From contig NZ_JAYEZO010000001.1 in the NCBI RefSeq assembly GCF_037031285.1, positions 1-64,000 on the forward strand: a stretch of DNA of 64,000 nucleotides, in the 5' to 3' direction. Origin of the DNA: Halobellus sp. LT62. Lineage in GTDB: Archaea; Halobacteriota; Halobacteria; Halobacteriales; Haloferacaceae. Of the stretch, positions 1 through 64,000 are shown one piece after another. The notes beneath the pieces are model-generated. The model saw only the letters and a list, made by a program, of their open reading frames with translations, was not told the origin of the DNA and ran no database searches. Position numbers and translations under genes: made by a program. Within the stretch, counting starts at the first letter, position 1; the number at the start of each line of letters is the position of its first letter.

Positions 1-69
1 GGAACACGGACTCGCCGCCACCCACTCATACCACATACCCCACACTCCCCCGAGAAACATCCCCACCAG

Positions 70-102
70 AGAGCCCACGAGACAGCGCGTCTCGTGGGCT
101 CT
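70..102. terminator. Perfect 14-bp hairpin followed by T-rich tract
   Basis: Arms at 70-83 and 89-102 are perfectly complementary with a 5-nt loop (AGCGC), and the right arm runs into TTTCATTT. This looks like a transcription terminator for a gene lying left of the window and read on the + strand. The rest of 1-268 shows no convincing ORF. Confidence 0.55.
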
Positions 103-234
103 TTTCATTTCGAAACGCACGCGGTGACCATCAAACCCCGCCCGACCGAACAGACACGCGCATTTTCCCTCCCAGCGCGCGGTCTCATCCGCATCCTTTC
201 TTGATGGCTACTCGGCTCTCGTAGCGGACCGCTA

Positions 235-243
235 GGCTTAAAC
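235..243 (+). promoter_or_regulatory. TATA box (box A) of tRNA-Cys
   Basis: The AT-rich stretch GCTTAAACG lies about 26-34 nt before the mature tRNA 5' end in otherwise GC-rich DNA, the expected spacing for an archaeal TATA box. Confidence 0.45.
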
Positions 244-268
244 GCCGAAACGGAATAGAAATACCTGC

Positions 269-344
269 GCCAAGGTGGCAGAGTCCGGCCGAACGCGTCC
301 GCCTGCAGAGCGGATCACCGCCGGTTCAAATCCGGCCCTTGGCT
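269..344 (+). tRNA. tRNA-Cys (anticodon GCA)
   Basis: The acceptor arms GCCAAGG (269-275) and CCTTGGC (337-343) pair fully, with discriminator T at 344. The anticodon stem TCCGC/GCGGA encloses the loop CTGCAGA, giving anticodon GCA and therefore cysteine. The T-arm contains GGTTCAAATCC. CCA is not encoded. No intron is visible. Confidence 0.95.
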
Positions 345-377
345 TTTCGACAGTTGACCCGCCGAGAGGGGTCTCGG

Positions 378-1529
378 TCACGCCGCGATCTCGACGCCGG
401 TGATCTCGAATCTGGCACCGCCGCTCTCGCTTTCGGTCACCGAAACCGTCCACCCGTGCGCTTCCGCGAGCTGTTTCACGATCGAGAGGCCGTAGCCGGT
501 TCCGTCTTCTCGCGTCGAGTACCCGTGTTCGAAGATCGAATCGCCGATGCTGTCGGGAACGCCCGGGCCGTCGTCGGCGACGTAGAATCCCGGTCCGTGG
601 TCGAGATGCCCGACGCTGACAGTCACCCCTGCCGTCGCGCCGTCTTCCGGGACGCCGTTCTCTCCGGGGTTCCCCTGAGTTTGCGAAGGAGAGCTCGTAG
701 AGCCGTGCTCTACGGCGTCCGTCTGAGCCTGCGAAGACGGGCTCGTGGAACCGTGTTCCACGGCGTTCCGAAAGAGGTTCTCGAACAGCTCTTCTAACCG
801 GCTTTTGTCGGCGGTGATTGTTTCGAGACCGGATTCGACGCGCAACGTGGCCGCCCCGGTTTCGACGTTGTTCCACGCGTCTCGAACGGTGGCTTCGAGA
901 TCAACGGGTTCGGTTTCGCCGATGAAGCGCCCCTGTCGCGAGAGTGCCAAGACGTCGTCGACGAGTCGGTCGATCCGATCGAGTGCTTCGAGGACCTGCT
1001 CCAACTCGGGCGTCTCGTCCCGTTTGCTCGCCAGTTCGGTGTACCCACGCGCCACCGACAGCGGATTTCGAATGTCGTGTGCGAGGATGTCTGCGAACTC
1101 GTCGAGTCGCTCTTTCTGATCTCGGAGTTCGTCCTCGCGCTGCCGGCGTTCCGTGATATCACGGATGACCCCGGTGAAGTACTGTTCGCCGCCGTGGGTG
1201 TGCTCTCGGAGGCTGATCAGCGTCGGCACCTCGTGGCCGTTTTTGTGTAATGCCGGCAGTTCGACGCCCTCCCAGTCGATGTTTCGGGATCCGGTTTCGA
1301 CGTAGGTCGCCAGCGCAGCGCCGTGGACCGGCCGTAATCGCTCCGGGATGATCTTCATTTTCGAGCTACCGATCAGTTCCTCGGGTGAATACCCAAGGAT
1401 CTCTTCGATAGCGGAGTTGGCGTACACGATCGTACTCTCCGAATCGATCGTCAGCATTCCCTCCGCGGAACTCTCGACCAGCGTTTGGTAGAACTCGTCA
1501 GGACCGGCTGGGAGCGCGCTCGGTTCCAT
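378..1529 (-). CDS. PAS-domain sensor histidine kinase
   Basis: A soluble 383-residue kinase. An N-terminal PAS domain (about residues 10-130, ending in the typical DITERR) is followed by HisKA with the H-box around His151 (LAHDIRNPL) and an HATPase_c domain with N-box NLFRNAVEH, G1 box DDGPGVPD and G2 box GTGYGLSIV. No membrane segment is seen, so it probably senses a cytoplasmic ligand. I choose the ATG at 1529; a GTG at 1568 would overlap the AT-rich promoter AATAAGTGTTTA. Between the N-box and the G1 box lies a tandem repeat that duplicates the sequence AVEHGSTS (see 669-764). No response regulator is adjacent. Confidence 0.88.
   Translation of the reverse strand: MEPSALPAGPDEFYQTLVESSAEGMLTIDSESTIVYANSAIEEILGYSPEELIGSSKMKIIPERLRPVHGAALATYVETGSRNIDWEGVELPALHKNGHEVPTLISLREHTHGGEQYFTGVIRDITERRQREDELRDQKERLDEFADILAHDIRNPLSVARGYTELASKRDETPELEQVLEALDRIDRLVDDVLALSRQGRFIGETEPVDLEATVRDAWNNVETGAATLRVESGLETITADKSRLEELFENLFRNAVEHGSTSPSSQAQTDAVEHGSTSSPSQTQGNPGENGVPEDGATAGVTVSVGHLDHGPGFYVADDGPGVPDSIGDSIFEHGYSTREDGTGYGLSIVKQLAEAHGWTVSVTESESGGARFEITGVEIAA
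669..764 (-). repeat. Two 48-bp in-frame repeats in the kinase ATPase domain, with hairpin-forming arms
   Basis: Units at 717-764 and 669-716 (reading order on the - strand) encode AVEHGSTSPSSQAQTD and a close variant. The first has arms GTGGAAC/GTTCCAC, the second GTAGAGC/GCTCTAC, each around ACG. A second stem CCGTCT/AGACGG in unit one becomes CTCCT/AGGGG in unit two, which still pairs with one G-U. The same two unit types occur in the unrelated-locus kinase at 32713-32829. Confidence 0.9.
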
Positions 1530-1708
1530 TCCGTCTCTCTGCTGGCTACGAACCCGACCCGTAAACACTTATTGCCAACTGACGGACAGCACCTCGTCGT
1601 ATTCGCCGAATGGGGCAATGAAGTCCGCAGAAGCGTGTCGACGTACCACGGTATCGCGCGTCCGTGAAAACGGTAACCGTTATACGCCACGTGATCAAAT
1701 TCGGGGAT

Positions 1709-2515
1709 ATGCAACGACGCGCCGCGGCGATTTACGTCGCACTCTTCATCGTTATCGGTGCGGCTTCGTACTCGCTCATCGCGACCGCGCAGACGCCGAC
1801 CGTCGAGTTCGACAATCCCGAGTACGAGCTCGCACAGGGCGACCAGTTCCAAGTCGGAGACCGGGCCTACACCGTTTCGAGCGTTTCCGAGACCACCGGT
1901 GAGCTGCAGTACACCGAGGAATCGTCGGAGTACACCGCCACGTGGGAGAACGACTCGACGCAGACCGTCGACGACGAGGAGTGGCGAGTGCTCGTCGACG
2001 AGGGTGAGGAACCGTCCGGATTCACGCTCGAAGAGGAGATAAACGAGACGGCGATCCTGCAGGAGGACCCAGACGCCAGTGAGGAGACCGTCGAACAGAA
2101 CGGGACGCGCTACGTCGTGATCAACGAGTCCGAACTCGTCCCCGCCGACGAGTACTTCCCGGAGCCCGAAACCCGCTCGTACGCCGAGGGCGACTCCTTC
2201 CAGTACGAGGGCAACGAGACGACGGTCGATTCGGTCACGGCCGACGCGGTCCAGTTGACGTGGACGGCACCGCGGACGAACACGATCACCGCCGAGCAGG
2301 AGGTGAACGTCACGCTGGGCGATGAGACGTACCTCGCGTACTTCCCCGACGGCTCGACGATGCAGCTCACCCAAGACTTCGAGAGCTACGACCGCCAGAC
2401 CGCCGAGATCGACCGCGTCCAGACGCAGACCAACGGCCTGTGGGGCGTCAGCATCCTCTCGTTCCTCACGTCCGTCTTTATGATCGGCTTCGCGTACCTC
2501 CCCTCGCGGTACTGA
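1709..2515 (+). CDS. Membrane-anchored protein of unknown function
   Basis: This 268-residue acidic protein has a hydrophobic N-terminal segment (about residues 5-25, AAAIYVALFIVIGAASYSLI) and a second near the C-terminus (GVSILSFLTSVFMIGFAYL), with a roughly 200-residue hydrophilic domain between them that is probably outside the cell. The domain contains repeated beta-like segments (YTVSSVSETTGELQYTEES; FQYEGNETTVDSVTADAVQLTW) that resemble one another, suggesting an internal duplication. I chose the ATG at 1709 over an upstream ATG at 1664 because it directly precedes the hydrophobic segment. I do not recognise a characterised family. Confidence 0.75.
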   Translation: MQRRAAAIYVALFIVIGAASYSLIATAQTPTVEFDNPEYELAQGDQFQVGDRAYTVSSVSETTGELQYTEESSEYTATWENDSTQTVDDEEWRVLVDEGEEPSGFTLEEEINETAILQEDPDASEETVEQNGTRYVVINESELVPADEYFPEPETRSYAEGDSFQYEGNETTVDSVTADAVQLTWTAPRTNTITAEQEVNVTLGDETYLAYFPDGSTMQLTQDFESYDRQTAEIDRVQTQTNGLWGVSILSFLTSVFMIGFAYLPSRY

Positions 2516-2603
2516 ACGCCGGACGGCCGTTCGGTTTCCTTTCTCGTGCCATCGTTCGTTACAGATCGGTAGAGTGATATACCGCCACAGACTCCGTGCG
2601 CAT

Positions 2604-2765
2604 ATGTCGACTCAGCGGCCACCGGACATCGGTTCGCGGACGTGTCCCGACTGTGGTGAGGAGATGTCTTTCAACGGCGTGCAACCCGCGGGATACGCGC
2701 AGTTCTTCTGCGAGCAGTGTCGGTATCGACGAGACACGTTCGTCGGGAGCGATATCGACGCGTAA
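2604..2765 (+). CDS. Small zinc-ribbon protein
   Basis: A 53-residue protein with two CPDC/CEQC knuckles (C-x2-C, 18-residue spacer, C-x2-C), the layout of the many haloarchaeal mini zinc-finger proteins. The ATG at 2604 is preferred because everything upstream in this frame lacks the acidic composition typical of the organism. Function is unknown; likely candidates are protein or nucleic-acid binding. Confidence 0.7.
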   Translation: MSTQRPPDIGSRTCPDCGEEMSFNGVQPAGYAQFFCEQCRYRRDTFVGSDIDA

Positions 2766-2782
2766 ACGCTCCTCGCTCCGCC

Positions 2783-2810
2783 AGTGACACCGGCGTCACT
2801 CCGATATTTA
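2783..2810 (+). promoter_or_regulatory. Promoter with dyad operator for the VOC-fold gene
   Basis: A TATA-like element CGATATTTA ends at 2810, about 26 nt before the ATG at 2836, so the transcript is probably leaderless. Immediately upstream, 2783-2788 and 2795-2800 form the inverted repeat AGTGAC-N6-GTCACT, placed where a regulator would block or recruit TFB/TBP. Confidence 0.45.
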
Positions 2811-2835
2811 TGATCGTGGCGATGCTACGGAGCGT

Positions 2836-3450
2836 ATGAGCAACGAACCGAAAGTCACCGCGGAGCGACCGGACAGCCCCTTTCACACGACCGGCACTGA
2901 CCACATCACCATCTGGGGAAGCAACGAGGAGGACACGCTCGCATTCTATCGGGACCTCCTCGGGATGCCGTTGGTCCTCAGACAGCCGAACCTCGACGAC
3001 CCCTCGCAGACGCACCTGTTCTTCGACACCGGCGACGGCCGGATCCTGACCGTCTTCGTCGGCGACCGAGCGTCGAATCGCGGCCCCCAGCGCGGCGGCA
3101 CCGGCTCGGTGCACCACCTCTGTTTCAGCATCCCGCCGGAGGACTTCGAGGACGTCGCGAGCGCGCTCGAAGACGCCGGTCGCAACTACAACGTCTTCGA
3201 TCGGGGGATCTTCTTCTCGCTCTACACCCACGACAACAACGGTCTCGTGATCGAGCTTTCGACCGACAAATACGACATCCCGGACGACCGCCGCGGCGAG
3301 GTGCTCGCGAAGGCCCAAGAGCTGCGTGTCGAGGACGGCGCGGAGTACGCGAAGGACGAGCACCTCGCGGCCGCCCTCGAAGCGCTCGGGCTCGATGCCG
3401 ACCCGTACGATCTCCCCGACGCGTCTTCGGGCGTCGGCGGCGTGAACTGA
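2836..3450 (+). CDS. VOC-superfamily (glyoxalase/extradiol dioxygenase-like) metalloprotein
   Basis: A 204-residue cytoplasmic protein with the paired beta-alpha-beta-beta-beta modules of the vicinal oxygen chelate fold. Probable metal ligands are the His of TTGTDHITIWG (residue 23), the second His of SVHHLCFSIP and the Glu of GLVIELSTDKYD, the usual H/H/E set. The match to ring-cleaving or glyoxalase-like enzymes is at fold level, so the substrate is not predictable. The C-terminal third (AEYAKDEHLAAALEALGLD onward) is outside the VOC core. It is monocistronic with its own promoter. Confidence 0.8.
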   Translation: MSNEPKVTAERPDSPFHTTGTDHITIWGSNEEDTLAFYRDLLGMPLVLRQPNLDDPSQTHLFFDTGDGRILTVFVGDRASNRGPQRGGTGSVHHLCFSIPPEDFEDVASALEDAGRNYNVFDRGIFFSLYTHDNNGLVIELSTDKYDIPDDRRGEVLAKAQELRVEDGAEYAKDEHLAAALEALGLDADPYDLPDASSGVGGVN

Positions 3451-3491
3451 TCGGCCTCGCGGCCGGGTCACGTCGCAGCGCTGTCGACCCG

Positions 3492-4532
3492 CTATTCGAC
3501 CTCGACGAGCACCTTGATCGCTTCGCGCTCGTCCATCGCCCGATAGCCCTCGGCGACGTCGTCGAGCCCGACGGTCTTCGTGAAGACCGGCGCGGGGTCG
3601 AGCGTCCCCTGCAGCACGTCCGTCATTAACTCCTCCGCGTACGCGCGGACGGGCGCGACCCCGCCCCGAAGTGTGACGTTGTCGCCGAAGAAGTCGAAGA
3701 GGTCGAGCCCGCCGTCCAGCCCGTGCGGGACGCCGACGTAGCCGACCGTTCCGCCGGGTCGACAGACCGCGGCGGCCGTCTCCATCGACGACGCCGCACC
3801 GACGCATTCGAGCACGTGGTTCGCGCCGCCGTTCGTCAGCGTTTTGACTTCCTCGATCGCGTCCTCGCCGCGCGCTGCGACGAGGTCTGTCGCGCCGAAG
3901 TCGTCGGCGAGTTCGAGCCGATTCTCGTGGTGGCCGACCGCGACGATTCGCTCCGCGCCCAGACGGCGCGCCGCGAGGACGCCGCAGAGGCCGACCGCGC
4001 CGTCGCCGACGACGACGCAGGTGTCGCCGGTGTCGACGCCCGCGTTCACCGCCGCGTGGTGGCCGGTTCCCATAACGTCCGTCAGCGGGAGCACCGAGCG
4101 GAGCGTCTCCTCGTCGTCGGCGTGGCGGTCGGGCACGCGGACGAGCGTGCCGTCGGCGTGCGGACAGCGGATCTTCTCGCCCTGTGCGCCGCCGTTGTCG
4201 CCACCCCAGCCGTCGCCGTTGACACAGGAGGTGTGCAGTCCCTTCCGGCAGAACTCACAGGAGCCGCAACTGATCTTGAACGGCGCGAAGACGCGGTCGC
4301 CCGGGTCGACCGAGCGGACGTCGTCGCCGACGGCTTCGACGATCCCCATCGGCTCGTGACCGACGGTCGATCCCGGGTCGCGGTCGCTTTCCCCTCTGTA
4401 GAACCAGAGGTCGGAACCGCAGACTGCGGTGTGAGTCACGCGGACGACCGCGTCGGTCGGCGATTCGAGCTCGGGTTCGGGAACGTCCTCGACGCGGACG
4501 TCGCGGGGGCCGTGATAGACTGCGGCGCGCAT
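3492..4532 (-). CDS. Zinc-dependent alcohol dehydrogenase (MDR family)
   Basis: A 346-residue medium-chain dehydrogenase/reductase. The GroES-like half contains catalytic zinc ligands Cys38 and His59-Glu60 (TVGHEPMG), and the structural zinc loop Cys89, Cys92, Cys95 and Cys103 (CGSCEFCRKGLHTSC). The Rossmann half has the NAD(P)-binding glycine motif VVVGDGAVGLCG. It oxidises an alcohol or polyol with NAD(P); the closest-looking family members are glutathione-independent formaldehyde/threonine dehydrogenase-like enzymes, but substrate cannot be assigned. It is convergent with the preceding gene and divergent from 4681. Confidence 0.88.
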   Translation of the reverse strand: MRAAVYHGPRDVRVEDVPEPELESPTDAVVRVTHTAVCGSDLWFYRGESDRDPGSTVGHEPMGIVEAVGDDVRSVDPGDRVFAPFKISCGSCEFCRKGLHTSCVNGDGWGGDNGGAQGEKIRCPHADGTLVRVPDRHADDEETLRSVLPLTDVMGTGHHAAVNAGVDTGDTCVVVGDGAVGLCGVLAARRLGAERIVAVGHHENRLELADDFGATDLVAARGEDAIEEVKTLTNGGANHVLECVGAASSMETAAAVCRPGGTVGYVGVPHGLDGGLDLFDFFGDNVTLRGGVAPVRAYAEELMTDVLQGTLDPAPVFTKTVGLDDVAEGYRAMDEREAIKVLVEVE

Positions 4533-4651
4533 ATCTGTTCTCCGTTCGGCGCGAGGAAAAGGCGTGCGGCTTAGCGCGCGTTCGCGGCAGTCGCCGCCGA
4601 CGTCCTTGGCGGCTCTGCCCGCGACTGTGTCGACCGGATGCGGTCGTAACC

Positions 4652-4677
4652 GTTATTATTGTTTAGGCATACCTAAA
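4652..4677 (+). promoter_or_regulatory. TATA box and iron-box-like operator
   Basis: TTATTATT (about 4653-4660) is followed by the inverted repeat TTTAGG-CATA-CCTAAA at 4662-4677, which ends 3 nt before the ATG at 4681. The site resembles DtxR/IdeR-family operators (TTAGG...CCTAA) and covers the transcription start, so binding should repress. The same arrangement occurs at 13482-13497 before the iron ABC importer. Confidence 0.65.
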
Positions 4678-4680
4678 AGT

Positions 4681-5502
4681 ATGTCCGACGTCGAGTCTGC
4701 GATTCGAGAGCTGACGGCGGCTCGACGCGTCGTCCGCGACGAACTCCGCGAGACCGAGCGCCAACGGTGCGGGTTCGAGCAGTTCCGGGGAGCGGTAACC
4801 GCGCTGGAGGCCGAACGGGGCGTCGCGAGCGGGGCGACCGCACAGCCGACGCCGTCCGCGCCGGGGTGGTCGACGGGAGCGGTCGGTTCGGCGACGGCCA
4901 CCGCGGCGACGACGGATGACCGGTGTCGCCGCGTCCGCGCGGCGTTCGAGGAACTGGTCCTCCCGCACGTCGAGGAGGAAGCCGGCGGCGTACCGGCGAC
5001 ACTCGCCGCGGAGTTGAGCGGCGAAGTCGCGGTCGCGCTTGCCGCGGAGGGCGGCGGCAATCGATTCACCGAGCCGCTTCGGCGGGCTATTCTCGAACAC
5101 GTCGACCAGCGTCTCGCCGAGAGCCGGGTGATGATCCGCGCGCTGACGCGCGAGCGCGACTCCCTCGACGAGGCGATCGCGCTGCTGAAGCGCGTCGACC
5201 GCGAGCTTCCGGCCGTCGACGACTCGGTGGTGTTGCTCTCGACTGACGAGGAGCTGTGGGAGCGTCGTCGGCGCGCCGCATTGCTCGAAACCGACCTCGA
5301 AGCGGCCCTCCGCGACCGACAGTCCACGCTTGGGGACGTCGTCGCCTCGGAGGTGAAAGCCGGCATCGAACACGACACCGTCGTCGAGTACCTCTTCGGC
5401 GAGCGTGAGGTCACCTACCCCGCCCTCGACGCGCTCACCCGCGCAGTCCGGGAGTGTCGAGGGCGGATCGACGCGCTCGATTCGACGCTCGACGCGGCGT
5501 GA
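4681..5502 (+). CDS. Predicted iron-regulated coiled-coil protein of unknown function
   Basis: A 273-residue soluble protein, Ala/Arg/Glu-rich, predicted to be largely helical with coiled-coil potential at residues 1-45 (AIRELTAARRVVRDELRETERQR) and about 145-200. An Ala/Thr/Ser/Pro-rich linker lies at about residues 55-80. I do not recognise catalytic motifs; it resembles haloarchaea-specific DUF families (possibly DUF7260, low certainty). The translation start at 4681 follows the TATA/iron-box unit exactly. The shared operator with the iron importer suggests a role in iron homeostasis. Confidence 0.7.
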   Translation: MSDVESAIRELTAARRVVRDELRETERQRCGFEQFRGAVTALEAERGVASGATAQPTPSAPGWSTGAVGSATATAATTDDRCRRVRAAFEELVLPHVEEEAGGVPATLAAELSGEVAVALAAEGGGNRFTEPLRRAILEHVDQRLAESRVMIRALTRERDSLDEAIALLKRVDRELPAVDDSVVLLSTDEELWERRRRAALLETDLEAALRDRQSTLGDVVASEVKAGIEHDTVVEYLFGEREVTYPALDALTRAVRECRGRIDALDSTLDAA

Positions 5503-5538
5503 GTCGCCGCCGTCTCAGTTCGCTGGGCTCGCGCGGCG

Positions 5539-6531
5539 TCACCACTCCAATGAACCGCCGCTCTGGTACTCGGTCACCTGCGTCTCGAAGAAGTTCTTCT
5601 CCTTGTTCAGGTCGACGGCCTCGCTCATCCACGGGAAGGGGTTGTCGGTGCCGTAGCTCTCGTCGAGGTCCAGCTGTCCGAGCCGACGGTCGGCGACGTG
5701 CTCGACGTACTCGACGAACTGCTCGGGACCCATCCCGAGGACGTCCTCGGGGCAGGCCTCCCGTGCATAAGTCGCCTCCAGATCGACGGCGGTCTCGATC
5801 AACTCGCGCACCTCCGCGCCGAACTCGTCGGTCCACGCCTCGGGGTGCTCCCGGCGGATCTGGTTGATGAGGTCGACGCCGAAGCCCACGTGCAGCGACT
5901 CGTCGCGCATGATGTACTCGAACTGCTGGCCGATCCCGACCATTCGATTCCGTCGCTTCAGCGCGAGCATCATCGCGAAGCCGGCGTAGAAGAACACGCC
6001 CTCCATCACGACGTAGAAGCCGACGAGGTCCCGCAGGAGGTCGCGGACGTCTTCTGTGTCTTCCAGTCGAAATTCGGAGTCATCGATGTTCTGCGTGAGA
6101 TCGACGACGAACTCGTCCTTCTCGCGGATCGAGGGGATGCGGTCGTACATCCCGTAGAGGTACTCCGGCTCGAACCCCAGCGAGTCACAGCAGTAGATGA
6201 ACGTGTCCGTGTGGATCGCCTCCTCGTAGGCCTGTCGCAGGAGGTACTGACGGCACTCCGGCGCGGTGACGTACTCGTAGATCGCGAGCACGATGTTGTT
6301 CGCCGTCAGCGACTCCGCCGTCGAGAAGAACCCGAGGTTCCACTCGACGAGCTGTCGCTCCGAGTCGGTGAGGTCGTCGCCGTTCCACTGGGTGATGTCC
6401 TCCTGCATCGGGATCTCCTCGGGAACCCAGTTGTTGGCGACGCCGTCGCGGTAGTACTCGCGGGCCCAGTCGTAGTCGATCGGCAGGATCTTGTTCGGAT
6501 CGTGTTCGGCGTCGTGGTTGAGTAGTGGCAT
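5539..6531 (-). CDS. nrdB: Ribonucleotide reductase small subunit, class Ic-like (radical Tyr replaced by Phe)
   Basis: A 330-residue ferritin-like R2 protein that supplies the oxidising equivalent to NrdA for ribonucleotide reduction. Metal ligands are visible: Glu73 (STAESLTANN), Glu104 and His107 (YEEAIHTDTF), Glu177 (VMEGVFF), Glu211 and His214 (DESLHVGFG). At the position four residues after His107, where class Ia/Ib enzymes have the radical-bearing Tyr, there is Phe111. This pattern defines class Ic enzymes with a Mn/Fe cofactor, as in Chlamydia. It is the last gene of nrdR-nrdA-nrdB; 11 nt separate it from nrdA. Confidence 0.93.
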   Translation of the reverse strand: MPLLNHDAEHDPNKILPIDYDWAREYYRDGVANNWVPEEIPMQEDITQWNGDDLTDSERQLVEWNLGFFSTAESLTANNIVLAIYEYVTAPECRQYLLRQAYEEAIHTDTFIYCCDSLGFEPEYLYGMYDRIPSIREKDEFVVDLTQNIDDSEFRLEDTEDVRDLLRDLVGFYVVMEGVFFYAGFAMMLALKRRNRMVGIGQQFEYIMRDESLHVGFGVDLINQIRREHPEAWTDEFGAEVRELIETAVDLEATYAREACPEDVLGMGPEQFVEYVEHVADRRLGQLDLDESYGTDNPFPWMSEAVDLNKEKNFFETQVTEYQSGGSLEW

Positions 6532-6542
6532 CCTCGGTCACC

Positions 6543-9113
6543 TCACTGACAGACTTCGCAGGTCGGATCCTCGACGCCGGGGAGATCGCCCCCGTCGCGG
6601 TCGTTCCGGTCGCCGTCAGCGTGATCGTTGCGGTCGTCGTCAACGCCCTCGGCGTCGCCCGAGTCGTCGGTCGCACCGCCGTCCGCGCCGTCTCCGCCGG
6701 AGCCGACACCCCGGCGCTGGGTGCGACCGTACTCATCCATGTCCAGCGTCGACTTCTCGATCTGCGAGGCTCCGAGCGTCCGAAGGTAGTAGGTCGTCTT
6801 GATCCCGAGTTCCCACGCCGTCTTGTAGACGTCGTCGAGCAGCGAGCCGTCGGTGCTCGGGAAGAACACGTTGTGCGAGATCGACTGGTCGATCCACTGT
6901 CCGCGGTGGGAGGTCAGATCGAGTTGGTGCCGCGGGTCGATCTCGAACGCGCTGCGGTACAGCTCCCGAAGCTCCTCGGGGATCTCCTCGATCTCTTGGA
7001 TCGACCCGTCGTGGAACTTGATGCGATCGCGCATCTCCGCGTCCCACAGGCCGCGCTCCTTCAGGTCCGCGATGAGGTGGTCGTTGACGACGGTGAAGTC
7101 GCCGCTCATGTTCGATTTGACGTAGAGGTTCGAGTAGATCGGCTCGATCGAGGGCGTCGTCCCGTTGATCGTTGAGACGGTCGCCGTCGGCGCGACCGCC
7201 ATCGTGTTCGAGTTCCGCATCCCGTGTTCGGCGACGTGCTCGCGCACGCGCTCCCAATCGAGCGTCTCGATCCGGTCGGTCGGGATCTCGCGGCCGCGCT
7301 CTTCTTCGAGCAGATCGACGGTATCCTGCGGGAAGATGTCGCGGTCCCACTTGCTCCCCTCGAAGGTCTCGTAGGCGTCGCGCTCTTTCGCCAGCCGTGA
7401 GCTGTTCAAGATCGCGTGATAGGAGACGAACTCCTGCCAGCGGTTCGCCCGCTCGATTCCCCCTTCAGAGCCCATCGGTGTGCCGACGCGCATCAGCGCG
7501 TCGTGGAAGCCCATCACGCCCAGCCCGATCGGTCGGTGTCGCATGTTCGAGCGCTCGGCCCGGTCGGTGGGGTAAAAACAGAGGTCGACGACGTTGTCGA
7601 GCATCCGCATCGCGGTTTCGATCGTCTCGGCGAGGGCGTCGCGGTCCAGTTCCGCGTCGTCGCCGTCGCGGTCGGACTCGTCGCCCTCGGCGCTCCCAGT
7701 GCTGACGACGTGGTTCGCGAGGTTGACGCTGCCGAGGTTACAGACTGCCGTCTCCTCGGCGCTGGTGTTGAGCGTGATCTCCGTGCAGAGGTTCGAGGAG
7801 TGGACGGTGCCGACGTGGTCCTGCGGCGATCGGACGTTACAGGGGTCTTTGAACGTGATCCACGGGTGACCAGTCTCGAAGAGTCGCGTGAGCATCGTCC
7901 GCCAGAGGTCGGCGGCGTCGACGCGCTCGTACTGCCGAAGCTCGCCCGAGTCGGCCTGTTTCTCGTATTTGCGGTACAGTTCCTCGAACTCCTCGCCGTA
8001 GGTGTCGTGCAGTTCGGGCACCTCGTCGGGCGAGAAGAGCGTCCACTGCTCGTCGGCCTCGACGCGCTTCATAAAGAGGTCCGGCACCCACGCCGCGGTG
8101 TTCATATCGTGGGTGCGGCGTCGCTCGTCGCCGGTATTGCGACGCAAATCGAGGAACTCCGGGAAGTCGAGGTGCCAACACGCGAGGTACGCGCAGGCGG
8201 CCCCGCGGCGCTTGCCCGAGCGGTTGATCGCGGCGGTGACGTCGTTGCTGATCTTCAGGAACGGGACCGTCCCGGTCGATTCGACACCGGTGCTCTCGAT
8301 GAGCGCGCCCGCCGCGCGGAGATTCGTCCAGTCGTTGCCGAGGCCGCCGCTCCACTTCGAGAGCTGCGCGTGGTGCTTGTAGGAGTCGAAGATGTGTTCG
8401 AGGTCGTCTTCGACGGTCGTGAGATAGCAGGAGGACAGCTGCGGGTGCGTCGTCCCGCTGTGGAACAGCGTCGGCGTCGAGGGGGTGAACAGGTGCCGCG
8501 AGAGGACGTCGTAGAACTCCAACGCTCGCCTCTGTGGGTCGTCCTCCTCGATCGCCAGCCCCATCGCGACGCGCATCCAGAACGCCTGCGGGAGTTCGAG
8601 TGGTTCGCCGTCCTGTTCGACTCGAAGGAAGTACCGCTGCGTCAGCGTCGACGCCGCGAGGTACTCGAACTTCCGGTCGCGCTCCAGCGCCAGCGCCTCG
8701 GCCAACGCGTCGAGGTCGAACCGGCCGTCGGCGAGTCGCTCGTCGAGGCGGTCGACCTCGACGCCGCGCTCGACGTTCTCGACGAACGTCTCTCTGTACA
8801 GCGTCTCATACTCGATGTCAGAACCGCCTTCGAGTTCGACCGGCTCCCGGCCGGTCACCTCGCTGAAGTACCGATCGAAGTGGAGTTCGGCGGCGACCCG
8901 CTTGTACGCCGGGTCGCGCTCGATCCGTGCCGTCGTCACGTTGACGAGCGCCTCGTACACCTCCTCTCGGGAGGCTCCCTCGTAGAGGTCGCGTTCGGCC
9001 TCTCGTTCGAGTTCGGCGGCGGTGTCGTCGTTGACGACGTCGGTCTGTCCGCGCCGCGCTCTGTCGAGTATCGATCGTAGCTCTGCGTGTCGTGTCGTTG
9101 ATGCGCTAGCCAT
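6543..9113 (-). CDS. nrdA: Ribonucleotide reductase large subunit (class I)
   Basis: An 856-residue catalytic subunit converting ribonucleotides to deoxyribonucleotides. Active-site features are the redox Cys in SSCYL, the N-x-C-x-E motif of SNLCTEITLN, the second redox Cys in AVCNLGSVNL, the radical-transfer tyrosines in TYYLRT and a C-terminal CEVCQ swinging pair after a long acidic linker. The N-terminal region includes an ATP-cone-like segment. Start: the ATG at 9113 overlaps the nrdR stop in ATGGCTAG, giving an 8-nt overlap and probable translational coupling; an upstream in-frame start would run into nrdR. Confidence 0.95.
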   Translation of the reverse strand: MASASTTRHAELRSILDRARRGQTDVVNDDTAAELEREAERDLYEGASREEVYEALVNVTTARIERDPAYKRVAAELHFDRYFSEVTGREPVELEGGSDIEYETLYRETFVENVERGVEVDRLDERLADGRFDLDALAEALALERDRKFEYLAASTLTQRYFLRVEQDGEPLELPQAFWMRVAMGLAIEEDDPQRRALEFYDVLSRHLFTPSTPTLFHSGTTHPQLSSCYLTTVEDDLEHIFDSYKHHAQLSKWSGGLGNDWTNLRAAGALIESTGVESTGTVPFLKISNDVTAAINRSGKRRGAACAYLACWHLDFPEFLDLRRNTGDERRRTHDMNTAAWVPDLFMKRVEADEQWTLFSPDEVPELHDTYGEEFEELYRKYEKQADSGELRQYERVDAADLWRTMLTRLFETGHPWITFKDPCNVRSPQDHVGTVHSSNLCTEITLNTSAEETAVCNLGSVNLANHVVSTGSAEGDESDRDGDDAELDRDALAETIETAMRMLDNVVDLCFYPTDRAERSNMRHRPIGLGVMGFHDALMRVGTPMGSEGGIERANRWQEFVSYHAILNSSRLAKERDAYETFEGSKWDRDIFPQDTVDLLEEERGREIPTDRIETLDWERVREHVAEHGMRNSNTMAVAPTATVSTINGTTPSIEPIYSNLYVKSNMSGDFTVVNDHLIADLKERGLWDAEMRDRIKFHDGSIQEIEEIPEELRELYRSAFEIDPRHQLDLTSHRGQWIDQSISHNVFFPSTDGSLLDDVYKTAWELGIKTTYYLRTLGASQIEKSTLDMDEYGRTQRRGVGSGGDGADGGATDDSGDAEGVDDDRNDHADGDRNDRDGGDLPGVEDPTCEVCQ

Positions 9114-9696
9114 CTGTTGGTAGTTCTTGATCCGCGTCGGGGCCGGACGCCGCGTTCGACCCCGAACCCGCGTCGGTTTCGTGTGATTCCGCGTCGGTTT
9201 CGTCTGTCTGTTCGTCCGCACTGGTCCCGCCGGCGTCCGCTAGTTCCTCGTCGAGAATCCGATCGAGCTCTTCGAGGAACTCCTCGGGGTCGGAGAACGC
9301 CTTGTACACCGAGACGAACCGGACGTAGGCGACGGAGTCGATCTCTCGAAGTCGCTCGGAGACCAACTCGCCGACGAGCGTCGAGGAGACGATGCGCGTT
9401 CCGCGCTCGCGGAGCTCCCGTTGGATTCCCTCGATCAACCGATCGACGTCGTCGCCGTCCACCGGTCGCTTCTCGACGGCACGTTCGACGCCGTCTCGAA
9501 TCTTCTCGGGGTCGAACGGTTCGATCGAGCCGTCGCGTTTCTTCACCTGAAGCGTCTCCCACTCGGGTCGCTCGTAGGTCGTAAACCGAAACGAGCAACG
9601 GCTGCATTCGCGACGCCGTCGAACGGTCGCCCCGTCCGCGTCGCTTCTCGTGTCTACAACGCTCGTTCGGCCGTGGCCGCAGTCCGGGCAATCCAT
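9106..9696 (-). CDS. nrdR: NrdR-type transcriptional repressor of ribonucleotide reductase genes
   Basis: About 196 residues: an N-terminal zinc ribbon (CPDC, then CSRCSFRFTTYERPE) followed by an ATP-cone domain (VKKRDGSIEPFDPEKIRDGVERAVEKRPV), the standard NrdR architecture. NrdR senses (d)ATP through the cone and represses nrd genes. The C-terminal 50 residues are an acidic extension (DEQTDETDAESHETDAG) absent from bacterial NrdR. The ATG at 9696 (MDCPDCG) matches family starts; a GTG at 9705 is possible. It heads the operon it presumably controls. Confidence 0.9.
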   Translation of the reverse strand: MDCPDCGHGRTSVVDTRSDADGATVRRRRECSRCSFRFTTYERPEWETLQVKKRDGSIEPFDPEKIRDGVERAVEKRPVDGDDVDRLIEGIQRELRERGTRIVSSTLVGELVSERLREIDSVAYVRFVSVYKAFSDPEEFLEELDRILDEELADAGGTSADEQTDETDAESHETDAGSGSNAASGPDADQELPTDG

Positions 9697-9729
9697 CGTT
9701 GTCACTCCTCATCCCTCCACGCAGGTAAT

Positions 9730-9744
9730 CCCACATATTGTGGG
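9730..9744 (-). promoter_or_regulatory. Probable NrdR box upstream of nrdR-nrdA-nrdB
   Basis: CCCACA-TAT-TGTGGG is a perfect 6-bp dyad with an AT centre 34-48 nt upstream of nrdR, close in form to bacterial NrdR boxes (ACAC...AT...GTGT). A second dyad, GGTCA-N7-TGACC (9743-9759), adjoins it and contains the TATA-like AAGATAAC on the - strand. Autoregulation is inferred. Confidence 0.5.
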
Positions 9745-9813
9745 TCAGTTATCTTGACCGCACTATGTCGTATCTGGCGACCCCCGCATAAAGCTTACCC
9801 AATTAACTTGATG

Positions 9814-9835
9814 TAATACAATCTAATTTGTATTA
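9814..9835. repeat. 8-bp dyad in AT-rich intergenic DNA
   Basis: TAATACAA-TCTAAT-TTGTATTA is a perfect inverted repeat in an AT-rich island (9785-9840), about 120 nt upstream of nrdR and 50 nt right of a - strand ORF end. It could be a bidirectional terminator or an operator; no gene start is close. Confidence 0.4.
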
Positions 9836-9884
9836 AGTCCCAGCGAAGCAGATCACCGACTCGTGGAGCAGCACCGAGTCGAGG

Positions 9885-10144
9885 CTATCGGCTCCGCTCT
9901 TCTGTCCTGCCAACCGACGGGTGAAAGTCGCCATCGGGCGACGGTGCTCTCGGCGTTTCAGTCGATTTTAACGCCGTCGTGGTCGCGCTTCCCTCCCGAA
10001 CGGCGATCGGGTCGTAGTGCGGGAGCGCCGGATCGTATCGCCGAAGCGCCGCTCGGTACTCCTCGACGAGTGCCGCGGCTCGGGCCGCCCGCTCGCGAGC
10101 GACTCGATCCGAGAGCGAAGCGTCGTAAGCGTCGGTGCGGTCAT
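9885..10144 (-). pseudogene. Small ORF downstream of iron ABC ATPase, apparently frame-disrupted at its start
   Basis: From about 10132 leftward one - frame encodes DAYDASLSDRVARERAAR, then VEEYRAALRRYDPALPHYDP, and ends at a stop at 9885, with haloarchaeal composition. That frame has no start codon. An ATG at 10142-10144 lies in another frame and would read correctly if five bases of the local duplication ACCGC-ACCG were removed (giving MTDAYDAS). The ORF would be about 84 residues and distal in the iron-importer operon. It may be a true pseudogene, a sequence error or not a gene. Confidence 0.35.
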
Positions 10145-10185
10145 TCTTGCGACCTCGTTGTGATCGGCGTCGGTTCCCCCGACAG

Positions 10186-11142
10186 CTACTCGTCGAGCGC
10201 GCGGTGCGGCGCGATGTGCGGGCCGGTCGCGCTCTCGGCGTCGACGCTGGCGTCGACGCGGAACACGGTTGACAGGAGTTCCTCGGTGACGACCTCCCGC
10301 GGCGGACCCCAGTCGTACGGCGAGCCGTCCTTCATCGCGATGAGGTTGTCGGCGAAGCGCGCGGCCTGTCCGATATCGTGCAGGACGATCCCGACGGTGA
10401 CGCCGTCCTCGCGGTTGAGTTTCCGCACGACTTCCATCACGCGAAGCTGGTGGTGGAGATCGAGGTACGTCGTCGGCTCGTCGAGCAACAGCACGTCGGT
10501 CTCCTGGGCGAGCACCATCGCGATCCACGCGAGCTGTTTCTGTCCGCCGCTGAGGTTCGCCATCGACTTCTCGCGGAGGTGCTCGACGCCGGCCAGTTCG
10601 ATCGCCCGCTCGACGGCGCGCCGGTCGTCGTCGCCGACGGACTCGAAGAACCCGCGGTGCGGATACCGCCCGTGGTATGCGAGTTCCTCGACCGTGAGGC
10701 TCGCGGGCGAGTCGTGCTCTTGAGAGAGCAGGCCGAGGCGGCGGGCGAGCTCCTTCGAGTCGAGCGACTGCACCTTTTGGCCGTCCAACCTGATCGCCCC
10801 GTGCTCGGGGGCCAGTTGATTCGCCATCGATTTCAGGAGCGTGCTCTTGCCGCTGCCGTTCGGGCCGACGAGCGCGGTCACCTCGCCGGAGGGAAGCAGG
10901 ACCCGCTCGCACTCGACGACCGGCTCCGCCGTCGTCGGATAGCCGATTTCGAGCCGTTCGCCCTGTAGCTCGACGGCGTCGCTGGCGTCACCGGCGTCGG
11001 ACGTCGGTTCGCCCGAGGAGTCGGCCGATTCAGTCGGCGTGGCAGAGGGGTCGTCGCCACGGTCGGCCGCGTCGCTTTCGGCTGCCGCGACGCTCGATTC
11101 CATCTCCGATTCCACCCGTTCGAAGCGTCCGTTCTCGCGCAT
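10186..11142 (-). CDS. Iron(III)-siderophore ABC transporter ATP-binding protein
   Basis: A 318-residue FecE/FepC-type ATPase: Walker A GPNGSGKST, Q-loop SQEH, signature LSGGQKQLAWIAM, Walker B DVLLLDEPT, and the H-loop in VLHDIGQAARF. The GRYPHRG segment after the Q-loop is characteristic of iron-chelate ATPases. An acidic Ser/Asp/Glu-rich extension of about 60 residues precedes the ATPase domain. I choose the ATG at 11142 because a good Shine-Dalgarno GGGAGGTG lies 7 nt upstream; a GTG at 11214 overlaps the permease. Operon with the permease and binding protein. Confidence 0.88.
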   Translation of the reverse strand: MRENGRFERVESEMESSVAAAESDAADRGDDPSATPTESADSSGEPTSDAGDASDAVELQGERLEIGYPTTAEPVVECERVLLPSGEVTALVGPNGSGKSTLLKSMANQLAPEHGAIRLDGQKVQSLDSKELARRLGLLSQEHDSPASLTVEELAYHGRYPHRGFFESVGDDDRRAVERAIELAGVEHLREKSMANLSGGQKQLAWIAMVLAQETDVLLLDEPTTYLDLHHQLRVMEVVRKLNREDGVTVGIVLHDIGQAARFADNLIAMKDGSPYDWGPPREVVTEELLSTVFRVDASVDAESATGPHIAPHRALDE

Positions 11143-11203
11143 TAGCTCGCACCTCCCGCGTCCGGTTTCCGCGCCGGACCTCCCCTCGCGTGCGTTCTCC
11201 TCA

Positions 11204-12331
11204 TCAGATCTCACCCAGCGCCTCCTGTTTCCGCATCAGATAGAGGAAGTACGGGCCGCCGACGAGTCCGGTGACGATTCCGACCGGAACCTGCGTCGAC
11301 GCGCCGACGAGGAGCTCCAATCCGAGCCGCGCACCGACGTCAGCGGTGACCAAAAGCGCCGGTCCGGCGAAGAGACAGCCGACGATCAGCTTTCGGTACT
11401 CGCTGCCGACGACGTTGCGGACCATATGCGGGACGATCAGGCCGACGAAGCCGACGATCCCGGCGACGGCGATGCTCGCGGCCGCTGCGAGGACGGCGAC
11501 TCCCGACAGCGCGAACCTGACTTTCTCGACGGACATCCCGAGCGAGCGCGCCGTCTGCTCGCCGAGCAGGAGCACGTTCAACTGCCGCGCGCCCAAGAGC
11601 GACAGCGCCATAGCGACGATCGTCCACGGCAGCGCCATCCGGACCTGTTCCCAGTCGGTCCCGGTCAGCGAGCCCGTCGTCCACGCGATCGCCGACTGGA
11701 CCACGCCGATGTCGTCGGCGAAGAAGAACAGCCCGGTCTGCAGAGACTGCAACACTGTCCCGACGATCACGCCCGCGAGGACGAGCCGCACCGGTGAGGT
11801 GCCGTTCTTCCACGCGATCGCGTAGACGATGAGAAACGCGACTGCCCCGCCGACCGCGGCGACGACCGGTAGAAAGGCCGATAGCCCCGAGAACACGACG
11901 AGCGTGAGCAGGATCAACAGCCCCGCGCCGGAGGAGACTCCGAGGATGAACGGGCTCGCCAGCTCGTTTCGCGTCACGGCCTGAAATATCGCTCCGGAGA
12001 CGGCGAGGTTCATCCCGACAATGGCGGCGACGAACACGCGCGGCAGCCGGATGTTCCAGACGATGAGGCTCCGCTGGTTCATCTCCGGGAGTTCCGCGCC
12101 GAACAGGAACGCTTCCCACGCACGGACGTTGAAGAGCACTTGGGGGTCGAACACCGCCTGCCACGCCTGCCAAACGGTCATCGAGTACGATCCGAAACTC
12201 ACCTGTATGAGCCCGCCGGCGACGACGACCGCGACGCTCGCGAGACAGAGGCTCACGAGCGGCGCGTCGACGCCGGCGAGCAGCCGCCCGTTCGTCGGCG
12301 GCTCCGATTCGGTGAGCGATTCGCCGCTCAT
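11204..12331 (-). CDS. Iron(III)-siderophore ABC transporter permease (FecCD family)
   Basis: A 375-residue polytopic membrane protein with about nine to ten hydrophobic segments, the first at residues 25-45. Family hallmarks include NIRLPRVFVAAIVGMNLAVSGAIFQAVTRNELASP and the ATPase-contact region GIVGFVGLIVPHMVR. FecCD permeases work as dimers importing ferric chelates or cobamides; the iron-box promoter supports iron. It lies 24 nt downstream of the binding-protein gene. Confidence 0.9.
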   Translation of the reverse strand: MSGESLTESEPPTNGRLLAGVDAPLVSLCLASVAVVVAGGLIQVSFGSYSMTVWQAWQAVFDPQVLFNVRAWEAFLFGAELPEMNQRSLIVWNIRLPRVFVAAIVGMNLAVSGAIFQAVTRNELASPFILGVSSGAGLLILLTLVVFSGLSAFLPVVAAVGGAVAFLIVYAIAWKNGTSPVRLVLAGVIVGTVLQSLQTGLFFFADDIGVVQSAIAWTTGSLTGTDWEQVRMALPWTIVAMALSLLGARQLNVLLLGEQTARSLGMSVEKVRFALSGVAVLAAAASIAVAGIVGFVGLIVPHMVRNVVGSEYRKLIVGCLFAGPALLVTADVGARLGLELLVGASTQVPVGIVTGLVGGPYFLYLMRKQEALGEI

Positions 12332-12355
12332 CGGCCTTCGCGTTCGCCGGTCACG

Positions 12356-13477
12356 TCAGAACTCCCCGTTGACGATCGCACCGACGCGTTCTGTGTCGAA
12401 CAGTTCCTCCTCGACGTCGTACAGCGCTCGCGCGAGCCGCTCGGTCACGACGAGGTTCGTGATCGGCCCCTGATACAGCGGGCCCGCCCGGTAGACGTCG
12501 CCGTTCTCCACGGCCGTCAGTTCGCTCGCGACGTTGTGGTCCCGCATAAACGCGACTACCGTCTCGCTGAACTCGGAGGCGCTCTTCGCCTCCTGTCCCC
12601 GGACGAGTAGCACCTCGGGGTCGATGTCGAGGAGCGTCTCGTAGTCGATCTCCCCGCGGCTGCTGTGGAAGTCTTTCACGTCAGTCTCCGCGAGCGCGTC
12701 TTTCACACCGAGGTCGCGGAGGTGTTTGAAACTCGTCCCCTCGCTTTGCACGTACGGGTAGAACGTCTCGGGCTCGTCGCCGCCGCCCCAGACGACGGCG
12801 ACCGACGGCCGCTCGCTCCGACCGGGGACGACCGGGGCGAGATTCGACTGGAAGTCGGCGTGGACCTCCTCGAAGGCCTCGAACCGCTCGGTTTCTCGGA
12901 ACACTTCCGAGAGTTTCTCGAAGGCCTCATACAGCGTGTAATACCGGTAGTCCTCGTGCCACGGGTACGTTCGCGAGAAGATGCTGTTGCCGAATATCGG
13001 GCCGACCTGCGTCTCCAGCCGCTCGATGTCGGTCTCCTCCCAACCGCCGCGTTCGAGCGGGAAGTTCGGATCGAAGATGTGGACGTCGGCGTCGAGTTCG
13101 TAGAACTGCTCTTTGCCGACGCCGCCGTCGCCCCAGAGCTGTTGGACGGCGTCGCCGTCGACGCTCACGTCGGGGATCTCCTCGTAGTACTGCGTGTGAT
13201 AGCGACCCGGAAGCCAGACCGCCTTCGGCGGCTCCCGCCCGAGTGCGATCCCCATATCCGCCCAACTGCCGTTGTTGGCGACCCACGTTTCGGGGACCGC
13301 ATCGAAGGAGACTTCACCGACCGGTTCGATCTCCACCGAGTACGCGCCCTCCTCCTGTGACGGTGCGGCGATTCCACCCGATCCGCCGGTACACCCGGCG
13401 AGAAGCCCGGTGGTCGATACTCCCGCACCGTATTGGAGCAGCGCACGTCGTGAAATTTCGCCGTCTAGGCTTGCCAT
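12356..13477 (-). CDS. Iron-siderophore substrate-binding lipoprotein (Tat-exported)
   Basis: A 373-residue periplasmic-binding-like protein. The N-terminus has a twin-arginine signal (ISRRALLQYG) and a lipobox LLAGC with the lipidated Cys at 29. The body has the two-lobed FepB/BtuF fold signature segments PEVLLVRGQEA and FDAVPETWVANNGSWADMG. It should capture a ferric chelate and pass it to the FecCD permease downstream. The start codon lies 4 nt from the operator at 13482-13497. Confidence 0.87.
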   Translation of the reverse strand: MASLDGEISRRALLQYGAGVSTTGLLAGCTGGSGGIAAPSQEEGAYSVEIEPVGEVSFDAVPETWVANNGSWADMGIALGREPPKAVWLPGRYHTQYYEEIPDVSVDGDAVQQLWGDGGVGKEQFYELDADVHIFDPNFPLERGGWEETDIERLETQVGPIFGNSIFSRTYPWHEDYRYYTLYEAFEKLSEVFRETERFEAFEEVHADFQSNLAPVVPGRSERPSVAVVWGGGDEPETFYPYVQSEGTSFKHLRDLGVKDALAETDVKDFHSSRGEIDYETLLDIDPEVLLVRGQEAKSASEFSETVVAFMRDHNVASELTAVENGDVYRAGPLYQGPITNLVVTERLARALYDVEEELFDTERVGAIVNGEF

Positions 13478-13481
13478 ATGA

Positions 13482-13510
13482 TTTAGGCTAGCCTAAACAA
13501 TAAATCCCTT
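13482..13510 (-). promoter_or_regulatory. Iron-box palindrome and TATA box of the iron importer operon
   Basis: TTTAGGCTAGCCTAAA (13482-13497) is a perfect 16-bp palindrome ending 4 nt before the start codon; on the - strand it is preceded by TTTATTG, the TATA element (about 13498-13507). Spacing and sequence match the promoter at 4652-4677. It fits a DtxR/IdeR-type metal-dependent repressor site. Half sites GCCTAA also occur at about 13526 and 13575. Confidence 0.7.
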
Positions 13511-13593
13511 TCGATGTTTCGGCGAGCCTAATCCTCGGCCATCGCTCGGAAGGATTAAGCCCCCTGACTATATAGCCTAAATAGAGAAAATAG

Positions 13594-13605
13594 TGGTATA
13601 TACCA
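13594..13605 (+). promoter_or_regulatory. 12-bp palindrome in the promoter of the MgtC-like gene
   Basis: TGGTATATACCA is a perfect palindrome containing a TATA core about 45-55 nt before the start at 13649. A half iron-box (AGCCTAAAT, about 13574) precedes it. The region may hold divergent promoters for the iron importer and the membrane protein. Confidence 0.35.
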
Positions 13606-13648
13606 ATATGTTCTATCTACTTCGACACCGAGCGGCCGGGGGATCGCG

Positions 13649-14917
13649 ATGATGCAGATCGGACCCGAGAGCGTTCCGATCAACGTGGACGTGGTCAATC
13701 TGTTCGTCGCCGGAGCGTTGGGTATGCTTCTCGGCTTAGAGCGCGAGTGGTCCAACAAGTCGGCGGGGATTCGAACCTTCACGCTCACGAGCCTCGTCGG
13801 CGTCGCGGCGGCGACGCTCGGACAGACCGTCCTGCTGGCGCTCGGCGGACTGTTGGTTCTCACGCAGGGGATCCTTCTCGGCGTGCGCGGGATTATGGTC
13901 GAACTCCGCGGCGACACCGACGCCGAGGGTGGCGGCCTCGCGCTGACGACGTCGACGTCGCTACTGGTCGCGTACGTCGTCGGCGTGCTCGTCGGGATGG
14001 ACCTGCTCTTGGTGGGCGTCGTCATCGCGATCACGTCGTCGTTCCTCTTGGTCCTCCGCCGGGAGCTCCACACCTTCGCGAACCGCCTCTCACACGAGGA
14101 GGTCCGCGGCGCGGCCGAGTTTGCGATCATCGCGTTCGTCGTTTATCCCCTCCTCCCGGCCGGGACGTACGGGCCGTGGGACGCCATCGATCCGCAACTC
14201 ATCTGGATGCTGGTCATCGCCGTCAGCGCGATCGGGTTCGCGAACTACGCGATTATGCAGCGCTACGGCGGCCGCGGAATGCTGATTACCGGCTTCTTCG
14301 GCGGCCTCGTCAACTCGACGGCGGTCATCGGCGAGATCGCGAACCGCGCGAAGTCCAACGCGGGCATCATCGATCTCGCGGTGGCGACGATCCTCGTCGC
14401 CGACGCCGCGATGGCCGTCCGCAACCTCATCATCGTCGTCGCGTTCGTCCCGGAGTCCGCCTTCAGCGTCGGCCTCCCGCTCGGTCTCATCGCGATCGGC
14501 GGCGTGGCGCTCACGGGCTATGAACGCAACTGGACGGGAGACATCGACCTCGACCTCGACTCGCCGTTCAGCAGCGCGAATGCGCTGACGTTCGGTGGGC
14601 TGTTTCTCGCCGTGCTCGTGATCACCGCGGGCGCACAGCAGATGTTCGGCACCGCGGGCTTTCTGGTCACGAGCTTCCTCAGCGGCCTGCTTTCGAGCGG
14701 GACGACCACCACGACGGCCGTCTCACTCGCGAGCACCGGTCAAATCACTCCGGCCGTGGCCGCCCAAGGCGTGTTGGCGGGTACCCTCGCCAGCATCTTC
14801 GTCAAGGTCTGGCTCGCAGTCGGCATCAACCGAAAGCTGCTCGCGCCGGTTACGATCCGGTCTATTTACCTCTCGCTTCTCGGACTCGCGGGCGTCCTCG
14901 CCGTGCAGGTCCTTTGA
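13649..14917 (+). CDS. MgtC/SapB-family membrane protein with DUF4010-type C-terminal half
   Basis: A 422-residue integral membrane protein with about 12 hydrophobic segments. The N-terminal part carries the MgtC/SapB signature GALGMLLGLEREW and KSAGIRTFTLTSLVG; the C-terminal half (from about residue 190: GFFGGLVNSTAVIGEIANRAK) corresponds to DUF4010. MgtC proteins are linked to magnesium limitation and ATP synthase control in bacteria, but the archaeal role is not established. Two consecutive ATG codons begin the gene. Confidence 0.75.
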   Translation: MMQIGPESVPINVDVVNLFVAGALGMLLGLEREWSNKSAGIRTFTLTSLVGVAAATLGQTVLLALGGLLVLTQGILLGVRGIMVELRGDTDAEGGGLALTTSTSLLVAYVVGVLVGMDLLLVGVVIAITSSFLLVLRRELHTFANRLSHEEVRGAAEFAIIAFVVYPLLPAGTYGPWDAIDPQLIWMLVIAVSAIGFANYAIMQRYGGRGMLITGFFGGLVNSTAVIGEIANRAKSNAGIIDLAVATILVADAAMAVRNLIIVVAFVPESAFSVGLPLGLIAIGGVALTGYERNWTGDIDLDLDSPFSSANALTFGGLFLAVLVITAGAQQMFGTAGFLVTSFLSGLLSSGTTTTTAVSLASTGQITPAVAAQGVLAGTLASIFVKVWLAVGINRKLLAPVTIRSIYLSLLGLAGVLAVQVL

Positions 14918-14920
14918 CAC

Positions 14921-14950
14921 CCTCCCCGCCCTGAAGGGCGAGGTTTTAGC
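14921..14950. repeat. GC-rich hairpin resembling the end of an IS200/IS605-type (TnpB) element
   Basis: CGCCCT-GA-AGGGCG lies within CCTCCCCGCC...GGGCGAGGTTTTAGC directly after the MgtC-like stop codon. From memory, haloarchaeal tnpB genes often finish in a very similar hairpin. No transposase remains nearby, so this is either a solo end or simply a terminator. Confidence 0.4.
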
Positions 14951-15019
14951 CTTGAAACTTCCATAACGTCCCGTGGTCGTCCTCTAACCGAGCAAAAACC
15001 GGACGATACGTGAGCGCCG

Positions 15020-15751
15020 TTATTCTCCCTCACAGAGCGCCGCCAACTCACAATCGTCGATCACGACGCCGTCGACGCCGCGGGCGTTCAGTTCGCGGAC
15101 CGTGTCCGCGTCGGCGGCCGTCCACGCGTTGACCTCGAACCCGCGCTCGTGGGCGCGCGTGACGACGTCGGTGTCGAGACAGAGATCCACGCCGGGGTGG
15201 ACGTACTCACAGCCGAGTTCGTCGGCGACATCGAGCGCCGCGCCGACGTCGAAGTCGGTCTCGCGCTCCTCCGTGACGCTTTCCTCGGACTCATCGTCGC
15301 CCGTGTCGTCGTAACACAAGAACGCGATCGCCGGTGCGCCCGCCTCGCGGGCGTCGGCGACGTCGCCGGGATAAAACGATGAGACGATCACCTCGTGGTC
15401 GTACCCGGCCGCGACCCCGACGGCGTCGGCGGCGACGTCCCGCCCCTTCAGTTCGAGGTTCAATCCCACATCTGCGGGCACCGCATCGAAGACGTCGACC
15501 AACCGCGGAACGGGCTCGTCGCTTCCGAGCACCGAGGCCGATTCCAACACGTCGTAGGGCGTCGAGGCGACCTCGCCGGTGACGTCGGTGACCCGGTCGA
15601 GCGTCTCGTCGTGAAAGACGACCAGTTCTCCGGATCCGCACCGCTGGACGTCGAGTTCGATCATATCGACAGCCTCGCTGGACCGTCGGAAGGCACGAAG
15701 GGTGTTCTCGGGGTACTGCGTCAGGCAGCCGCGGTGTGCGATCGCCCGCAA
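15020..15751 (-). CDS. ugpQ: Glycerophosphodiester phosphodiesterase
   Basis: A 243-residue GDPD-family TIM-barrel enzyme releasing glycerol 3-phosphate and an alcohol from glycerophosphodiesters. Catalytic-site motifs are IAHRG (His6-Arg7), PENT (Glu15-Asn16), ELDVQ (metal-binding Glu and Asp) and FHDETLDR (catalytic His). No signal peptide, so it acts in the cytoplasm on imported diesters. The start is TTG, separated by one base from the stop of the ATPase gene upstream (TGA-G-TTG), which suggests coupled translation. Last gene of the ugp operon. Confidence 0.88.
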   Translation of the reverse strand: MRAIAHRGCLTQYPENTLRAFRRSSEAVDMIELDVQRCGSGELVVFHDETLDRVTDVTGEVASTPYDVLESASVLGSDEPVPRLVDVFDAVPADVGLNLELKGRDVAADAVGVAAGYDHEVIVSSFYPGDVADAREAGAPAIAFLCYDDTGDDESEESVTEERETDFDVGAALDVADELGCEYVHPGVDLCLDTDVVTRAHERGFEVNAWTAADADTVRELNARGVDGVVIDDCELAALCEGE

Positions 15752-15752
15752 C

Positions 15753-16892
15753 TCAGTGCTCCGCTTGGGTTTGCACGGCGTCGGACGTCCGCTCGCGCGG
15801 GGAGGAGTGATAGATGGCTTCGCCCGACTCGTCGAACACGTGGAGGCGCTCTTCGTCGACGCCGAGTTCGATCGTATCGCCCGCGTCGATCTCGCTGCGG
15901 GCCTCGGCCTTGACGTGTATCTCGTCGTCGCCGACGAGACAGTGGAGCAGCAGCGACTCGCCCAGCGGTTCGGTCACGGACACTTCCGCCTCGAAGGTCC
16001 ACTCCTCGCCGTCGACGTTCCTCGCCAGCGAGACGTCCTCCGGGCGGACGCCGAGGAACGCTGCTCCCGAGTGTCCCGCGAGGTCGTCGGCGTTCGGAAG
16101 CGGGAGGTCGAAAGACTCGTGTCGCGCGGCGGCGTCGCCGCCCTCTCCGTCGAGTTCGATGGGAACTACGTTCATCGCCGGGCTGCCGATGAACTCCGCG
16201 ACGAACCGGGTCGCCGGGTAGTCGTAGAGCACCTGCGGCGGATCCACCTGTTCGATCTCCCCGTCGTTCAGCACGGCCACTCTGTCGCCCAGCGTCATCG
16301 CCTCCGTCTGGTCGTGCGTCACGTACAGCGTCGTCGCGTCGATCTCTCGGTGCAGCTGCAGCAGCTCCGCGCGCATCTGCACCCGGAGCTTCGCGTCGAG
16401 ATTGCTCAGCGGCTCGTCGAGCAGGAACACGTCCGGCTCTCTGACGATCGCTCGTCCGATCGCCACCCGCTGGCGCTCGCCGCCGGAGAGCTCCTTCGGC
16501 TGCCGAGCGAGTAACTCGGGGATGTCGAGGATCTCCGCCGCCTCCTGCACGCGCTGGTCGATCTCATCGTCGGTGTAGTCGCTGACGGACTTCATCCCGA
16601 ACTTCATGTTCTCCGCGCCCGTCATATGCGGGTAGAGCGCGTAGTTTTGGAACACCATCGCGATGCTCCGCTCTTTCGGCGCGAGCTCGTTGACGCGGCG
16701 CTCACCGATGCGGAGTTCGCCGCTCGTGATGCTTTCGAGCCCGGCGATCATCCGGAGCGTGGTCGATTTGCCGCAACCGGAGGGGCCGACGAAGACGAGG
16801 AACTCTCCGCTCTCGATGTCGAGAGAGATGTCGTCGACCGCGGTTACGTCGTCGAACTGTTTCGTGAGACCGTCGATGTGAATGTCAGACAT
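15753..16892 (-). CDS. ugpC: Glycerol-3-phosphate/sugar ABC transporter ATP-binding protein (MalK/UgpC type)
   Basis: A 379-residue ATPase: Walker A GPSGCGKST, signature LSGGERQRVAIGRA, Walker B DVFLLDEPLSNLD, and a C-terminal TOBE/OB-fold regulatory region (from about residue 235) as in MalK and UgpC. It drives import through the two permeases encoded upstream. Only 6 nt separate it from the permease stop. Specificity for glycerol phosphates is inferred from the adjacent phosphodiesterase and from nearby glpK. Confidence 0.9.
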   Translation of the reverse strand: MSDIHIDGLTKQFDDVTAVDDISLDIESGEFLVFVGPSGCGKSTTLRMIAGLESITSGELRIGERRVNELAPKERSIAMVFQNYALYPHMTGAENMKFGMKSVSDYTDDEIDQRVQEAAEILDIPELLARQPKELSGGERQRVAIGRAIVREPDVFLLDEPLSNLDAKLRVQMRAELLQLHREIDATTLYVTHDQTEAMTLGDRVAVLNDGEIEQVDPPQVLYDYPATRFVAEFIGSPAMNVVPIELDGEGGDAAARHESFDLPLPNADDLAGHSGAAFLGVRPEDVSLARNVDGEEWTFEAEVSVTEPLGESLLLHCLVGDDEIHVKAEARSEIDAGDTIELGVDEERLHVFDESGEAIYHSSPRERTSDAVQTQAEH

Positions 16893-16898
16893 ATTCTA

Positions 16899-17768
16899 TC
16901 ACTTCTGTTGAATCGCGAGCGTTTCGAGAAGCGGTTTGTGCAGCACGATGAGCACGGCCAGTGGGGGCAGGAGCGCGATCACCGCGCCGGCCATAATGAT
17001 TCCCCACCGGGTGAGTCCCGACTGCGAGGCCGCTTGGAGGAACCTGAGCCCGACCTGTACCACCTGTTTGTTCTGATCACTCATAATGATGAGCGGCCAG
17101 AGGTACTGGTTCCACGCGTAGATGAAGGTGATCACCGAGACGCCGGCGATCATTCCCTTCGACATCGGAATCAACACCTTCCAGAGGAACGTCAACGGCC
17201 CGACGCCGTCGAGGTGGGCGTTTTCCACGAGCGAGGCTGGAATCGCCATAAAGTGCTGTCGGAACAGGAACACCGCCGTCGCGCTCGCGATGTACGGTCC
17301 CGTGATCGCCATCAGCGTGTTCCCCCAGCCGAGCCGCGCCATCAGATCGAAGAGCGGCACGATCCGAACGGGGACCGGTAACAGGAGGGTGAGCAGGATG
17401 AACATGAACACGGCGCGCTCGTAGGGGAACCGGTAGTAAACGAGCGCCAGCGCCGCGAACAGCGACAGCGTCACCTTCCCGACGACGATGATTATCGACA
17501 TCACGACCGAGTTTATCATGTACTGTCCGAAGTTGTACTCGCCCAGTACCGTCCCGTAGTTCGAGAGCCCTTGGCTCCCGATTCCGACGTTGGTGACTTC
17601 GTACACCTCGGTCGTCGTCTGGGTGCTCATAATCAGCGCCAACAGCAGGGGGAGCCCCATCAGGAATATCGACACGATGAGCCCGCCGTGGACGAGGGCC
17701 TGCTCGGTGTCGACGTCCTCGGGAAGGAGCCGCGCGAGCGTCGATTCCGAGGTTGAGCTCGTTGCCAT
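16899..17768 (-). CDS. ugpE: ABC transporter permease (UgpE type)
   Basis: A 289-residue inner-membrane permease of the carbohydrate uptake-1 family with six predicted transmembrane segments. The cytoplasmic EAA loop reads ENAHLDGVGPLTFLWKVLIP. It forms the channel with UgpA. An upstream stretch of the same reading frame (17772-17870) starts with ATG but is closed by TGA six bases before this ATG. Confidence 0.88.
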   Translation of the reverse strand: MATSSTSESTLARLLPEDVDTEQALVHGGLIVSIFLMGLPLLLALIMSTQTTTEVYEVTNVGIGSQGLSNYGTVLGEYNFGQYMINSVVMSIIIVVGKVTLSLFAALALVYYRFPYERAVFMFILLTLLLPVPVRIVPLFDLMARLGWGNTLMAITGPYIASATAVFLFRQHFMAIPASLVENAHLDGVGPLTFLWKVLIPMSKGMIAGVSVITFIYAWNQYLWPLIIMSDQNKQVVQVGLRFLQAASQSGLTRWGIIMAGAVIALLPPLAVLIVLHKPLLETLAIQQK

Positions 17769-17771
17769 CTC

Positions 17772-17870
17772 TCAGACACCTCCGGTGGAGACGTCCGGCG
17801 TTGGCTCCGCTCTTCGCACCGATCGGGACTCTCGTCCCCGTCGCCGACTCAACTGTGTGTTCTCGCTCAT
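17772..17870 (-). other. 32-codon ORF between ugpA and ugpE
   Basis: ATG at 17870, 7 nt after the ugpA stop, opens a short Arg/Ser-rich reading frame that ends in TGA at 17772 and is in frame with ugpE (TGA-GAG-ATG). It could be a leader peptide, a decayed N-terminal extension of ugpE or a chance ORF. Confidence 0.25.
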
Positions 17871-17874
17871 CGTT

Positions 17875-18765
17875 TCACGCATAGGTAGTGTAACTCTCGG
17901 ACAACCGCAACTGAACGTACATCAGTATCGCCACGACGGCGAACAGGACGACCGACTCCGCGGACGCGAGTCCGAGGTTGCTGAACTCGAAGGCGTCGCG
18001 GTACAGTTTGAAGATCAGCAGGTTCGTGGCCTCGTTCGGTCCGCCGCTCGTCATCAGGTCGACGAGCGGGAACGTCTGGAAGAACGCGTAGATGGTGTTC
18101 ATCACCACGAGGAACACGAGCGTCGGCGACATCAGCGGGACGTACACCCGATACAGCATCTTGAGATGCCCGACTCCGTCTAACTTCGCCGATTCGGTCA
18201 GCGTCTCGGGAATGTTGTTCAGCGCGGCGACCATGAAGATGATGTTGTATCCTAACTGCTTCCAGATGGCAACGAGGGCGACGATCGCGAACGCTTGGGG
18301 TCCGTTCGTGAACCACTCCAGCGAGGTTCCGGTGAGACTCTCCAGTACGAAGGTGAGGATCCCGAGCGACGGGTGCAGGAGGAACAAAAGCACTGACGCA
18401 GCGACGGCCGTGGGCAGCGCGTACGGCCAGATCGCCGCGATCAGGTACGTCGACGAGCCCACGTCGACTTGGAAGAGGAGGTACGCGACGAAAAGCGACG
18501 CCGCGAGCGTCCCGATGACGACGACCGCAGCGAAGGCAACTGAGATCGCGAAGCTCCAGTGGTACGTCGACGAGGTGGCGAGGGTGATGTAGTTCTCGAT
18601 ACCCACGAACGTCTTTCGGGTTCCCAGCAGGATCGTCTGTTGGAGACTTAACCTGAAGGTCTCGATCCCCGGGTAGTACAGAAAGGCGATCAGTACGGCG
18701 AACGTCGGAAGCAGCAGCAGAAACGCCTGCCACCGCGACTCGTATGGTTTGGTGAATTCCGGCAT
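17875..18765 (-). CDS. ugpA: ABC transporter permease (UgpA type)
   Basis: A 296-residue permease with six hydrophobic segments; the EAA loop is TESAKLDGVGHLKMLYRVYVP. It pairs with UgpE. It follows ugpB by 21 nt in the order ugpB-ugpA-ugpE-ugpC-ugpQ, typical of glycerol-3-phosphate import operons. Confidence 0.88.
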   Translation of the reverse strand: MPEFTKPYESRWQAFLLLLPTFAVLIAFLYYPGIETFRLSLQQTILLGTRKTFVGIENYITLATSSTYHWSFAISVAFAAVVVIGTLAASLFVAYLLFQVDVGSSTYLIAAIWPYALPTAVAASVLLFLLHPSLGILTFVLESLTGTSLEWFTNGPQAFAIVALVAIWKQLGYNIIFMVAALNNIPETLTESAKLDGVGHLKMLYRVYVPLMSPTLVFLVVMNTIYAFFQTFPLVDLMTSGGPNEATNLLIFKLYRDAFEFSNLGLASAESVVLFAVVAILMYVQLRLSESYTTYA

Positions 18766-18786
18766 ACTCTCGAAGTGGATGGCCGA

Positions 18787-20214
18787 TTACGAGACTCGGT
18801 CGTTGTAGTCCTGCAGCGCCGCGTCGACGTCGCTTTTGACCTGTGAGAGGCCGTCGGAGACGCTCGGGCCGCCGTCTTGGATCATACTCACGTACCCCTC
18901 CTCGATAATCGTCCGGACCTCCGGGAACGGACCCATCAGGGCCCCGCTGGTCGCGGGCGTACTTTCGGTCTCGTTGAGCTGATCGATCGCCGTCCGGAAC
19001 GCCGGATTCTCCTCGTAGAAGCCCTCGTCTTCGAGCTGGGAGATCGACTCTTCGCGAACCGGGAAGTACCCGGTCCCCGTGTGCCACTGCGCCTGCTGTT
19101 CGGGCTGTGTCATGTACAGAAGCAGCTCCGCGGTCGCCTGCTGCTGCGCGTCCGAGAGCCCCCGTGGGACCCACAGCGACGCGCCGCCGATCGGGATGCC
19201 CGTTCGATCGCCGCCGGGAGAGGGCAGGTACGCCGTGTCGAGCTCGAACCCGTTGTCGGCAGCGCCCTGCTGCATCGGGGCGATACTCGACGTCGAGTAG
19301 ATGATCATCCCCGTCTCTTGGGTCAGGAACGCCTGCTGGGCCTCGCCCCACGCCTCGATGCCCGGATTGAGGTACTGGTCCTGTTCGTACAGGTCGACCC
19401 ACCACTCGAAGATGTTCTGTGCGGCCTCGCTCTCGAGGTTCGACTCGGTCGCGCGCCCGCTGCGCCCGTTCTCGTTGTTCACGAGCGTCGTGTTCTGTTG
19501 GGCGAACCACGACTCGACGAACCACGAGTGGTTCGGGCCCGTCAACCCAGTCTCGACGACGCCCTCGCTCGTAAGCGTGTTCGCGGCGTCCGTAATGCCC
19601 TGATAGGTCGTCGGCGGGCTGTCGGGATCGAGTCCGGCCTCCTCGAAGGCGTCCCGGTTGTACATCATAATCGCGTTACTGGAGTTGAACGGCATCGAGT
19701 TGAGCTTCCCGTCCACGCGATAGAAGTCCAACACCGGATCGAGGAAGTTGTCGAAGTTGATCCGGTCGCTCGGGATGATGTCCTCGACGGGAACGAACGC
19801 TTGGCTGTCGATAGCCAGTTGCGTCCCGATCTCGAAGATCTGAGAGAGCGCCGGCGGATTCCCGGAACTCACCGCGGATGTAGTCGCGTTGAGGTTGTCG
19901 CGGTAGCTGTTGCGCGACGTCGTCTCGACGGTGATTCCGTCGCTTTGCTCCTCGAAGCTGTTCACGATGTCGTCGATCCGCTGAGCGAGGTCGCCGCCCA
20001 TCGCGTGCCAGAACTGGATCGTGACCGAATCGCTGCCGGAGTCGCCCGCGGTCGTTCCGTTGGAGTCGCCGCCGCTGGAGTCACCGCCGCTGTCGCCGCC
20101 TGACCCGTCTCCGGATCCGTCGCCGCCGTCTTGGCTCGAACAGCCGGCCAGTCCCGCGATGGTTGCCGCGCCCGCGCCTTTGATGAACGTCCGTCTGGAT
20201 CGTGTCAGCTTCAT
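18787..20214 (-). CDS. ugpB: Glycerol-3-phosphate (or sugar) ABC transporter binding lipoprotein
   Basis: A 475-residue family-1 solute-binding protein. Tat signal SRRTFIKGAG and lipobox GLAGC (Cys25) place it on the outer face of the membrane, followed by a Gly/Ser/Asp linker (about residues 28-62) common to haloarchaeal lipoproteins. The mature domain begins VTIQFWHAMGGDLAQRIDD, strongly UgpB/MalE-like. Substrate assignment rests on the operon. First gene of the operon; promoter at 20231-20275. Confidence 0.87.
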   Translation of the reverse strand: MKLTRSRRTFIKGAGAATIAGLAGCSSQDGGDGSGDGSGGDSGGDSSGGDSNGTTAGDSGSDSVTIQFWHAMGGDLAQRIDDIVNSFEEQSDGITVETTSRNSYRDNLNATTSAVSSGNPPALSQIFEIGTQLAIDSQAFVPVEDIIPSDRINFDNFLDPVLDFYRVDGKLNSMPFNSSNAIMMYNRDAFEEAGLDPDSPPTTYQGITDAANTLTSEGVVETGLTGPNHSWFVESWFAQQNTTLVNNENGRSGRATESNLESEAAQNIFEWWVDLYEQDQYLNPGIEAWGEAQQAFLTQETGMIIYSTSSIAPMQQGAADNGFELDTAYLPSPGGDRTGIPIGGASLWVPRGLSDAQQQATAELLLYMTQPEQQAQWHTGTGYFPVREESISQLEDEGFYEENPAFRTAIDQLNETESTPATSGALMGPFPEVRTIIEEGYVSMIQDGGPSVSDGLSQVKSDVDAALQDYNDRVS

Positions 20215-20230
20215 TTGTACTCGATGTAGA

Positions 20231-20275
20231 ATTATATTTTACCCACATAATTCTTTGGTATATTCTATATATACC
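20231..20275 (-). promoter_or_regulatory. ugp operon promoter with operator-like dyad
   Basis: On the - strand, AAAATATAAT (20231-20240) lies 17-26 nt from the ugpB ATG and is the probable TATA box. Upstream sit ACATAATTCTTTGG (read on +, 20245-20258), shared with the phnD promoter, and the inverted repeat GGTATAT-N5-ATATACC (20257-20275). The shared motif is a candidate phosphate-starvation element. Confidence 0.5.
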
Positions 20276-20750
20276 ACTCTGCAATGATTCCCTCTACTTG
20301 GTACGTGTCGCGATCTCGGCCTCGAAGACAGAGATCAGTCGGGCGGCCACGATTTCAACATTTAAAAGACCCATTTTACGAAACTTAGCCCGTCCACATA
20401 GGTACCCTTCGATCCGATTGACCGAACCGATACACCTCGTCTCGGTTTCTCCGCGCTGTTTTATCGCTTTTCATCCCTGAAACCGTAAAGTTAACGAAAA
20501 TATGTGAATGAACTGCTTGAATCGATGTGTCGACGTTTCTTAATACGAACCTCGAAGATATGAGTTACGACCCCCTTGAACCGTTTATCCACGATATTCG
20601 GCATATTAACGCCTCAGGACCGAGTATGTGGTTGGTGCGGCGTCTTTCGACGTTTCTTTCGTCAACACATCGAGTTCTATATAGTCGAACTTCCCAAAAT
20701 CATACACGTTATCGCACTGTTTTCGGCCATCGCACCAGACGTTCCACAAC
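20276..20750. other. Non-coding spacer between ugp and phn operons
   Basis: About 640 nt separate ugpB from the end of the phn operon. Beyond the ugp promoter I see no ORF with haloarchaeal codon usage; the DNA is moderately AT-rich. Its right part carries a diverged MITE copy (20755-20828). Confidence 0.5.
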
Positions 20751-20754
20751 CTAT

Positions 20755-20828
20755 AGTATCGCTCACAAGTCTTCACTCACTCGACCGCACGAGTGATCGA
20801 ATGCGTGGAGGCTCGTCGACGATACTAC
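20755..20828. mobile_element. Diverged MITE copy A
   Basis: Ends TAGTATCG (20755-20762) and CGATACTA (20820-20827) are inverted. The internal segment 20766-20792 is identical over 27 nt to the reverse complement of 35856-35882 in MITE copy C. The right half differs from copies B and C. No transposase is encoded. Confidence 0.6.
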
Positions 20829-20911
20829 CCGCTGTATCGTCTAGTCGGGGCGATACAGCACGAGAAAGCGTCGCAAGACGACGCAGGTTCCGAAAAAAGC
20901 GTATTCGCGGT

Positions 20912-21703
20912 TCAGCGAGCCTTCCGGCGGAGGTACGCCGACGTGATCTCACTGAAGATGACGATGCCGAGGATCGCGAGCAGGATCGTCAGCACCTGCT
21001 GCCACGCGAAGAAGTTGATCGACGTGTTCAGTTCGACGCCGATCCCGCCCGCTCCGACGAACCCGATGATCGTGGACGCTCGGACGTTGATGTCCCACCG
21101 GTAGGTGCTGACTCCGATGAAGGCGGGCTTGATCTGCGGTGCGATCCCGTAGATGGCTGCTTCGACCGAGTTCGCGCCTGTCGCCTTGATCGCCTCGACT
21201 TGACCGGGATCGATCTCCTCGATCGCTTCCGCGATGAGCTTCGAACAGAAGCCGATCGAGCGGACGGCGATGGCAAGCGTCCCGGCGAGCGCGCCGGAAC
21301 CGAAGACGATGACGAAGACGAGCGCCCAGATGATGACGTTAACCGACCGGGAGGCCGAGATGATGAACTTCCCGATCACGAAGCCGAGCCGGTTCGGCGT
21401 GGTGTTCTCCGCGCCGAGCAGCGCGACCGGGATCGACAGCAGCACCGCCAGTGCCGTGCCGAGAATCGCGATGTGGATCGTCTCGATCATCGGCGAGACG
21501 ATCTGTCCGGTGTACGCCACGTTCGGCGGATACATCCGGTTGACCAGATCCATAAACTCCGCGGGCGCGGTGCCGACGTAGTTGTAGTTGATCTGCAGGA
21601 GCTGCCACGAGATGGCCGCGGCGACCAGCGCGATCAGGACGAAGAGGTACCGCACGAACCGCTGCCGCGGCGTCCGTCGTTCCCACGTTCGGTAATCGGT
21701 CAT
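20912..21703 (-). CDS. phnE: Phosphonate/phosphate ABC transporter permease (second PhnE)
   Basis: A 263-residue permease with about six membrane segments and the PhnE-type EAA region EAIKATGANSVEAAIYGIAPQ, followed by the conserved YRWDINVRASTIIGFVGAGG. It overlaps the upstream permease gene by 4 nt (ATGA). Two PhnE-like permeases in one operon probably form a heterodimeric channel. Confidence 0.88.
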   Translation of the reverse strand: MTDYRTWERRTPRQRFVRYLFVLIALVAAAISWQLLQINYNYVGTAPAEFMDLVNRMYPPNVAYTGQIVSPMIETIHIAILGTALAVLLSIPVALLGAENTTPNRLGFVIGKFIISASRSVNVIIWALVFVIVFGSGALAGTLAIAVRSIGFCSKLIAEAIEEIDPGQVEAIKATGANSVEAAIYGIAPQIKPAFIGVSTYRWDINVRASTIIGFVGAGGIGVELNTSINFFAWQQVLTILLAILGIVIFSEITSAYLRRKAR

Positions 21704-22509
21704 TGTATCTGCCTCCTGACGTAGGTGCTGATGAACTCACCGACCATGACGATGGCGATGATCGCGAGGATAATCGTCAGGAAGAAGTCGTAGTCGTACT
21801 GGTCGAAGGAGCTCAGGAGCGTCGATCCGATACCGCCTGCCCCGACGATCCCGACGATCGTGCTGTGACGGATGTTGATGTCCCAGCGGTAGATCGTCAG
21901 CCCGACGACGCGCGGCATCACCTGCGGAACGACCCCGAACAACATCGTCTCGGTCTGGCTCGCGCCGGTCGATTCGACGGCCTCTTTCTGCCCCCCGTCG
22001 ATATCTTCGATCTCTTCGGCGAGCAGCTTCGCGAAGAAACCGATCGTCTTGTACGACAGCGCGATGACGCCCGCGAGCGCGCCGATTCCGACCGCCTTGA
22101 CGGCGATGATAGCGATGATGAGCTCGTGGAACGCTCTCGAGACGGTGATGATTCCCCGGCCCAGTACGTACACCGGGCGCGGCGCGATGTTCTCGGCGGC
22201 CATAAACGCCACCGGAATGGAGATGATCACGCCGATGATCGTCGCGATGATCGACATCGCGACCGATTCGACTAGTCCCTCGATCAGGAGATCCGTCTTG
22301 AACGGCGTGAACTCCGGCGGGAACATCCCGGTGATGAGTCCGACCGCCGAGTCCCACCCCGCAGCCATCCGGGCGGGCGAGATCCGCATATTCCACGCGC
22401 TCCACAGGAGGAATACGGCGATGACCGCGTACACCGCCCACTTCACGTAGTGGTTGTAGAACGCGGTCGGTCGCTGCCACGTCCGGCGGTCTGGTTGTTC
22501 TGTCGCCAT
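21700..22509 (-). CDS. phnE: Phosphonate/phosphate ABC transporter permease (first PhnE)
   Basis: A 269-residue paralogue of the downstream permease, with matching motifs EAVESTGASQTETMLFGVVPQ and YRWDINIRHSTIVGIVGAGG. The start lies 3 nt after the phnC stop. Confidence 0.88.
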   Translation of the reverse strand: MATEQPDRRTWQRPTAFYNHYVKWAVYAVIAVFLLWSAWNMRISPARMAAGWDSAVGLITGMFPPEFTPFKTDLLIEGLVESVAMSIIATIIGVIISIPVAFMAAENIAPRPVYVLGRGIITVSRAFHELIIAIIAVKAVGIGALAGVIALSYKTIGFFAKLLAEEIEDIDGGQKEAVESTGASQTETMLFGVVPQVMPRVVGLTIYRWDINIRHSTIVGIVGAGGIGSTLLSSFDQYDYDFFLTIILAIIAIVMVGEFISTYVRRQIQ

Positions 22510-22512
22510 CGG

Positions 22513-23343
22513 TTATCCTCGGCGCATAGCGCCTTCTTGCGTCGCCGAGTCGGACGCGCTCGAATCGTCGTCCGAGGGCGCTTTCACCGCAGCCTCGTCG
22601 GGGATCTCCTCCCCCCGGTAGATCTGTCCGCGGGCGGTCTCGTCGAGGTCCTCGGGAGTTCCCTCGAAGACTTTTTCGCCGTCGCGGAGGCCGATGATCC
22701 GATCGGAGTACTCCTCTGCGAGGTCGACCTCGTGGATGTTTATCAGTACGGGGATGTCGTCCTCGTTGGCGATCTCTGTCAGGAGGTCCATAACCGCGCG
22801 CGACGTCTCGGGGTCGAGGCTGCTCGTCGGTTCGTCGACCAGCAGGATCTTCGGTCGCTGGAGGATCGCCCGCGCGATGCCGACGCGCTGGCGCTGTCCG
22901 CCGGACAGTTCGTCTGCCCGGTTGTTCTCGTGTCCCTCCAAGCCGACGCGTTCGAGCACCTCGTAGGCCCGTTCGACGTCGTCGCCCGCGAATTTCCGGC
23001 GGAACGCGGCCCACGTGCTGACGTAGCCGAGCCGCCCTGACAGGACGTTCTCCATCACGGTGAGCCGCTCGATGAGGTTGTACTCTTGGAAGATCATCCC
23101 CATGTCTCGGCGGGCGTTCCGGAGTTCCTTCCCCGAGAGCCCTGTGATCTCTAAGCCGTCGAGTTCGACGTTGCCGCCCGTCGGCTCTGTGAGTCGGTTG
23201 ATGCACCGGATGAACGTACTCTTTCCCGCGCCGCTGGGTCCGATCACCGCGACCGTTTCGTTACCGGTCACGTCGAGTGAGACGCCCTTGAGAGCCTCGT
23301 CGCCGGATGGATACGTTTTCTGTAAATCGCTTACTGAGAGCAT
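22513..23343 (-). CDS. phnC: Phosphonate/phosphate ABC transporter ATP-binding protein
   Basis: A 276-residue ATPase: Walker [10 protein letters not shown], signature [14 protein letters not shown], Walker [15 protein letters not shown]-loop INIHEVDLA. Length and PhnC-type sequence ([24 protein letters not shown]) support the assignment. The C-terminal 35 residues are a low-complexity acidic tail. No C-P lyase genes are in the window, so the imported compound could be phosphate, phosphite or phosphonate. Confidence 0.9.
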
Positions 23344-23397
23344 ATCTAATGTATCGTAGCTGGTTGTTACAAAGAAACGAAGCGAGACGGGCGTCGA

Positions 23398-24603
23398 CTA
23401 CTCTCCGATGTTGCCCGTCTGGTACTCGGTGTCGAGCGACTCTTGGATCTGGAGGATAATGTCCCAGACCGTCGCGTAGTCGATCTCGACCCACGTTCCG
23501 CGGCCCTCGAACTCCTCGGCGATCGAGGTGTCGCTGTAGTCGTAATCGAGGAACGCTCGGCGGACGCCCTCTTGGATGTCCGGATGGAGCGTGTGGACGT
23601 ACGAGAAGGCGGTCGTCGGGAACGGTTCGGATGCCCAGATAGCCTTGATTTGGCTCGGGTCGAGCTGGTCGTCGCGGGCGACGCGGGCGTAACACGTCGA
23701 ACAGACCGGTGCCGCGTCGTAATCGCCGTTGGCGACGCCGAGGGAACTCTGCTGGTGGCCGCCGGAGTAGCTCACTTCGTAGTCCTCTTCGGGCACGACG
23801 CCTTGGTTCGCGAACAGCGCTCGCGGTGCGAGGTTTCCGGAGTTCGAGGACGGGTCGGCGTGAGCGACGTTCTCTATCGGCTCGCCTTCTAAGTCCTCAA
23901 GTGAGCCGATCTCCTCGTTGTCCAGTTGCGTGATGAGCCAGAGTCGGTACCCGAAGGATCCCTCGCCGCTGCCGTCGATCTGGACGGAGAACGGGACGGC
24001 CCCTGCGATGTTGACCGCGAACGGGACGGTCCCCGTCGAGAACCCCGCGAGGTGGAGCCGCTCGGAGCGCATCGACTCGACCTGTGCCGCGTAGGAATCC
24101 AGCGTCGCGTACTCGACGCTCTTGCCAGTCTCCTCTTCGATGTTGTTCAGAAGCGGTTCGAGCGTGTTCTCGTACACCGTCGGGTCCTCGGTGGGAACCA
24201 GCGAGAACTGCAGCGTATCGGGGTCGAGCCACTCGCTCTCGTCGTCCGGGGTTTCGGCGACGGGCTGACCGTAGCGCGGCTCGTCGCGCGGGTTCTCCTG
24301 CATCCGTTCGAGGTCGGCCATCGCGCCGGTCTCGAATCCGGCTTCGAGAAGCGTGCTAGTCAACTGCGGGAACTCGGGATTCGACGGATCGAACTCCGGA
24401 TACGTCGACGGATCGACGTGGTCGGGGGCGTCGGAACCGCCGTCGCCGCCGGAGTCTCCACCGGAGTCTCCACCCGAGTCGCCACCGCTGTCACCGCCGG
24501 AGTCGCCACCGCTGTCACCGCCGTTTCCACTACATCCCGCCACGCCCGCGAGCGCGGCAGCACCAATACCACTGACGAACTTCCGTCTGTCCACCTGACG
24601 CAT
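23398..24603 (-). CDS. phnD: Phosphonate/phosphate-binding lipoprotein
   Basis: A 401-residue PhnD-family binding protein. Tat signal DRRKFVSGIG, lipobox GVAGC (Cys24), then a linker of about eight tandem GGDS units. The binding domain starts at LQFSLVPTEDPTVYENTLEPL, and the ligand-site region HADPSSNSGNLAPRALF is typical of PhnD. First gene of phnD-phnC-phnE-phnE; it lies 54 nt upstream of phnC. Confidence 0.88.
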   Translation of the reverse strand: MRQVDRRKFVSGIGAAALAGVAGCSGNGGDSGGDSGGDSGGDSGGDSGGDSGGDGGSDAPDHVDPSTYPEFDPSNPEFPQLTSTLLEAGFETGAMADLERMQENPRDEPRYGQPVAETPDDESEWLDPDTLQFSLVPTEDPTVYENTLEPLLNNIEEETGKSVEYATLDSYAAQVESMRSERLHLAGFSTGTVPFAVNIAGAVPFSVQIDGSGEGSFGYRLWLITQLDNEEIGSLEDLEGEPIENVAHADPSSNSGNLAPRALFANQGVVPEEDYEVSYSGGHQQSSLGVANGDYDAAPVCSTCYARVARDDQLDPSQIKAIWASEPFPTTAFSYVHTLHPDIQEGVRRAFLDYDYSDTSIAEEFEGRGTWVEIDYATVWDIILQIQESLDTEYQTGNIGE

Positions 24604-24628
24604 AATACGTGGATCGATAGTGATAGAA

Positions 24629-24676
24629 CTTAATTCTTTGGATGCGCCTGATGGGCAGTATTCACATAATTATTTT
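24629..24676 (-). promoter_or_regulatory. phn promoter region with motif shared with ugp
   Basis: TAATTCTTTGG occurs at 24631-24641, 27 nt upstream of phnD, and a related ACATAATTATTT at 24664-24675. The same 11 bases stand at 20248-20258 upstream of ugpB. Joint control by phosphate is inferred, since both operons scavenge organic phosphorus. Confidence 0.45.
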
Positions 24677-24758
24677 CGGGCTATGATTCTTGTGCATATA
24701 CCGCCGTTTCGCGGGATCTACCCCGCGAATCTGGTATTCGCGCTGCCGGTTGGATCAC

Positions 24759-25925
24759 TCACCGAGCGTCGTAGAGCTTCCTGAACGCGCGGATGGGGAA
24801 CCGCGGTTCCACGCGGCTGGGGGGTCGCCCCTTCCCCGACGTGGTTCCGTGCGGCACCCGCTCGATGATTCCGATCTCGGCGAGCTGGTACAGAAACCGC
24901 TTGACGGTGCTCGTCGACAGCGACACCGTTTCGACGGCGGCGATCGCTGACGCCGCGGTCGTGACTGACTCTCGGTCGTCGTCGTCGAGATCGATCAACG
25001 TCCGCAGCACCGTTTGTTTGTTCGCCGGAAGGGAGAAAATTCGCCCGAGCGAGACGGCCGGTCTGGGGACGGAATCGATCCCCGCGGCGATGTCGGTCTC
25101 GCTGAGGTGGTTGTTTCCGTCTGACATCGCGACGTCAGCTGCCCCCAACAACGCCGCTAAGGCGTCGTGTGCGTCGCCGTCTGCCCACTCTGCGATCCGT
25201 CTGGCTCCCGCGTGATTGAGCGACTCGCCGGGGAACCCCTCGTTAGCCCGGGTCATCAGCAGGTCGATCAGCACCTGCTCTTGGTACCGGTCGACGGCGA
25301 AGCGCGCGTCCGCGTCGACTGGAATCGACGGATCCGGTGCTGTCCGGCCGACAGTGAGCCACGAAACCGCATCGAGCGGTTTCAACGCGTCGAGCAACCA
25401 CTCAATGCCGTTCGATTCGACCTCGCCGAGGTGATCCACCGCCACTACGGCACCCGCCGCTTGCTGGGAGAGCGTGCGTTCTAACCGCTCGAACATCCAG
25501 TCGGTGCCGACTCCCTGCTCCGGGATGGATTCGTCGCTCAGTCCATTGAGGAGGTCGCGGTACAGCGCGAACGTCGTGTTGGATTTCCGGGCGTCGACGT
25601 ACACGAACGTCGGCACGTCCGTCACCTGCACCCGCGTCGCGGTGTGGATCACCGCTCCCGGCTGCAGTGACACCGATGCGAGTCGATCGAACAGCACGGA
25701 GACGACGGCCGATTTCCCGGATCCCTTCGGCCCGTACACGCACCCGTTGGGTGGTAACTCACCACTGAACGCCGGATCGAGATGATCGAGGAGGCGCTCG
25801 ACGACCGGCCCGCGCCCGACGGGGTCTTCGACGTGTGCGACCGGGCTGAGCCGATCGTAATCGATGATCAGGCGGCGATCCGTCTGAACGCGCTGCCGAC
25901 GCCGGATTCGCGCATCGATGTCCAT
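24759..25925 (-). CDS. Orc1/Cdc6-like AAA+ ATPase with winged-helix domain, coupled to glpK
   Basis: A 388-residue protein with the Orc1/Cdc6 layout: N-terminal DYDRLSPVAHVEDPVGRGP, Walker A GPKGSGKS (residues 65-72), a Walker B position reading VVAVDH (Asp164-His165 instead of Asp-Glu), and a C-terminal winged helix (about 300-388, VKRFLYQLAEIGIIERVPHG). Its ATG lies one base after the glpK stop, so both are probably co-translated. A replication initiator is unlikely here: no origin repeats flank it, and the catalytic Glu is missing. A transcriptional regulator of glycerol use is an alternative. Confidence 0.75.
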   Translation of the reverse strand: MDIDARIRRRQRVQTDRRLIIDYDRLSPVAHVEDPVGRGPVVERLLDHLDPAFSGELPPNGCVYGPKGSGKSAVVSVLFDRLASVSLQPGAVIHTATRVQVTDVPTFVYVDARKSNTTFALYRDLLNGLSDESIPEQGVGTDWMFERLERTLSQQAAGAVVAVDHLGEVESNGIEWLLDALKPLDAVSWLTVGRTAPDPSIPVDADARFAVDRYQEQVLIDLLMTRANEGFPGESLNHAGARRIAEWADGDAHDALAALLGAADVAMSDGNNHLSETDIAAGIDSVPRPAVSLGRIFSLPANKQTVLRTLIDLDDDDRESVTTAASAIAAVETVSLSTSTVKRFLYQLAEIGIIERVPHGTTSGKGRPPSRVEPRFPIRAFRKLYDAR

Positions 25926-25926
25926 C

Positions 25927-27441
25927 TTACTGCGTTCGCTCCCAGTTCATCGCCCGAGTCACCGCCTCAGTCCATCGCCCGTACCTCTCCGCCGCTACCT
26001 CGGTGTCCATCTGTGGTGGGAACCGCCGCGCCCGTTGCGTGACCTCGCGAAGCGCGTCCAGCGACTCCCAGTATCTGACGGCCAGTCCGGCGGCGTACGC
26101 CGCACCGAGGGCGTTGGTCGCGTCGACCTCCGGTCGCACCACCGGCCGTTGAATCAGGTCCGCCTGCAACTGACAGAAGTAGTCGTTCTTCGTCGCCGCG
26201 CCGTCGACACGGAGTTCAGTGAGTCGCCGACCGAGGTCGGCCTCGACCGCCGAGACGACGTCACGGGCCCGATAACCGATCGATTCGAGCGTCGCCAACA
26301 ACACGTGCTCGCGCTGGGTCTCCCGCGTCAGACCGAGGATCGTTCCCCGAGCGCTTTCGTCCCACTGCGGCGCACCGAGGCCCGAAAACGCCGGGACCAC
26401 GTAGACGCCGTCGGAGGAGTCGACGCGTTGGACGGCCGCTGCGATCTCGGTGACGTCCGTCAGGAGCGAGACGTCGCGCAGCCACTCCAGCGCCGATCCC
26501 GCCTCGAATACCGGGCCTTCGAGTGCGTAGTGGGCATCTTCGCCGGCCCGCTGAAATCCGACGGTTTCCAACAGTCCGTGCTCCGAGCGGACGCGCTCTC
26601 GCCCGGTGCTCACCAGCAGGAACGAGCCGGTTCCGTAGGTGTTCTTCGCCTCTCCGGCGTCGAAACAGGCCTGCCCGAACAGGGAGGCCTGCTGGTCGCC
26701 CATCGCGGCGGTAACCGGGACGGAAGCCCCCAGAAAGCCGTCCGGGTCCGTTTCGCCGTAGGCGTCGGGGTCGCTCGACGGACAGACGGTCGGCAGAATC
26801 TCCGTCGGAACGTCGAAGGCCGAACACAGCCGCTCGCTCCACGACAGCGTGTCGATGTCGAACAGCATCGTTCGCGACGCGTTGGTGACGTCGGTGACGT
26901 GTCGCCCCGTCAGGTTGTACAGCAGCCAACTGTCGACCGTGCCGAAGCGGAGTTCGCCCGCCTCCGCGCGCCGCTGGAGCCGCTGAGAGTCGTCGCCGCC
27001 GTGTTCGAGAAGCGAGAGCAACTTCGCCGCCGAAAAGAACGGATCGGGGTGGAGACCGGTGATCTGTCTGATCAACGCGCCCTCCTCGTCGACGACGTCC
27101 TCGAACCGCTCTGTCGTTCTGCGGTCGCGCCAACCGATGGCGTCGGCGGCCGGTTCGCCGGTCTCGGCGTCCCACAGCAACGCCGTCTCACGCTGGTTCG
27201 CGATGCCGATAGCCGCCAGTTCCGCGGGATCGATCCCGGCGTCTCGAAGGCCGTTCTGCACGACCGATTTCGTGCACTCCCAGATGCGTTCTGGATCCAT
27301 CTCCATCCGGTTCGGCTCCGAGGCCGATCGCTCGTGTTGGACGTGGGATCGACCGATCGGGGTTCCCGTGCGGTCGAACACGATGAACCGGGTCCCCGTG
27401 GTCCCCTGATCGATCGCACCGACGAATGTGTGGGTCGTCAT
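25927..27441 (-). CDS. glpK: Glycerol kinase
   Basis: A 504-residue FGGY-family kinase making sn-glycerol 3-phosphate from glycerol and ATP. Motifs: ATP-site AIDQGTTGTRFIVFD near the N-terminus, substrate-site region WRDRRTTERF, GDQQASLFGQACFDAGEAKNTYGTGSF and DGAATKNDYFCQLQADLIQRPV. Glycerol is a major carbon source in hypersaline waters, and glpK is central to haloarchaeal glycerol use. The ATG at 27441 (MTTHTFVG) fits the family start; an upstream in-frame extension is not conserved-looking. Confidence 0.95.
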   Translation of the reverse strand: MTTHTFVGAIDQGTTGTRFIVFDRTGTPIGRSHVQHERSASEPNRMEMDPERIWECTKSVVQNGLRDAGIDPAELAAIGIANQRETALLWDAETGEPAADAIGWRDRRTTERFEDVVDEEGALIRQITGLHPDPFFSAAKLLSLLEHGGDDSQRLQRRAEAGELRFGTVDSWLLYNLTGRHVTDVTNASRTMLFDIDTLSWSERLCSAFDVPTEILPTVCPSSDPDAYGETDPDGFLGASVPVTAAMGDQQASLFGQACFDAGEAKNTYGTGSFLLVSTGRERVRSEHGLLETVGFQRAGEDAHYALEGPVFEAGSALEWLRDVSLLTDVTEIAAAVQRVDSSDGVYVVPAFSGLGAPQWDESARGTILGLTRETQREHVLLATLESIGYRARDVVSAVEADLGRRLTELRVDGAATKNDYFCQLQADLIQRPVVRPEVDATNALGAAYAAGLAVRYWESLDALREVTQRARRFPPQMDTEVAAERYGRWTEAVTRAMNWERTQ

Positions 27442-27633
27442 TGAACTCTCAACACGAAGCGGCCGCCTCCCAACGGCCAGATACACCTTGGTATATCACG
27501 TGTCGAAATAAATGGTTCGCACGTCGACCCCGTCGATATCTGCTTTCACAGCCCGCTTCAGTCCGGTACTTTCTCCGCTTCGTCCGCCCTCGTTCTTCCA
27601 TTCGTTCGGTTTCTTTACTGATGGTGTTCGGTC

Positions 27634-27651
27634 GCATATGAAAATATATGC
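27634..27651. promoter_or_regulatory. AT-rich dyad upstream of the small ORF and phosphatase
   Basis: GCATAT-N6-ATATGC forms an inverted repeat over an AAAATATATG TATA-like core. The rest of 27442-27650, between glpK and this site, shows no gene. Confidence 0.35.
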
Positions 27652-27654
27652 TGT

Positions 27655-27864
27655 ATGCCCACACAGATCGTGACATCGATGTACTCGTCTGCGCTGCACT
27701 CGCCCGTCGCCTCTGCCGTCGACTCGTCCGTCGGTCGCCTCTTGCGCCGGCACGTGAGTTTTATCCGCGAAGGCTCGCTCGAATCGGCTGTGCTCCCCGC
27801 AGTGTGCTCCGCCAACGGACTCGACGCGTCAGTGATTCCTCCCAGCTACGGCGGTGAACGATGA
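27655..27864 (+). CDS. Possible small protein coupled to phosphoglycolate phosphatase
   Basis: A 69-codon ORF beginning MPTQIVTSMYSSALHSPVAS with GC-rich third positions, ending in a 4-nt ATGA overlap with the phosphatase gene. The overlap favours a real gene, but the protein matches nothing I know and the TATA-like element is too close for a leaderless transcript from this ATG. Confidence 0.4.
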   Translation: MPTQIVTSMYSSALHSPVASAVDSSVGRLLRRHVSFIREGSLESAVLPAVCSANGLDASVIPPSYGGER

Positions 27865-28526
27865 GCCGCCCGCTCGCGCTCGATATCGACGGGACGATGA
27901 CTCGGCCAGACGGCGGCATCGACGAGCGACTGTTCGCCCCCTTGCGTCAGTGGGAGGAGCCGGTCGTCATCGCGACGGGGAAGTCGTTCTCCTATCCCGT
28001 GGCGCTGTGTACGTTCATCGGCGTCCCCGAGCGCGTGATCGCCGAGAACGGGGGCATCGTCCTCGTCGACGGCGATCTCACCGTCGACGGCGACGCGTCG
28101 GCCGCGCGGGCGGTCGCCGCGGAACTCCGCGAGCAGGGCTACCCCGGTGGGTGGCCCGACCCCGATATGCACAACCGCTGGCGGGAGACCGAGCTCTCGG
28201 TGACCCGCGACGTCCCGCGGGACGTACTGGAGGAACTCGCCGCCGAACACGGACAGGCGATCGTCGATTCCGGGTACGCCTACCACGTCAAATCCCCCGA
28301 CGTCAGCAAGGCCACGGGCCTGCGTCGCGCCTGTGAACTCTTGGATCTTGATCCGAAAGAGTTCGTCGCGGTCGGCGACTCCGCGAACGACGCGGAGCTG
28401 TTCGACCTCGCCGGAGACGCCATCGCGGTCGCGAACGCCGACGAGACGGCGATCGCGCGCGCGGACAGACAAACCGAGGGTTCGTTCGCCGACGGCGTCC
28501 TCGAAGCGCTCGAATCGGTGGCCTGA
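27861..28526 (+). CDS. Phosphoglycolate phosphatase (archaeal HAD type)
   Basis: A 221-residue HAD-superfamily hydrolase with motif I LDIDGTMT (nucleophile Asp8, acid Asp10), motif II in VIATGKS, motif III Lys in SKATGLRRAC, and motif IV GDSANDAEL. Size and the C2 cap match archaeal phosphoglycolate phosphatases (as in Thermoplasma), which remove 2-phosphoglycolate. The gene overlaps the next one by a single base (TGATG). Confidence 0.87.
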   Translation: MSRPLALDIDGTMTRPDGGIDERLFAPLRQWEEPVVIATGKSFSYPVALCTFIGVPERVIAENGGIVLVDGDLTVDGDASAARAVAAELREQGYPGGWPDPDMHNRWRETELSVTRDVPRDVLEELAAEHGQAIVDSGYAYHVKSPDVSKATGLRRACELLDLDPKEFVAVGDSANDAELFDLAGDAIAVANADETAIARADRQTEGSFADGVLEALESVA

Positions 28527-29482
28527 TGCACGACGCCTCCGACGATTCGCCGATGACCGACCGGCTCCGACTCCGCCGTCCCGAGTACACCGGCGAGAAC
28601 CGCTGCCGAGCCTGCACGCTCGTCAACGCGGTCGCTCTCGCGGCGCTCGTCGTCGCGATCGGCGCTTGGCGGCCCGTCCTCGCACTCGTCGTCGCGCTCG
28701 TCGGCGTCGCCGCGATCTGGCTTCGCGGGTACCTGATCCCGTACACGCCCCGGTTCGCACCCCGGCTCGTGGCGCGGCTCCCCGAGCGGTTCGCCGCCCC
28801 GTTCTTCGAGCACCCGCGCCGGTCGGACACGCTCGGTGACGTGGGGAGCGGCGGCATCGGGAGCCACGACGACGGGAGCAGTGGCATCGAGACCGGCGGT
28901 GACGGAAACGGCGACGCGACCGGTGGTATCGGAGCCAGTGACGACCGAGCGACGGCCGGGGACGCCGACGGCGGACCCGACGCGGAGGCAGTCTTCGAGG
29001 CGCTCGTCTCGGCGTCGGTCCTCGCCGTCGACGACGACCGGCTGGAACCGACCGAGTCGTTCGCGTCGTCGTGGCGCGCGGAAATGACGAGGCTCGCCGA
29101 GCGGTCCGACGCCGCCCTCGCCGATGCGGTCGCCGACGGCGTCGCCAACGCCGAGTCGGCGCGCATCGAGCGAACCGGATCCGCGGTATTCGTCGTCGTT
29201 ACCGGAGCCGACGGGTCCGTCACGTGGCTCCGTCGCCCCGTCGCGCTCGCGGAGATCGGGGCGGTGCGGGCGCTCGCCGAGACCGGCGTCCCCGCGGAAA
29301 TCCGCCCGATCGCGGCGCACTCGCTGTGTGCGTTTCTGGACGTCTGCCCCGCGTGCGACGCTGAACTCGTCGAGGGTGCGCCCGACGACTGCTGCGGGCA
29401 CACGCTCTCCGGTCTCGACGGGGACCCGCCGCCGGTGCTCGCCTGCGAGGGCTGCGGCGTCGTCTTCTACCAGTTCGAGTGA
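28526..29482 (+). CDS. Zinc-ribbon membrane-associated protein of unknown function
   Basis: A 318-residue haloarchaeal protein. It begins with a CRAC knuckle, then one or two hydrophobic segments (about residues 33-65, VNAVALAALVVAIGAW and ALVVALVGVAAIWL), a long Gly/Asp low-complexity linker (about 105-150), a soluble domain, and a C-terminal zinc ribbon CPAC...DDCCGH...CEGC. Translationally linked to the phosphatase. I do not recognise a characterised function. Confidence 0.7.
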   Translation: MHDASDDSPMTDRLRLRRPEYTGENRCRACTLVNAVALAALVVAIGAWRPVLALVVALVGVAAIWLRGYLIPYTPRFAPRLVARLPERFAAPFFEHPRRSDTLGDVGSGGIGSHDDGSSGIETGGDGNGDATGGIGASDDRATAGDADGGPDAEAVFEALVSASVLAVDDDRLEPTESFASSWRAEMTRLAERSDAALADAVADGVANAESARIERTGSAVFVVVTGADGSVTWLRRPVALAEIGAVRALAETGVPAEIRPIAAHSLCAFLDVCPACDAELVEGAPDDCCGHTLSGLDGDPPPVLACEGCGVVFYQFE

Positions 29483-29514
29483 CCGGCGTCGAAACGGAGA
29501 GGCGACCCCACGTC

Positions 29515-29910
29515 CGGCGCTCAATCGTCGAAGACGTGCATATCGAAGCTGCTCGGCGTCGCGGACGAGCCGCCCCGTCCCGTCGTGATGGCAGATTTCG
29601 TCGTCGGCCAGCCCGGCGTTGAGTCGCTCGATCGTCTCGACAGATCCCTTCTCGATCACCTCGAACTCCTCGATCGGGCTGAGAAAATCCACGCGACGAC
29701 GCGCGTGAGATGCGGCGGTCGGTACTGCGACGGGAGCAGGTAATCGTCGCCGATGGTCCCGAACATCCACCGAAGCCGCTGTTTGAGCATCGCCTTGACC
29801 GACGGCGGGGGCTGCTTCCGAAACCGGTTGTCCAAGAGCCGATAGTCGAGGTCGTACGCGTCGGCGGCGTCGACCTTGTGAACCCGAACTTGGATCTCGT
29901 CTAGGCCCTA
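29515..29910 (-). pseudogene. Remnant of a family-2 glycosyltransferase-like gene, broken in two frames
   Basis: From 29907 down to 29656 one - frame encodes LDEIQVRVHKVDAADAYDLD, then PPPSVKAMLKQRLRWMFGT with a QxxRW motif as in processive GT2 glycosyltransferases, and stops at TGA (29656). A second - frame carries on with coding-like sequence (FLSPIEEFEVIEKGSVETIE, ERLNAGLADDEICHHDGTGR) over about 29700-29535. No start codon or catalytic N-terminal domain remains. It looks like the 3' end of a decayed gene; identity is tentative. Confidence 0.45.
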
Positions 29911-30096
29911 CGGCCCGGTGGCCAATTAACTTTGAGAACGTGGTCCAATCTCTCGCGACGGTGGTCTATGGGTTATCGGGGACAGGTGTCCGAGTTCTTG
30001 GCAAGGAAGTGTCCGAGTGCTCGGGAAGGGGCGTCAGATCCGACTACCATCGCTTAAGTCATTGCCGGACGACTCGGTGACAACAAGAGCGCTCGT

Positions 30097-33078
30097 ATGA
30101 CAGACACCGCTGATTCGATCGACGTCCTCCACGTCGACGACGACGGCGCGTTCGCCGAACTGGCGGCGACCTTCCTCGAACGCGTCGCGCCGACGCTCTC
30201 GGTCCGGTCAGCGACGAGCGTCGAGGCGGGCCAAACGCTCCTCTCCGAGCACGACGTCGACTGCGTCGTCTCCGACTACGATATGCCGGATCGCAGCGGC
30301 ATCGAGTTCCTCGAATCCGTTCGTGAGACGCACCCGAACCTGCCGTTCATCCTCTACACCGGAAAAGGGTCCGAAGAGGTCGCAAGCGAGGCGATCTCCG
30401 CCGGTGTGACCGACTACCTTCAGAAGGGAATGGGCTCCGAACAGTACGAACTCCTCGCGAACCGTATCGTCAACGCCGTCGATGCCCATCAGTCTCGTCA
30501 GTTGTTATCGGAACGGACCCGGCGGCTGGAGACGCTCATCGACACGCTCCCGGGGATGGTCTACCGATGCCGGAACGAACCCACGTGGCCGATGGAAACC
30601 GTCGAAGGGGAAGTCGAGTCGCTCACCGGCTACGTGGCAGACGAACTGGAGCGCAACGAGGTGAAGTGGGGCGCGGACCTCATCCACCCCGACGACAGAG
30701 AACAGACGTGGGCGGCCGTTCAGGAGGGGCTCTCGACGGACCGCACGTTCGAGATCACCTATCGGATCCGGACTCGCGACGGGCGCACGCGGTGGGTGTG
30801 GGAACGTGGTCGCGGCGTGTACGACGGGAGCGAACTGATCGCGCTCGAAGGGTTCATCACCGATATCACAGAGCGGAAGGAGCGCGAAGCGCGCCTCGAA
30901 CGGACGTCGGCTCGAATGGAGGCGCTGCTGGAAAACTCCCCGGATATGATCGATACCCACACTGGCGACGGAACGATCGTTGAGGTGAACCAACGGTTCT
31001 GCGACGTCTTCGGGCAGACCAAAGACGCGTTGATCGGCAGGAAAGTGTGGGAAATCGATCGCGAGAGCGACCCCGAGGAACTCCGCGAAATATGGGACGG
31101 AATGGACGTCGGCGACCGCTTCGAAATCAGGACCTCGTTCCGCCGCGTGGACGGCGAGAGCTTCCCGGTGAAAGTTCATCTGACTCGCATCCCCGCGGAG
31201 GGACCGGAGCGGCGGTTCCTCGTCATCTCCCGGGACATCTCAGCGCGGGTCGAACGCGAGGAGGAACTGCGGCGCTACGAGCGGATGGTGAATACGATGC
31301 AGGAGGCCGCCTGTATCTACGACGAAGACGGCCGGTTCGTGGTCGTCAACGAGACGCTCGGCGAGATCTACGGAACGTCGCCCGAGGCGCTCGAAGGTCG
31401 GAAGAGCGATCTCATCGCCGACATCCGAGACGCGGAAGACGGAGATCCCTACCGCGAACTCCTCGGCGGCCAGCGCGACGAGCTCCGCGGCGAGGCCGAA
31501 CTGACGTTCTCCGACTACGGTTCGGTGATTATCGAATACCGGTTGACGCCGCTCGTCGTCGACGGGACCATCGAGGGAGTTGTGGGCGTGACTCGCGAGA
31601 TAACCGACCGTCGGGAGAGCGAACGCCGATTCGAGCGGATGCACGAACTGCTCGACCGAACCGAGGGTATCGCCGATGTCGGCGGCTGGGAGCTCGATCC
31701 CGACACCGACGAGGTCTTTTGGACCGAGAACCTCTACGCGCTGATCGGCGTCGACGACGACTTCGAGCCCTCGCTCGAGGACCTCCTCGACGCGCACGGG
31801 GAGGATCGCGAACTCGTCGCCGACGCGGTGGAAACCGCGCTCGAACGAGGCGAACCCTTCGACGTCGAGGTCCGTTTCAACCGACAGGACGGCGAAACCC
31901 GTTGGCTTCGCGTTCAGGGCGTTCCGACGGTCGAAGACGGGGAGGTCGTGACGCTCCGCGGCGCAATCCAAGACGTCACCGAACAGAAAGCGCGGGAACG
32001 CGATCTCGATCGGGCCCGCAGACAGGCCGACGAATTGTTCCACGGGATGAACGACTCCGCGTGGGTGATCGGCCTCGACGAGACGTTCCAAGCGGTCAAC
32101 GACGCTGCCGTGGAGACGCTCGGGTACACCCGAAACGAACTGCTCTCGATGGGGCCGCACGACATCGACGACGGTCTCGACGACGGCAAGATCACGGAAC
32201 TGATCCGAGAGGTGCCGACGGACGCGACGCAGGTCTTCGAGACGGTTCACGTGACGAAAGACGGCGACCGAATCCCCGTCGAGATCAGCTCCAGTTTGAT
32301 CTCTTACGACGGGGAGACGATGGTGTTGAGCATCGCGCGCGACATCTCCGATCGGAAGAAACGGGAACGACAGCTGGCCGAGTTCGCGTCGGTCGTGAGC
32401 CACGATCTCCGGAACCCCCTCAACGTTGCACAGGGGCGACTGGAACTCGCCCGCGAGGAGTGTGACAACGAGCACCTCTCGGACGTCGCGCGAACGCACG
32501 AGCGGATGAACGAGCTGATCGACGACCTCCTGACGCTCGCACAGAGCGGGGCCCGCGCGCTCGAACCGGAACCGATCGAATTGGGGGGCTTCGTCGGAAC
32601 CTGCTGGCGGAACGTCGCCACCGCGGACGCCACCATCGAGGCGGCGACCGAGGGGACGGTCCGCGCCGACCGGACCCGCCTTCAACAGCTCTTCGAGAAC
32701 CTGTTCCGCAACGCCGTAGAGCACGGCTCTACGAGCCCTCCTTCGCAAACTCAGGAGGACGCCGTGGAACACGGTTCCACGAGCCCGTCTTCGCAGGCTC
32801 AGACGGACGCCGTAGAGCACGATAGTAGCGATCTCACAATTCGCGTCGGAGTGCTGGACGACGGCGAGGGCTTCTACGTCGAGGACGACGGTTCGGGCAT
32901 CCCGGCCGACGATCGCGACGAGGTGTTCGAGATGGGATACTCGACCGCGCGGGAGGGAACCGGATTCGGACTGAACATCGTCGAACAGGTCGTCGAGGAG
33001 CACGACTGGCGCGTCGTCGTCACCGAGAGCGCCTCGGGCGGAGCCCGATTCGAGATACGCGGCGTCGAGTTCGAGTGA
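30097..33078 (+). CDS. REC-multi-PAS sensor histidine kinase
   Basis: A 993-residue soluble hybrid kinase. Domain order: N-terminal receiver (1-125; phosphoacceptor Asp60 in VSDYDMPD, Lys in LYTGKGS), about five PAS/PAC domains (roughly 140-755, each ending in DITER/DISAR-like turns), HisKA with His769 (VVSHDLRNPL), and HATPase_c with N-box NLFRNAVEHG, G1 DDGSGIPADD and G2 GTGFGLNIV. The N-terminal receiver suggests input from another kinase. Between N-box and G1 box lie two and a half copies of the 48-bp repeat also present in the first kinase. Confidence 0.9.
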   Translation: MTDTADSIDVLHVDDDGAFAELAATFLERVAPTLSVRSATSVEAGQTLLSEHDVDCVVSDYDMPDRSGIEFLESVRETHPNLPFILYTGKGSEEVASEAISAGVTDYLQKGMGSEQYELLANRIVNAVDAHQSRQLLSERTRRLETLIDTLPGMVYRCRNEPTWPMETVEGEVESLTGYVADELERNEVKWGADLIHPDDREQTWAAVQEGLSTDRTFEITYRIRTRDGRTRWVWERGRGVYDGSELIALEGFITDITERKEREARLERTSARMEALLENSPDMIDTHTGDGTIVEVNQRFCDVFGQTKDALIGRKVWEIDRESDPEELREIWDGMDVGDRFEIRTSFRRVDGESFPVKVHLTRIPAEGPERRFLVISRDISARVEREEELRRYERMVNTMQEAACIYDEDGRFVVVNETLGEIYGTSPEALEGRKSDLIADIRDAEDGDPYRELLGGQRDELRGEAELTFSDYGSVIIEYRLTPLVVDGTIEGVVGVTREITDRRESERRFERMHELLDRTEGIADVGGWELDPDTDEVFWTENLYALIGVDDDFEPSLEDLLDAHGEDRELVADAVETALERGEPFDVEVRFNRQDGETRWLRVQGVPTVEDGEVVTLRGAIQDVTEQKARERDLDRARRQADELFHGMNDSAWVIGLDETFQAVNDAAVETLGYTRNELLSMGPHDIDDGLDDGKITELIREVPTDATQVFETVHVTKDGDRIPVEISSSLISYDGETMVLSIARDISDRKKRERQLAEFASVVSHDLRNPLNVAQGRLELAREECDNEHLSDVARTHERMNELIDDLLTLAQSGARALEPEPIELGGFVGTCWRNVATADATIEAATEGTVRADRTRLQQLFENLFRNAVEHGSTSPPSQTQEDAVEHGSTSPSSQAQTDAVEHDSSDLTIRVGVLDDGEGFYVEDDGSGIPADDRDEVFEMGYSTAREGTGFGLNIVEQVVEEHDWRVVVTESASGGARFEIRGVEFE
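32713..32829 (+). repeat. Tandem 48-bp repeats with covarying hairpin arms inside a kinase gene
   Basis: Units at 32713-32760 and 32761-32808 plus a partial third (32809-32829). Unit one has arms GTAGAGC/GCTCTAC and CCTCCT/AGGAGG; unit two has GTGGAAC/GTTCCAC and CCGTCT/AGACGG. Loops are ACG and TCGCAAACTC or TCGCAGGCTC. Four base pairs differ between units and all four differences are compensated. The units keep the reading frame and duplicate AVEHGSTSP. Confidence 0.92.
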
Positions 33079-33116
33079 TCGGCCGTTCGGACTTCAGCAC
33101 CGGTGCCTCGTCGCCG

Positions 33117-33614
33117 CTACGCCGACTCCGCTCTGGCGGCGTCGTAGCGTCGCACCAGTACGCGGAGCCACCAGAGCTTCAGACTGACCGAGGCGACGGT
33201 GCCGACCACGGCTCCGATCGGTCGCCGTCGAGATGCGGCGTACAGCGCGTAGCAAAAGCCGAGCGCTCCCGCCGCGTTACAGACGTTCGGATAGTCGAGA
33301 CCGACGGTCGGACGACTCTCCTCGCGGATCCACCACCGCTCGGCGAGGACCGCCCGGGTCATCCACGCGTCGTCGGAATCGGGCGGACTGAAGAGGATCG
33401 GGTTCACCACCGTCCAGACGAGTGTAGCGAAGAGTAATCGCCAGTTCCGACGGTAGAGCGCGTAGACGAGTACGGCCCCGGTCGGAACCCGCGACCAACC
33501 GCTCTTGGGGTTCGAGTGGCGGTTCCAGAGCGTCGTTTCTACCCGGTTTCGGAGGGTCACTGTCGGAGATGCGCTGTCGAGGGGAATATAATTACGCCCC
33601 TGCTGGGAGGGCAT
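33117..33614 (-). CDS. DUF6653-type membrane protein
   Basis: A 165-residue haloarchaeal membrane protein. It contains WNRHSNPKSGWSR, the segment VLVYALYRRNWRLLFATLVWTVVNPILF and PDSDDAWMTRAVLAERWW, which I associate with DUF6653. Two or three hydrophobic segments are visible. Function unknown. It is convergent with the large kinase gene. Confidence 0.65.
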   Translation of the reverse strand: MPSQQGRNYIPLDSASPTVTLRNRVETTLWNRHSNPKSGWSRVPTGAVLVYALYRRNWRLLFATLVWTVVNPILFSPPDSDDAWMTRAVLAERWWIREESRPTVGLDYPNVCNAAGALGFCYALYAASRRRPIGAVVGTVASVSLKLWWLRVLVRRYDAARAESA

Positions 33615-33707
33615 TGTTCAGATACGCGATTGCTAGCAGAGACACTGCCTACGGGTGGGGATTTTGAGTCATCCTCCGCACCGTTCCCGGTGATTTCGCT
33701 CGTAGCC

Positions 33708-33789
33708 ATAGTAGCGTTTGCAAGTCTTCACTCACGCGATCACACGCTGTCGTACGGTCGGATGAGCAATTAGTTGCAAACGCTACTAT
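33708..33789. mobile_element. MITE copy B
   Basis: 82-bp element with perfect 16-bp terminal inverted repeats: ATAGTAGCGTTTGCAA (33708-33723) and its complement (33774-33789). The interior contains AGTCTTCACTCAC near the left end. It is homologous to, and inverted relative to, copy C at 35813-35896. No coding capacity. Confidence 0.85.
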
Positions 33790-33845
33790 AAACAGTACTC
33801 GCGAACCGCCACAGAGTGATGTGGTGTTACGCCGAATGACTGTGT

Positions 33846-35786
33846 ATGGCGAGCGACGCTGATGACGGTCTATCGCCCTCCACGACGAGCAACCCCGTTT
33901 GGGACCTCTACGGCCGGTACAGCGGGAAGAACCTCAGGTTCGCCCTACTCGGGGCCGGTAACACGATCATCGGACGGATTCTCGGTCTCGTCCCCGCGTT
34001 CATCATCGGGCTCGCCGTCGACGCGATCTTCCTGAACCAACGACCGTATCGGCTCCCCGGAATCCCCGCGTCGTGGGTTCCCGCTTCGTCCGCGGAGCAG
34101 CTTTGGTTCTCGATCGGCCTGTTGCTCGCGGCGACTGTCCTCGGTGCGGTCGCCTCGTGGTTCGAAGACTGGGGCTGGAGCGTCTTTGCCCAACGCATCC
34201 AACACGAGCTGCGAATCGACGCGTACGCCCGAATGCAGCGACTCGATCTCGCGTACTTCACCGGTCAGCGGACCGGCGAGCTGATGAGCATTCTCAACAA
34301 CGACGTGAACGCGTTAGAAACGTTTCTCGAAGACGGGCTGAGTTCGATTTTCTGGGTCGCTGCCACGTTCGTTGGTATCGGGGCGATCCTCGTTTCGTTG
34401 AACCAACCTTTGGCTCTCGTCACGCTATTGCCAGTCCCGTTTTTGGCCGCGTTCACGCTGGTTTTCACACGGGTAATTGAACCGCGATACCTCCAAATCC
34501 GCGGGGAGATCAGCGATCTGAACGCGCGGTTCGAGAACAACATCAGCGGGATCGAAGCGATCAAAACCGAGCACGCGGAGGCGTACGAAGAGGGGCGTGT
34601 CGAAACCGCATCACGGGGGTATTTGAACGCGAACCTCGACGCCGTTCGGATCCAGATCACGTACTTCCCGGGATTGACGCTCATCGCCGGCGTTGGATTT
34701 GCGCTCACGTTCCTCGTCGGTGGGTTTTGGGTGCTCACCGGGCCGCCCTTCGGATTGACTGCCGCCTTGACCCCCGGCGAATTCATTACGTTCGTCATCT
34801 ACGCGCAGCAGTACGTCTGGCCCATTATTCAGTTCGGAAGCGTCGTCGATGATTACGAGCGCGCGAAAGCCGCAGGCACGCGGGTTTCACGACTACTACG
34901 ACTAGAGCCGTCCGTACGCGACGTCACCGATGCTGATCCGCTTACAGTTACCGATGGCCGTGTCGAGTACGACGCCGTCTCGTTTGGGTACGGCGACGAC
35001 GAAATCATCTCGGAGGTGTCGTTCACCGCTGAGGGTGGCGAAACAATCGGAATCGTTGGCCCCACCGGAGCTGGCAAATCGACCCTCCTGAAACTGCTCC
35101 CACGGCTTTACGACGTCGACGAGGGATCGATCCGCATTGACGGCCAAGCGGTCCATACCGTCCAGCTCGAAAGTCTTCGACGGGCCCTCGGGTACGTCAG
35201 TCAAGAGCCGATGCTGTTCTACGGTACGGTGTCTGAAAACATCAGATACGGCAGCTTCGAGGCCACCGACGACGAAATCCGGCAGGCCGCCCGGCGCGCC
35301 CGAGCGCACGAGTTCATCGAAAACCTTCCCAACGGGTATGACACGCTGGTCGGTGAGCGCGGGGTCAAACTCTCAGGCGGGCAGCGACAACGGGTCGCCA
35401 TCGCTCGAACGATTCTCAAAGATCCCGAGATACTCGTCTTAGACGAGGCAACCAGCCACGTCGACACCGAGACCGAAGCGCTCATCCAGCAAAGCCTCGC
35501 CGAGTTCGCCCGCGATCGCACGACGTTCGTCATCGCACACCGCCTTTCGACAGTGCGCCGTGCCGACCGGATCCTCGTCTTAGACGACGGGCGACTCGTC
35601 GAATACGGGACTCACGACGAACTGCTCGCCGCGGACGGGTTGTACGCCAACTTCTGGCGCGTCCAAGCGGGCGATATCGAGTCGCTCCCACAGGATTTCC
35701 TCGACCGGGCTCGATGTCGACAAGACTCACTCCGACAGCGTGATGAAGACGACCCAGACCGCCTCCCGCGCTGGAGTGATTGGTGA
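33846..35786 (+). CDS. ABC-type exporter (transmembrane domain fused to ATPase)
   Basis: A 646-residue half-transporter of the MsbA/multidrug type. The N-terminal part has six transmembrane segments (about residues 30-330), including intracellular loop DLAYFTGQRTGELMSILNND. The ATPase domain has Walker A GPTGAGKST, signature [14 protein letters not shown], Walker B ILVLDEATSHVD and H-loop FVIAHRLSTV. It presumably acts as a homodimer exporting lipids, peptides or drugs. The gene is bracketed by inverted MITEs, so it may be mobile. Third-base composition is slightly less GC-rich than in neighbouring core genes. Confidence 0.9.
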   Translation: MASDADDGLSPSTTSNPVWDLYGRYSGKNLRFALLGAGNTIIGRILGLVPAFIIGLAVDAIFLNQRPYRLPGIPASWVPASSAEQLWFSIGLLLAATVLGAVASWFEDWGWSVFAQRIQHELRIDAYARMQRLDLAYFTGQRTGELMSILNNDVNALETFLEDGLSSIFWVAATFVGIGAILVSLNQPLALVTLLPVPFLAAFTLVFTRVIEPRYLQIRGEISDLNARFENNISGIEAIKTEHAEAYEEGRVETASRGYLNANLDAVRIQITYFPGLTLIAGVGFALTFLVGGFWVLTGPPFGLTAALTPGEFITFVIYAQQYVWPIIQFGSVVDDYERAKAAGTRVSRLLRLEPSVRDVTDADPLTVTDGRVEYDAVSFGYGDDEIISEVSFTAEGGETIGIVGPTGAGKSTLLKLLPRLYDVDEGSIRIDGQAVHTVQLESLRRALGYVSQEPMLFYGTVSENIRYGSFEATDDEIRQAARRARAHEFIENLPNGYDTLVGERGVKLSGGQRQRVAIARTILKDPEILVLDEATSHVDTETEALIQQSLAEFARDRTTFVIAHRLSTVRRADRILVLDDGRLVEYGTHDELLAADGLYANFWRVQAGDIESLPQDFLDRARCRQDSLRQRDEDDPDRLPRWSDW

Positions 35787-35812
35787 CTCATCGGGGGGGC
35801 TTCGACCGTACT

Positions 35813-35896
35813 ATAGTAGCATTTGCAACTGATTGCTCATCCGATCGGACGCAGTCGTGCGGTCGAGTGAGTGAAGACTTGCAAATGCTACTATAC
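35813..35896. mobile_element. MITE copy C
   Basis: 84-bp element with perfect terminal inverted repeats (TATAGTAGCATTTGCAA and complement) at 35813-35829 and 35880-35896. The core TAGTAGC...GCTACTA is flanked by TA on both sides, suggesting a TA target duplication as in IS630-like elements. It is inverted relative to copy B. Confidence 0.88.
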
Positions 35897-36033
35897 TGGC
35901 CAGTCACCAGGCGTATTCATTCCCCCGTGCACTCCACGGAGGAGCGAGCCACACACAGCGTTCGCGGCGGAATTACTACGTGACCGCTTCGCTAACGGAT
36001 CCGTATGAACTCATCGACGGTAGTGGATAGACA

Positions 36034-36648
36034 GTGACGACTGAGTTCCCACCGGAGCGGCCCATCGCTCACGTGTACGATGCGGCATACGCGGGCGTCC
36101 CGAACTGGGACATCGGTCGGCCACAGCGGGCCTTCGTGAACCTCGTCGAGGCCGGACTCGTCCGCGGGCCCGTTCTCGATGTCGGTTGTGGCACCGGTGA
36201 ACTCGCACTTTTTCTCGCTCGGCAGGGGTACGATGTCCTCGGTATCGACCTCTCGGGACTCGCTATTCGGCAGGCCGCCGAGAAAGCGCGCTGGCGACGG
36301 GTCCCCGCTCACTTCTTGATTTGGGACGCACTGAACCTCCGCGGGCTCAAAGACGCCGGGTTCTCGTTTCGGACGGTCGTCGATTCGGCGATGTTCCACG
36401 TCCTCGGGGACAGCGAACGGGACCGCTTCATCGACGGCCTAGCGGAAGTCATCCAGCGCGGTGGGATGTACTGTGTGTTCGGTGACGCTCGGGACGACGA
36501 AACGCGGCTGTACGGCATCTCACCCGCTGAAATTCGGAATCGGTTCCGGGACGCCGACGGGTGGGAGGTCGTCTTTGCGGTCCGGACAGTCTTCGAACGC
36601 CGGTGGAGCCGAAACCCGGCGTACTTCGTGGGCGTTAGACGGCGGTGA
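36034..36648 (+). CDS. Class I SAM-dependent methyltransferase
   Basis: A 204-residue Rossmann-fold methyltransferase with SAM-binding motif I VLDVGCGTGELALFLA and motif II region VLGIDLSGLAIRQA. The N-terminal WDIGRPQRAFVNLVEAG resembles thiopurine methyltransferase-like and halide/thiol methyltransferases, so a small-molecule substrate is likely. The start is GTG at 36034. It sits immediately outside the left end of the integrative element. Confidence 0.82.
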   Translation: MTTEFPPERPIAHVYDAAYAGVPNWDIGRPQRAFVNLVEAGLVRGPVLDVGCGTGELALFLARQGYDVLGIDLSGLAIRQAAEKARWRRVPAHFLIWDALNLRGLKDAGFSFRTVVDSAMFHVLGDSERDRFIDGLAEVIQRGGMYCVFGDARDDETRLYGISPAEIRNRFRDADGWEVVFAVRTVFERRWSRNPAYFVGVRRR

Positions 36649-36732
36649 TCGAGTGACGGAACTACTGAGAACGGGTACGACGGGGTTTGCCACGAATCTG
36701 GATTCCCCCGTTCATCTGTAAACTTCACAAAT

Positions 36733-36747
36733 GGACCCGACGGGATT
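36733..36747. other. Second tRNA-Arg 3'-end fragment (possible old attachment site)
   Basis: GGACCCGACGGGATT matches the last part of tRNA-Arg(CCG) read in complement (59013-59027) over 15 nt. It lies 78 nt left of the 23-bp attachment repeat at 36801. Confidence 0.5.
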
Positions 36748-36800
36748 CCCGTGAGCGCGAGCGAGCGTGACTACGTCGGGGGAGTGAGATTTCGCGAAGC

Positions 36801-36823
36801 GAAATCGAACGGACCCGACGGGA
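36801..36823. repeat. attL: 23-bp direct repeat
   Basis: GAAATCGAACGGACCCGACG plus GGA is identical to 59003-59025. A palindrome ATTTCGC-GAA-GCGAAAT (36789-36805) overlaps the outer boundary. Confidence 0.85.
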
Positions 36824-36910
36824 GAGCATCTAACCGTCGGAAAAATTGGTAATTCAACGGATCGCGTCGCGAACGCGGACCGACGCGTGTGGTTCACCGC
36901 CAACCAACCG

Positions 36911-37921
36911 ATGACTCTCGAACCAATCGACCCGGAAACGGCGGTAGAACTGTACCTCACCGAGAGAGAAACCGAACTGGCGAGCACAACGCTCTCATCT
37001 CACCGCTCGCGTCTCGAATTCTTCACCGAGTGGTGCGACGAACAGGACATCGAGAATCTGAATGAACTGACCGGGCGGAAACTCCACGAATTCCGCCTAT
37101 GGCGACGAAACACCGGCGACCTTGCACCTCCGAGCGAAAAGAGTCAGATGGATACGCTTCGGGTCTTTGTCCGGTGGCTCGGTACGATCGACGGAGTCGA
37201 TCCGGAGCTCTACCTCAAGGTCCGTTCGCCCTCTGTTAACCCGGAGGATGAAGCCAAGGACGTAATGCTAGAGTCCGACGCGGCCGAGCAGATCCTTCAG
37301 TACCTCCAGAAGTACGAGTACGCCTCGATCCAGCACGTGACTGTCTCGTTACTCTGGCATACGATGATGCGCCGGGGAGCGGCTCACGCGCTGGACGTTG
37401 AAGACTACAATCCAGAAGAACAGTACCTGGAAGTCGTCAATCGGCCTGATACGGGCACTCGTCTAAAGAACGGGAACCGGGGTGAGCGCCTGATCGCACT
37501 TTCGGGTGACCAGTGTCTCCTACTGGACGACTGGATCCGGAACAAACGGCCCGACGTCACTGACGAGTACGGGCGTCGCCCCCTACTTGCAACTAGTTAC
37601 GGACGGATTGCCCTGAGCACGATCCAAAAGTACGTTTACCGCGCTACTCGGCCGTGTTGCCGGGGAGATGCGTGCCCCCACAGTCGAGATCCTGAAGACT
37701 GCGAAGCGATGGTTTCCGACAGGGCATCGACGTGTCCGTCGAGTGTGGGACCGCACGCGATTCGACGCGGGAGCATTACCAACCATCTGAACAGTGATAT
37801 CCCGGAGACGGCCGTCGGTGACCGTGCCAATGTGAGCTCAGACGTCCTCGAAAAGCACTACGACCGGCGAAATAAGAAAGAGAAAATGGAACAGCGACGC
37901 AAGTACCTCGATAATATCTAG
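36911..37921 (+). CDS. int: Tyrosine recombinase/integrase
   Basis: A 336-residue phage-integrase-family protein: N-terminal SAM-like core-binding domain (about 10-105; STTLSSHRSRLEFFTEWC) and catalytic domain with Arg154 (HTMMRRGAAHAL), His282-x-x-Arg285 (HAIRRGS) and nucleophile Tyr317 (KHYDRR). Before HxxR lies an unusual insert RPCCRGDACPHSRDPEDCEA that could bind zinc. The usual second His is replaced in GDRANVSS. A GTG at 36887 is an alternative start. Position beside attL makes it the likely integrase of the element. Confidence 0.9.
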   Translation: MTLEPIDPETAVELYLTERETELASTTLSSHRSRLEFFTEWCDEQDIENLNELTGRKLHEFRLWRRNTGDLAPPSEKSQMDTLRVFVRWLGTIDGVDPELYLKVRSPSVNPEDEAKDVMLESDAAEQILQYLQKYEYASIQHVTVSLLWHTMMRRGAAHALDVEDYNPEEQYLEVVNRPDTGTRLKNGNRGERLIALSGDQCLLLDDWIRNKRPDVTDEYGRRPLLATSYGRIALSTIQKYVYRATRPCCRGDACPHSRDPEDCEAMVSDRASTCPSSVGPHAIRRGSITNHLNSDIPETAVGDRANVSSDVLEKHYDRRNKKEKMEQRRKYLDNI

Positions 37922-38016
37922 GAGAGGAATTACATAGAATATTTCCCACACTAAGAGCAGGAGTCTCTCAGTATAGAGGTCTCAAACATCAACCAATAAT
38001 CGCTGTGAGCCTCTAA

Positions 38017-38526
38017 TTATTGTGTAGACCAAAATTTGTGAACTTCTTCAACCGTTGATTCCCACCATTGGTGCTTCTCTTCTTCTGCCCAGTCCTCCAA
38101 GTCGTCTGGGGTGTTTTTGAGCTCTTCAGATAATCCGAAGAATCCGGTACCCGGTGTCTTTGTACCGCTATTAACAACGATTGCGGAGAGAGGTAGGTGA
38201 CTGCCGTCATCTTCTATTGTACTGATCGCGGCCAAGACGTACGCGATTCGAGCCCGGTGAATACCCTCTTCATCCATAATTTCACCATATGTGACTACCT
38301 CTCCGTCTTTTGCACTATCCTCAAGATAGTCATAGACCTGCTTCACCTTCCGTTGAAAAGTTTCTTCTTTGAGGTATTGTGGTTGGTCACTATCACTAAT
38401 ACTACTGTCCTCATAGTATTTTGTAACTTGATTCTGTAATAGTGTGGGAAGTTTAGTGAGACAATCTGGACATCGAATTCCTTTTGGCTTAACTGATTTA
38501 CCACAACTTGGACAACTTTCGGTCAT
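38017..38526 (-). CDS. Zinc-ribbon protein of unknown function
   Basis: A 169-residue protein with an N-terminal zinc ribbon (CPSCGKSVKPKGIRCPDC), a helical middle, and a domain with GEVVTYGEIMDEEGIHRAR and LPLSAIVVNSGTKTPGTGFF. The latter motif, small hydrophobic strand then PGxGFF, recurs in uncharacterised prokaryotic proteins. The AT-rich composition matches the island. It is divergent from the DUF262 gene with a 204-nt shared promoter region. The ATG at 38526 (MTESCPSC) is preferred over one 39 nt upstream. Confidence 0.65.
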   Translation of the reverse strand: MTESCPSCGKSVKPKGIRCPDCLTKLPTLLQNQVTKYYEDSSISDSDQPQYLKEETFQRKVKQVYDYLEDSAKDGEVVTYGEIMDEEGIHRARIAYVLAAISTIEDDGSHLPLSAIVVNSGTKTPGTGFFGLSEELKNTPDDLEDWAEEEKHQWWESTVEEVHKFWSTQ

Positions 38527-38730
38527 AACGCTACCTTGTTGAGAATTGACATCCATCCTATACAAAGTTACCGCCGTATGACGTTATCATCGAAGAGGAT
38601 TATGTTATAACACGAAAACACACTGATAAATACGTAGACTCTCACTGCGCGCACCCTACTATTATCACCTCTAGTCTGTGTGTCTAGTGATTCACGACAC
38701 TACTATGTGCGTCCTCGTTGACAGGCCGAT

Positions 38731-41196
38731 ATGGCTGATGATGCTCGAACGCTCTACGATACCTATATCGACTACGACCACGTTGACCTAGACATCACAG
38801 CGGTCGCAGACCACGTTGCGATGCAGCAAATCGCAGGCGAGAATTTCGAGATGGAAAAGAGGACATTAGAAGACGTTCTCTCAGACCGGAGGTTTAACGT
38901 CCCGGAATACCAGCGGCTGTTCTCGTGGAAGGAGAAGCATCATCGACAACTGTGGTCTGACCTTCAACAGTTCGTGGAGGCAGATCTCGTCGAAGACTCA
39001 GATGTCTCCGACGTATTCTTCAGCTCGATGTACTTCGCGGTCGACAAAGACAGCAACACACACGAGATCATCGACGGCCAACAGCGACTCACGTCGATCA
39101 ATATCCTCTTACTCTCAATCCTTGAGGAACTCCGTGCTCTCGATGCTGAATCGATCCAGCAGGAGACAGTCAGCCGGCTAGTGGACGGAAGCATCAAGCA
39201 GATCGAATCACTCCTCTATCGTTTCGAGAACCCTCTCAAGGGGAATGTTCCACGTTTATCGCTCAATAAACACGACGATGACGACGATGCAGATCTAGGC
39301 TTCTTCGAGGCGCTTATGCTGGGGCCCGAAACTCGGCTGGAATATCTCTGTTCAGATGAACGTGAATACGTTGACGGTCGCCGCGGTGATGCGACGCGAA
39401 TTTCGGACCTCGCCGAGGCGTTCCGGATTAGCGACCAAACTGTCGAAGAAAAAGCTCCTGATACGTCGTTTTCGAGCTTCATACCGGTTTACGACTCGAA
39501 CTGGCGGTTACTCGACGCTTACAATTTCTATAAAGACCGTATTGAGGAGGTCGTCGCTGCGGCAAACAACACCGACAGCAAGGCGCTCGCGCTAATTAAC
39601 CTCAGTCACTACATCCAGAACTCGTACCACGTTGGCGAGTTCATCATCCGGAACGCAGCACCCGATTTCCGGATGCAGATTTTCGAGATCCTCAACGACC
39701 GCGGGCTCGAACTCACGAAGATCGACCGCATCCGAGCGGCAGTCGTGAACGCGTTCTTCGATGCTGACGATCGTCAGGAGTACGTAGACAAGTGGGAAGA
39801 TATCGTGGTCGCATTCGCCACAGATGAAGATCAGATCGACGATTATCTCTCCGTCTATCTCAGCATCGTTGATCCCGAGATCGAGACCGTGGGAGAAGCT
39901 AGTGCAGAACTCACCAACGCATTTGCGACACGTAATCTCGAATCCGACGTCCGTCCGCGATTGCGATATCTTGACGACGCCCGAGATTTCCTCGACCACG
40001 CCCACGACCTTGTTCAGTACTACAAGGACATCACAAATTCAGCACTGGAGCCCACAGACCTCGCTCTTGCAGAGGCACACGAGAAGTGCCACGAGGTGCT
40101 GGTCCGTCTAAACGACCAGCAGATGAACCAGTGGCGTCCGTTCATTTTGGCGCTCTACCACCACACGGTGACGGACTCGAACGCGAGCGGCGAACAGTTC
40201 TACGATGTGCTCGACACGGTCGAGAAACTCAACTTCAGACGGCTCCTCGTCGGTGAGGATCCAAACATCTTCCAAGAGATTTTCATAGAAACCGTCCACA
40301 GATTTTCGCTATCACCCGAGAAGGAAGACAGCGAGAGCGTATACAAAGACTCGTGCCGTCATCTGATCGACGAGATGCGGTCGTCGAATCCGTCGATGTT
40401 CTCTGACCGATTTGTGGATATCGTCACTCAAGCGCAGGCGTGGAACCCTCAGAACGCGAAGCTCTTATTCGGCAAAATAGCGAACGAGCACTTCCGTGAG
40501 GACGGTATGTACGTCGAACGCCGTCTGAATATGAGCAGCATCCACCTCGAACACGTCCTGCCTCAGAGCCTCATACACGACGCCGACAACCCGATATGGT
40601 TGACCGAGTTCTTCCAACTAGAAGACGACGAGGTCGAAATCGCTGACGCGATTCGGACCTACACCGAGTTATACCTCCGGGACGACGAGCAACTCAGCGA
40701 AGACGAGCGCCAACGTCGCGACAGTATTGAGGAGTTCATCACCCAGCGGTTCGTCAACGACCTCGGGAACTTCCTCTTGCTCCGTGACAGCGATAACATC
40801 AAGGCGAGCAACCTACCTCTCGCCGAAAAAATGCCCCAGTACTTCGACACTGGTGAGGACTTCCGGAGTATCCATCCAAACCGATACTTCACCGAAACTG
40901 AGGGAGTGGTCGACCGAAGTAAACTTGAGGATCTGCTCGAACAGTCCCGTGAAGTTCAGCGAGGAAAACGCGATGAGATCGATCCGACCTTGGTCGACTA
41001 TTTCAATTCCCTCTGGACGTACGAGGCGTTGCAGGACAGACGTGTTGGCCTTCTTGAGGATACACTCGACATAGTCGGGTTCGAGCAGCTCGACGACGAG
41101 TTCGGACTTGCGACCGACCGCGATGGTGTCCGAGCACGGATCCGCAGGCAAACTGAACAGGAGTTTGAAAAACGACTTTCGCTCCGGTCGCTCTGA
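38731..41196 (+). CDS. DUF262/DUF1524 (GmrSD-type) restriction protein
   Basis: An 821-residue single-chain protein. The N-terminal DUF262 domain has the signatures VPEYQRLFSW and IIDGQQRLTSI (residues about 112-122), a ParB-like NTPase fold; the C-terminal DUF1524 part has an HNH-like motif IHLEHVLPQS and NDLGNFLLL. This is the GmrS-GmrD fusion layout of modification-dependent (type IV) restriction enzymes that use NTP and cut DNA with glucosylated or otherwise modified bases. It is probably anti-phage. Modified-base specificity is inferred, not visible. Confidence 0.85.
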   Translation: MADDARTLYDTYIDYDHVDLDITAVADHVAMQQIAGENFEMEKRTLEDVLSDRRFNVPEYQRLFSWKEKHHRQLWSDLQQFVEADLVEDSDVSDVFFSSMYFAVDKDSNTHEIIDGQQRLTSINILLLSILEELRALDAESIQQETVSRLVDGSIKQIESLLYRFENPLKGNVPRLSLNKHDDDDDADLGFFEALMLGPETRLEYLCSDEREYVDGRRGDATRISDLAEAFRISDQTVEEKAPDTSFSSFIPVYDSNWRLLDAYNFYKDRIEEVVAAANNTDSKALALINLSHYIQNSYHVGEFIIRNAAPDFRMQIFEILNDRGLELTKIDRIRAAVVNAFFDADDRQEYVDKWEDIVVAFATDEDQIDDYLSVYLSIVDPEIETVGEASAELTNAFATRNLESDVRPRLRYLDDARDFLDHAHDLVQYYKDITNSALEPTDLALAEAHEKCHEVLVRLNDQQMNQWRPFILALYHHTVTDSNASGEQFYDVLDTVEKLNFRRLLVGEDPNIFQEIFIETVHRFSLSPEKEDSESVYKDSCRHLIDEMRSSNPSMFSDRFVDIVTQAQAWNPQNAKLLFGKIANEHFREDGMYVERRLNMSSIHLEHVLPQSLIHDADNPIWLTEFFQLEDDEVEIADAIRTYTELYLRDDEQLSEDERQRRDSIEEFITQRFVNDLGNFLLLRDSDNIKASNLPLAEKMPQYFDTGEDFRSIHPNRYFTETEGVVDRSKLEDLLEQSREVQRGKRDEIDPTLVDYFNSLWTYEALQDRRVGLLEDTLDIVGFEQLDDEFGLATDRDGVRARIRRQTEQEFEKRLSLRSL

Positions 41197-41270
41197 CAAA
41201 CTGATAAAATTAGCAGACTGAATTCCCTCACCTACGACGAGAATATTCTTTCAGATTCGGTCTTTTTCCA

Positions 41271-42383
41271 TCAGTCGAACGATGCCGCCTCGTCGAATAC
41301 TTCGCCGAGAATTTCCTGCCGCTGGTGCATCTTGTCCTCCTCGCTCCGGACGTCGTAGTGTTGGTCGATGATAGCCGGCGATACGTTACAGCGGTCGCTG
41401 ACGACTTCAACTGGGACACCGGACTGTAGCAAGTGCGTGATGTAGCCGCGGCGAATCGGATGCGGCGTAACGCTGGATGGGCACCCTGGGGCTTGGTCGA
41501 TGTTGTTCGCTGCCTCGCAGTCTGTCGGGTCGCGGCCGTGAGGACAATCGGAACCGATCACGCAAGGCCGTGACCACTTGTAGATATACGTCCGGATTGT
41601 TGACTTACTGATCCGCCCATAGCTTGTCGCAAGTAGCGGCTCTCGGTTCGACTCGTCCGTCACATCTGGGCGTTGGTCGGCGAGGTAGTCGTCGAGCACC
41701 TCACAGGCCGATGAGGACAGTCCTACTCGGCGCTCTCCGCTGACGCCGTTCTTTATTGGGGTATACGTATTCGGCCGATGGACGATACCGAAGTGAGGTT
41801 TCTCCGCCTCGGAGTGATAGTCTTCGATATCGAGCGCTCGGAGGGCACCCATTCGAATACCCGTTTCTACCAGTACGAGCCAGGTTATGTGCTCCGTCGT
41901 GGCGTACTCGTACTTCTCAAGGTAGTTGAGAACTTCCCGAGCGCGGTCGATGTGGATGACCGTCTCGTCTGCGTCTTCTCCTTCTGGGATAGCCGGTGAC
42001 TTGACCTTTTTCCAGAGCCCAGACTGGACGGCATCGATAGTTTCGCACCACCTGACGAACGTCCGAAGCGTATCCATCTGGGTCTTCTCACTGACGACGT
42101 TAATCTCCTCTCGACGCCACACGCGATATTCGTGAAGATCGCGTGCCGTGAGGTCGGTCATATCGTCGATGCCCTGCTCCTCGCACCACTCGACGAAGAA
42201 GCCCAGTCGGGAGCGATGGGCCGTCACGGTTGAGTCCCGGTGTTCACGCTTTTTATCGTCGAGATACAGGTCCTTGGCTCGTTCAGGCGCAATAGACTCC
42301 CGCTCTTCGTCGGCTTGATCGAGTAGTTCCCGGAGAACCTTCTCCGCGTCTTCCTGAACGACGGTCGGCGTTTCGTTATGCAC
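41271..42383 (-). CDS. Second tyrosine recombinase
   Basis: A 370-residue paralogue of the integrase at 36911, sharing SEKTQMDTLR, KYEYA, DVTDE and LLATSYGRI. Catalytic residues: Arg in ETGIRMGALRALD, HPIRRG (HxxR) and Tyr in DQHYDVR. It has the same Cys/His insert, RPCVIGSDCPHGRDPTDCEA. A 40-residue acidic N-terminal extension is extra. It overlaps the upstream CopG-like gene by 8 nt and should be cotranscribed with it. Confidence 0.9.
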   Translation of the reverse strand: MHNETPTVVQEDAEKVLRELLDQADEERESIAPERAKDLYLDDKKREHRDSTVTAHRSRLGFFVEWCEEQGIDDMTDLTARDLHEYRVWRREEINVVSEKTQMDTLRTFVRWCETIDAVQSGLWKKVKSPAIPEGEDADETVIHIDRAREVLNYLEKYEYATTEHITWLVLVETGIRMGALRALDIEDYHSEAEKPHFGIVHRPNTYTPIKNGVSGERRVGLSSSACEVLDDYLADQRPDVTDESNREPLLATSYGRISKSTIRTYIYKWSRPCVIGSDCPHGRDPTDCEAANNIDQAPGCPSSVTPHPIRRGYITHLLQSGVPVEVVSDRCNVSPAIIDQHYDVRSEEDKMHQRQEILGEVFDEAASFD

Positions 42384-42597
42384 GGTGATCCTCCAGCATT
42401 TCTTCGAGGAATCGTGCGCCCGAGTCTGCCGGATAGAGCTCCGGAATTTCGTCCGGGTTTTCGTCTAAGTAGTACCGAATAGCACGTCGAACGACAGAGG
42501 AATCTGTCTCTCCGGTTTTCTCGACTATCAGTTCGAGACGCTGTGCGTCGTGTGGGGGAAGCCGCGTCGCGAATGCCTTCGATTTACGGGACCTCAT
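42376..42597 (-). CDS. CopG/ribbon-helix-helix-type regulator
   Basis: A 73-residue basic-to-acidic protein: MRSRKSKAFATRLPPHDAQR then LIVEKTGETDSSVVRRAIRY, the ribbon-helix-helix pattern of one strand followed by two helices. It probably autoregulates the operon with the downstream recombinase or acts as a directionality factor. The ATG at 42597 is about 20 nt from the TATA box GTATATATACT. Confidence 0.75.
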   Translation of the reverse strand: MRSRKSKAFATRLPPHDAQRLELIVEKTGETDSSVVRRAIRYYLDENPDEIPELYPADSGARFLEEMLEDHRA

Positions 42598-42618
42598 CGA
42601 CAAGGCGGTTGTGAACCG

Positions 42619-42685
42619 GGTATATATACTGTCCAATTAATTGGGGGTTGGTACCAACTTCGGAGAATTGGTGGAATCACCAATT
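42619..42685 (-). promoter_or_regulatory. Promoter and cluster of three palindromes upstream of the RHH-recombinase operon
   Basis: TATATATACT (about 42620-42630) is the TATA box. Upstream are CCAATTAATTGG (42633-42644), GTTGGTACCAAC (42647-42658) and AATTGGTG-GAAT-CACCAATT (42666-42685), all perfect dyads sharing TTGGT/ACCAA half sites. They are good candidates for RHH protein binding. Confidence 0.6.
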
Positions 42686-43700
42686 AATTACTAATGTTCA
42701 TCAAATATCGACTCCCTTTCCGGATTCACGATCCTTGATGGCTCTAATTTCCACCCAGATACCTCTTGAACAGATGTCGTGCGCAGGTAGACGAGAAAAA
42801 TAATCCAATTCCCAACTGGACTACTAATTAAGGATTGAATTGCCGAAATTATTTGCCAATTCTAAGGTGCGTTTGTTTGGTTAGGTTGGTATTGTAGTTC
42901 TCAATCTCGTGAAATCACACGCTTGCTGTACTCATCCACGTGGCTACTCAAATTCGAGACGGGATTTTGTTGTCACCTTACGACCGGAAGATGTGCTCAA
43001 CTATGGGGACTAGAGATTACGCCAATACGTGACCTACGAGATTCGAAAGGCGACGGGGTCGTCGAACGGCATATCTGGAACTGATGTATTCAGGAAAACG
43101 GCCTATTCGAATGTGTTACCCTGAGAATACCGGACCTCTCGGTTCCTGTGATTTGTTGGAATGACTCTATCGAAAATTGAAGCATACTAAGATATCAGGG
43201 TATACAGTGCTGACACGTCACTAAATCAGCGGGTAACGGGCTGTTACAGACAGATCTCAGAAAGCAAGTATCGGCCCCTGAACTCGAACGATTGACTGAG
43301 AATCTGACGTGTAACAGCCTGTTACTGGCGATTCCGTAAAGCTTGTTTTAGTACCGTTTTCTTTCCATCTTGAACCTTTTCGACTTCAATCGGGGTCTTA
43401 TTCTTATCCTGATGCTGCGTCCTCCAAGAATCGATACCTGTTTTAGATCGACTCTGGATATCTCTCGGTCACGACAGTCCGCGGTAGGATTCAGGCGTCT
43501 CAATTCGCTTGGTTGTCAAAGGAGATTGCGAGGCGATACTACTCCGTAACCTATGTACGAGATTCTTAGTTATGACGAGCGGCAGAGAGTCCTAATGAAA
43601 TAGCACTGCGACTCTTGTTTCCGCGACTGGAAGACCCCCAACCAAAACCGATGAGACAAACCGGGAATATTTATAAAGATGATGTGTGTGCAAACTATTA
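42686..43700. other. About 1-kb non-coding AT-rich region with repeated dyads
   Basis: No ORF with convincing coding character. GTAACGGGCTGTTAC (43233-43247) and GTAACAGCCTGTTAC (43311-43325) are two near-identical dyads with start points 78 bp apart. On the - strand, 43336-43480 could encode a 48-residue fragment (WRTQHQDKNKTPIEVEKVQD) without a start codon, perhaps gene debris. A regulatory region, replication origin or recombination site is possible. Confidence 0.5.
43667..43678 (+). promoter_or_regulatory. TATA box of the DISARM methyltransferase gene
   Basis: ATATTTATAAAG centres about 57 nt before the ATG at 43730 and about 33 nt before a GTG at 43706. Transcription probably starts near 43700. 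Confidence 0.5.
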
Positions 43701-43729
43701 ATTGAGTGCCGGAATGCTGGAGTTCAATT

Positions 43730-44740
43730 ATGAGAAAATATCGTTTTATTGATCTCTTCGCAGGAATAGGCGGTACACGAATCGCCTTCGAGCCGTGTGG
43801 GGACTGCGTGTATTCCTGCGAGATTGATGAAGATGCCCGTGAAGTGTATGAACGAAACTGGGGGGAGGCCCCAACTGAAACAGATATTCGTAATATCAAC
43901 CATATTGAGGACGAAATTCCCAACCACGATATTTTACTTGCGTGCTGGCCTTGTCCCTCTTTCAGTCGATTCGGCAAGAAAGATGGACTGAAAGACGAGA
44001 GAGGTATGCTATTCTATGAAATATCCGATATATTGAACATCAAGCAACCAAAGGCATTTATGCTTGAAAATGTCAAAAACCTTAGATTTGTGAACGACGG
44101 AGAGGCTTACGAAACCGTTGTTGATGAGCTCGAAAGCGCGGGATATTCAGTGTTTAGTGAGGTACTCAACGCACTCGATTTCGGAGTCCCCCAACACCGA
44201 GAGAGACTTATTATCGTCGGCTTTCGAGACGATCTTGCGCCGCAAGAGGACGCGTTCGAGATACCGAAGGAGAGCGCTAATGCACTGGAGTCAGAAAAGG
44301 AGCAGCGACAAGCTCTCGCTAAATTGTTAGAAGACGATCCGAATGAGAAGTACAAGGCAAGTGACAAAATAATCACTGACCGCTATAACTCCATAGAGAA
44401 CCCTTCGGAAGTGCCGGAGCCATCGGTCTGGCACGAGAACCGTGCTGGACAAATTAAGCCTCGTCCCTACTCCAGCGCCCTTAGGGCGTCTTCCTCCTGG
44501 AATTATATACTTATCAACGGTCAGCGCCACCCCACTGTTCGCGAACTGTTGCGACTACAAGGATTCCCGGAATGGTTCGAGATGGATGGTGGAAACCAAT
44601 CGAGGGCACGGAAATTAACCGGCAACACCGTTCCAGTCCCAGCCATCCGTGAGGTCGCAAAAGCGATTGCAATCGAACTAGGCACACCAACTACACAGTC
44701 TAGAGAGCAGTCACTTGCTGACGGAGCGGTCTCCGATTAG
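43730..44740 (+). CDS. drmMII: DNA (cytosine-5) methyltransferase, DISARM class 2 DrmMII
   Basis: A 336-residue C5 methyltransferase: motif I FIDLFAGIGG, motif IV CWPCPSFSRFG with catalytic Cys75 (PCPS rather than the common PCQP), motif VI MLENV, motif VIII QHRERLIIVG, target region (about 185-265) and motif X GNTVPVPAIREV. In DISARM it marks host DNA so that the system attacks unmodified phage DNA. Start at 43730 gives MRKYRFIDLF, typical of the family; GTG at 43706 would be nearly leaderless. First gene of the locus. Confidence 0.88.
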   Translation: MRKYRFIDLFAGIGGTRIAFEPCGDCVYSCEIDEDAREVYERNWGEAPTETDIRNINHIEDEIPNHDILLACWPCPSFSRFGKKDGLKDERGMLFYEISDILNIKQPKAFMLENVKNLRFVNDGEAYETVVDELESAGYSVFSEVLNALDFGVPQHRERLIIVGFRDDLAPQEDAFEIPKESANALESEKEQRQALAKLLEDDPNEKYKASDKIITDRYNSIENPSEVPEPSVWHENRAGQIKPRPYSSALRASSSWNYILINGQRHPTVRELLRLQGFPEWFEMDGGNQSRARKLTGNTVPVPAIREVAKAIAIELGTPTTQSREQSLADGAVSD

Positions 44741-44758
44741 ATTCAGTTTAGCCGACAA

Positions 44759-44767
44759 TTTATATAT
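44759..44767 (+). promoter_or_regulatory. TATA box before drmE
   Basis: TTTATATAT lies 29-37 nt upstream of the ATG at 44796, so drmE has its own probable promoter independent of the methyltransferase. Confidence 0.5.
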
Positions 44768-44795
44768 CTCGTCCCCAAACGATGACCGCTGTCAT

Positions 44796-47015
44796 ATGGG
44801 GGTCAGTGATATTACATCATATGCCGATTCCTTTCGGCAACGGGTCTTTATGGGGGGATTTCTTCAGGGCACAATTCAAAACGACGGAACCGCCTTTCAT
44901 CTTGGAACGACGGAGTGTGCCATCGTTGAAAAGGCCCTTCGCGCAGTCGATAGAAGGGAATCACTCCTCATCCATAACCCGTTTCCGACGACCTCACTTC
45001 CTGTAGCTATCATAGCTTCGTACGCGTATTCTCAAAATCCGCGTATCCCCGGCAATGAGGAACTGCCGATGCTGGTGTTCCCTGCATCGTCACGTGGGTA
45101 TCTTAGTGAGATTGATAAGTTCCATTTTCAGACCACGGTATCCGCAGAGGACAACAAGACTCCACTCATCCCCCGAGAATCAATCGGAAGTCTCTCCGAA
45201 CAATCGGCATCGTGGCACGTGTACACAGCCAAGGACAACTTCGTTTTCGACATCGAGAACCACGACGTGCCGCTCGGTGCGCTGTTCATAGACCTGCGGA
45301 AGCCAGAATGGAGCGAACGGCGATTCGACAACATTGAGGAGTTCTGCGAGTCCAATCCCGATATACCGGCGATATTCTATACCGAGGAGATGAATCCAGC
45401 TGCCGAACTCACCCAAGAGCGGTTAGGTTCTGAGCCCATCCGCGTGACAGGTGAAATGCTCGCGAACGCGGCGACGACTGACCCTGCCGAAGGGGAAAGT
45501 TCGCTAACCGTACAGGAACGAATCCTATCGAGCGGACGACTCGAAGTGCTTCAGTTCCCGGTGACTGATGAGGGGCTTGGTGATCACATTCCCGAGTTCA
45601 TCGGACTCAAAAAAAAGTGCCAGAAGAGGGATCTCGCATACGTGGATGTTGGCAGAGTGTTCAACCGGCTGCTGAAACAACCATTCAAACCTAAGTACTG
45701 GTCACGCAGTGTTGGGTCCAACGCGTTCTACGATGACGTACCTGGATATATCGAGCGTCTCGAGCGACGCGCAGGGAACGTGGAGAGAGGGAGCAATCTT
45801 CTGAACAACTACGCACGGAAGGCTAACGAGGTACAGGGATACCTGAACGGGCGACACGCGTTACAAAATACTGTCCTTGACGCCATCCAACGGGCGGGCG
45901 ATGACGAGGGGCACTCACGCTTCGTCGTCAAAAACACCCCAGCAAAGGAGGCTCTCAGATTGGCGGCTACTGACTCTGGCTATACCATCCCAGAAAACGT
46001 CGAAATCATCGAACGGGGCAAGGTGACTCCGATGCCTGACACCCGGTATGTGTTCCTGTATCCACCCTACCGCGATGACTACGTGTTCGAGTTCCCGCCC
46101 TCGGAGCAGGTAGCGTTCATCTATCAGGCTCTCTGGTCGAACTATGTGCAGTCCGCCGCACAGGAGGCCACCAAAAAAATCACCGCTACTCATAAGACCC
46201 AAAGCATCGGTGAAGGAGGTGCAGTCGGTGACGTTGAAGACCACGTTTTCGACATCGATACGTTGGAAAGCGATATAGAAGGTTATCTGAGGGGAGTAGA
46301 TTTCGGCGGATCGGATGGGTCCTCTTTGGAAGAATCCGAGGAAGCAGCTTCGGACGGTGAAGAACTCATATTCGAGCTGACTGATGGGTCCTCAAGGCGA
46401 TTCTCAGAAGAAAGTATCGTCACCATTTACGATCCAGAAGAGGCGAAGATATCGCGCAAGACAGCCAAGAAGGTCGATATAGGTGAGGAGATACTCCTCA
46501 TCGAGAGCGTGGCAGGCGACCTCTACGACGTACTACTGGACTCTGCTCATAAACGGGATGCTGTTCGTGAAGACGAGGAACTCGTTGCCAACTGGCGGCG
46601 GGCACTGAATAACGCGATGGAGCGTGAGGGGCTGTCCTACGAGGATGTAGTCGATGAACTCCAGGAACGAGGGTCCGACATCGAAAGTTGGCACTCGGTG
46701 CGTGCGTGGTCCGAAGGGCGGTATATGGGGCCGCTTGACGAGGGCGACTGTCGTCGAGTCCTACACCTTGCTCGTCCCGATTTAGAGGGCGCGTTACTCG
46801 AACAAATCCACGAGCAGGTGTGGAAAGCAATGAAGCACCTCAGACTACTCCACCGACGTATTGGTCGGAACGTACGGCGAGCTGTGGAAGCAGAATATAA
46901 TCCGTCTACAACCTCCTCGTTCGGCAGTGATGTCAACGAGCAGATGGTGAAAAATATTGCTCGGAATATAGACCGCCAGACAATTACGAATATAGAGGCA
47001 TCCGCTAATGAATAG
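44796..47015 (+). CDS. drmE: DISARM protein DrmE
   Basis: A 739-residue protein of unknown biochemical role. I see no classical nuclease or helicase motif. The C-terminal part (about 600-680, LSYEDVVDELQERGSDIESW followed by VRAWSEGRYMGP) looks like a helix-turn-helix. Identification as DrmE rests mainly on position between a C5 methyltransferase and drmA-drmB-drmC, the class 2 DISARM order, and on size. Start ATG 44796 (MGVSDITSYADSFRQRVFMG) follows the TATA box; an upstream ORF start would overlap the methyltransferase. Confidence 0.72.
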   Translation: MGVSDITSYADSFRQRVFMGGFLQGTIQNDGTAFHLGTTECAIVEKALRAVDRRESLLIHNPFPTTSLPVAIIASYAYSQNPRIPGNEELPMLVFPASSRGYLSEIDKFHFQTTVSAEDNKTPLIPRESIGSLSEQSASWHVYTAKDNFVFDIENHDVPLGALFIDLRKPEWSERRFDNIEEFCESNPDIPAIFYTEEMNPAAELTQERLGSEPIRVTGEMLANAATTDPAEGESSLTVQERILSSGRLEVLQFPVTDEGLGDHIPEFIGLKKKCQKRDLAYVDVGRVFNRLLKQPFKPKYWSRSVGSNAFYDDVPGYIERLERRAGNVERGSNLLNNYARKANEVQGYLNGRHALQNTVLDAIQRAGDDEGHSRFVVKNTPAKEALRLAATDSGYTIPENVEIIERGKVTPMPDTRYVFLYPPYRDDYVFEFPPSEQVAFIYQALWSNYVQSAAQEATKKITATHKTQSIGEGGAVGDVEDHVFDIDTLESDIEGYLRGVDFGGSDGSSLEESEEAASDGEELIFELTDGSSRRFSEESIVTIYDPEEAKISRKTAKKVDIGEEILLIESVAGDLYDVLLDSAHKRDAVREDEELVANWRRALNNAMEREGLSYEDVVDELQERGSDIESWHSVRAWSEGRYMGPLDEGDCRRVLHLARPDLEGALLEQIHEQVWKAMKHLRLLHRRIGRNVRRAVEAEYNPSTTSSFGSDVNEQMVKNIARNIDRQTITNIEASANE

Positions 47016-47062
47016 GAAATCATCCGCTGTAACACCACGAGATCCAAGGAGAATGTACCCAA

Positions 47063-50000
47063 ATGAACGATAGTACGGAACCAACCAGGAAGGTAGGGCG
47101 ACATCTCAAAAGTAACGATTTCCCAATGTCATCGGGGAATCAAAACCGGACGGACCCAACCCCATATGATGCCATCGGCGCATCGATTCTGAACGACGCT
47201 CTCACGCGGGCCCGAGGCCGACACCAGCCGTATTGCGTCTCTGAGGAACCCAAACGCAAGTACTACGTCTCGAACCTCGCGCCCACACACGGCGTAACCG
47301 ATACCGAGGAGTTCGTCTCGCAAATCAAGCCCAGTGCCCTCACGATGGACTTCCGCCCCGCAAACGACGAGGCGATGCTCGATCCCCTCGACATCGAGTT
47401 CGACCTCTACTACCCGAGCTACCCCACTTTCGAGGAGTATCAGACTATCGTTTCCCGGTCGCGACGCGCCGCCAAGCTCCAAGAAGCTGACACCGACGAA
47501 GCCCCTGAAGACGTAGATGACACAGACATCGATACAGAGGACCTCTACCGCCTCGATGAGGATTTTCACCGTCGCGTTGACATTCGGATCTCTACGACGC
47601 TCGACCTCTCGCAACCCGCTGATGAACGTGAACGCATTACGGGCCTCATTCGAGACGAAGTCGATACGGCACTAAACGCAGCGACCGAGGACGTTTTCGC
47701 TACCCGGGATACCGTCGACCCCGAGGATTGGGAGAACTCCTCCCTCGACCTCCACGATCTCGACGAGGACGAGTTCCAGACAGTCATCGATTCGTTCAAC
47801 CCTGTGTCGTCGGACGACTTCCGATGGGCCGTCTCGTTCGGTATCGAGCATCGGGGCGATGAGGTCGCCCTACGGTTAATGAATGAACCTGTCGGCGCGG
47901 AAGAAGAGGAGGCAGGTGCAGATGAGCCGCATATCTTCAACCCCAAAATCGCGACAGAGGCGACGCTCAAGAAGTACGAATTCAACCTCGGCCCCGACGA
48001 CTACCGATTTGACCAGTTCATCTGGGCGAAGGGCCACAACTGCTCGACGACCGTGGATGCGCTTGATGAGGATGCCCAACGGTTCCGCGTCAGCACCACT
48101 GCCACACCGAGCGCGCCAGTCTTCGAGTTCGAGTTCAACACCGACCACGATACGCGATTCAAAGCACTCGCTGGCGACAGCTCTAGCGTCACCACGATCG
48201 AAGTGCTGGAAGATATCTCCTCGGGAATGGACAACTATCTGGGGGAGTGGCGTGGTTCGAAGAAAGCAGAGTTCGAGCGCGAGTACGGAGCGGAATCCGA
48301 CGAGATGGACGAGTTTGTCGCCGCCGCCGATAACTTCGAGGAAGAGATGTCGCGGTTTAACGCGGGTGTCGAACTGCTCCGCAATGAGGAGGACGTGCGC
48401 CGAGCGTTTCAGATGATGAATCGCGTCAACAATACCGTCCATAACGAGAAGGCTGATGACTTCGACTCGTGGAGACTCTTCCAACTGGTATTCATCGTCT
48501 CAAACCTCCCTAGCATCGTCACTCGCGACCCCGACCCACGTTTCGAGCGTTACGAGACACAGTACGATGATATGGCCGAGGTGCTATGGTTCCCTACCGG
48601 CGGCGGCAAGACCGAGGCATACCTTGGCCTCGTGTTGTTCAACCTGTTCTTCGACCGGATGCGCGGGAAAGAAAATGGCGTCACCGCGTGGATTCGCTTC
48701 CCGCTTCGCCTGCTCTCCCGCCAGCAGAAACAGCGGTTTATGGAGGCGATGCTGGAGGCCGACGCAATCCGTCGTGCTCCTGAGGACGATGGCGGCCTCG
48801 ATGCCAAGGGAAAGCCGTTCTCTCTTGGGTACTTCGTCGGGTCGCGCGACTCTCCGAACGACATCGGGAAAAACAACGACCTCGACGAGGACTACCGCGC
48901 GAGCCAAGAGAAGCTCGAAGAGGACTGTAAGCATCTCGATGAGTGCCCGCTCTGCGGGAGCAACGTGAACGTTCGCTACGACGAGACGGCCAACAGCGTC
49001 TACCACTACTGTACCGAGAGTTCCCTTCCCGATAGCGAGGACTGCGTGGGCCGCCTTCCTATATACGTCACCGACCACGACATTTACCGCTACACGCCGA
49101 GCATCCTGCTGGGATCGCTCGACAAAATCGCGGTAATGGGAATGCAGCCGCTGTTCGCCAATCTACTCGGCAACTTCACCACGGAGTGCCCCGCCCACGG
49201 CATTGGATACTCCGGGCGTTGTCCTGAGAACCATCTCTGCGATTACGAAAACGACTCTGAGGAGTTCATCGACATCGATCCAGGCGTCCGCGACCATAAC
49301 CGCCGCGACGAGGTGGAATACTTCGACCCTGTGCCGACGCTCCACCTCGTGGACGAGGTTCACCTGCTCAATGAGGAACTTGGCGCGTTCGCCAGCCACT
49401 ACGAGACGATGTACCTCTCACTGTGCGAGAAGCTGTACGACGTAACGCCGAAAGTCCTGACCTCGACAGCGACCATCGCGGAGTACGAGCGGCAGATTCG
49501 CAATCTGTTCCAGGTGGAGGCGACGCGATTCCCCGAGGAGGGGCCCGATCTCGGGGAAACGTTCTACGGCGAACTTTCCGAGAGTGATGTTGAGCGGGAG
49601 TACCACGGACTTACACCAAACAACCGCACCCACCTGTACGCAGTGCTAGACCTCGTGAAGATCTACCACGAGGTCATCCGTGACTACTACGACGAACAGC
49701 CGGAGATGGTGGCGTTGCACGCTGGTCTCGATCCGACGGACATCAACGATCTTGACGATACGGTCGCGAGCGTGTTGGACGCCTACGAGACCTCACTGGT
49801 GTACTTCACAAACAAGCGCGAGAAGGACACCTATCGGAAGAACATCCGCAAGCAGATCAACGACGAGATGCGTGAGGATGGGTACACGCCACCGCTGGAA
49901 GCTCGGCAGTTAACGGCGGATACCCGTGATGACGACACGCTCCCGCGTCTAGAACGTGAGGGCGAGTTTGCGGACTACTCGTTTGATGAGCGCATCGACA

Positions 50001-50797
50001 CGGTCCCCGCCACGTCGTTCGTCGGCCACGGCATCGACGTTGACCGCTTCAACTTTATGCTGTTCTTCGGCTACCCGAGCCAGACATTCCAGTACATCCA
50101 AGCGTCCTCGCGCGTCGGGCGGCAAGAGGGGGTCCCTGGCCATGTGCTGGACGTGTTCCGCCCGTTCGACAAGCGTGACCGCCACCGCTACAAGTACTTC
50201 GAGAAGCTCCACGAGTACTTGTCGCGTACCGTGGAGCCGGTGCCTATCGACCGCTGGGCGAAGTTCGCCGTCGAAAAGACGTTCCCCGGTATCCTGATGG
50301 CCATCCTTATCCAGTACTACCGCCCGCTGATGTACCGGAAGACGGACGCTAGCGGCGATCCCATCACTATCACAGCCAACGGGAAGACAAAGCGGGCGAA
50401 CGTTCAATCCGCGAACCATCTCTACGAAATGATGAACAACGACGCGGACTTCCCCGAACTCACGAAGAACGCTCTAGCTGAGCTGCTCACAGATGCCTAT
50501 GTCCTGCGGGATAAACCGACGTATATCGACTATATGCCCGTGGACGCGGACGGCAACTCAGGGCTATACACAAACCAGTACTTCCGCGAGCAGGTCATCG
50601 AAGGGCACGCGGGCCAGCCCAGCCGTCTCGATCGAATCTGGCGCGAGTGGAACAATAAGCTCGACACCGAGATGGACACACCGGAGTTCCCCGGTGATGA
50701 GGGACCGATGATAAGTCTCCGCGACATCGGGAAGAGTGCAAAAATCACCAACAACGACTATCACGAGGAATTCATCGAGGCTCTCACCCGCGCCTGA
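47063..50797 (+). CDS. drmA: DISARM helicase DrmA
   Basis: A 1244-residue SF2-type helicase. Walker A-like PTGGGKTEAY (about residues 511-520), DEVH box LHLVDEVHLL (about 760), motif III LTSTATI, and motif VI YIQASSRVGRQ (about 1010). A zinc-binding cluster CPLCGSN... is inserted after the first helicase segment (about residue 630), as in DISARM DrmA. With DrmB it forms the DNA-sensing core that loads on incoming DNA. A Shine-Dalgarno AAGGAG precedes the ATG at 47063; ATG 47126 is an alternative. Confidence 0.88.
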   Translation: MNDSTEPTRKVGRHLKSNDFPMSSGNQNRTDPTPYDAIGASILNDALTRARGRHQPYCVSEEPKRKYYVSNLAPTHGVTDTEEFVSQIKPSALTMDFRPANDEAMLDPLDIEFDLYYPSYPTFEEYQTIVSRSRRAAKLQEADTDEAPEDVDDTDIDTEDLYRLDEDFHRRVDIRISTTLDLSQPADERERITGLIRDEVDTALNAATEDVFATRDTVDPEDWENSSLDLHDLDEDEFQTVIDSFNPVSSDDFRWAVSFGIEHRGDEVALRLMNEPVGAEEEEAGADEPHIFNPKIATEATLKKYEFNLGPDDYRFDQFIWAKGHNCSTTVDALDEDAQRFRVSTTATPSAPVFEFEFNTDHDTRFKALAGDSSSVTTIEVLEDISSGMDNYLGEWRGSKKAEFEREYGAESDEMDEFVAAADNFEEEMSRFNAGVELLRNEEDVRRAFQMMNRVNNTVHNEKADDFDSWRLFQLVFIVSNLPSIVTRDPDPRFERYETQYDDMAEVLWFPTGGGKTEAYLGLVLFNLFFDRMRGKENGVTAWIRFPLRLLSRQQKQRFMEAMLEADAIRRAPEDDGGLDAKGKPFSLGYFVGSRDSPNDIGKNNDLDEDYRASQEKLEEDCKHLDECPLCGSNVNVRYDETANSVYHYCTESSLPDSEDCVGRLPIYVTDHDIYRYTPSILLGSLDKIAVMGMQPLFANLLGNFTTECPAHGIGYSGRCPENHLCDYENDSEEFIDIDPGVRDHNRRDEVEYFDPVPTLHLVDEVHLLNEELGAFASHYETMYLSLCEKLYDVTPKVLTSTATIAEYERQIRNLFQVEATRFPEEGPDLGETFYGELSESDVEREYHGLTPNNRTHLYAVLDLVKIYHEVIRDYYDEQPEMVALHAGLDPTDINDLDDTVASVLDAYETSLVYFTNKREKDTYRKNIRKQINDEMREDGYTPPLEARQLTADTRDDDTLPRLEREGEFADYSFDERIDTVPATSFVGHGIDVDRFNFMLFFGYPSQTFQYIQASSRVGRQEGVPGHVLDVFRPFDKRDRHRYKYFEKLHEYLSRTVEPVPIDRWAKFAVEKTFPGILMAILIQYYRPLMYRKTDASGDPITITANGKTKRANVQSANHLYEMMNNDADFPELTKNALAELLTDAYVLRDKPTYIDYMPVDADGNSGLYTNQYFREQVIEGHAGQPSRLDRIWREWNNKLDTEMDTPEFPGDEGPMISLRDIGKSAKITNNDYHEEFIEALTRA

Positions 50798-50825
50798 ATT
50801 TGACTCATTAAGGAAATACAATAGG

Positions 50826-52877
50826 ATGTCCGACAACAAGACGATGGAACGGTCCCAGTCGAAGTTCATTTATGACTACCTGCCGTGGAATACCTTCAAC
50901 CACGCGCATAACAACCTCAGCGGACGCATCGCAGGGTTATCGCCCGAACTCAACGAATACGGGCAGAAAGTGGAGCTTGACCTACCGAAGAGCTATCTCA
51001 TCAGTCGTATCCACCGCCACGTCTCGAAGTGGCCCAACGCCGAGTCAATCCGCGACGACCTCACGTACGCGAACACGGAGCTTGTGAAGCCCGGGTGGGC
51101 GAACTACCTCGTCTACCCGCTCACATTTGAGTGCGATGACTGCGGATCAGTCACAAAGTACTCACGCGATGATATGGACGCGATGGCTAGTGAAGCCAAC
51201 GACGCTAGGGGGCTTGCGGTCTGCCAGAATCCGAACTGCGGTGAACAGCTCTCAGACCGCGATCAGTTGCCGTTCGTCGCTGTCTGCGAGTGCGGTGCGA
51301 TAGACGAACTCAACGTCCCAGAGTGCTGTGGCGCGGGGATGCAGTTCAACCGCCCTACGACCCAGATGGGCTCGTGGCACTGGCAGTGTGCCGTCAATCC
51401 CAGCTTATGTGCCACCAAGTCGTTCTACGCAACGCCTGTTTATTGCCCGAACGGTGACTGCGATAACCAAGATATGGAGGTAATGAACCACACCTCCAGT
51501 AGCGCGTTCTACCCTCAGGTCAAGAACCTGATAAACGTCCAGCCGCAACTTGACGATCTCCACTCCAGTGAACACTATCAGGCCCGTATCGTCTCCGACT
51601 ACCTCCTCGGTGACGAGGACGCTGAACCGTCTGAACATGAGAAGCGACAGGTTGCGAACGACATCTTGGGGGGTGGCGCGGCCCTGCTGAGTGCAGATGA
51701 GGAAGAGGCCCAAGAAGCAATAGAGAAGGCGAAATCCCGTCTTATGATAGATGTACAGGAACACCGCGAAGAGACAGAAGACTGGCTTCAAACTACCTTC
51801 GACGACGAGCCTCGAACGAGTCTTGCAGAGGAATTGTATGAGTTCCTGAGCGTCGTCAGTCCCGAGTATGCACCTGCTAGCGGCATCGAATCTGTCTCGT
51901 ATCAGGAGATGGTGGATAACGACGCTAACGAAACCCATCTCTCGCTCCCGAAGGTACGCAAGTACAACCAAGTCCGCGAAGAACTGAACTTCGCGGAGGT
52001 GCGACTCATCAAGGACTTTCCTATTACTGCTGCCACATACGGGTATACACGCACTGCTCCGAATCCACCCGGTGAGAACCGGAATCCAGCCGGGGGCGAC
52101 ACCGAGGAGGAGGGCCGACGTGGAGAGAACAGTGACGAGAGTGGAGAGGATGGTAGCGATGGAGACAAGAACGAACGTCCTGTCGAACTGAACCTGTTCC
52201 GTACGGGAGACTACTCCGCACCTCAAATATTCGCCCAGACGAACGACGCTGAGGCGGTACTCGTCCAGTTCGACCTCGAAAAGGTGCTTGTGTGGCTCGA
52301 CGAGAACGACCTGTTCGACGCTCCCAGCGGACTCTCCGCAACTGTCACGATGCCCGACACCGATGATGAGGAGGCGATGCGACGCTGGTTCATTGCCAAT
52401 ATCAACCCTCCGGGACGCTACGAAGCGCTCCACGACGATGCCCCGGCTGGCACGTCTGAGTGTGTTACCCGTCACTGCTACACGCTTCTGAACACCACGG
52501 CGCACCTGTTCATCAACGGAATGGGGGCACTAGCAGGGCACCAGCGCGAGTCTCTCGTGGAACACCTGATGCCCCGCACGATGAGCTTCATCGTCTACAA
52601 ACGCCCCGACACTGACTTCGCGCTCGGCTCACTGTGGACGCTATTCGAGGAGCAGTTCGACGATTTCAGTGAACACCTCGACGAACTGTACGACTGCTCA
52701 TATGACCCAGTGTGCCTACACGATGAAAATGGGGCCTGCGAGGACTGCTTGTACCTCGCCGCCATCAGTACCGAGAACGCAAACCACAACCTAGGTCGCG
52801 GCACGTTCTACGGCGGAAACTTCGATGGGCGTGATCTGACGGGATACAAAGACATCTCGCTCAACGGAGGCGCATAG
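50826..52877 (+). CDS. drmB: DISARM protein DrmB (DUF1998)
   Basis: A 683-residue protein with several zinc knuckles (CDDCGSV, CQNPNCGEQL, CECGAIDELNVPECCG, CPNGDC) and a C-terminal DUF1998 domain containing HCYTLLNTTAHLFI and CSYDPVCLHDENGACEDCLY. DrmB partners DrmA. An acidic low-complexity segment (about 420-460, EEEGRRGENSDESGEDGSDG) separates the halves. ATG at 50826 follows the drmA stop by 28 nt. Confidence 0.86.
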   Translation: MSDNKTMERSQSKFIYDYLPWNTFNHAHNNLSGRIAGLSPELNEYGQKVELDLPKSYLISRIHRHVSKWPNAESIRDDLTYANTELVKPGWANYLVYPLTFECDDCGSVTKYSRDDMDAMASEANDARGLAVCQNPNCGEQLSDRDQLPFVAVCECGAIDELNVPECCGAGMQFNRPTTQMGSWHWQCAVNPSLCATKSFYATPVYCPNGDCDNQDMEVMNHTSSSAFYPQVKNLINVQPQLDDLHSSEHYQARIVSDYLLGDEDAEPSEHEKRQVANDILGGGAALLSADEEEAQEAIEKAKSRLMIDVQEHREETEDWLQTTFDDEPRTSLAEELYEFLSVVSPEYAPASGIESVSYQEMVDNDANETHLSLPKVRKYNQVREELNFAEVRLIKDFPITAATYGYTRTAPNPPGENRNPAGGDTEEEGRRGENSDESGEDGSDGDKNERPVELNLFRTGDYSAPQIFAQTNDAEAVLVQFDLEKVLVWLDENDLFDAPSGLSATVTMPDTDDEEAMRRWFIANINPPGRYEALHDDAPAGTSECVTRHCYTLLNTTAHLFINGMGALAGHQRESLVEHLMPRTMSFIVYKRPDTDFALGSLWTLFEEQFDDFSEHLDELYDCSYDPVCLHDENGACEDCLYLAAISTENANHNLGRGTFYGGNFDGRDLTGYKDISLNGGA

Positions 52878-52977
52878 CTCTCTCCGCCAGCGAGGGAGAA
52901 GAGATGATCTCTACTTTCACCGATCCACCGGTATTTACCGTCAGTGACTATTGAATCTCTGTATCTCATTACTACAT

Positions 52978-53832
52978 ATGCCCACAAATCACCTCGATCC
53001 CGATGCTGACGCACTGCTCGAAACGGCCAGAATAATTAATCAGTCCGTCTCCCCGGCACATCTTGACAGCGTGCGAGCAAGCCTCGAATACCTCTACCAC
53101 GGCGACGGCGACGTGACGCCCGAGTCGCTCCAAGACACCACCCACTGCAATCTCTCAACGACCGAGTCTGAGAATATTGTCTACCAACTCGCTGTGGAAA
53201 ATATCGTCACAAAGGATCATATAAACGAGCCCGCTCTACGTTCGGCCTTCACCGGGGCACGACTGCTGGCCGCACAGGCCCCCGAGCCTGAGAACACTAT
53301 TGTCGCCACAATCCCTGATGACGACGCACTCGATGCTTGGATGTTCGAAGCCCTTCACGGCAACATACTTGAACTCATTCGTTCTGCCGAGGATACCCTC
53401 GTGTTGATGAGTCCCTTCCTTAGCGAAGACGCGTATAACCGTCTCCGCCCCGCCCTCGTCACGGCGGCTGACAACGGGGCGGATATCACGCTCATCACGC
53501 GGTACCTCACCTACGGCGACGAGGACTATAACCGCGAATTCGTCCGTGCCGTACTAAACGATGACCGTCTCGCTCCTCAAGTAACAACTTACGAGTACAT
53601 CGATGACTCCACATGGACTACGTTCCATGCGAAGGTCGTTATTGCAGATGGCGTCAGGGCATATCTAGGTACAGCAAACCTGACTCATAAGGGTCTCGGG
53701 GGAAATCTGGAGCTAGGAGTGATATTCCGTGATGAGACCGCCCCCCGACTCACGGAACTGGTTGAAGCTCTTCGCGCGTCGGAGTACCTTCACGAAGTTT
53801 CCCTCAGAAGGAGCCAATTTAATCGGTTGTGA
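52978..53832 (+). CDS. drmC: DISARM phospholipase D-like protein DrmC
   Basis: A 284-residue PLD-superfamily protein with one clear HKD motif, FHAKVVIADGVRAYLGTANL (His at about 216), followed by the expected conserved Gly/Asn. A winged-helix-like N-terminal half is seen. Single-HKD proteins of this family dimerise and can be nucleases. In DISARM, DrmC is reported as dispensable for some phages. Own promoter possible at about 52930 (GGTATTTACC). Confidence 0.85.
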   Translation: MPTNHLDPDADALLETARIINQSVSPAHLDSVRASLEYLYHGDGDVTPESLQDTTHCNLSTTESENIVYQLAVENIVTKDHINEPALRSAFTGARLLAAQAPEPENTIVATIPDDDALDAWMFEALHGNILELIRSAEDTLVLMSPFLSEDAYNRLRPALVTAADNGADITLITRYLTYGDEDYNREFVRAVLNDDRLAPQVTTYEYIDDSTWTTFHAKVVIADGVRAYLGTANLTHKGLGGNLELGVIFRDETAPRLTELVEALRASEYLHEVSLRRSQFNRL

Positions 53833-54041
53833 GCAGTTTCTATCCTCGCTCTTGCATAGGTGATTGTTGATACCACTGAAGTAGTAGCCTTGGAGTCGAA
53901 GAGGACAAGGGTACCGAGTCAGCGGACCCCGAACGGATGATTCAGCTCGATATAATTGGTCGAAACCGGTGGTCGCGGAGTTTCCTTATAAATCCGATAG
54001 CGTGACCGTGTTAGCTGTCCCATCACCAGTATGTAGTTCGT

Positions 54042-55418
54042 CTAATTAGTTTGCTGGGCCTTCTCTACTGGTCCGGTAGGATACCTCTCTTTTTTCCAAC
54101 GTCGAGCTCCTTCAATTTCTTCAAGAATACTATCCTTTTCCGCCCTTTCTTCTTTCACGCCCTTTTCAGCCATTTTAAGTTGACCTTTGTCATTGAGACC
54201 GCGTTTCAGAACACCTAGAATTTCCCTCCGACTGTATTTGCCTCTACGCAGTGAGAGCATCCTCTCGATGGATAAGAATAGCAATTGTCGCAGCAGGTTC
54301 ACATCACGAACATACACTGGGGACTCAATTCCAGAGTGAACGATTTCATTCCTTTTTTCGGCCAGGTCTTCCGTTATTGATTCGAGTATTTCGAGATCGA
54401 ACTCATCATAAACTAAGGGGAGAGTCCGCTCTAATGCTTCCTTAGATTTCGCTCCACGGTTATGGAGGGTAATCTCTTCGAGGCCGCGCCAATAATAGAG
54501 AAATGCATTCTCATTAGTTGTTGCTGTCAGCCCTGATTGGAGAGCCCTAAACGCATCTGCAATATTGGAATCGACCTCTTCAGTGGCTGCTTCCATAGGG
54601 AACTGCCGTAGAGAGTCAAAATCAGACCCAAAACCTCGTGGTAAGCGGAGTCCACTGTATGATTCGTAGCGTGCGCCGATATGATAGTCGTAATACTCGC
54701 CTTCCTCCATCACAAGATAAACGCCGGGCCGTACAAACGCTTCAGGTAACGTCCGATCCAAGGAACGAAGCTCTTCTAACGCGGTCTGATCCAAACTCGA
54801 GTCTATTGCAGTGAAATTGAGCTTCCCGAGAATGATGTCTAGGTCCTGGCTCAGCAAAGAGATCGCAATCTTACTGTCGCGAGCTTTAGTTTCGAACTCA
54901 TAGAAAACATTGTGGCGGCTGGAAATAAGTCTCTCTGAAGAATCCTGAATAAATTCATTGTAAGATTGGTTATTATTGATTGTCTCCGAGGGGTTCTTCG
55001 CTTCTTCATTTAGCTCATCCCACTGATCCTCCTCGAGCTTTCGGATTGTTGTTGTGTTAGCACTGATAGTCCGTGGTGCGGTTTCATTCCCTCTCTCTCG
55101 AATGTTGAGAGGGAACACAATTCGGAACCGTCTCGTTGGAGTGGAAGAAAGTGTAGTTCGTAGTTCTTTCTGAAATGCGCCAGTGACATTCTCATTATCC
55201 TGATTTGCTTCATTCAATGATTGGTGAATAAGAAGTTCCAAGTGTTCTTCTTCAAGCTGTTCGTCAACCTGCTCCCATTTCCGAACCTCAGAACAAAGTC
55301 GGCGAAGAAGAAGTGCATATTCGTCGGTTCCATCACTGACGACTGGTTCATCACCCTCTGGAAGTTGTAGAATTGCCCGCTCAACACACTCGTTTACGGT
55401 GAGCCCGTTTCCGCTCAT
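54042..55418 (-). CDS. HEPN-domain (ApeA-like) protein coupled to adenine methyltransferase
   Basis: A 458-residue protein. Residues about 300-400 form a HEPN-like helical domain with the RNase-type motif R-x4-H (Arg356-NEIV-His361, in EKRNEIVHSGIES) and the ApeA-like segment YYWRGLEEITLHNRGAKSKE. HEPN toxins usually cut RNA to abort infection. The N-terminal 290 residues are unrecognised. The gene overlaps the methyltransferase stop by 4 nt (ATGA). Base composition is clearly AT-richer than drmA-drmC. Confidence 0.65.
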   Translation of the reverse strand: MSGNGLTVNECVERAILQLPEGDEPVVSDGTDEYALLLRRLCSEVRKWEQVDEQLEEEHLELLIHQSLNEANQDNENVTGAFQKELRTTLSSTPTRRFRIVFPLNIRERGNETAPRTISANTTTIRKLEEDQWDELNEEAKNPSETINNNQSYNEFIQDSSERLISSRHNVFYEFETKARDSKIAISLLSQDLDIILGKLNFTAIDSSLDQTALEELRSLDRTLPEAFVRPGVYLVMEEGEYYDYHIGARYESYSGLRLPRGFGSDFDSLRQFPMEAATEEVDSNIADAFRALQSGLTATTNENAFLYYWRGLEEITLHNRGAKSKEALERTLPLVYDEFDLEILESITEDLAEKRNEIVHSGIESPVYVRDVNLLRQLLFLSIERMLSLRRGKYSRREILGVLKRGLNDKGQLKMAEKGVKEERAEKDSILEEIEGARRWKKERYPTGPVEKAQQTN

Positions 55419-58400
55419 AGTTCTCTCCTCCCTAAGCCCTCAAATTGATCGAGAACTTCATCCATATATCTGTCATCCATAACACGAGGGGACCGCACCA
55501 TTTGGAACGAATCTATGACGGACCTAACAATATCACTATCTTTGAATCCATAGGCTCGGAAGACGGAAGCGTCGATTATAGCCTGTGTGGTTCTTCGCTC
55601 AGCCTCATCATATAGGGGAGTGATATTGAGATCGTCCCTAAGCGAGGCAAAGGAGTCACCATAACAATTGAGCTGAGCAGCGGATTCCCAAATGAGGTCA
55701 AACCAAGGAGTATTATTCGTTAGTCGAGGTACTTGGGATTCCTTAATGAGGTAGTCAGAGAGATGGGTTTCTACTTTTGTTCGTATCAGGTAATCGAATG
55801 GAATACTGTTTAGAAAACCCAGAAGACAAAAGAGCTCCTTGGGGTGGTACGTCGACCTGAAGAGGCTGTCTGGTGTCGTGGTACCTATCTGATGCTCTTG
55901 GCGACGCCAGTCATACGGATGGATCGTATGTAATGTATTTAGACACACGACATCCGGAGGAATTACCGACGCGATAACGGTCCGCTCATTGTGTGAACTG
56001 GCAACATCACGGTAAGCAATACGATATTCATCAAACGGCATCGGAACCTCGTTTTGATCAAGTGTCGTACCATCCCCAAAGGATACCTCCGGAGAGTCAA
56101 CTATAACGTCAGCAAATCGCCTCTCTAGTTCGCGGAGCTCGCGTTCTCGTATTCGCGTCTTAGCACTTGGTTTATCCTCATCTTCACTAACGCCCCAGTA
56201 TGAAGGGCCGTCTAAATCGAAGAAGGTGCGGTCGTGGACGAATTGATAGATATTTCGGCCACCGTAGATTGGGTAAGATCCATACTCTTCTTTTTCAAAC
56301 AGATACTCCGCTTCTCGTGCTTGATTCAGCCCTCTAAACGTTTCAATATCCCAGCCCAAGTCATCTGATAAAGATCTATGCTGGACGATCTTTCGCAGGC
56401 TCTGAAGGTCATTTTCCCTTTCTACCGCCGGGAAAGAGAACCGATTTGGAGAGTATTCTCTGATTGTCTCAGGAGAGATCTCCAGAAGTGAATCAGAGGG
56501 TGAATCGAGGATATCTAAAGTTGTCTGACGGAATTTCGTCTTGATTACACCTGTTTCCTCTGAACTTTGAAATTGGAGGAGACCAAACCGAAGCTGCCGA
56601 TGGAGATCTGGAAAAATACCATGATTTTCGAACCCAATAGCGTAATCAACCTTTGTATTCCTGAGAAGATAATCACGCAGAGTGGTGTGATTTGTGCCAG
56701 AGAATATCTCATCTGGGATTAACATCGAGACGACACCTTCGTCATCTACAATTGCTTGTGCTCTTTCTATGAACAGGGAACTCAAATTCTTGGATTGGTT
56801 TCCCTGAAGCTGATACGATCCACTCTTATGGAAATATTCCTGTTGGTGTTCGATTTCTGTCGTACCACCAGTACCGGTAGAAGACCCGCTAATTGTTTCT
56901 CTGAGGTCTAACCAAGGTGGATTGCTGACTACTACATCGAACCCACCTCCTGCGATGATGTCGGGGAAGACAAGGTACCAGTGGAAAGGGTGAAACGTAT
57001 CCTGCATATCTTCGTCTGAGAATTCCTGGGAGACCATTTCAGAAAGCTGGTTCTGGAAGTCCTGATCAACGCTCCCTTCTAACTCAGATAACATCGATTC
57101 TATTCGTGTGATCTGACTCGAATCGGTTGACACTCCTTCACGATAATCTGCCAGTGACTGACGAAGATTAGCATAATTCTGATGATCTGTAGTTAGCCGC
57201 GTCTGAAAATCCTCCGTGACAGCCTCTCCTGGATCTACAAACCCAATTAGACTGTTCCCCCTCCAGAAATTAAGCTCAGACTGGAGTTGTAGAGAGCGTG
57301 ATTGAAGTTGTTCCTGATCAGTGACAGCTGATAAAAGCGAAAGGTTGAGTCGAAACTGGGTTAGTTCCTTAGCCACTGGGTTCAGATCTACGCCGTGTAG
57401 ATTCCGGCGGGTTGCTACCTCTTTTGCCAAAAGAATTCTATCAATATTGGATTGATAGTCCGGGAGTTCGTCAGTTCTAGAGGAATCACCTGATTCGAGT
57501 ATGTCAAAACACTCTATGTAAATATCCGAGAGCAAATCAAGCCCTCGTTCAACGAACGAACCGCTTCCAACTGCAGGATCGACAATATGAAAGTCCGATA
57601 AAACATCAAAGTACAAATATTCGATTTGTTCTGTGGTTCCTTCTTCGAATACCTGCTCTATCGAGTCATATTCGCCATTGATTGTGATATTGAATTTTGT
57701 AAGGAGATTCTTTTCAACCGATTCTTGCACTACAAACTGAGCAAGACGCTCTGGTGTGTGGTATGTGCCACTTCCTTGCTTATTGATATACCGCTCCAAA
57801 GCATAGCCAATGACCCGGGGCGTTATCCACGTAGTGCGTCTGAGATTATACTCCCTAGCGATGTGCCAGTCCCATTCATCAAGGAACGTAAGAACATTCT
57901 CAAATAGCTCGTTTACTTTTTTAGTAGAAGCAGCCGGACGGATTTGTGGATGTTCCTCCTCGATTGGCCCCTTCTCGAAGAGGAAATTATCAAGGAAGGG
58001 TTCTACTGACGGAGTCGTATCAGAGGGTAATTCACCACGGAACAACGGCGAATAGAACTCATCAAAGACATTTCGTCCCGAGTACGATATTTGTCCATGT
58101 TTGTCCTCAAGATGTTTTTCGTCAAGAACCCCCATTTGCTGGAGGAGATACAAGTATATAACCCGGTTAAGCGAGCGTTGCGCATAATGACGCCGAGAGT
58201 CTAGATCAAGAGTTCCAGGGACAGAGATTTGGCTTGTGAACTCTTCTATAACGGATTGATATTCTTTTGTGAATTCCTCAACCACGTCCAAATCAGAATA
58301 GATCCGATTGAGAGACTCGCCATCGTATCCTTCAATTCGATTAAGCCGCTCGATCAACGTTCGTGAGCCAGTTCCTTCCTCAGCAACTTCCTGCATATCG

Positions 58401-58738
58401 AAGCCGAAATGATCAAAATTCAACTGTCCATATGTGGGGGCAGCATCGCTTCTTGAGAAAATATCAAACCTTCTATACCCAGCGTTTGCTACCAGTATAT
58501 TCGGATACTTTCCGGAACTCTCTTCCAATATTTCTGCGATTTCAGCCTTCCCTTCATCTTTCTCTATCGATACTAACAAGAATTCAGTTTCATCATTAAA
58601 ACGGAGTGAGATGCTGTTCTGGGGAGAATCCTCTTCGATCTCAAGTCCCCTCTTAACGAACGACTGCGAGATTGCCTCTAGAGAGTTCCACTCCAAGATA
58701 TCCGAGCGAGTGATTTGAGTTGGGGCCATTGTTACCAT
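55415..58738 (-). CDS. Eco57I-type N6-adenine methyltransferase / type IIG restriction-like enzyme
   Basis: A 1107-residue protein with SAM motif I HIVDPAVGSGSFVERGLDLL (about residue 388), catalytic motif IV VVVSNPPWLDLRE (about 605), and a C-terminal target-recognition-like region (GYSPYPIYGG-like EEYGSYPIYGGRNIYQF). The preceding helical part (DSRRHYAQRSLNRVIYLYLL) is typical of Eco57I/PglX enzymes. No PD-ExK nuclease motif is obvious at the N-terminus. It could be a DrmMI-like methylase, a PglX-like orphan or part of a separate two-gene system with the HEPN gene. Confidence 0.82.
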   Translation of the reverse strand: MVTMAPTQITRSDILEWNSLEAISQSFVKRGLEIEEDSPQNSISLRFNDETEFLLVSIEKDEGKAEIAEILEESSGKYPNILVANAGYRRFDIFSRSDAAPTYGQLNFDHFGFDMQEVAEEGTGSRTLIERLNRIEGYDGESLNRIYSDLDVVEEFTKEYQSVIEEFTSQISVPGTLDLDSRRHYAQRSLNRVIYLYLLQQMGVLDEKHLEDKHGQISYSGRNVFDEFYSPLFRGELPSDTTPSVEPFLDNFLFEKGPIEEEHPQIRPAASTKKVNELFENVLTFLDEWDWHIAREYNLRRTTWITPRVIGYALERYINKQGSGTYHTPERLAQFVVQESVEKNLLTKFNITINGEYDSIEQVFEEGTTEQIEYLYFDVLSDFHIVDPAVGSGSFVERGLDLLSDIYIECFDILESGDSSRTDELPDYQSNIDRILLAKEVATRRNLHGVDLNPVAKELTQFRLNLSLLSAVTDQEQLQSRSLQLQSELNFWRGNSLIGFVDPGEAVTEDFQTRLTTDHQNYANLRQSLADYREGVSTDSSQITRIESMLSELEGSVDQDFQNQLSEMVSQEFSDEDMQDTFHPFHWYLVFPDIIAGGGFDVVVSNPPWLDLRETISGSSTGTGGTTEIEHQQEYFHKSGSYQLQGNQSKNLSSLFIERAQAIVDDEGVVSMLIPDEIFSGTNHTTLRDYLLRNTKVDYAIGFENHGIFPDLHRQLRFGLLQFQSSEETGVIKTKFRQTTLDILDSPSDSLLEISPETIREYSPNRFSFPAVERENDLQSLRKIVQHRSLSDDLGWDIETFRGLNQAREAEYLFEKEEYGSYPIYGGRNIYQFVHDRTFFDLDGPSYWGVSEDEDKPSAKTRIRERELRELERRFADVIVDSPEVSFGDGTTLDQNEVPMPFDEYRIAYRDVASSHNERTVIASVIPPDVVCLNTLHTIHPYDWRRQEHQIGTTTPDSLFRSTYHPKELFCLLGFLNSIPFDYLIRTKVETHLSDYLIKESQVPRLTNNTPWFDLIWESAAQLNCYGDSFASLRDDLNITPLYDEAERRTTQAIIDASVFRAYGFKDSDIVRSVIDSFQMVRSPRVMDDRYMDEVLDQFEGLGRREL

Positions 58739-59002
58739 TTCGATGGTCTACTCTCTTGAACTTTCGGCGGTTCCGTGACGTGACTATCAAGGACAGTTCC
58801 AAACAATACCTTAGCCGGGATAATAGCCAAGTGAAAACTGCGATATCTTGAGCCGAAAATTTATGTATATCTACTGCAACTTAGATCTTGGTGAATCACA
58901 CGACAGCACTGACCCGCGTTCGTTCGTCGAACGGACTCACATCCGCGATGAGTACGTCGCTTATAAATGGGTCTACGCAGTCTGTTGACTCTACTCCGTT
59001 CA
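58739..59002. other. Non-coding right end of the element
   Basis: No gene seen. It contains the methyltransferase promoter area near 58770-58830 and AT-rich stretches (AAAATTTATGTATATC, 58856-58871) just inside the attachment site. Confidence 0.5.
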
Positions 59003-59025
59003 GAAATCGAACGGACCCGACGGGA
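59003..59025. repeat. attR: 23-bp direct repeat overlapping tRNA-Arg 3' end
   Basis: Identical to 36801-36823. Positions 59012-59025 are the last 14 nt of the tRNA gene, so integration restores an intact tRNA. Confidence 0.85.
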
Positions 59026-59084
59026 TTTGAACCCGCGACATCCTGGTCCGGAACCAGGGACTCTGTCCACTGAGCTACGGGCCC
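59012..59084 (-). tRNA. tRNA-Arg (anticodon CCG)
   Basis: Acceptor GGGCCCG pairs with CGGGTCC (one G-U), discriminator G at 59012. The anticodon stem CCTGG/CCAGG encloses TTCCGGA, giving anticodon CCG. T-arm GGGTTCAAATCCC. It is the integration target of the island. A TATA-like CGTTATACG lies at about 59110-59118 on the - strand. Confidence 0.95.
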
Positions 59085-59154
59085 TCGAACACGCGTAGAC
59101 CGGCCGATCGTATAACGATTGTGAACCGGCCGAAAAAGCCAAATACCGCTCGTC

Positions 59155-59742
59155 TCAGGGCGCTTCGCCGGTTTCGATTGTGAAGTCCGCGCGGGGGTAG
59201 GCGACGCAGGTCAGCGTGTAGCCCTCGTCGAGTTCGGTGTCGTCGAGCATCTGCTGGTTGTCGTGGACGACGTAGTCCTCGGCGTTGCCGCCGGAGGTGA
59301 TCTGCCCCGCACAGGAGACGCACTGGCCCTCACGGCAGGCGTACGGGAGGTCCCACCCGTGCTCTTCGCCCTGTTCGAGGACGGTCTCGTTGTTCGCGAG
59401 TTCGATCGTCTCGCCCTGCTTGACGAACTCGACGTCGAAGTACTCGATTTCGTCCTCGGGGATGTCGGCGGGACTCGAATCGTCGGCGTCGCCGCCCTCT
59501 TCGAGTTCGGCACCTTCCTCGCCGCCGGTGACCGCGCCCGCTGCGACGCCACCGCCACCGATGGAGCGGTTCATCGGTTCGGGGAAGTCCGTTTCCGGGA
59601 CGGTGCGTGCTCGGCGTTCGAGCACCTCTTGGGAGATATCACCGGTGGGTGCCCACCCGGTGCCGCGCGCGTAGTGCAGCGACACCGCGAGGAGCGTGAG
59701 GGCTACCCCGAGACCCAGCCCCACGAAGTTGATTTCGACCAT
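59155..59742 (-). CDS. Membrane-anchored 2Fe-2S ferredoxin
   Basis: A 195-residue protein with one N-terminal transmembrane segment (about residues 5-23), an acidic Gly-rich linker and a plant-type [2Fe-2S] domain. Cluster ligands are Cys136, Cys141, Cys144 and Cys179 (C-x4-C-x2-C...C). It should be an electron carrier tethered to the membrane, distinct from the abundant soluble haloarchaeal ferredoxin. Partner unknown. Confidence 0.88.
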   Translation of the reverse strand: MVEINFVGLGLGVALTLLAVSLHYARGTGWAPTGDISQEVLERRARTVPETDFPEPMNRSIGGGGVAAGAVTGGEEGAELEEGGDADDSSPADIPEDEIEYFDVEFVKQGETIELANNETVLEQGEEHGWDLPYACREGQCVSCAGQITSGGNAEDYVVHDNQQMLDDTELDEGYTLTCVAYPRADFTIETGEAP

Positions 59743-59950
59743 TATCGGCGGCTACGGAGTCGGGGGTTAAGGAAATTGTGATTGCCGCGGCCGTACTGCG
59801 TTACTCGTAGCGGTACGGTTACGGCCTGAAACGGGACGACTTCGGAAGCCCCCTTCCATTCCCACCCGTGTCCTCGGTCGGCCGTCGTCGGGGAGAGAGC
59901 CTCGTCGCACGTGGTCCGTCGCCGGTCGCCACGAGGCCGACAACGGCCGC

Positions 59951-60853
59951 CTACTCGTCGCGGCGTTCGACCTCGTGGCGACCGAAGCCATAGCGCAGGC
60001 GATTCGCGAGTCGGCGGCCGAAGCGCCCCCCCTCGGCGCGGCTGCCGAACCGCTCGGCGAGCGCCTGATAGATCAGCGGCACCGGGACCTCCTGTTCGAG
60101 CGCCTCTTGGACGGTCCACGTCCCCGTCGAGCCGCCGGCGACGTGATCGGCGACGTCGCCGAGTTCGTTGCCCTCCTCGGCGAAGGCCTCCTCGCAGAGT
60201 TCGAGCAGCCACGAGCGGATGACCGCGCCGTTGTTCCAGGTCCGCGCGACGGATTCGAGGTCGAGGTCGTAGCGGCCGTTCGCGAGCAACTCGAAGCCCT
60301 CGCCGTAGGCCTGCATCAGCGCGTACTCGACGCCGTTGTGGATCATCTTCACGTAGTGGCCCGAGCCGCTCGCTCCCATCCGGTCGTGACCCGCAGAGCC
60401 GGTCGCGACGGCGTCGAAGACGGGCGTCATCGCCTCGTAGGCCCACTTGGGGCCGCCGATCATCAACGAGAAGCCGAGTTCCGCGCCCGCGGGGCCGCCG
60501 GAGGTGCCGCAGTCGAGATAGGCGGCGTCGGTCGCGTTCGCGCGCCGCACGGAGGCCTCGAAGTGGGAGTTGCCGCCGTCGACGACGACGTCGTCGGGGC
60601 CGAGGTGCGGTTCGAGTTCGTCCATCGTCGCGTCGACCGCGTCGCCCGCGGGCACCATCAGCCAGATCCGTTTGTCGGCACCGAGTCGGTCTGTGAGGTC
60701 ATCGAGGTCCTCTGCGGGTGTCGCGCCCGCGTCGGCGGCGGTCGCGACGGCTTCCGCGTCGAGGTCGAACGCTACCACGTCGTGGCCCGCGTCCACCACG
60801 CGGTCGACGACGATCTGTCCCATCCGGCCGAGGCCGATGACGCCCAGTTGCAT
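59951..60853 (-). CDS. gnd: 6-phosphogluconate dehydrogenase, decarboxylating
   Basis: A 300-residue short-type Gnd enzyme of the oxidative pentose phosphate pathway: 6-phosphogluconate to ribulose 5-phosphate with NAD(P)+. NAD(P)-binding GVIGLGRMG at the N-terminus, substrate motif DCGTSGGPAGAELGFSLMIGG, and catalytic Lys-Asn in HYVKMIHNGVEYALMQ. It is shorter than the 470-residue bacterial/eukaryotic form, as usual for haloarchaea. About 200 nt of non-coding DNA lie to its left. Confidence 0.92.
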   Translation of the reverse strand: MQLGVIGLGRMGQIVVDRVVDAGHDVVAFDLDAEAVATAADAGATPAEDLDDLTDRLGADKRIWLMVPAGDAVDATMDELEPHLGPDDVVVDGGNSHFEASVRRANATDAAYLDCGTSGGPAGAELGFSLMIGGPKWAYEAMTPVFDAVATGSAGHDRMGASGSGHYVKMIHNGVEYALMQAYGEGFELLANGRYDLDLESVARTWNNGAVIRSWLLELCEEAFAEEGNELGDVADHVAGGSTGTWTVQEALEQEVPVPLIYQALAERFGSRAEGGRFGRRLANRLRYGFGRHEVERRDE

Positions 60854-60909
60854 ACCTCGAACTCCGCGGGCGAGGTGGTAGTGGTTGTGGTTTGTGGCAG
60901 CGAGAGGAA

Positions 60910-61824
60910 CTACAGCCGGTCGAGAAGCGCGTCCGCGAGCCGATCTCCGGAGCCGTCGTCGACGCGAAAGAACAGCTCCGGCTCGATGAGCTCGACTTCC
61001 AGCAGTCGGAAGTCGGCGGGATTTGCCACTTCACCCGCTGCCTGCCTGTTTTGTCCATCAGAAGCTGTGATCCCATCGACGCGGGCGTACAGCGGCACTG
61101 TCCCGCCGAGTTCTTTCGTCACCGCGTCGACGACCTCGTTCGCTTGGACCCGCAGCGACTTGCTCGGCGTCCCGGCGTCGACGCTCCCGCCGTGATCCTC
61201 CTGTACGCGGAAGTCACCGGGCTTGGGGCGTTTGAGAACGGAGTGACTGTACTCGCCGTCGAAGAAGACCAGCGACCACTCGCCCTCGCCGATCCCGTCG
61301 GCGAACGCTTGGACGAGCACGTCGCGGTCGGCGAGCAGCCCCTCGAACCACGCCTGCTCGTCGGCAGCGTCGTCGCGTGCGATCCGCTTCGTCCGGAACG
61401 CGCCCGCGCTCACCGCGGGTTTGACGACGGCTTCGCCCCACCCTCGGCTCTCGAAGATCGCTGCGAGTGAGATCTCTTCGCCGCGTTCGAGGTACGCTGT
61501 CGGCAGCGTGTCGACGCCGCGAGCTTCGAGATCTCGGAGGTAGAACTTGTGGCGATTCCACCGCAGCGTCTCGGGGGTGTTCAACACTGTCGTCTCGATC
61601 GTTTCGAGCCGGTCGATCCACGCGGCGAACGCCTCGGGATGACGGTAGTAGTCCCAGATCGATCTGACGAGGACCGCGTCGAAGTCGCCCCACGCGACCG
61701 ACTCGTCGGACCAGATCTCGACCGATGCGTTCACGCTCTGCTCGCGCAACGCGGCCAGAAACGAGGTGTCGTCGTCGACGAGGTCGGGCAGATCGGGGGC
61801 TGTCGCCAGGGCGATGGATGTCAC
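60910..61824 (-). CDS. ATP-grasp domain protein
   Basis: A 304-residue protein with an N-terminal pre-ATP-grasp region (WDYYRHPEAFAAWI) and ATP-grasp fold segments: KPAVSAGAFRTKR (ATP lysine), VLVQAFADGIGEGEWSLVFF and FRLLEVELIEPELFFR (Mg ligands Glu). It resembles glutathione synthetase/RimK-like ligases, so carboxylate-amine ligation of an unknown substrate is likely. I start it at GTG 61824 (VTSIALATAP); upstream in-frame codons lie in the divergent promoter region. Confidence 0.8.
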   Translation of the reverse strand: MTSIALATAPDLPDLVDDDTSFLAALREQSVNASVEIWSDESVAWGDFDAVLVRSIWDYYRHPEAFAAWIDRLETIETTVLNTPETLRWNRHKFYLRDLEARGVDTLPTAYLERGEEISLAAIFESRGWGEAVVKPAVSAGAFRTKRIARDDAADEQAWFEGLLADRDVLVQAFADGIGEGEWSLVFFDGEYSHSVLKRPKPGDFRVQEDHGGSVDAGTPSKSLRVQANEVVDAVTKELGGTVPLYARVDGITASDGQNRQAAGEVANPADFRLLEVELIEPELFFRVDDGSGDRLADALLDRL

Positions 61825-61885
61825 GCTCGGGGCTCGGCCGCGTCGGGCGATAAGCGTTTTTGACCGCGGTCGACGAGGGAGGCGT

Positions 61886-62980
61886 ATGGACAACCGCATC
61901 CGCGAGCACGCCGAGACGCTCGTCGACTGGAGCGCGCGCATCGAATCGGGCGACGACGTCGTCCTCAGCGTCGCCGAGGGCGCGCACGACCTTGCTGTCG
62001 CCGTGGCGGAGGCGCTCGGAGCGCGCGGCGCGAACGTCGTGACGACGTACGCCTCCGAGGAAGTTTCCCGCGCGTACCTCCGCGCACACGCGGGAGACTT
62101 CGAGACCTCTGAACACGAACTCGCGCTCTACGAGCGCGCCGATTCGGTGCTCATCCTCGGCGGCGGCCGCAACACGTTCGCGACCGCGGACGTCGACGGC
62201 GAGACCCGCCAAGCGGCCGCCCGCGCGAAGCAGCCGATCAGGGAGGCGCGGATGGCGACCGACTGGATGTCGACGGTCCATCCGACGCGTGCGCTCGCTC
62301 AACAGGCCGGGATGTCCTACGAGGCGTACCGGGACTTCGTCTACGAGGCGATTCTCCGCGACTGGGAGGCGCTCGCCGAGGAGATGGCGCAGCTGAAGCA
62401 GCTCCTCGACGACGGCAATGAGGTCCATCTCGTGAGCGAGCGCACCGACCTCCGGATGTCGATCGAGGGGCGGAACGCGATCAACTCCGCGGCGTCGGTC
62501 GCCTACGACTCGCACAACCTCCCGTCCGGAGAGGTGTTCACCGCGCCGTACGACACCGAGGGCGAGGTCGTCTTCGACGTCCCGATGACCATCTCCGGCG
62601 CACGCGTCCGTGACGTGTGGCTCCGGTTCGAGGACGGCCGCGTCGTCGACTTCAGCGCCGAGAGCGGCGAGAACACCATCGCCGACCTGCTCGACACCGA
62701 CGAGGGGGCGCCTCGGCTCGGAGAACTCGGGATCGGGATGAACCGCGGGATAGATCGGATAACCGACAACATCCTCTTCGACGAGAAGATGGGCGATACG
62801 GTCCATCTCGCGCTCGGGCGCGCGTACGACGCGTGTCTCCCCGAGGGCGAGTCGGGTAACGACTCGGCGGTCCACGTCGACCTCATCACCGACGTCAGCG
62901 AGAACTCGCGGCTCGAAATCGACGGCGAGGTCGTCCAGCGAAACGGCCGGTTTCGTTGGGAAGACGGGTTCGAGCCCTAA
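61886..62980 (+). CDS. M29-family aminopeptidase
   Basis: A 364-residue thermophilic-type (AmpS/AmpT) metallo-aminopeptidase. Likely metal ligands and catalytic residues lie in LPSGEVFTAP (Glu), LGELGIGMN (Glu), KMGDTVHLALG (His), the following Tyr, and VHVDLITD (His, Asp). It removes N-terminal residues from peptides in the cytosol. Divergent from the ATP-grasp gene with only 61 nt between starts, so promoters overlap. Confidence 0.9.
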   Translation: MDNRIREHAETLVDWSARIESGDDVVLSVAEGAHDLAVAVAEALGARGANVVTTYASEEVSRAYLRAHAGDFETSEHELALYERADSVLILGGGRNTFATADVDGETRQAAARAKQPIREARMATDWMSTVHPTRALAQQAGMSYEAYRDFVYEAILRDWEALAEEMAQLKQLLDDGNEVHLVSERTDLRMSIEGRNAINSAASVAYDSHNLPSGEVFTAPYDTEGEVVFDVPMTISGARVRDVWLRFEDGRVVDFSAESGENTIADLLDTDEGAPRLGELGIGMNRGIDRITDNILFDEKMGDTVHLALGRAYDACLPEGESGNDSAVHVDLITDVSENSRLEIDGEVVQRNGRFRWEDGFEP

Positions 62981-63106
62981 TCGGAGCGGAGATGGTATGC
63001 GGCGTTCCCAATCGGCTTCGATACCCCCCAATCGGCTCCTCTCGGTCGCGTTCGGGCGGGAGTCGCTTTCGACGTACTTTTTATCGACGGCCGTCTCCTC
63101 CCGTCT

Positions 63107-63703
63107 ATGGCTGAATTCAAGGTCGTCGTCTCCGACGGGACCGGACACACAGAGCAGTTCGAGGTCGACGGACAGGACGCGAACCGATTCATCGGGCGCG
63201 AGCTCGGCGACGAGGTCGACGGCGGTGCCGTCGGCCTCGACGGGCAGGCGCTGGAACTCACCGGCGGCTCCGACGAGGCGGGCCGTCCGATGCGCGCCGA
63301 CGTCGCCGGCGCGAACCTAAAGGAGCTCCTCCTCGAGGGCGGCGTGGGCTACAAGCCCTCGCGTGACGGCGAGCGCAAGCGGGTGACGGTCCGCGGCCGA
63401 CAGATAACCGACGCCACCGCGCAGGTCAACGCATCGCTCGTCGACGGCACGATCGCCGGCGACGACGAAGACGATGCGGTCGAAGAGGACGAAGCGGGCG
63501 AGGACGAGGCTGAGACGGATGCAGACGAAGCCGGCGAACCTGAAGCCGACGAGGAAGACGCCGAGGCGGACGACGACGAAGAAGCTGCCGACGCGGACGA
63601 CGATGAAGAAGCTGCCGACGCGGACGACGATGAAGAAGCTGCCGACGCGGACGACGATGAAGAAGCTGCCGACGCGGACGGCGACGAGGACGACGAAGAG
63701 TAA
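63107..63703 (+). CDS. rps6e: 30S ribosomal protein S6e with long acidic repeat tail
   Basis: A 198-residue protein. Residues 1-120 are canonical archaeal S6e ([59 protein letters not shown]). The remaining about 80 residues are acidic, with four tandem EEAADADDD units coded by 27-bp DNA repeats. Haloarchaeal S6e is usually near 130 residues, so the tail is exceptional. TATA-like TTTTTATC at about 63076-63084 suggests a leaderless message. Confidence 0.92.
63578..63676 (+). repeat. 27-bp tandem repeat in rps6e
   Basis: Units of 27 bp begin at 63578, 63605, 63632 and 63659 (last partial), each starting GAAGAAGCTGCCGACGCG. The units are essentially identical at the DNA level, indicating recent slippage expansion. 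Confidence 0.9.
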
Positions 63704-63709
63704 CCCTCC

Positions 63710-64000
63710 GTGTCCGAACGCATTCCGAGCGATCACGACTCCGTGCGGAGCCTCCGCGCGTCGCTCGCTCGGAGCGGCGGCACCAGACGACCCTGTCTTC
63801 GACTCCCCGACGATGTCGCCGTCGAGAAAGGCGACACCGTTCGCCTGTTGCTCGATGGCACGACGACGCACGCGCGGGTCTCTTCCGACGCGAACGGGCT
63901 GCTTCTCCGCGGGTCGTACGACAACCAGCGACTGGCCCGCGAACCCGGCGAGGGTGAGAACCGGCTCGTCGAGTGGTGTGAGACGCACGACCGCGGCCCG
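63710..64000 (+). CDS. Conserved haloarchaeal protein (DUF7112-like), truncated by window end
   Basis: GTG at 63710, 6 nt after the S6e stop, opens a frame running off the window (97 residues visible). It begins SERIPSDHDSVRSLRASLAR and contains PCLRLPDDVAVEKGDTVRLL. I associate this with DUF7112, a haloarchaeal family of unknown function, with modest certainty. It probably shares a transcript with rps6e. Confidence 0.65.
   Translation, partial: MSERIPSDHDSVRSLRASLARSGGTRRPCLRLPDDVAVEKGDTVRLLLDGTTTHARVSSDANGLLLRGSYDNQRLAREPGEGENRLVEWCETHDRGP

Follow-up and report, generated by a model that had tools for sequence, protein, structure and literature searches.

The window, a stretch of 64,000 nucleotides from Halobellus sp. 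LT62, contains two histidine kinase genes that carry a short palindromic repeat at the same position, the N-box. The relevant features are listed below.

30097 to 33078, plus strand: histidine kinase gene carrying the array, with receiver, PAS domains, HisKA and HATPase_c (993 aa)
32710 to 32712, plus strand: N-box Asn codon AAC, with the insertion point directly 3' in the register used
32713 to 32760, plus strand: unit A, 48 nt, made up of GCC, hairpin 1 (32716-32732), GAGC, hairpin 2 (32737-32758) and AC
32761 to 32808, plus strand: unit B, 48 nt, with hairpin 1 at 32764-32780 and hairpin 2 at 32785-32806
32809 to 32820, plus strand: GCC GTA GAG CAC (AVEH) past the last unit, a partial third repeat
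378 to 1568, minus strand: second histidine kinase gene, which carries the element at the corresponding N-box position
717 to 764, minus strand: copy of unit B in the second kinase, its 43-nt core identical to unit B of the first gene and its flanks unrelated
669 to 716, minus strand: copy of unit A in the second kinase, with hairpin 2 as TCTCCT/AGGGGA

Units A and B were confirmed in sequence and position as given in the original prediction. The stems are GTAGAGC-ACG-GCTCTAC and CCTCCT-loop-AGGAGG in unit A, where the last G of hairpin 2 is also the G of the closing GAC, and GTGGAAC-ACG-GTTCCAC and CCGTCT-loop-AGACGG in unit B. Across the two stems, four base pairs differ between the units, with all eight substitutions compensated, and the remaining two differences fall in the 10-nt loop. 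The four stem-1 substitutions are synonymous (GTA/GTG, GAG/GAA, GGC/GGT, and TCT/TCC), and selection on the protein cannot yield the pairing, as had been argued; the structure is held while the sequence changes. A partial third copy, ACGCCGTAGAGCACG, follows (32807-32821), and its AVEH corresponds to the native N-box sequence in homologues without the insert. The array had been placed exactly after the N-box Asn. It does lie at the N-box, but because AVEH recurs at both ends of the insert, this is only one of several equivalent placements. In the second kinase, both units also follow the gene's own N-box, in reversed order compared to the first gene, and the unit A copy has an additional compensated pair (C-G to T-A) as well as one T.G. 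The whole genome of the window organism contains eight units. Elsewhere in the window, we noted a 27-bp coding tandem repeat in about five copies (63547-63687) and a long imperfect intergenic palindrome (33708-33789), whose 39-nt arms are 74% complementary and which lies upstream of the ABC transporter gene at 33846.

The protein encoded by the first gene has HisKA and HATPase_c domains with an N-box, and the insert lies past the N-box helix. In a structure prediction, the HisKA-HATPase part reached a mean pLDDT of 83, and the insert appeared as a low-confidence loop (pLDDT ~48-57 at residues 121-150) spanning from the N-box helix, which ends at residue 115, to a strand starting at residue 152. 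The model suggests that the insert is a disordered loop, and since it is predicted as such, it is probably tolerated by the kinase.

A set of 381 units was collected. The two freely varying pairs of stem 1 were complementary in 343/381 and 349/381 units (shuffles, 161±9 and 191±10), and all four bases occurred at stem-1 position 3, with the partner matching. In the commonest type, where stem 2 has 6-bp arms round the conserved loop TCGCAnnCTC, the inner three pairs of that stem matched in 152, 140, and 135 of 166 units (shuffles, 80, 54, and 61). When column pairs were ranked by APC-corrected mutual information among 159 type-P units aligned without gaps, with all other column pairs serving as background for the relatedness of the units, the top five of 1225 were stem pairs, and the sixth, columns 5-23, was an unpredicted eighth base pair lengthening stem 1. 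Sliding the partner column by 1-3 positions lowered the pairing from 94% to 16-42%. Furthermore, in 115 comparisons of adjacent units, 142 changes of stem-1 pairs affected both sides with pairing intact in each unit, compared with 34 of other kinds. The compensation therefore lies above background, and the possibility that the units are clonal copies of only two fixed variants was likewise excluded. In kinase arrays, the GTN codon of the left arm recurred in the next copy downstream in only 64/197 cases, neighbours tending to differ.

Such pairing could be a by-product of codon use if the repeat were selected at the protein level to tune kinase activity, and the copies are indeed always in frame and mostly at one protein position. 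However, the covarying changes of stem 1 are silent, codon bias accounts for only 161 and 191 of the 381 pairs, the encoded peptides are highly diverse, and the loop is predicted to be disordered; we give this reading almost no credence. The original prediction had instead offered a DNA or RNA structure maintained within the kinase gene. A functional RNA hairpin pair in the kinase mRNA (a processing site, a small RNA or translation control) would fit the strong stem covariation, and single-strand folding of the two units was better than that of shuffled sequences (z of -2.0 to -3.5 with DNA parameters). An RNA helix under selection should favor G.U pairs, yet A.C mismatches of the sense strand (23 in stem 1 and 42 in stem 2) were no rarer than G.U (18 and 13, respectively). 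We regard these counts as moderate evidence against selection on RNA, because codon constraint confounds the stem-2 count. No significant Rfam match was obtained, the nearest congeneric kinases do not have the element, and the same element occurs in many unrelated genes and in apparently non-coding places, as described below. A structure serving the kinase gene is not supported by these findings, and the mRNA hairpin explanation is very improbable.

The element consists of RCC, hairpin 1 (a 7-8 bp stem with a 3-nt loop), a linker of four or five bases (GAGC/AGGC, often with A), hairpin 2 (17-23 nt), and RAC. Tandem units are spaced by 45, 48 or 51 nt, and each adds 15-17 residues to the host protein. 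Insertion follows an xAC codon, in a single orientation and reading frame. A 21-nt stem-1 pattern had a match in 178/392 haloarchaeal genomes (~45%), representing 49/95 genera, while the reversed control gave 1 match. With a stricter pattern and one genome per bacterial or archaeal species, at least 120 records were found, all those listed being haloarchaeal. Relatives were present on five haloarchaeal plasmids, in three cases within a metallo-hydrolase gene. There was no match in a phage collection, and of 13 viral-contig matches to the short pattern, those inspected had no flanking motif, lay in non-coding or unrelated frames, and appear to be chance.

Approximately 87% of the units lie directly past the N-box Asn of histidine kinases, and the repeat contains the N-box AVEH, as would be expected if the units had originated and multiplied solely within kinases, through N-box duplication templated by hairpins and gene conversion between paralogues. 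The spacings of 45, 48, and 51 nt point to tandem dynamics, and two kinases on C2 of the window organism's genome have a unit and the entire downstream flank in common, showing that recombination between paralogues spreads copies too. Against a purely kinase-bound history stand the copies with empty sites in many non-kinase genes, as well as the identical 43-nt cores with unrelated flanks, and the reversed order of the units, in the two genes of the window. As a sole cause, it is largely refuted by the non-kinase insertions, and we consider it unlikely.

In-frame copies were found in at least 15 unrelated non-kinase genes, with hosts including inositol monophosphatase, ThiI, IleRS, a rhodanese-lactamase protein, a release-factor-like protein, a Mo-co oxidoreductase, an M32 peptidase, a PhoU-TrkA protein, an amine oxidase, an acyl-CoA dehydrogenase, transcription factor S, and a corrin methyltransferase. 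The orientation and reading frame of the element were identical in every non-kinase host gene. In eight of these genes, a conserved domain continues on both sides of the insert, the interrupted Pfam domains being Inositol_P, THUMP of ThiI, tRNA-synt_1, Lactamase_B, Mo-co dimer, Peptidase_M32, Acyl-CoA_dh_M, and Amino_oxidase. Empty sites were observed for transcription factor S (four congeners; insert, +51 nt), acyl-CoA dehydrogenase (shown in two congeners; +51 nt), the corrin methyltransferase (four congeners; +48 nt), and the window kinase (five congeners with 72-79% identity over the matched part; 96 nt, two units). Other reading frames were considered and rejected: in ten alternative or uncertain ORFs, the only Pfam matches were to one kinase near an array whose frame shifts and to one gene whose domain lies downstream of the element. 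The array at locus L207 (~5855-5950, minus strand) lies close to a receiver domain and is followed by a frame shift before the PAS-HisKA-HATPase part, possibly reflecting gene damage by the element.

The junctions (marked by slashes) can commonly be placed as xAC / RCC...RAC (or RAT) / GSN, with the transcription factor S copy beginning with GTT instead of RCC. In the best cases the insertion boundaries are ambiguous by 2-4 nt, and a target-site repeat of that size is possible. A long target-site duplication was considered but is not supported, as the left arm and the downstream copy mostly have different wobble codons. Units matched better across genomes (best-match identity, 0.872) than inside a single genome (0.835), and recent bursts inside one genome are thus not evident.

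Hairpin-templated mutation, the other explanation first offered, may help to keep the arms matched. Alone, however, it cannot explain why the genes for transcription factor S, acyl-CoA dehydrogenase, and IleRS all carry one and the same two-hairpin module. A mobile palindromic coding element, which was not among the options initially put forward, explains all these observations. We therefore consider it highly probable that the 48-bp unit represents a mobile palindrome of haloarchaea that is protein-coding and non-autonomous.

When pairs of adjacent hairpins joined by this linker were sought, modules emerged whose stems are quite unlike those of the main element, for example, GAGGGATC and GTGGCGTC, and which have the linker and the end in common with it. 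This indicates that the stem sequence is largely free and that pairing is what is conserved. Two such modules were inserted in an IS605-type terminal hairpin after GAAC (L304, ~160-210; L301, ~1305-1348), where lengths other than multiples of three are allowed. A distinct repeat of two hairpins, located between genes, with conserved TCG-YCGA...GTGATGA...TCGAACCACG ends and stems that vary freely but match, was seen in several haloarchaeal genomes (G298 C1, ~566019-566070; G000 C2, ~737538-737585; L140; L159).

By analogy with IS605, PATEs, and REPs, a Y1 transposase would be the obvious candidate mobiliser. PATEs are haloarchaeal elements with terminal-only forms of 52 bp, known in Haloquadratum (PMC3119063), and the unit might be a terminal-only IS200/IS605 derivative of this type that carries a hairpin at each end, inserts after a short fixed target, and is moved in trans by a Y1 enzyme. 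Like haloarchaeal PATEs and IS605-type elements (PMC3119063), it has palindromes near both ends and no clear target duplication. Its insertions follow xAC, and the element itself ends in RAC or RAT. Unlike them, it lies mostly in coding DNA, and its hairpin sequences differ, also from the terminal hairpins near the Y1 genes that were inspected (nine Y1 loci); moreover, the target is merely ~2-3 nt. Among 12 genomes checked, no Y1 transposase (PF01797) was found in that of the window organism or in four other high-copy genomes, and Y1 was rejected as the present mobiliser in the window organism on this ground. Derivation from a PATE is thus possible but doubtful.

Rickettsia has been known to carry coding palindromes since 2000. 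The Rickettsia palindromic elements (RPEs), which are also cited in PMC2996958, are palindromic DNA lying in frame in unrelated, often housekeeping genes and are viewed as selfish coding DNA, and coding palindromes occur in Wolbachia and Methanocaldococcus as well (PMC10969869). The haloarchaeal element resembles RPEs in being a short palindrome inserted in frame in unrelated genes, with insert-free homologues in relatives (four genes). Compared by description, RPEs are ~150 bp, whereas the haloarchaeal element has 45-51 nt and two hairpins, and it is further set apart by its haloarchaeal host, its strong hot spot at the kinase N-box, and its tandem units. With CGTC-tagged REPs (PMC3733652) it shares small hairpins that are often paired, intragenic, and without a dedicated transposase, and CGTC or TGTC on the bottom strand, or GCGT then C, was found beside hairpin 2. 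Those REPs, however, have stems of 8-9 bp with loops of 4-5 nt, AT at the first two stem positions, and a CCA tail, while the element has stems of mostly 6-7 bp, loops of mostly 3 or 10 nt, and a TGC or GCTC tail; a search of the text of PMC3733652 found no haloarchaeal REP. PARCELs (PMC2996958) are likewise coding repeats with dyad symmetry, tandem arrays, and a patchy distribution, but they are 25-residue amphipathic repeats in their own ORFs, in contrast to insertions of 15-17 residues in host genes, and were not found in archaeal genomes (PMC2996958). Since the element departs from RPEs, CGTC-tagged REPs, and PATEs in at least one defining feature each, we did not file it as a member of any of these. 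In the open-licence literature, we found no description of the element, its encoded peptide or haloarchaeal kinase palindromes.

How a mobile palindrome with these properties might spread can be sketched tentatively. The element class may be defined by shape over sequence, that is, by two hairpins with near-free stems and a fixed linker and end, and be propagated by a putative hairpin-reading enzyme that prefers DNA like the element's own end, which would make sensor-kinase N-boxes its main home. New copies would arise via a hairpin, either single-stranded or cruciform, whose shape is recognised, and only palindromic copies would spread, since the hairpin shape is what would be read. The arms would drift in matched pairs, with mismatched copies either not propagated or repaired from the other arm, and old copies would decay neutrally. 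Kinases could dominate because N-box DNA, AAC GCC GTN GAR CAC, resembles the left end of the element, and also because their loop would accept extra residues and recombination between paralogues would add copies. Recognition of the hairpin form by shape would account for the matched drift, the free stem sequence, the clean ends, and the apparent neutrality of old copies.

The element explains the recurrent insertion at haloarchaeal kinase N-boxes, and it illustrates that stem covariation within a gene can signal a mobile element instead of RNA function. As this haloarchaeal family comprises several hundred copies and its empty sites are clear, the choice of target, the preference for a frame, and the dependence on hairpins become testable in principle, and such tests would be possible in genetically tractable haloarchaea.
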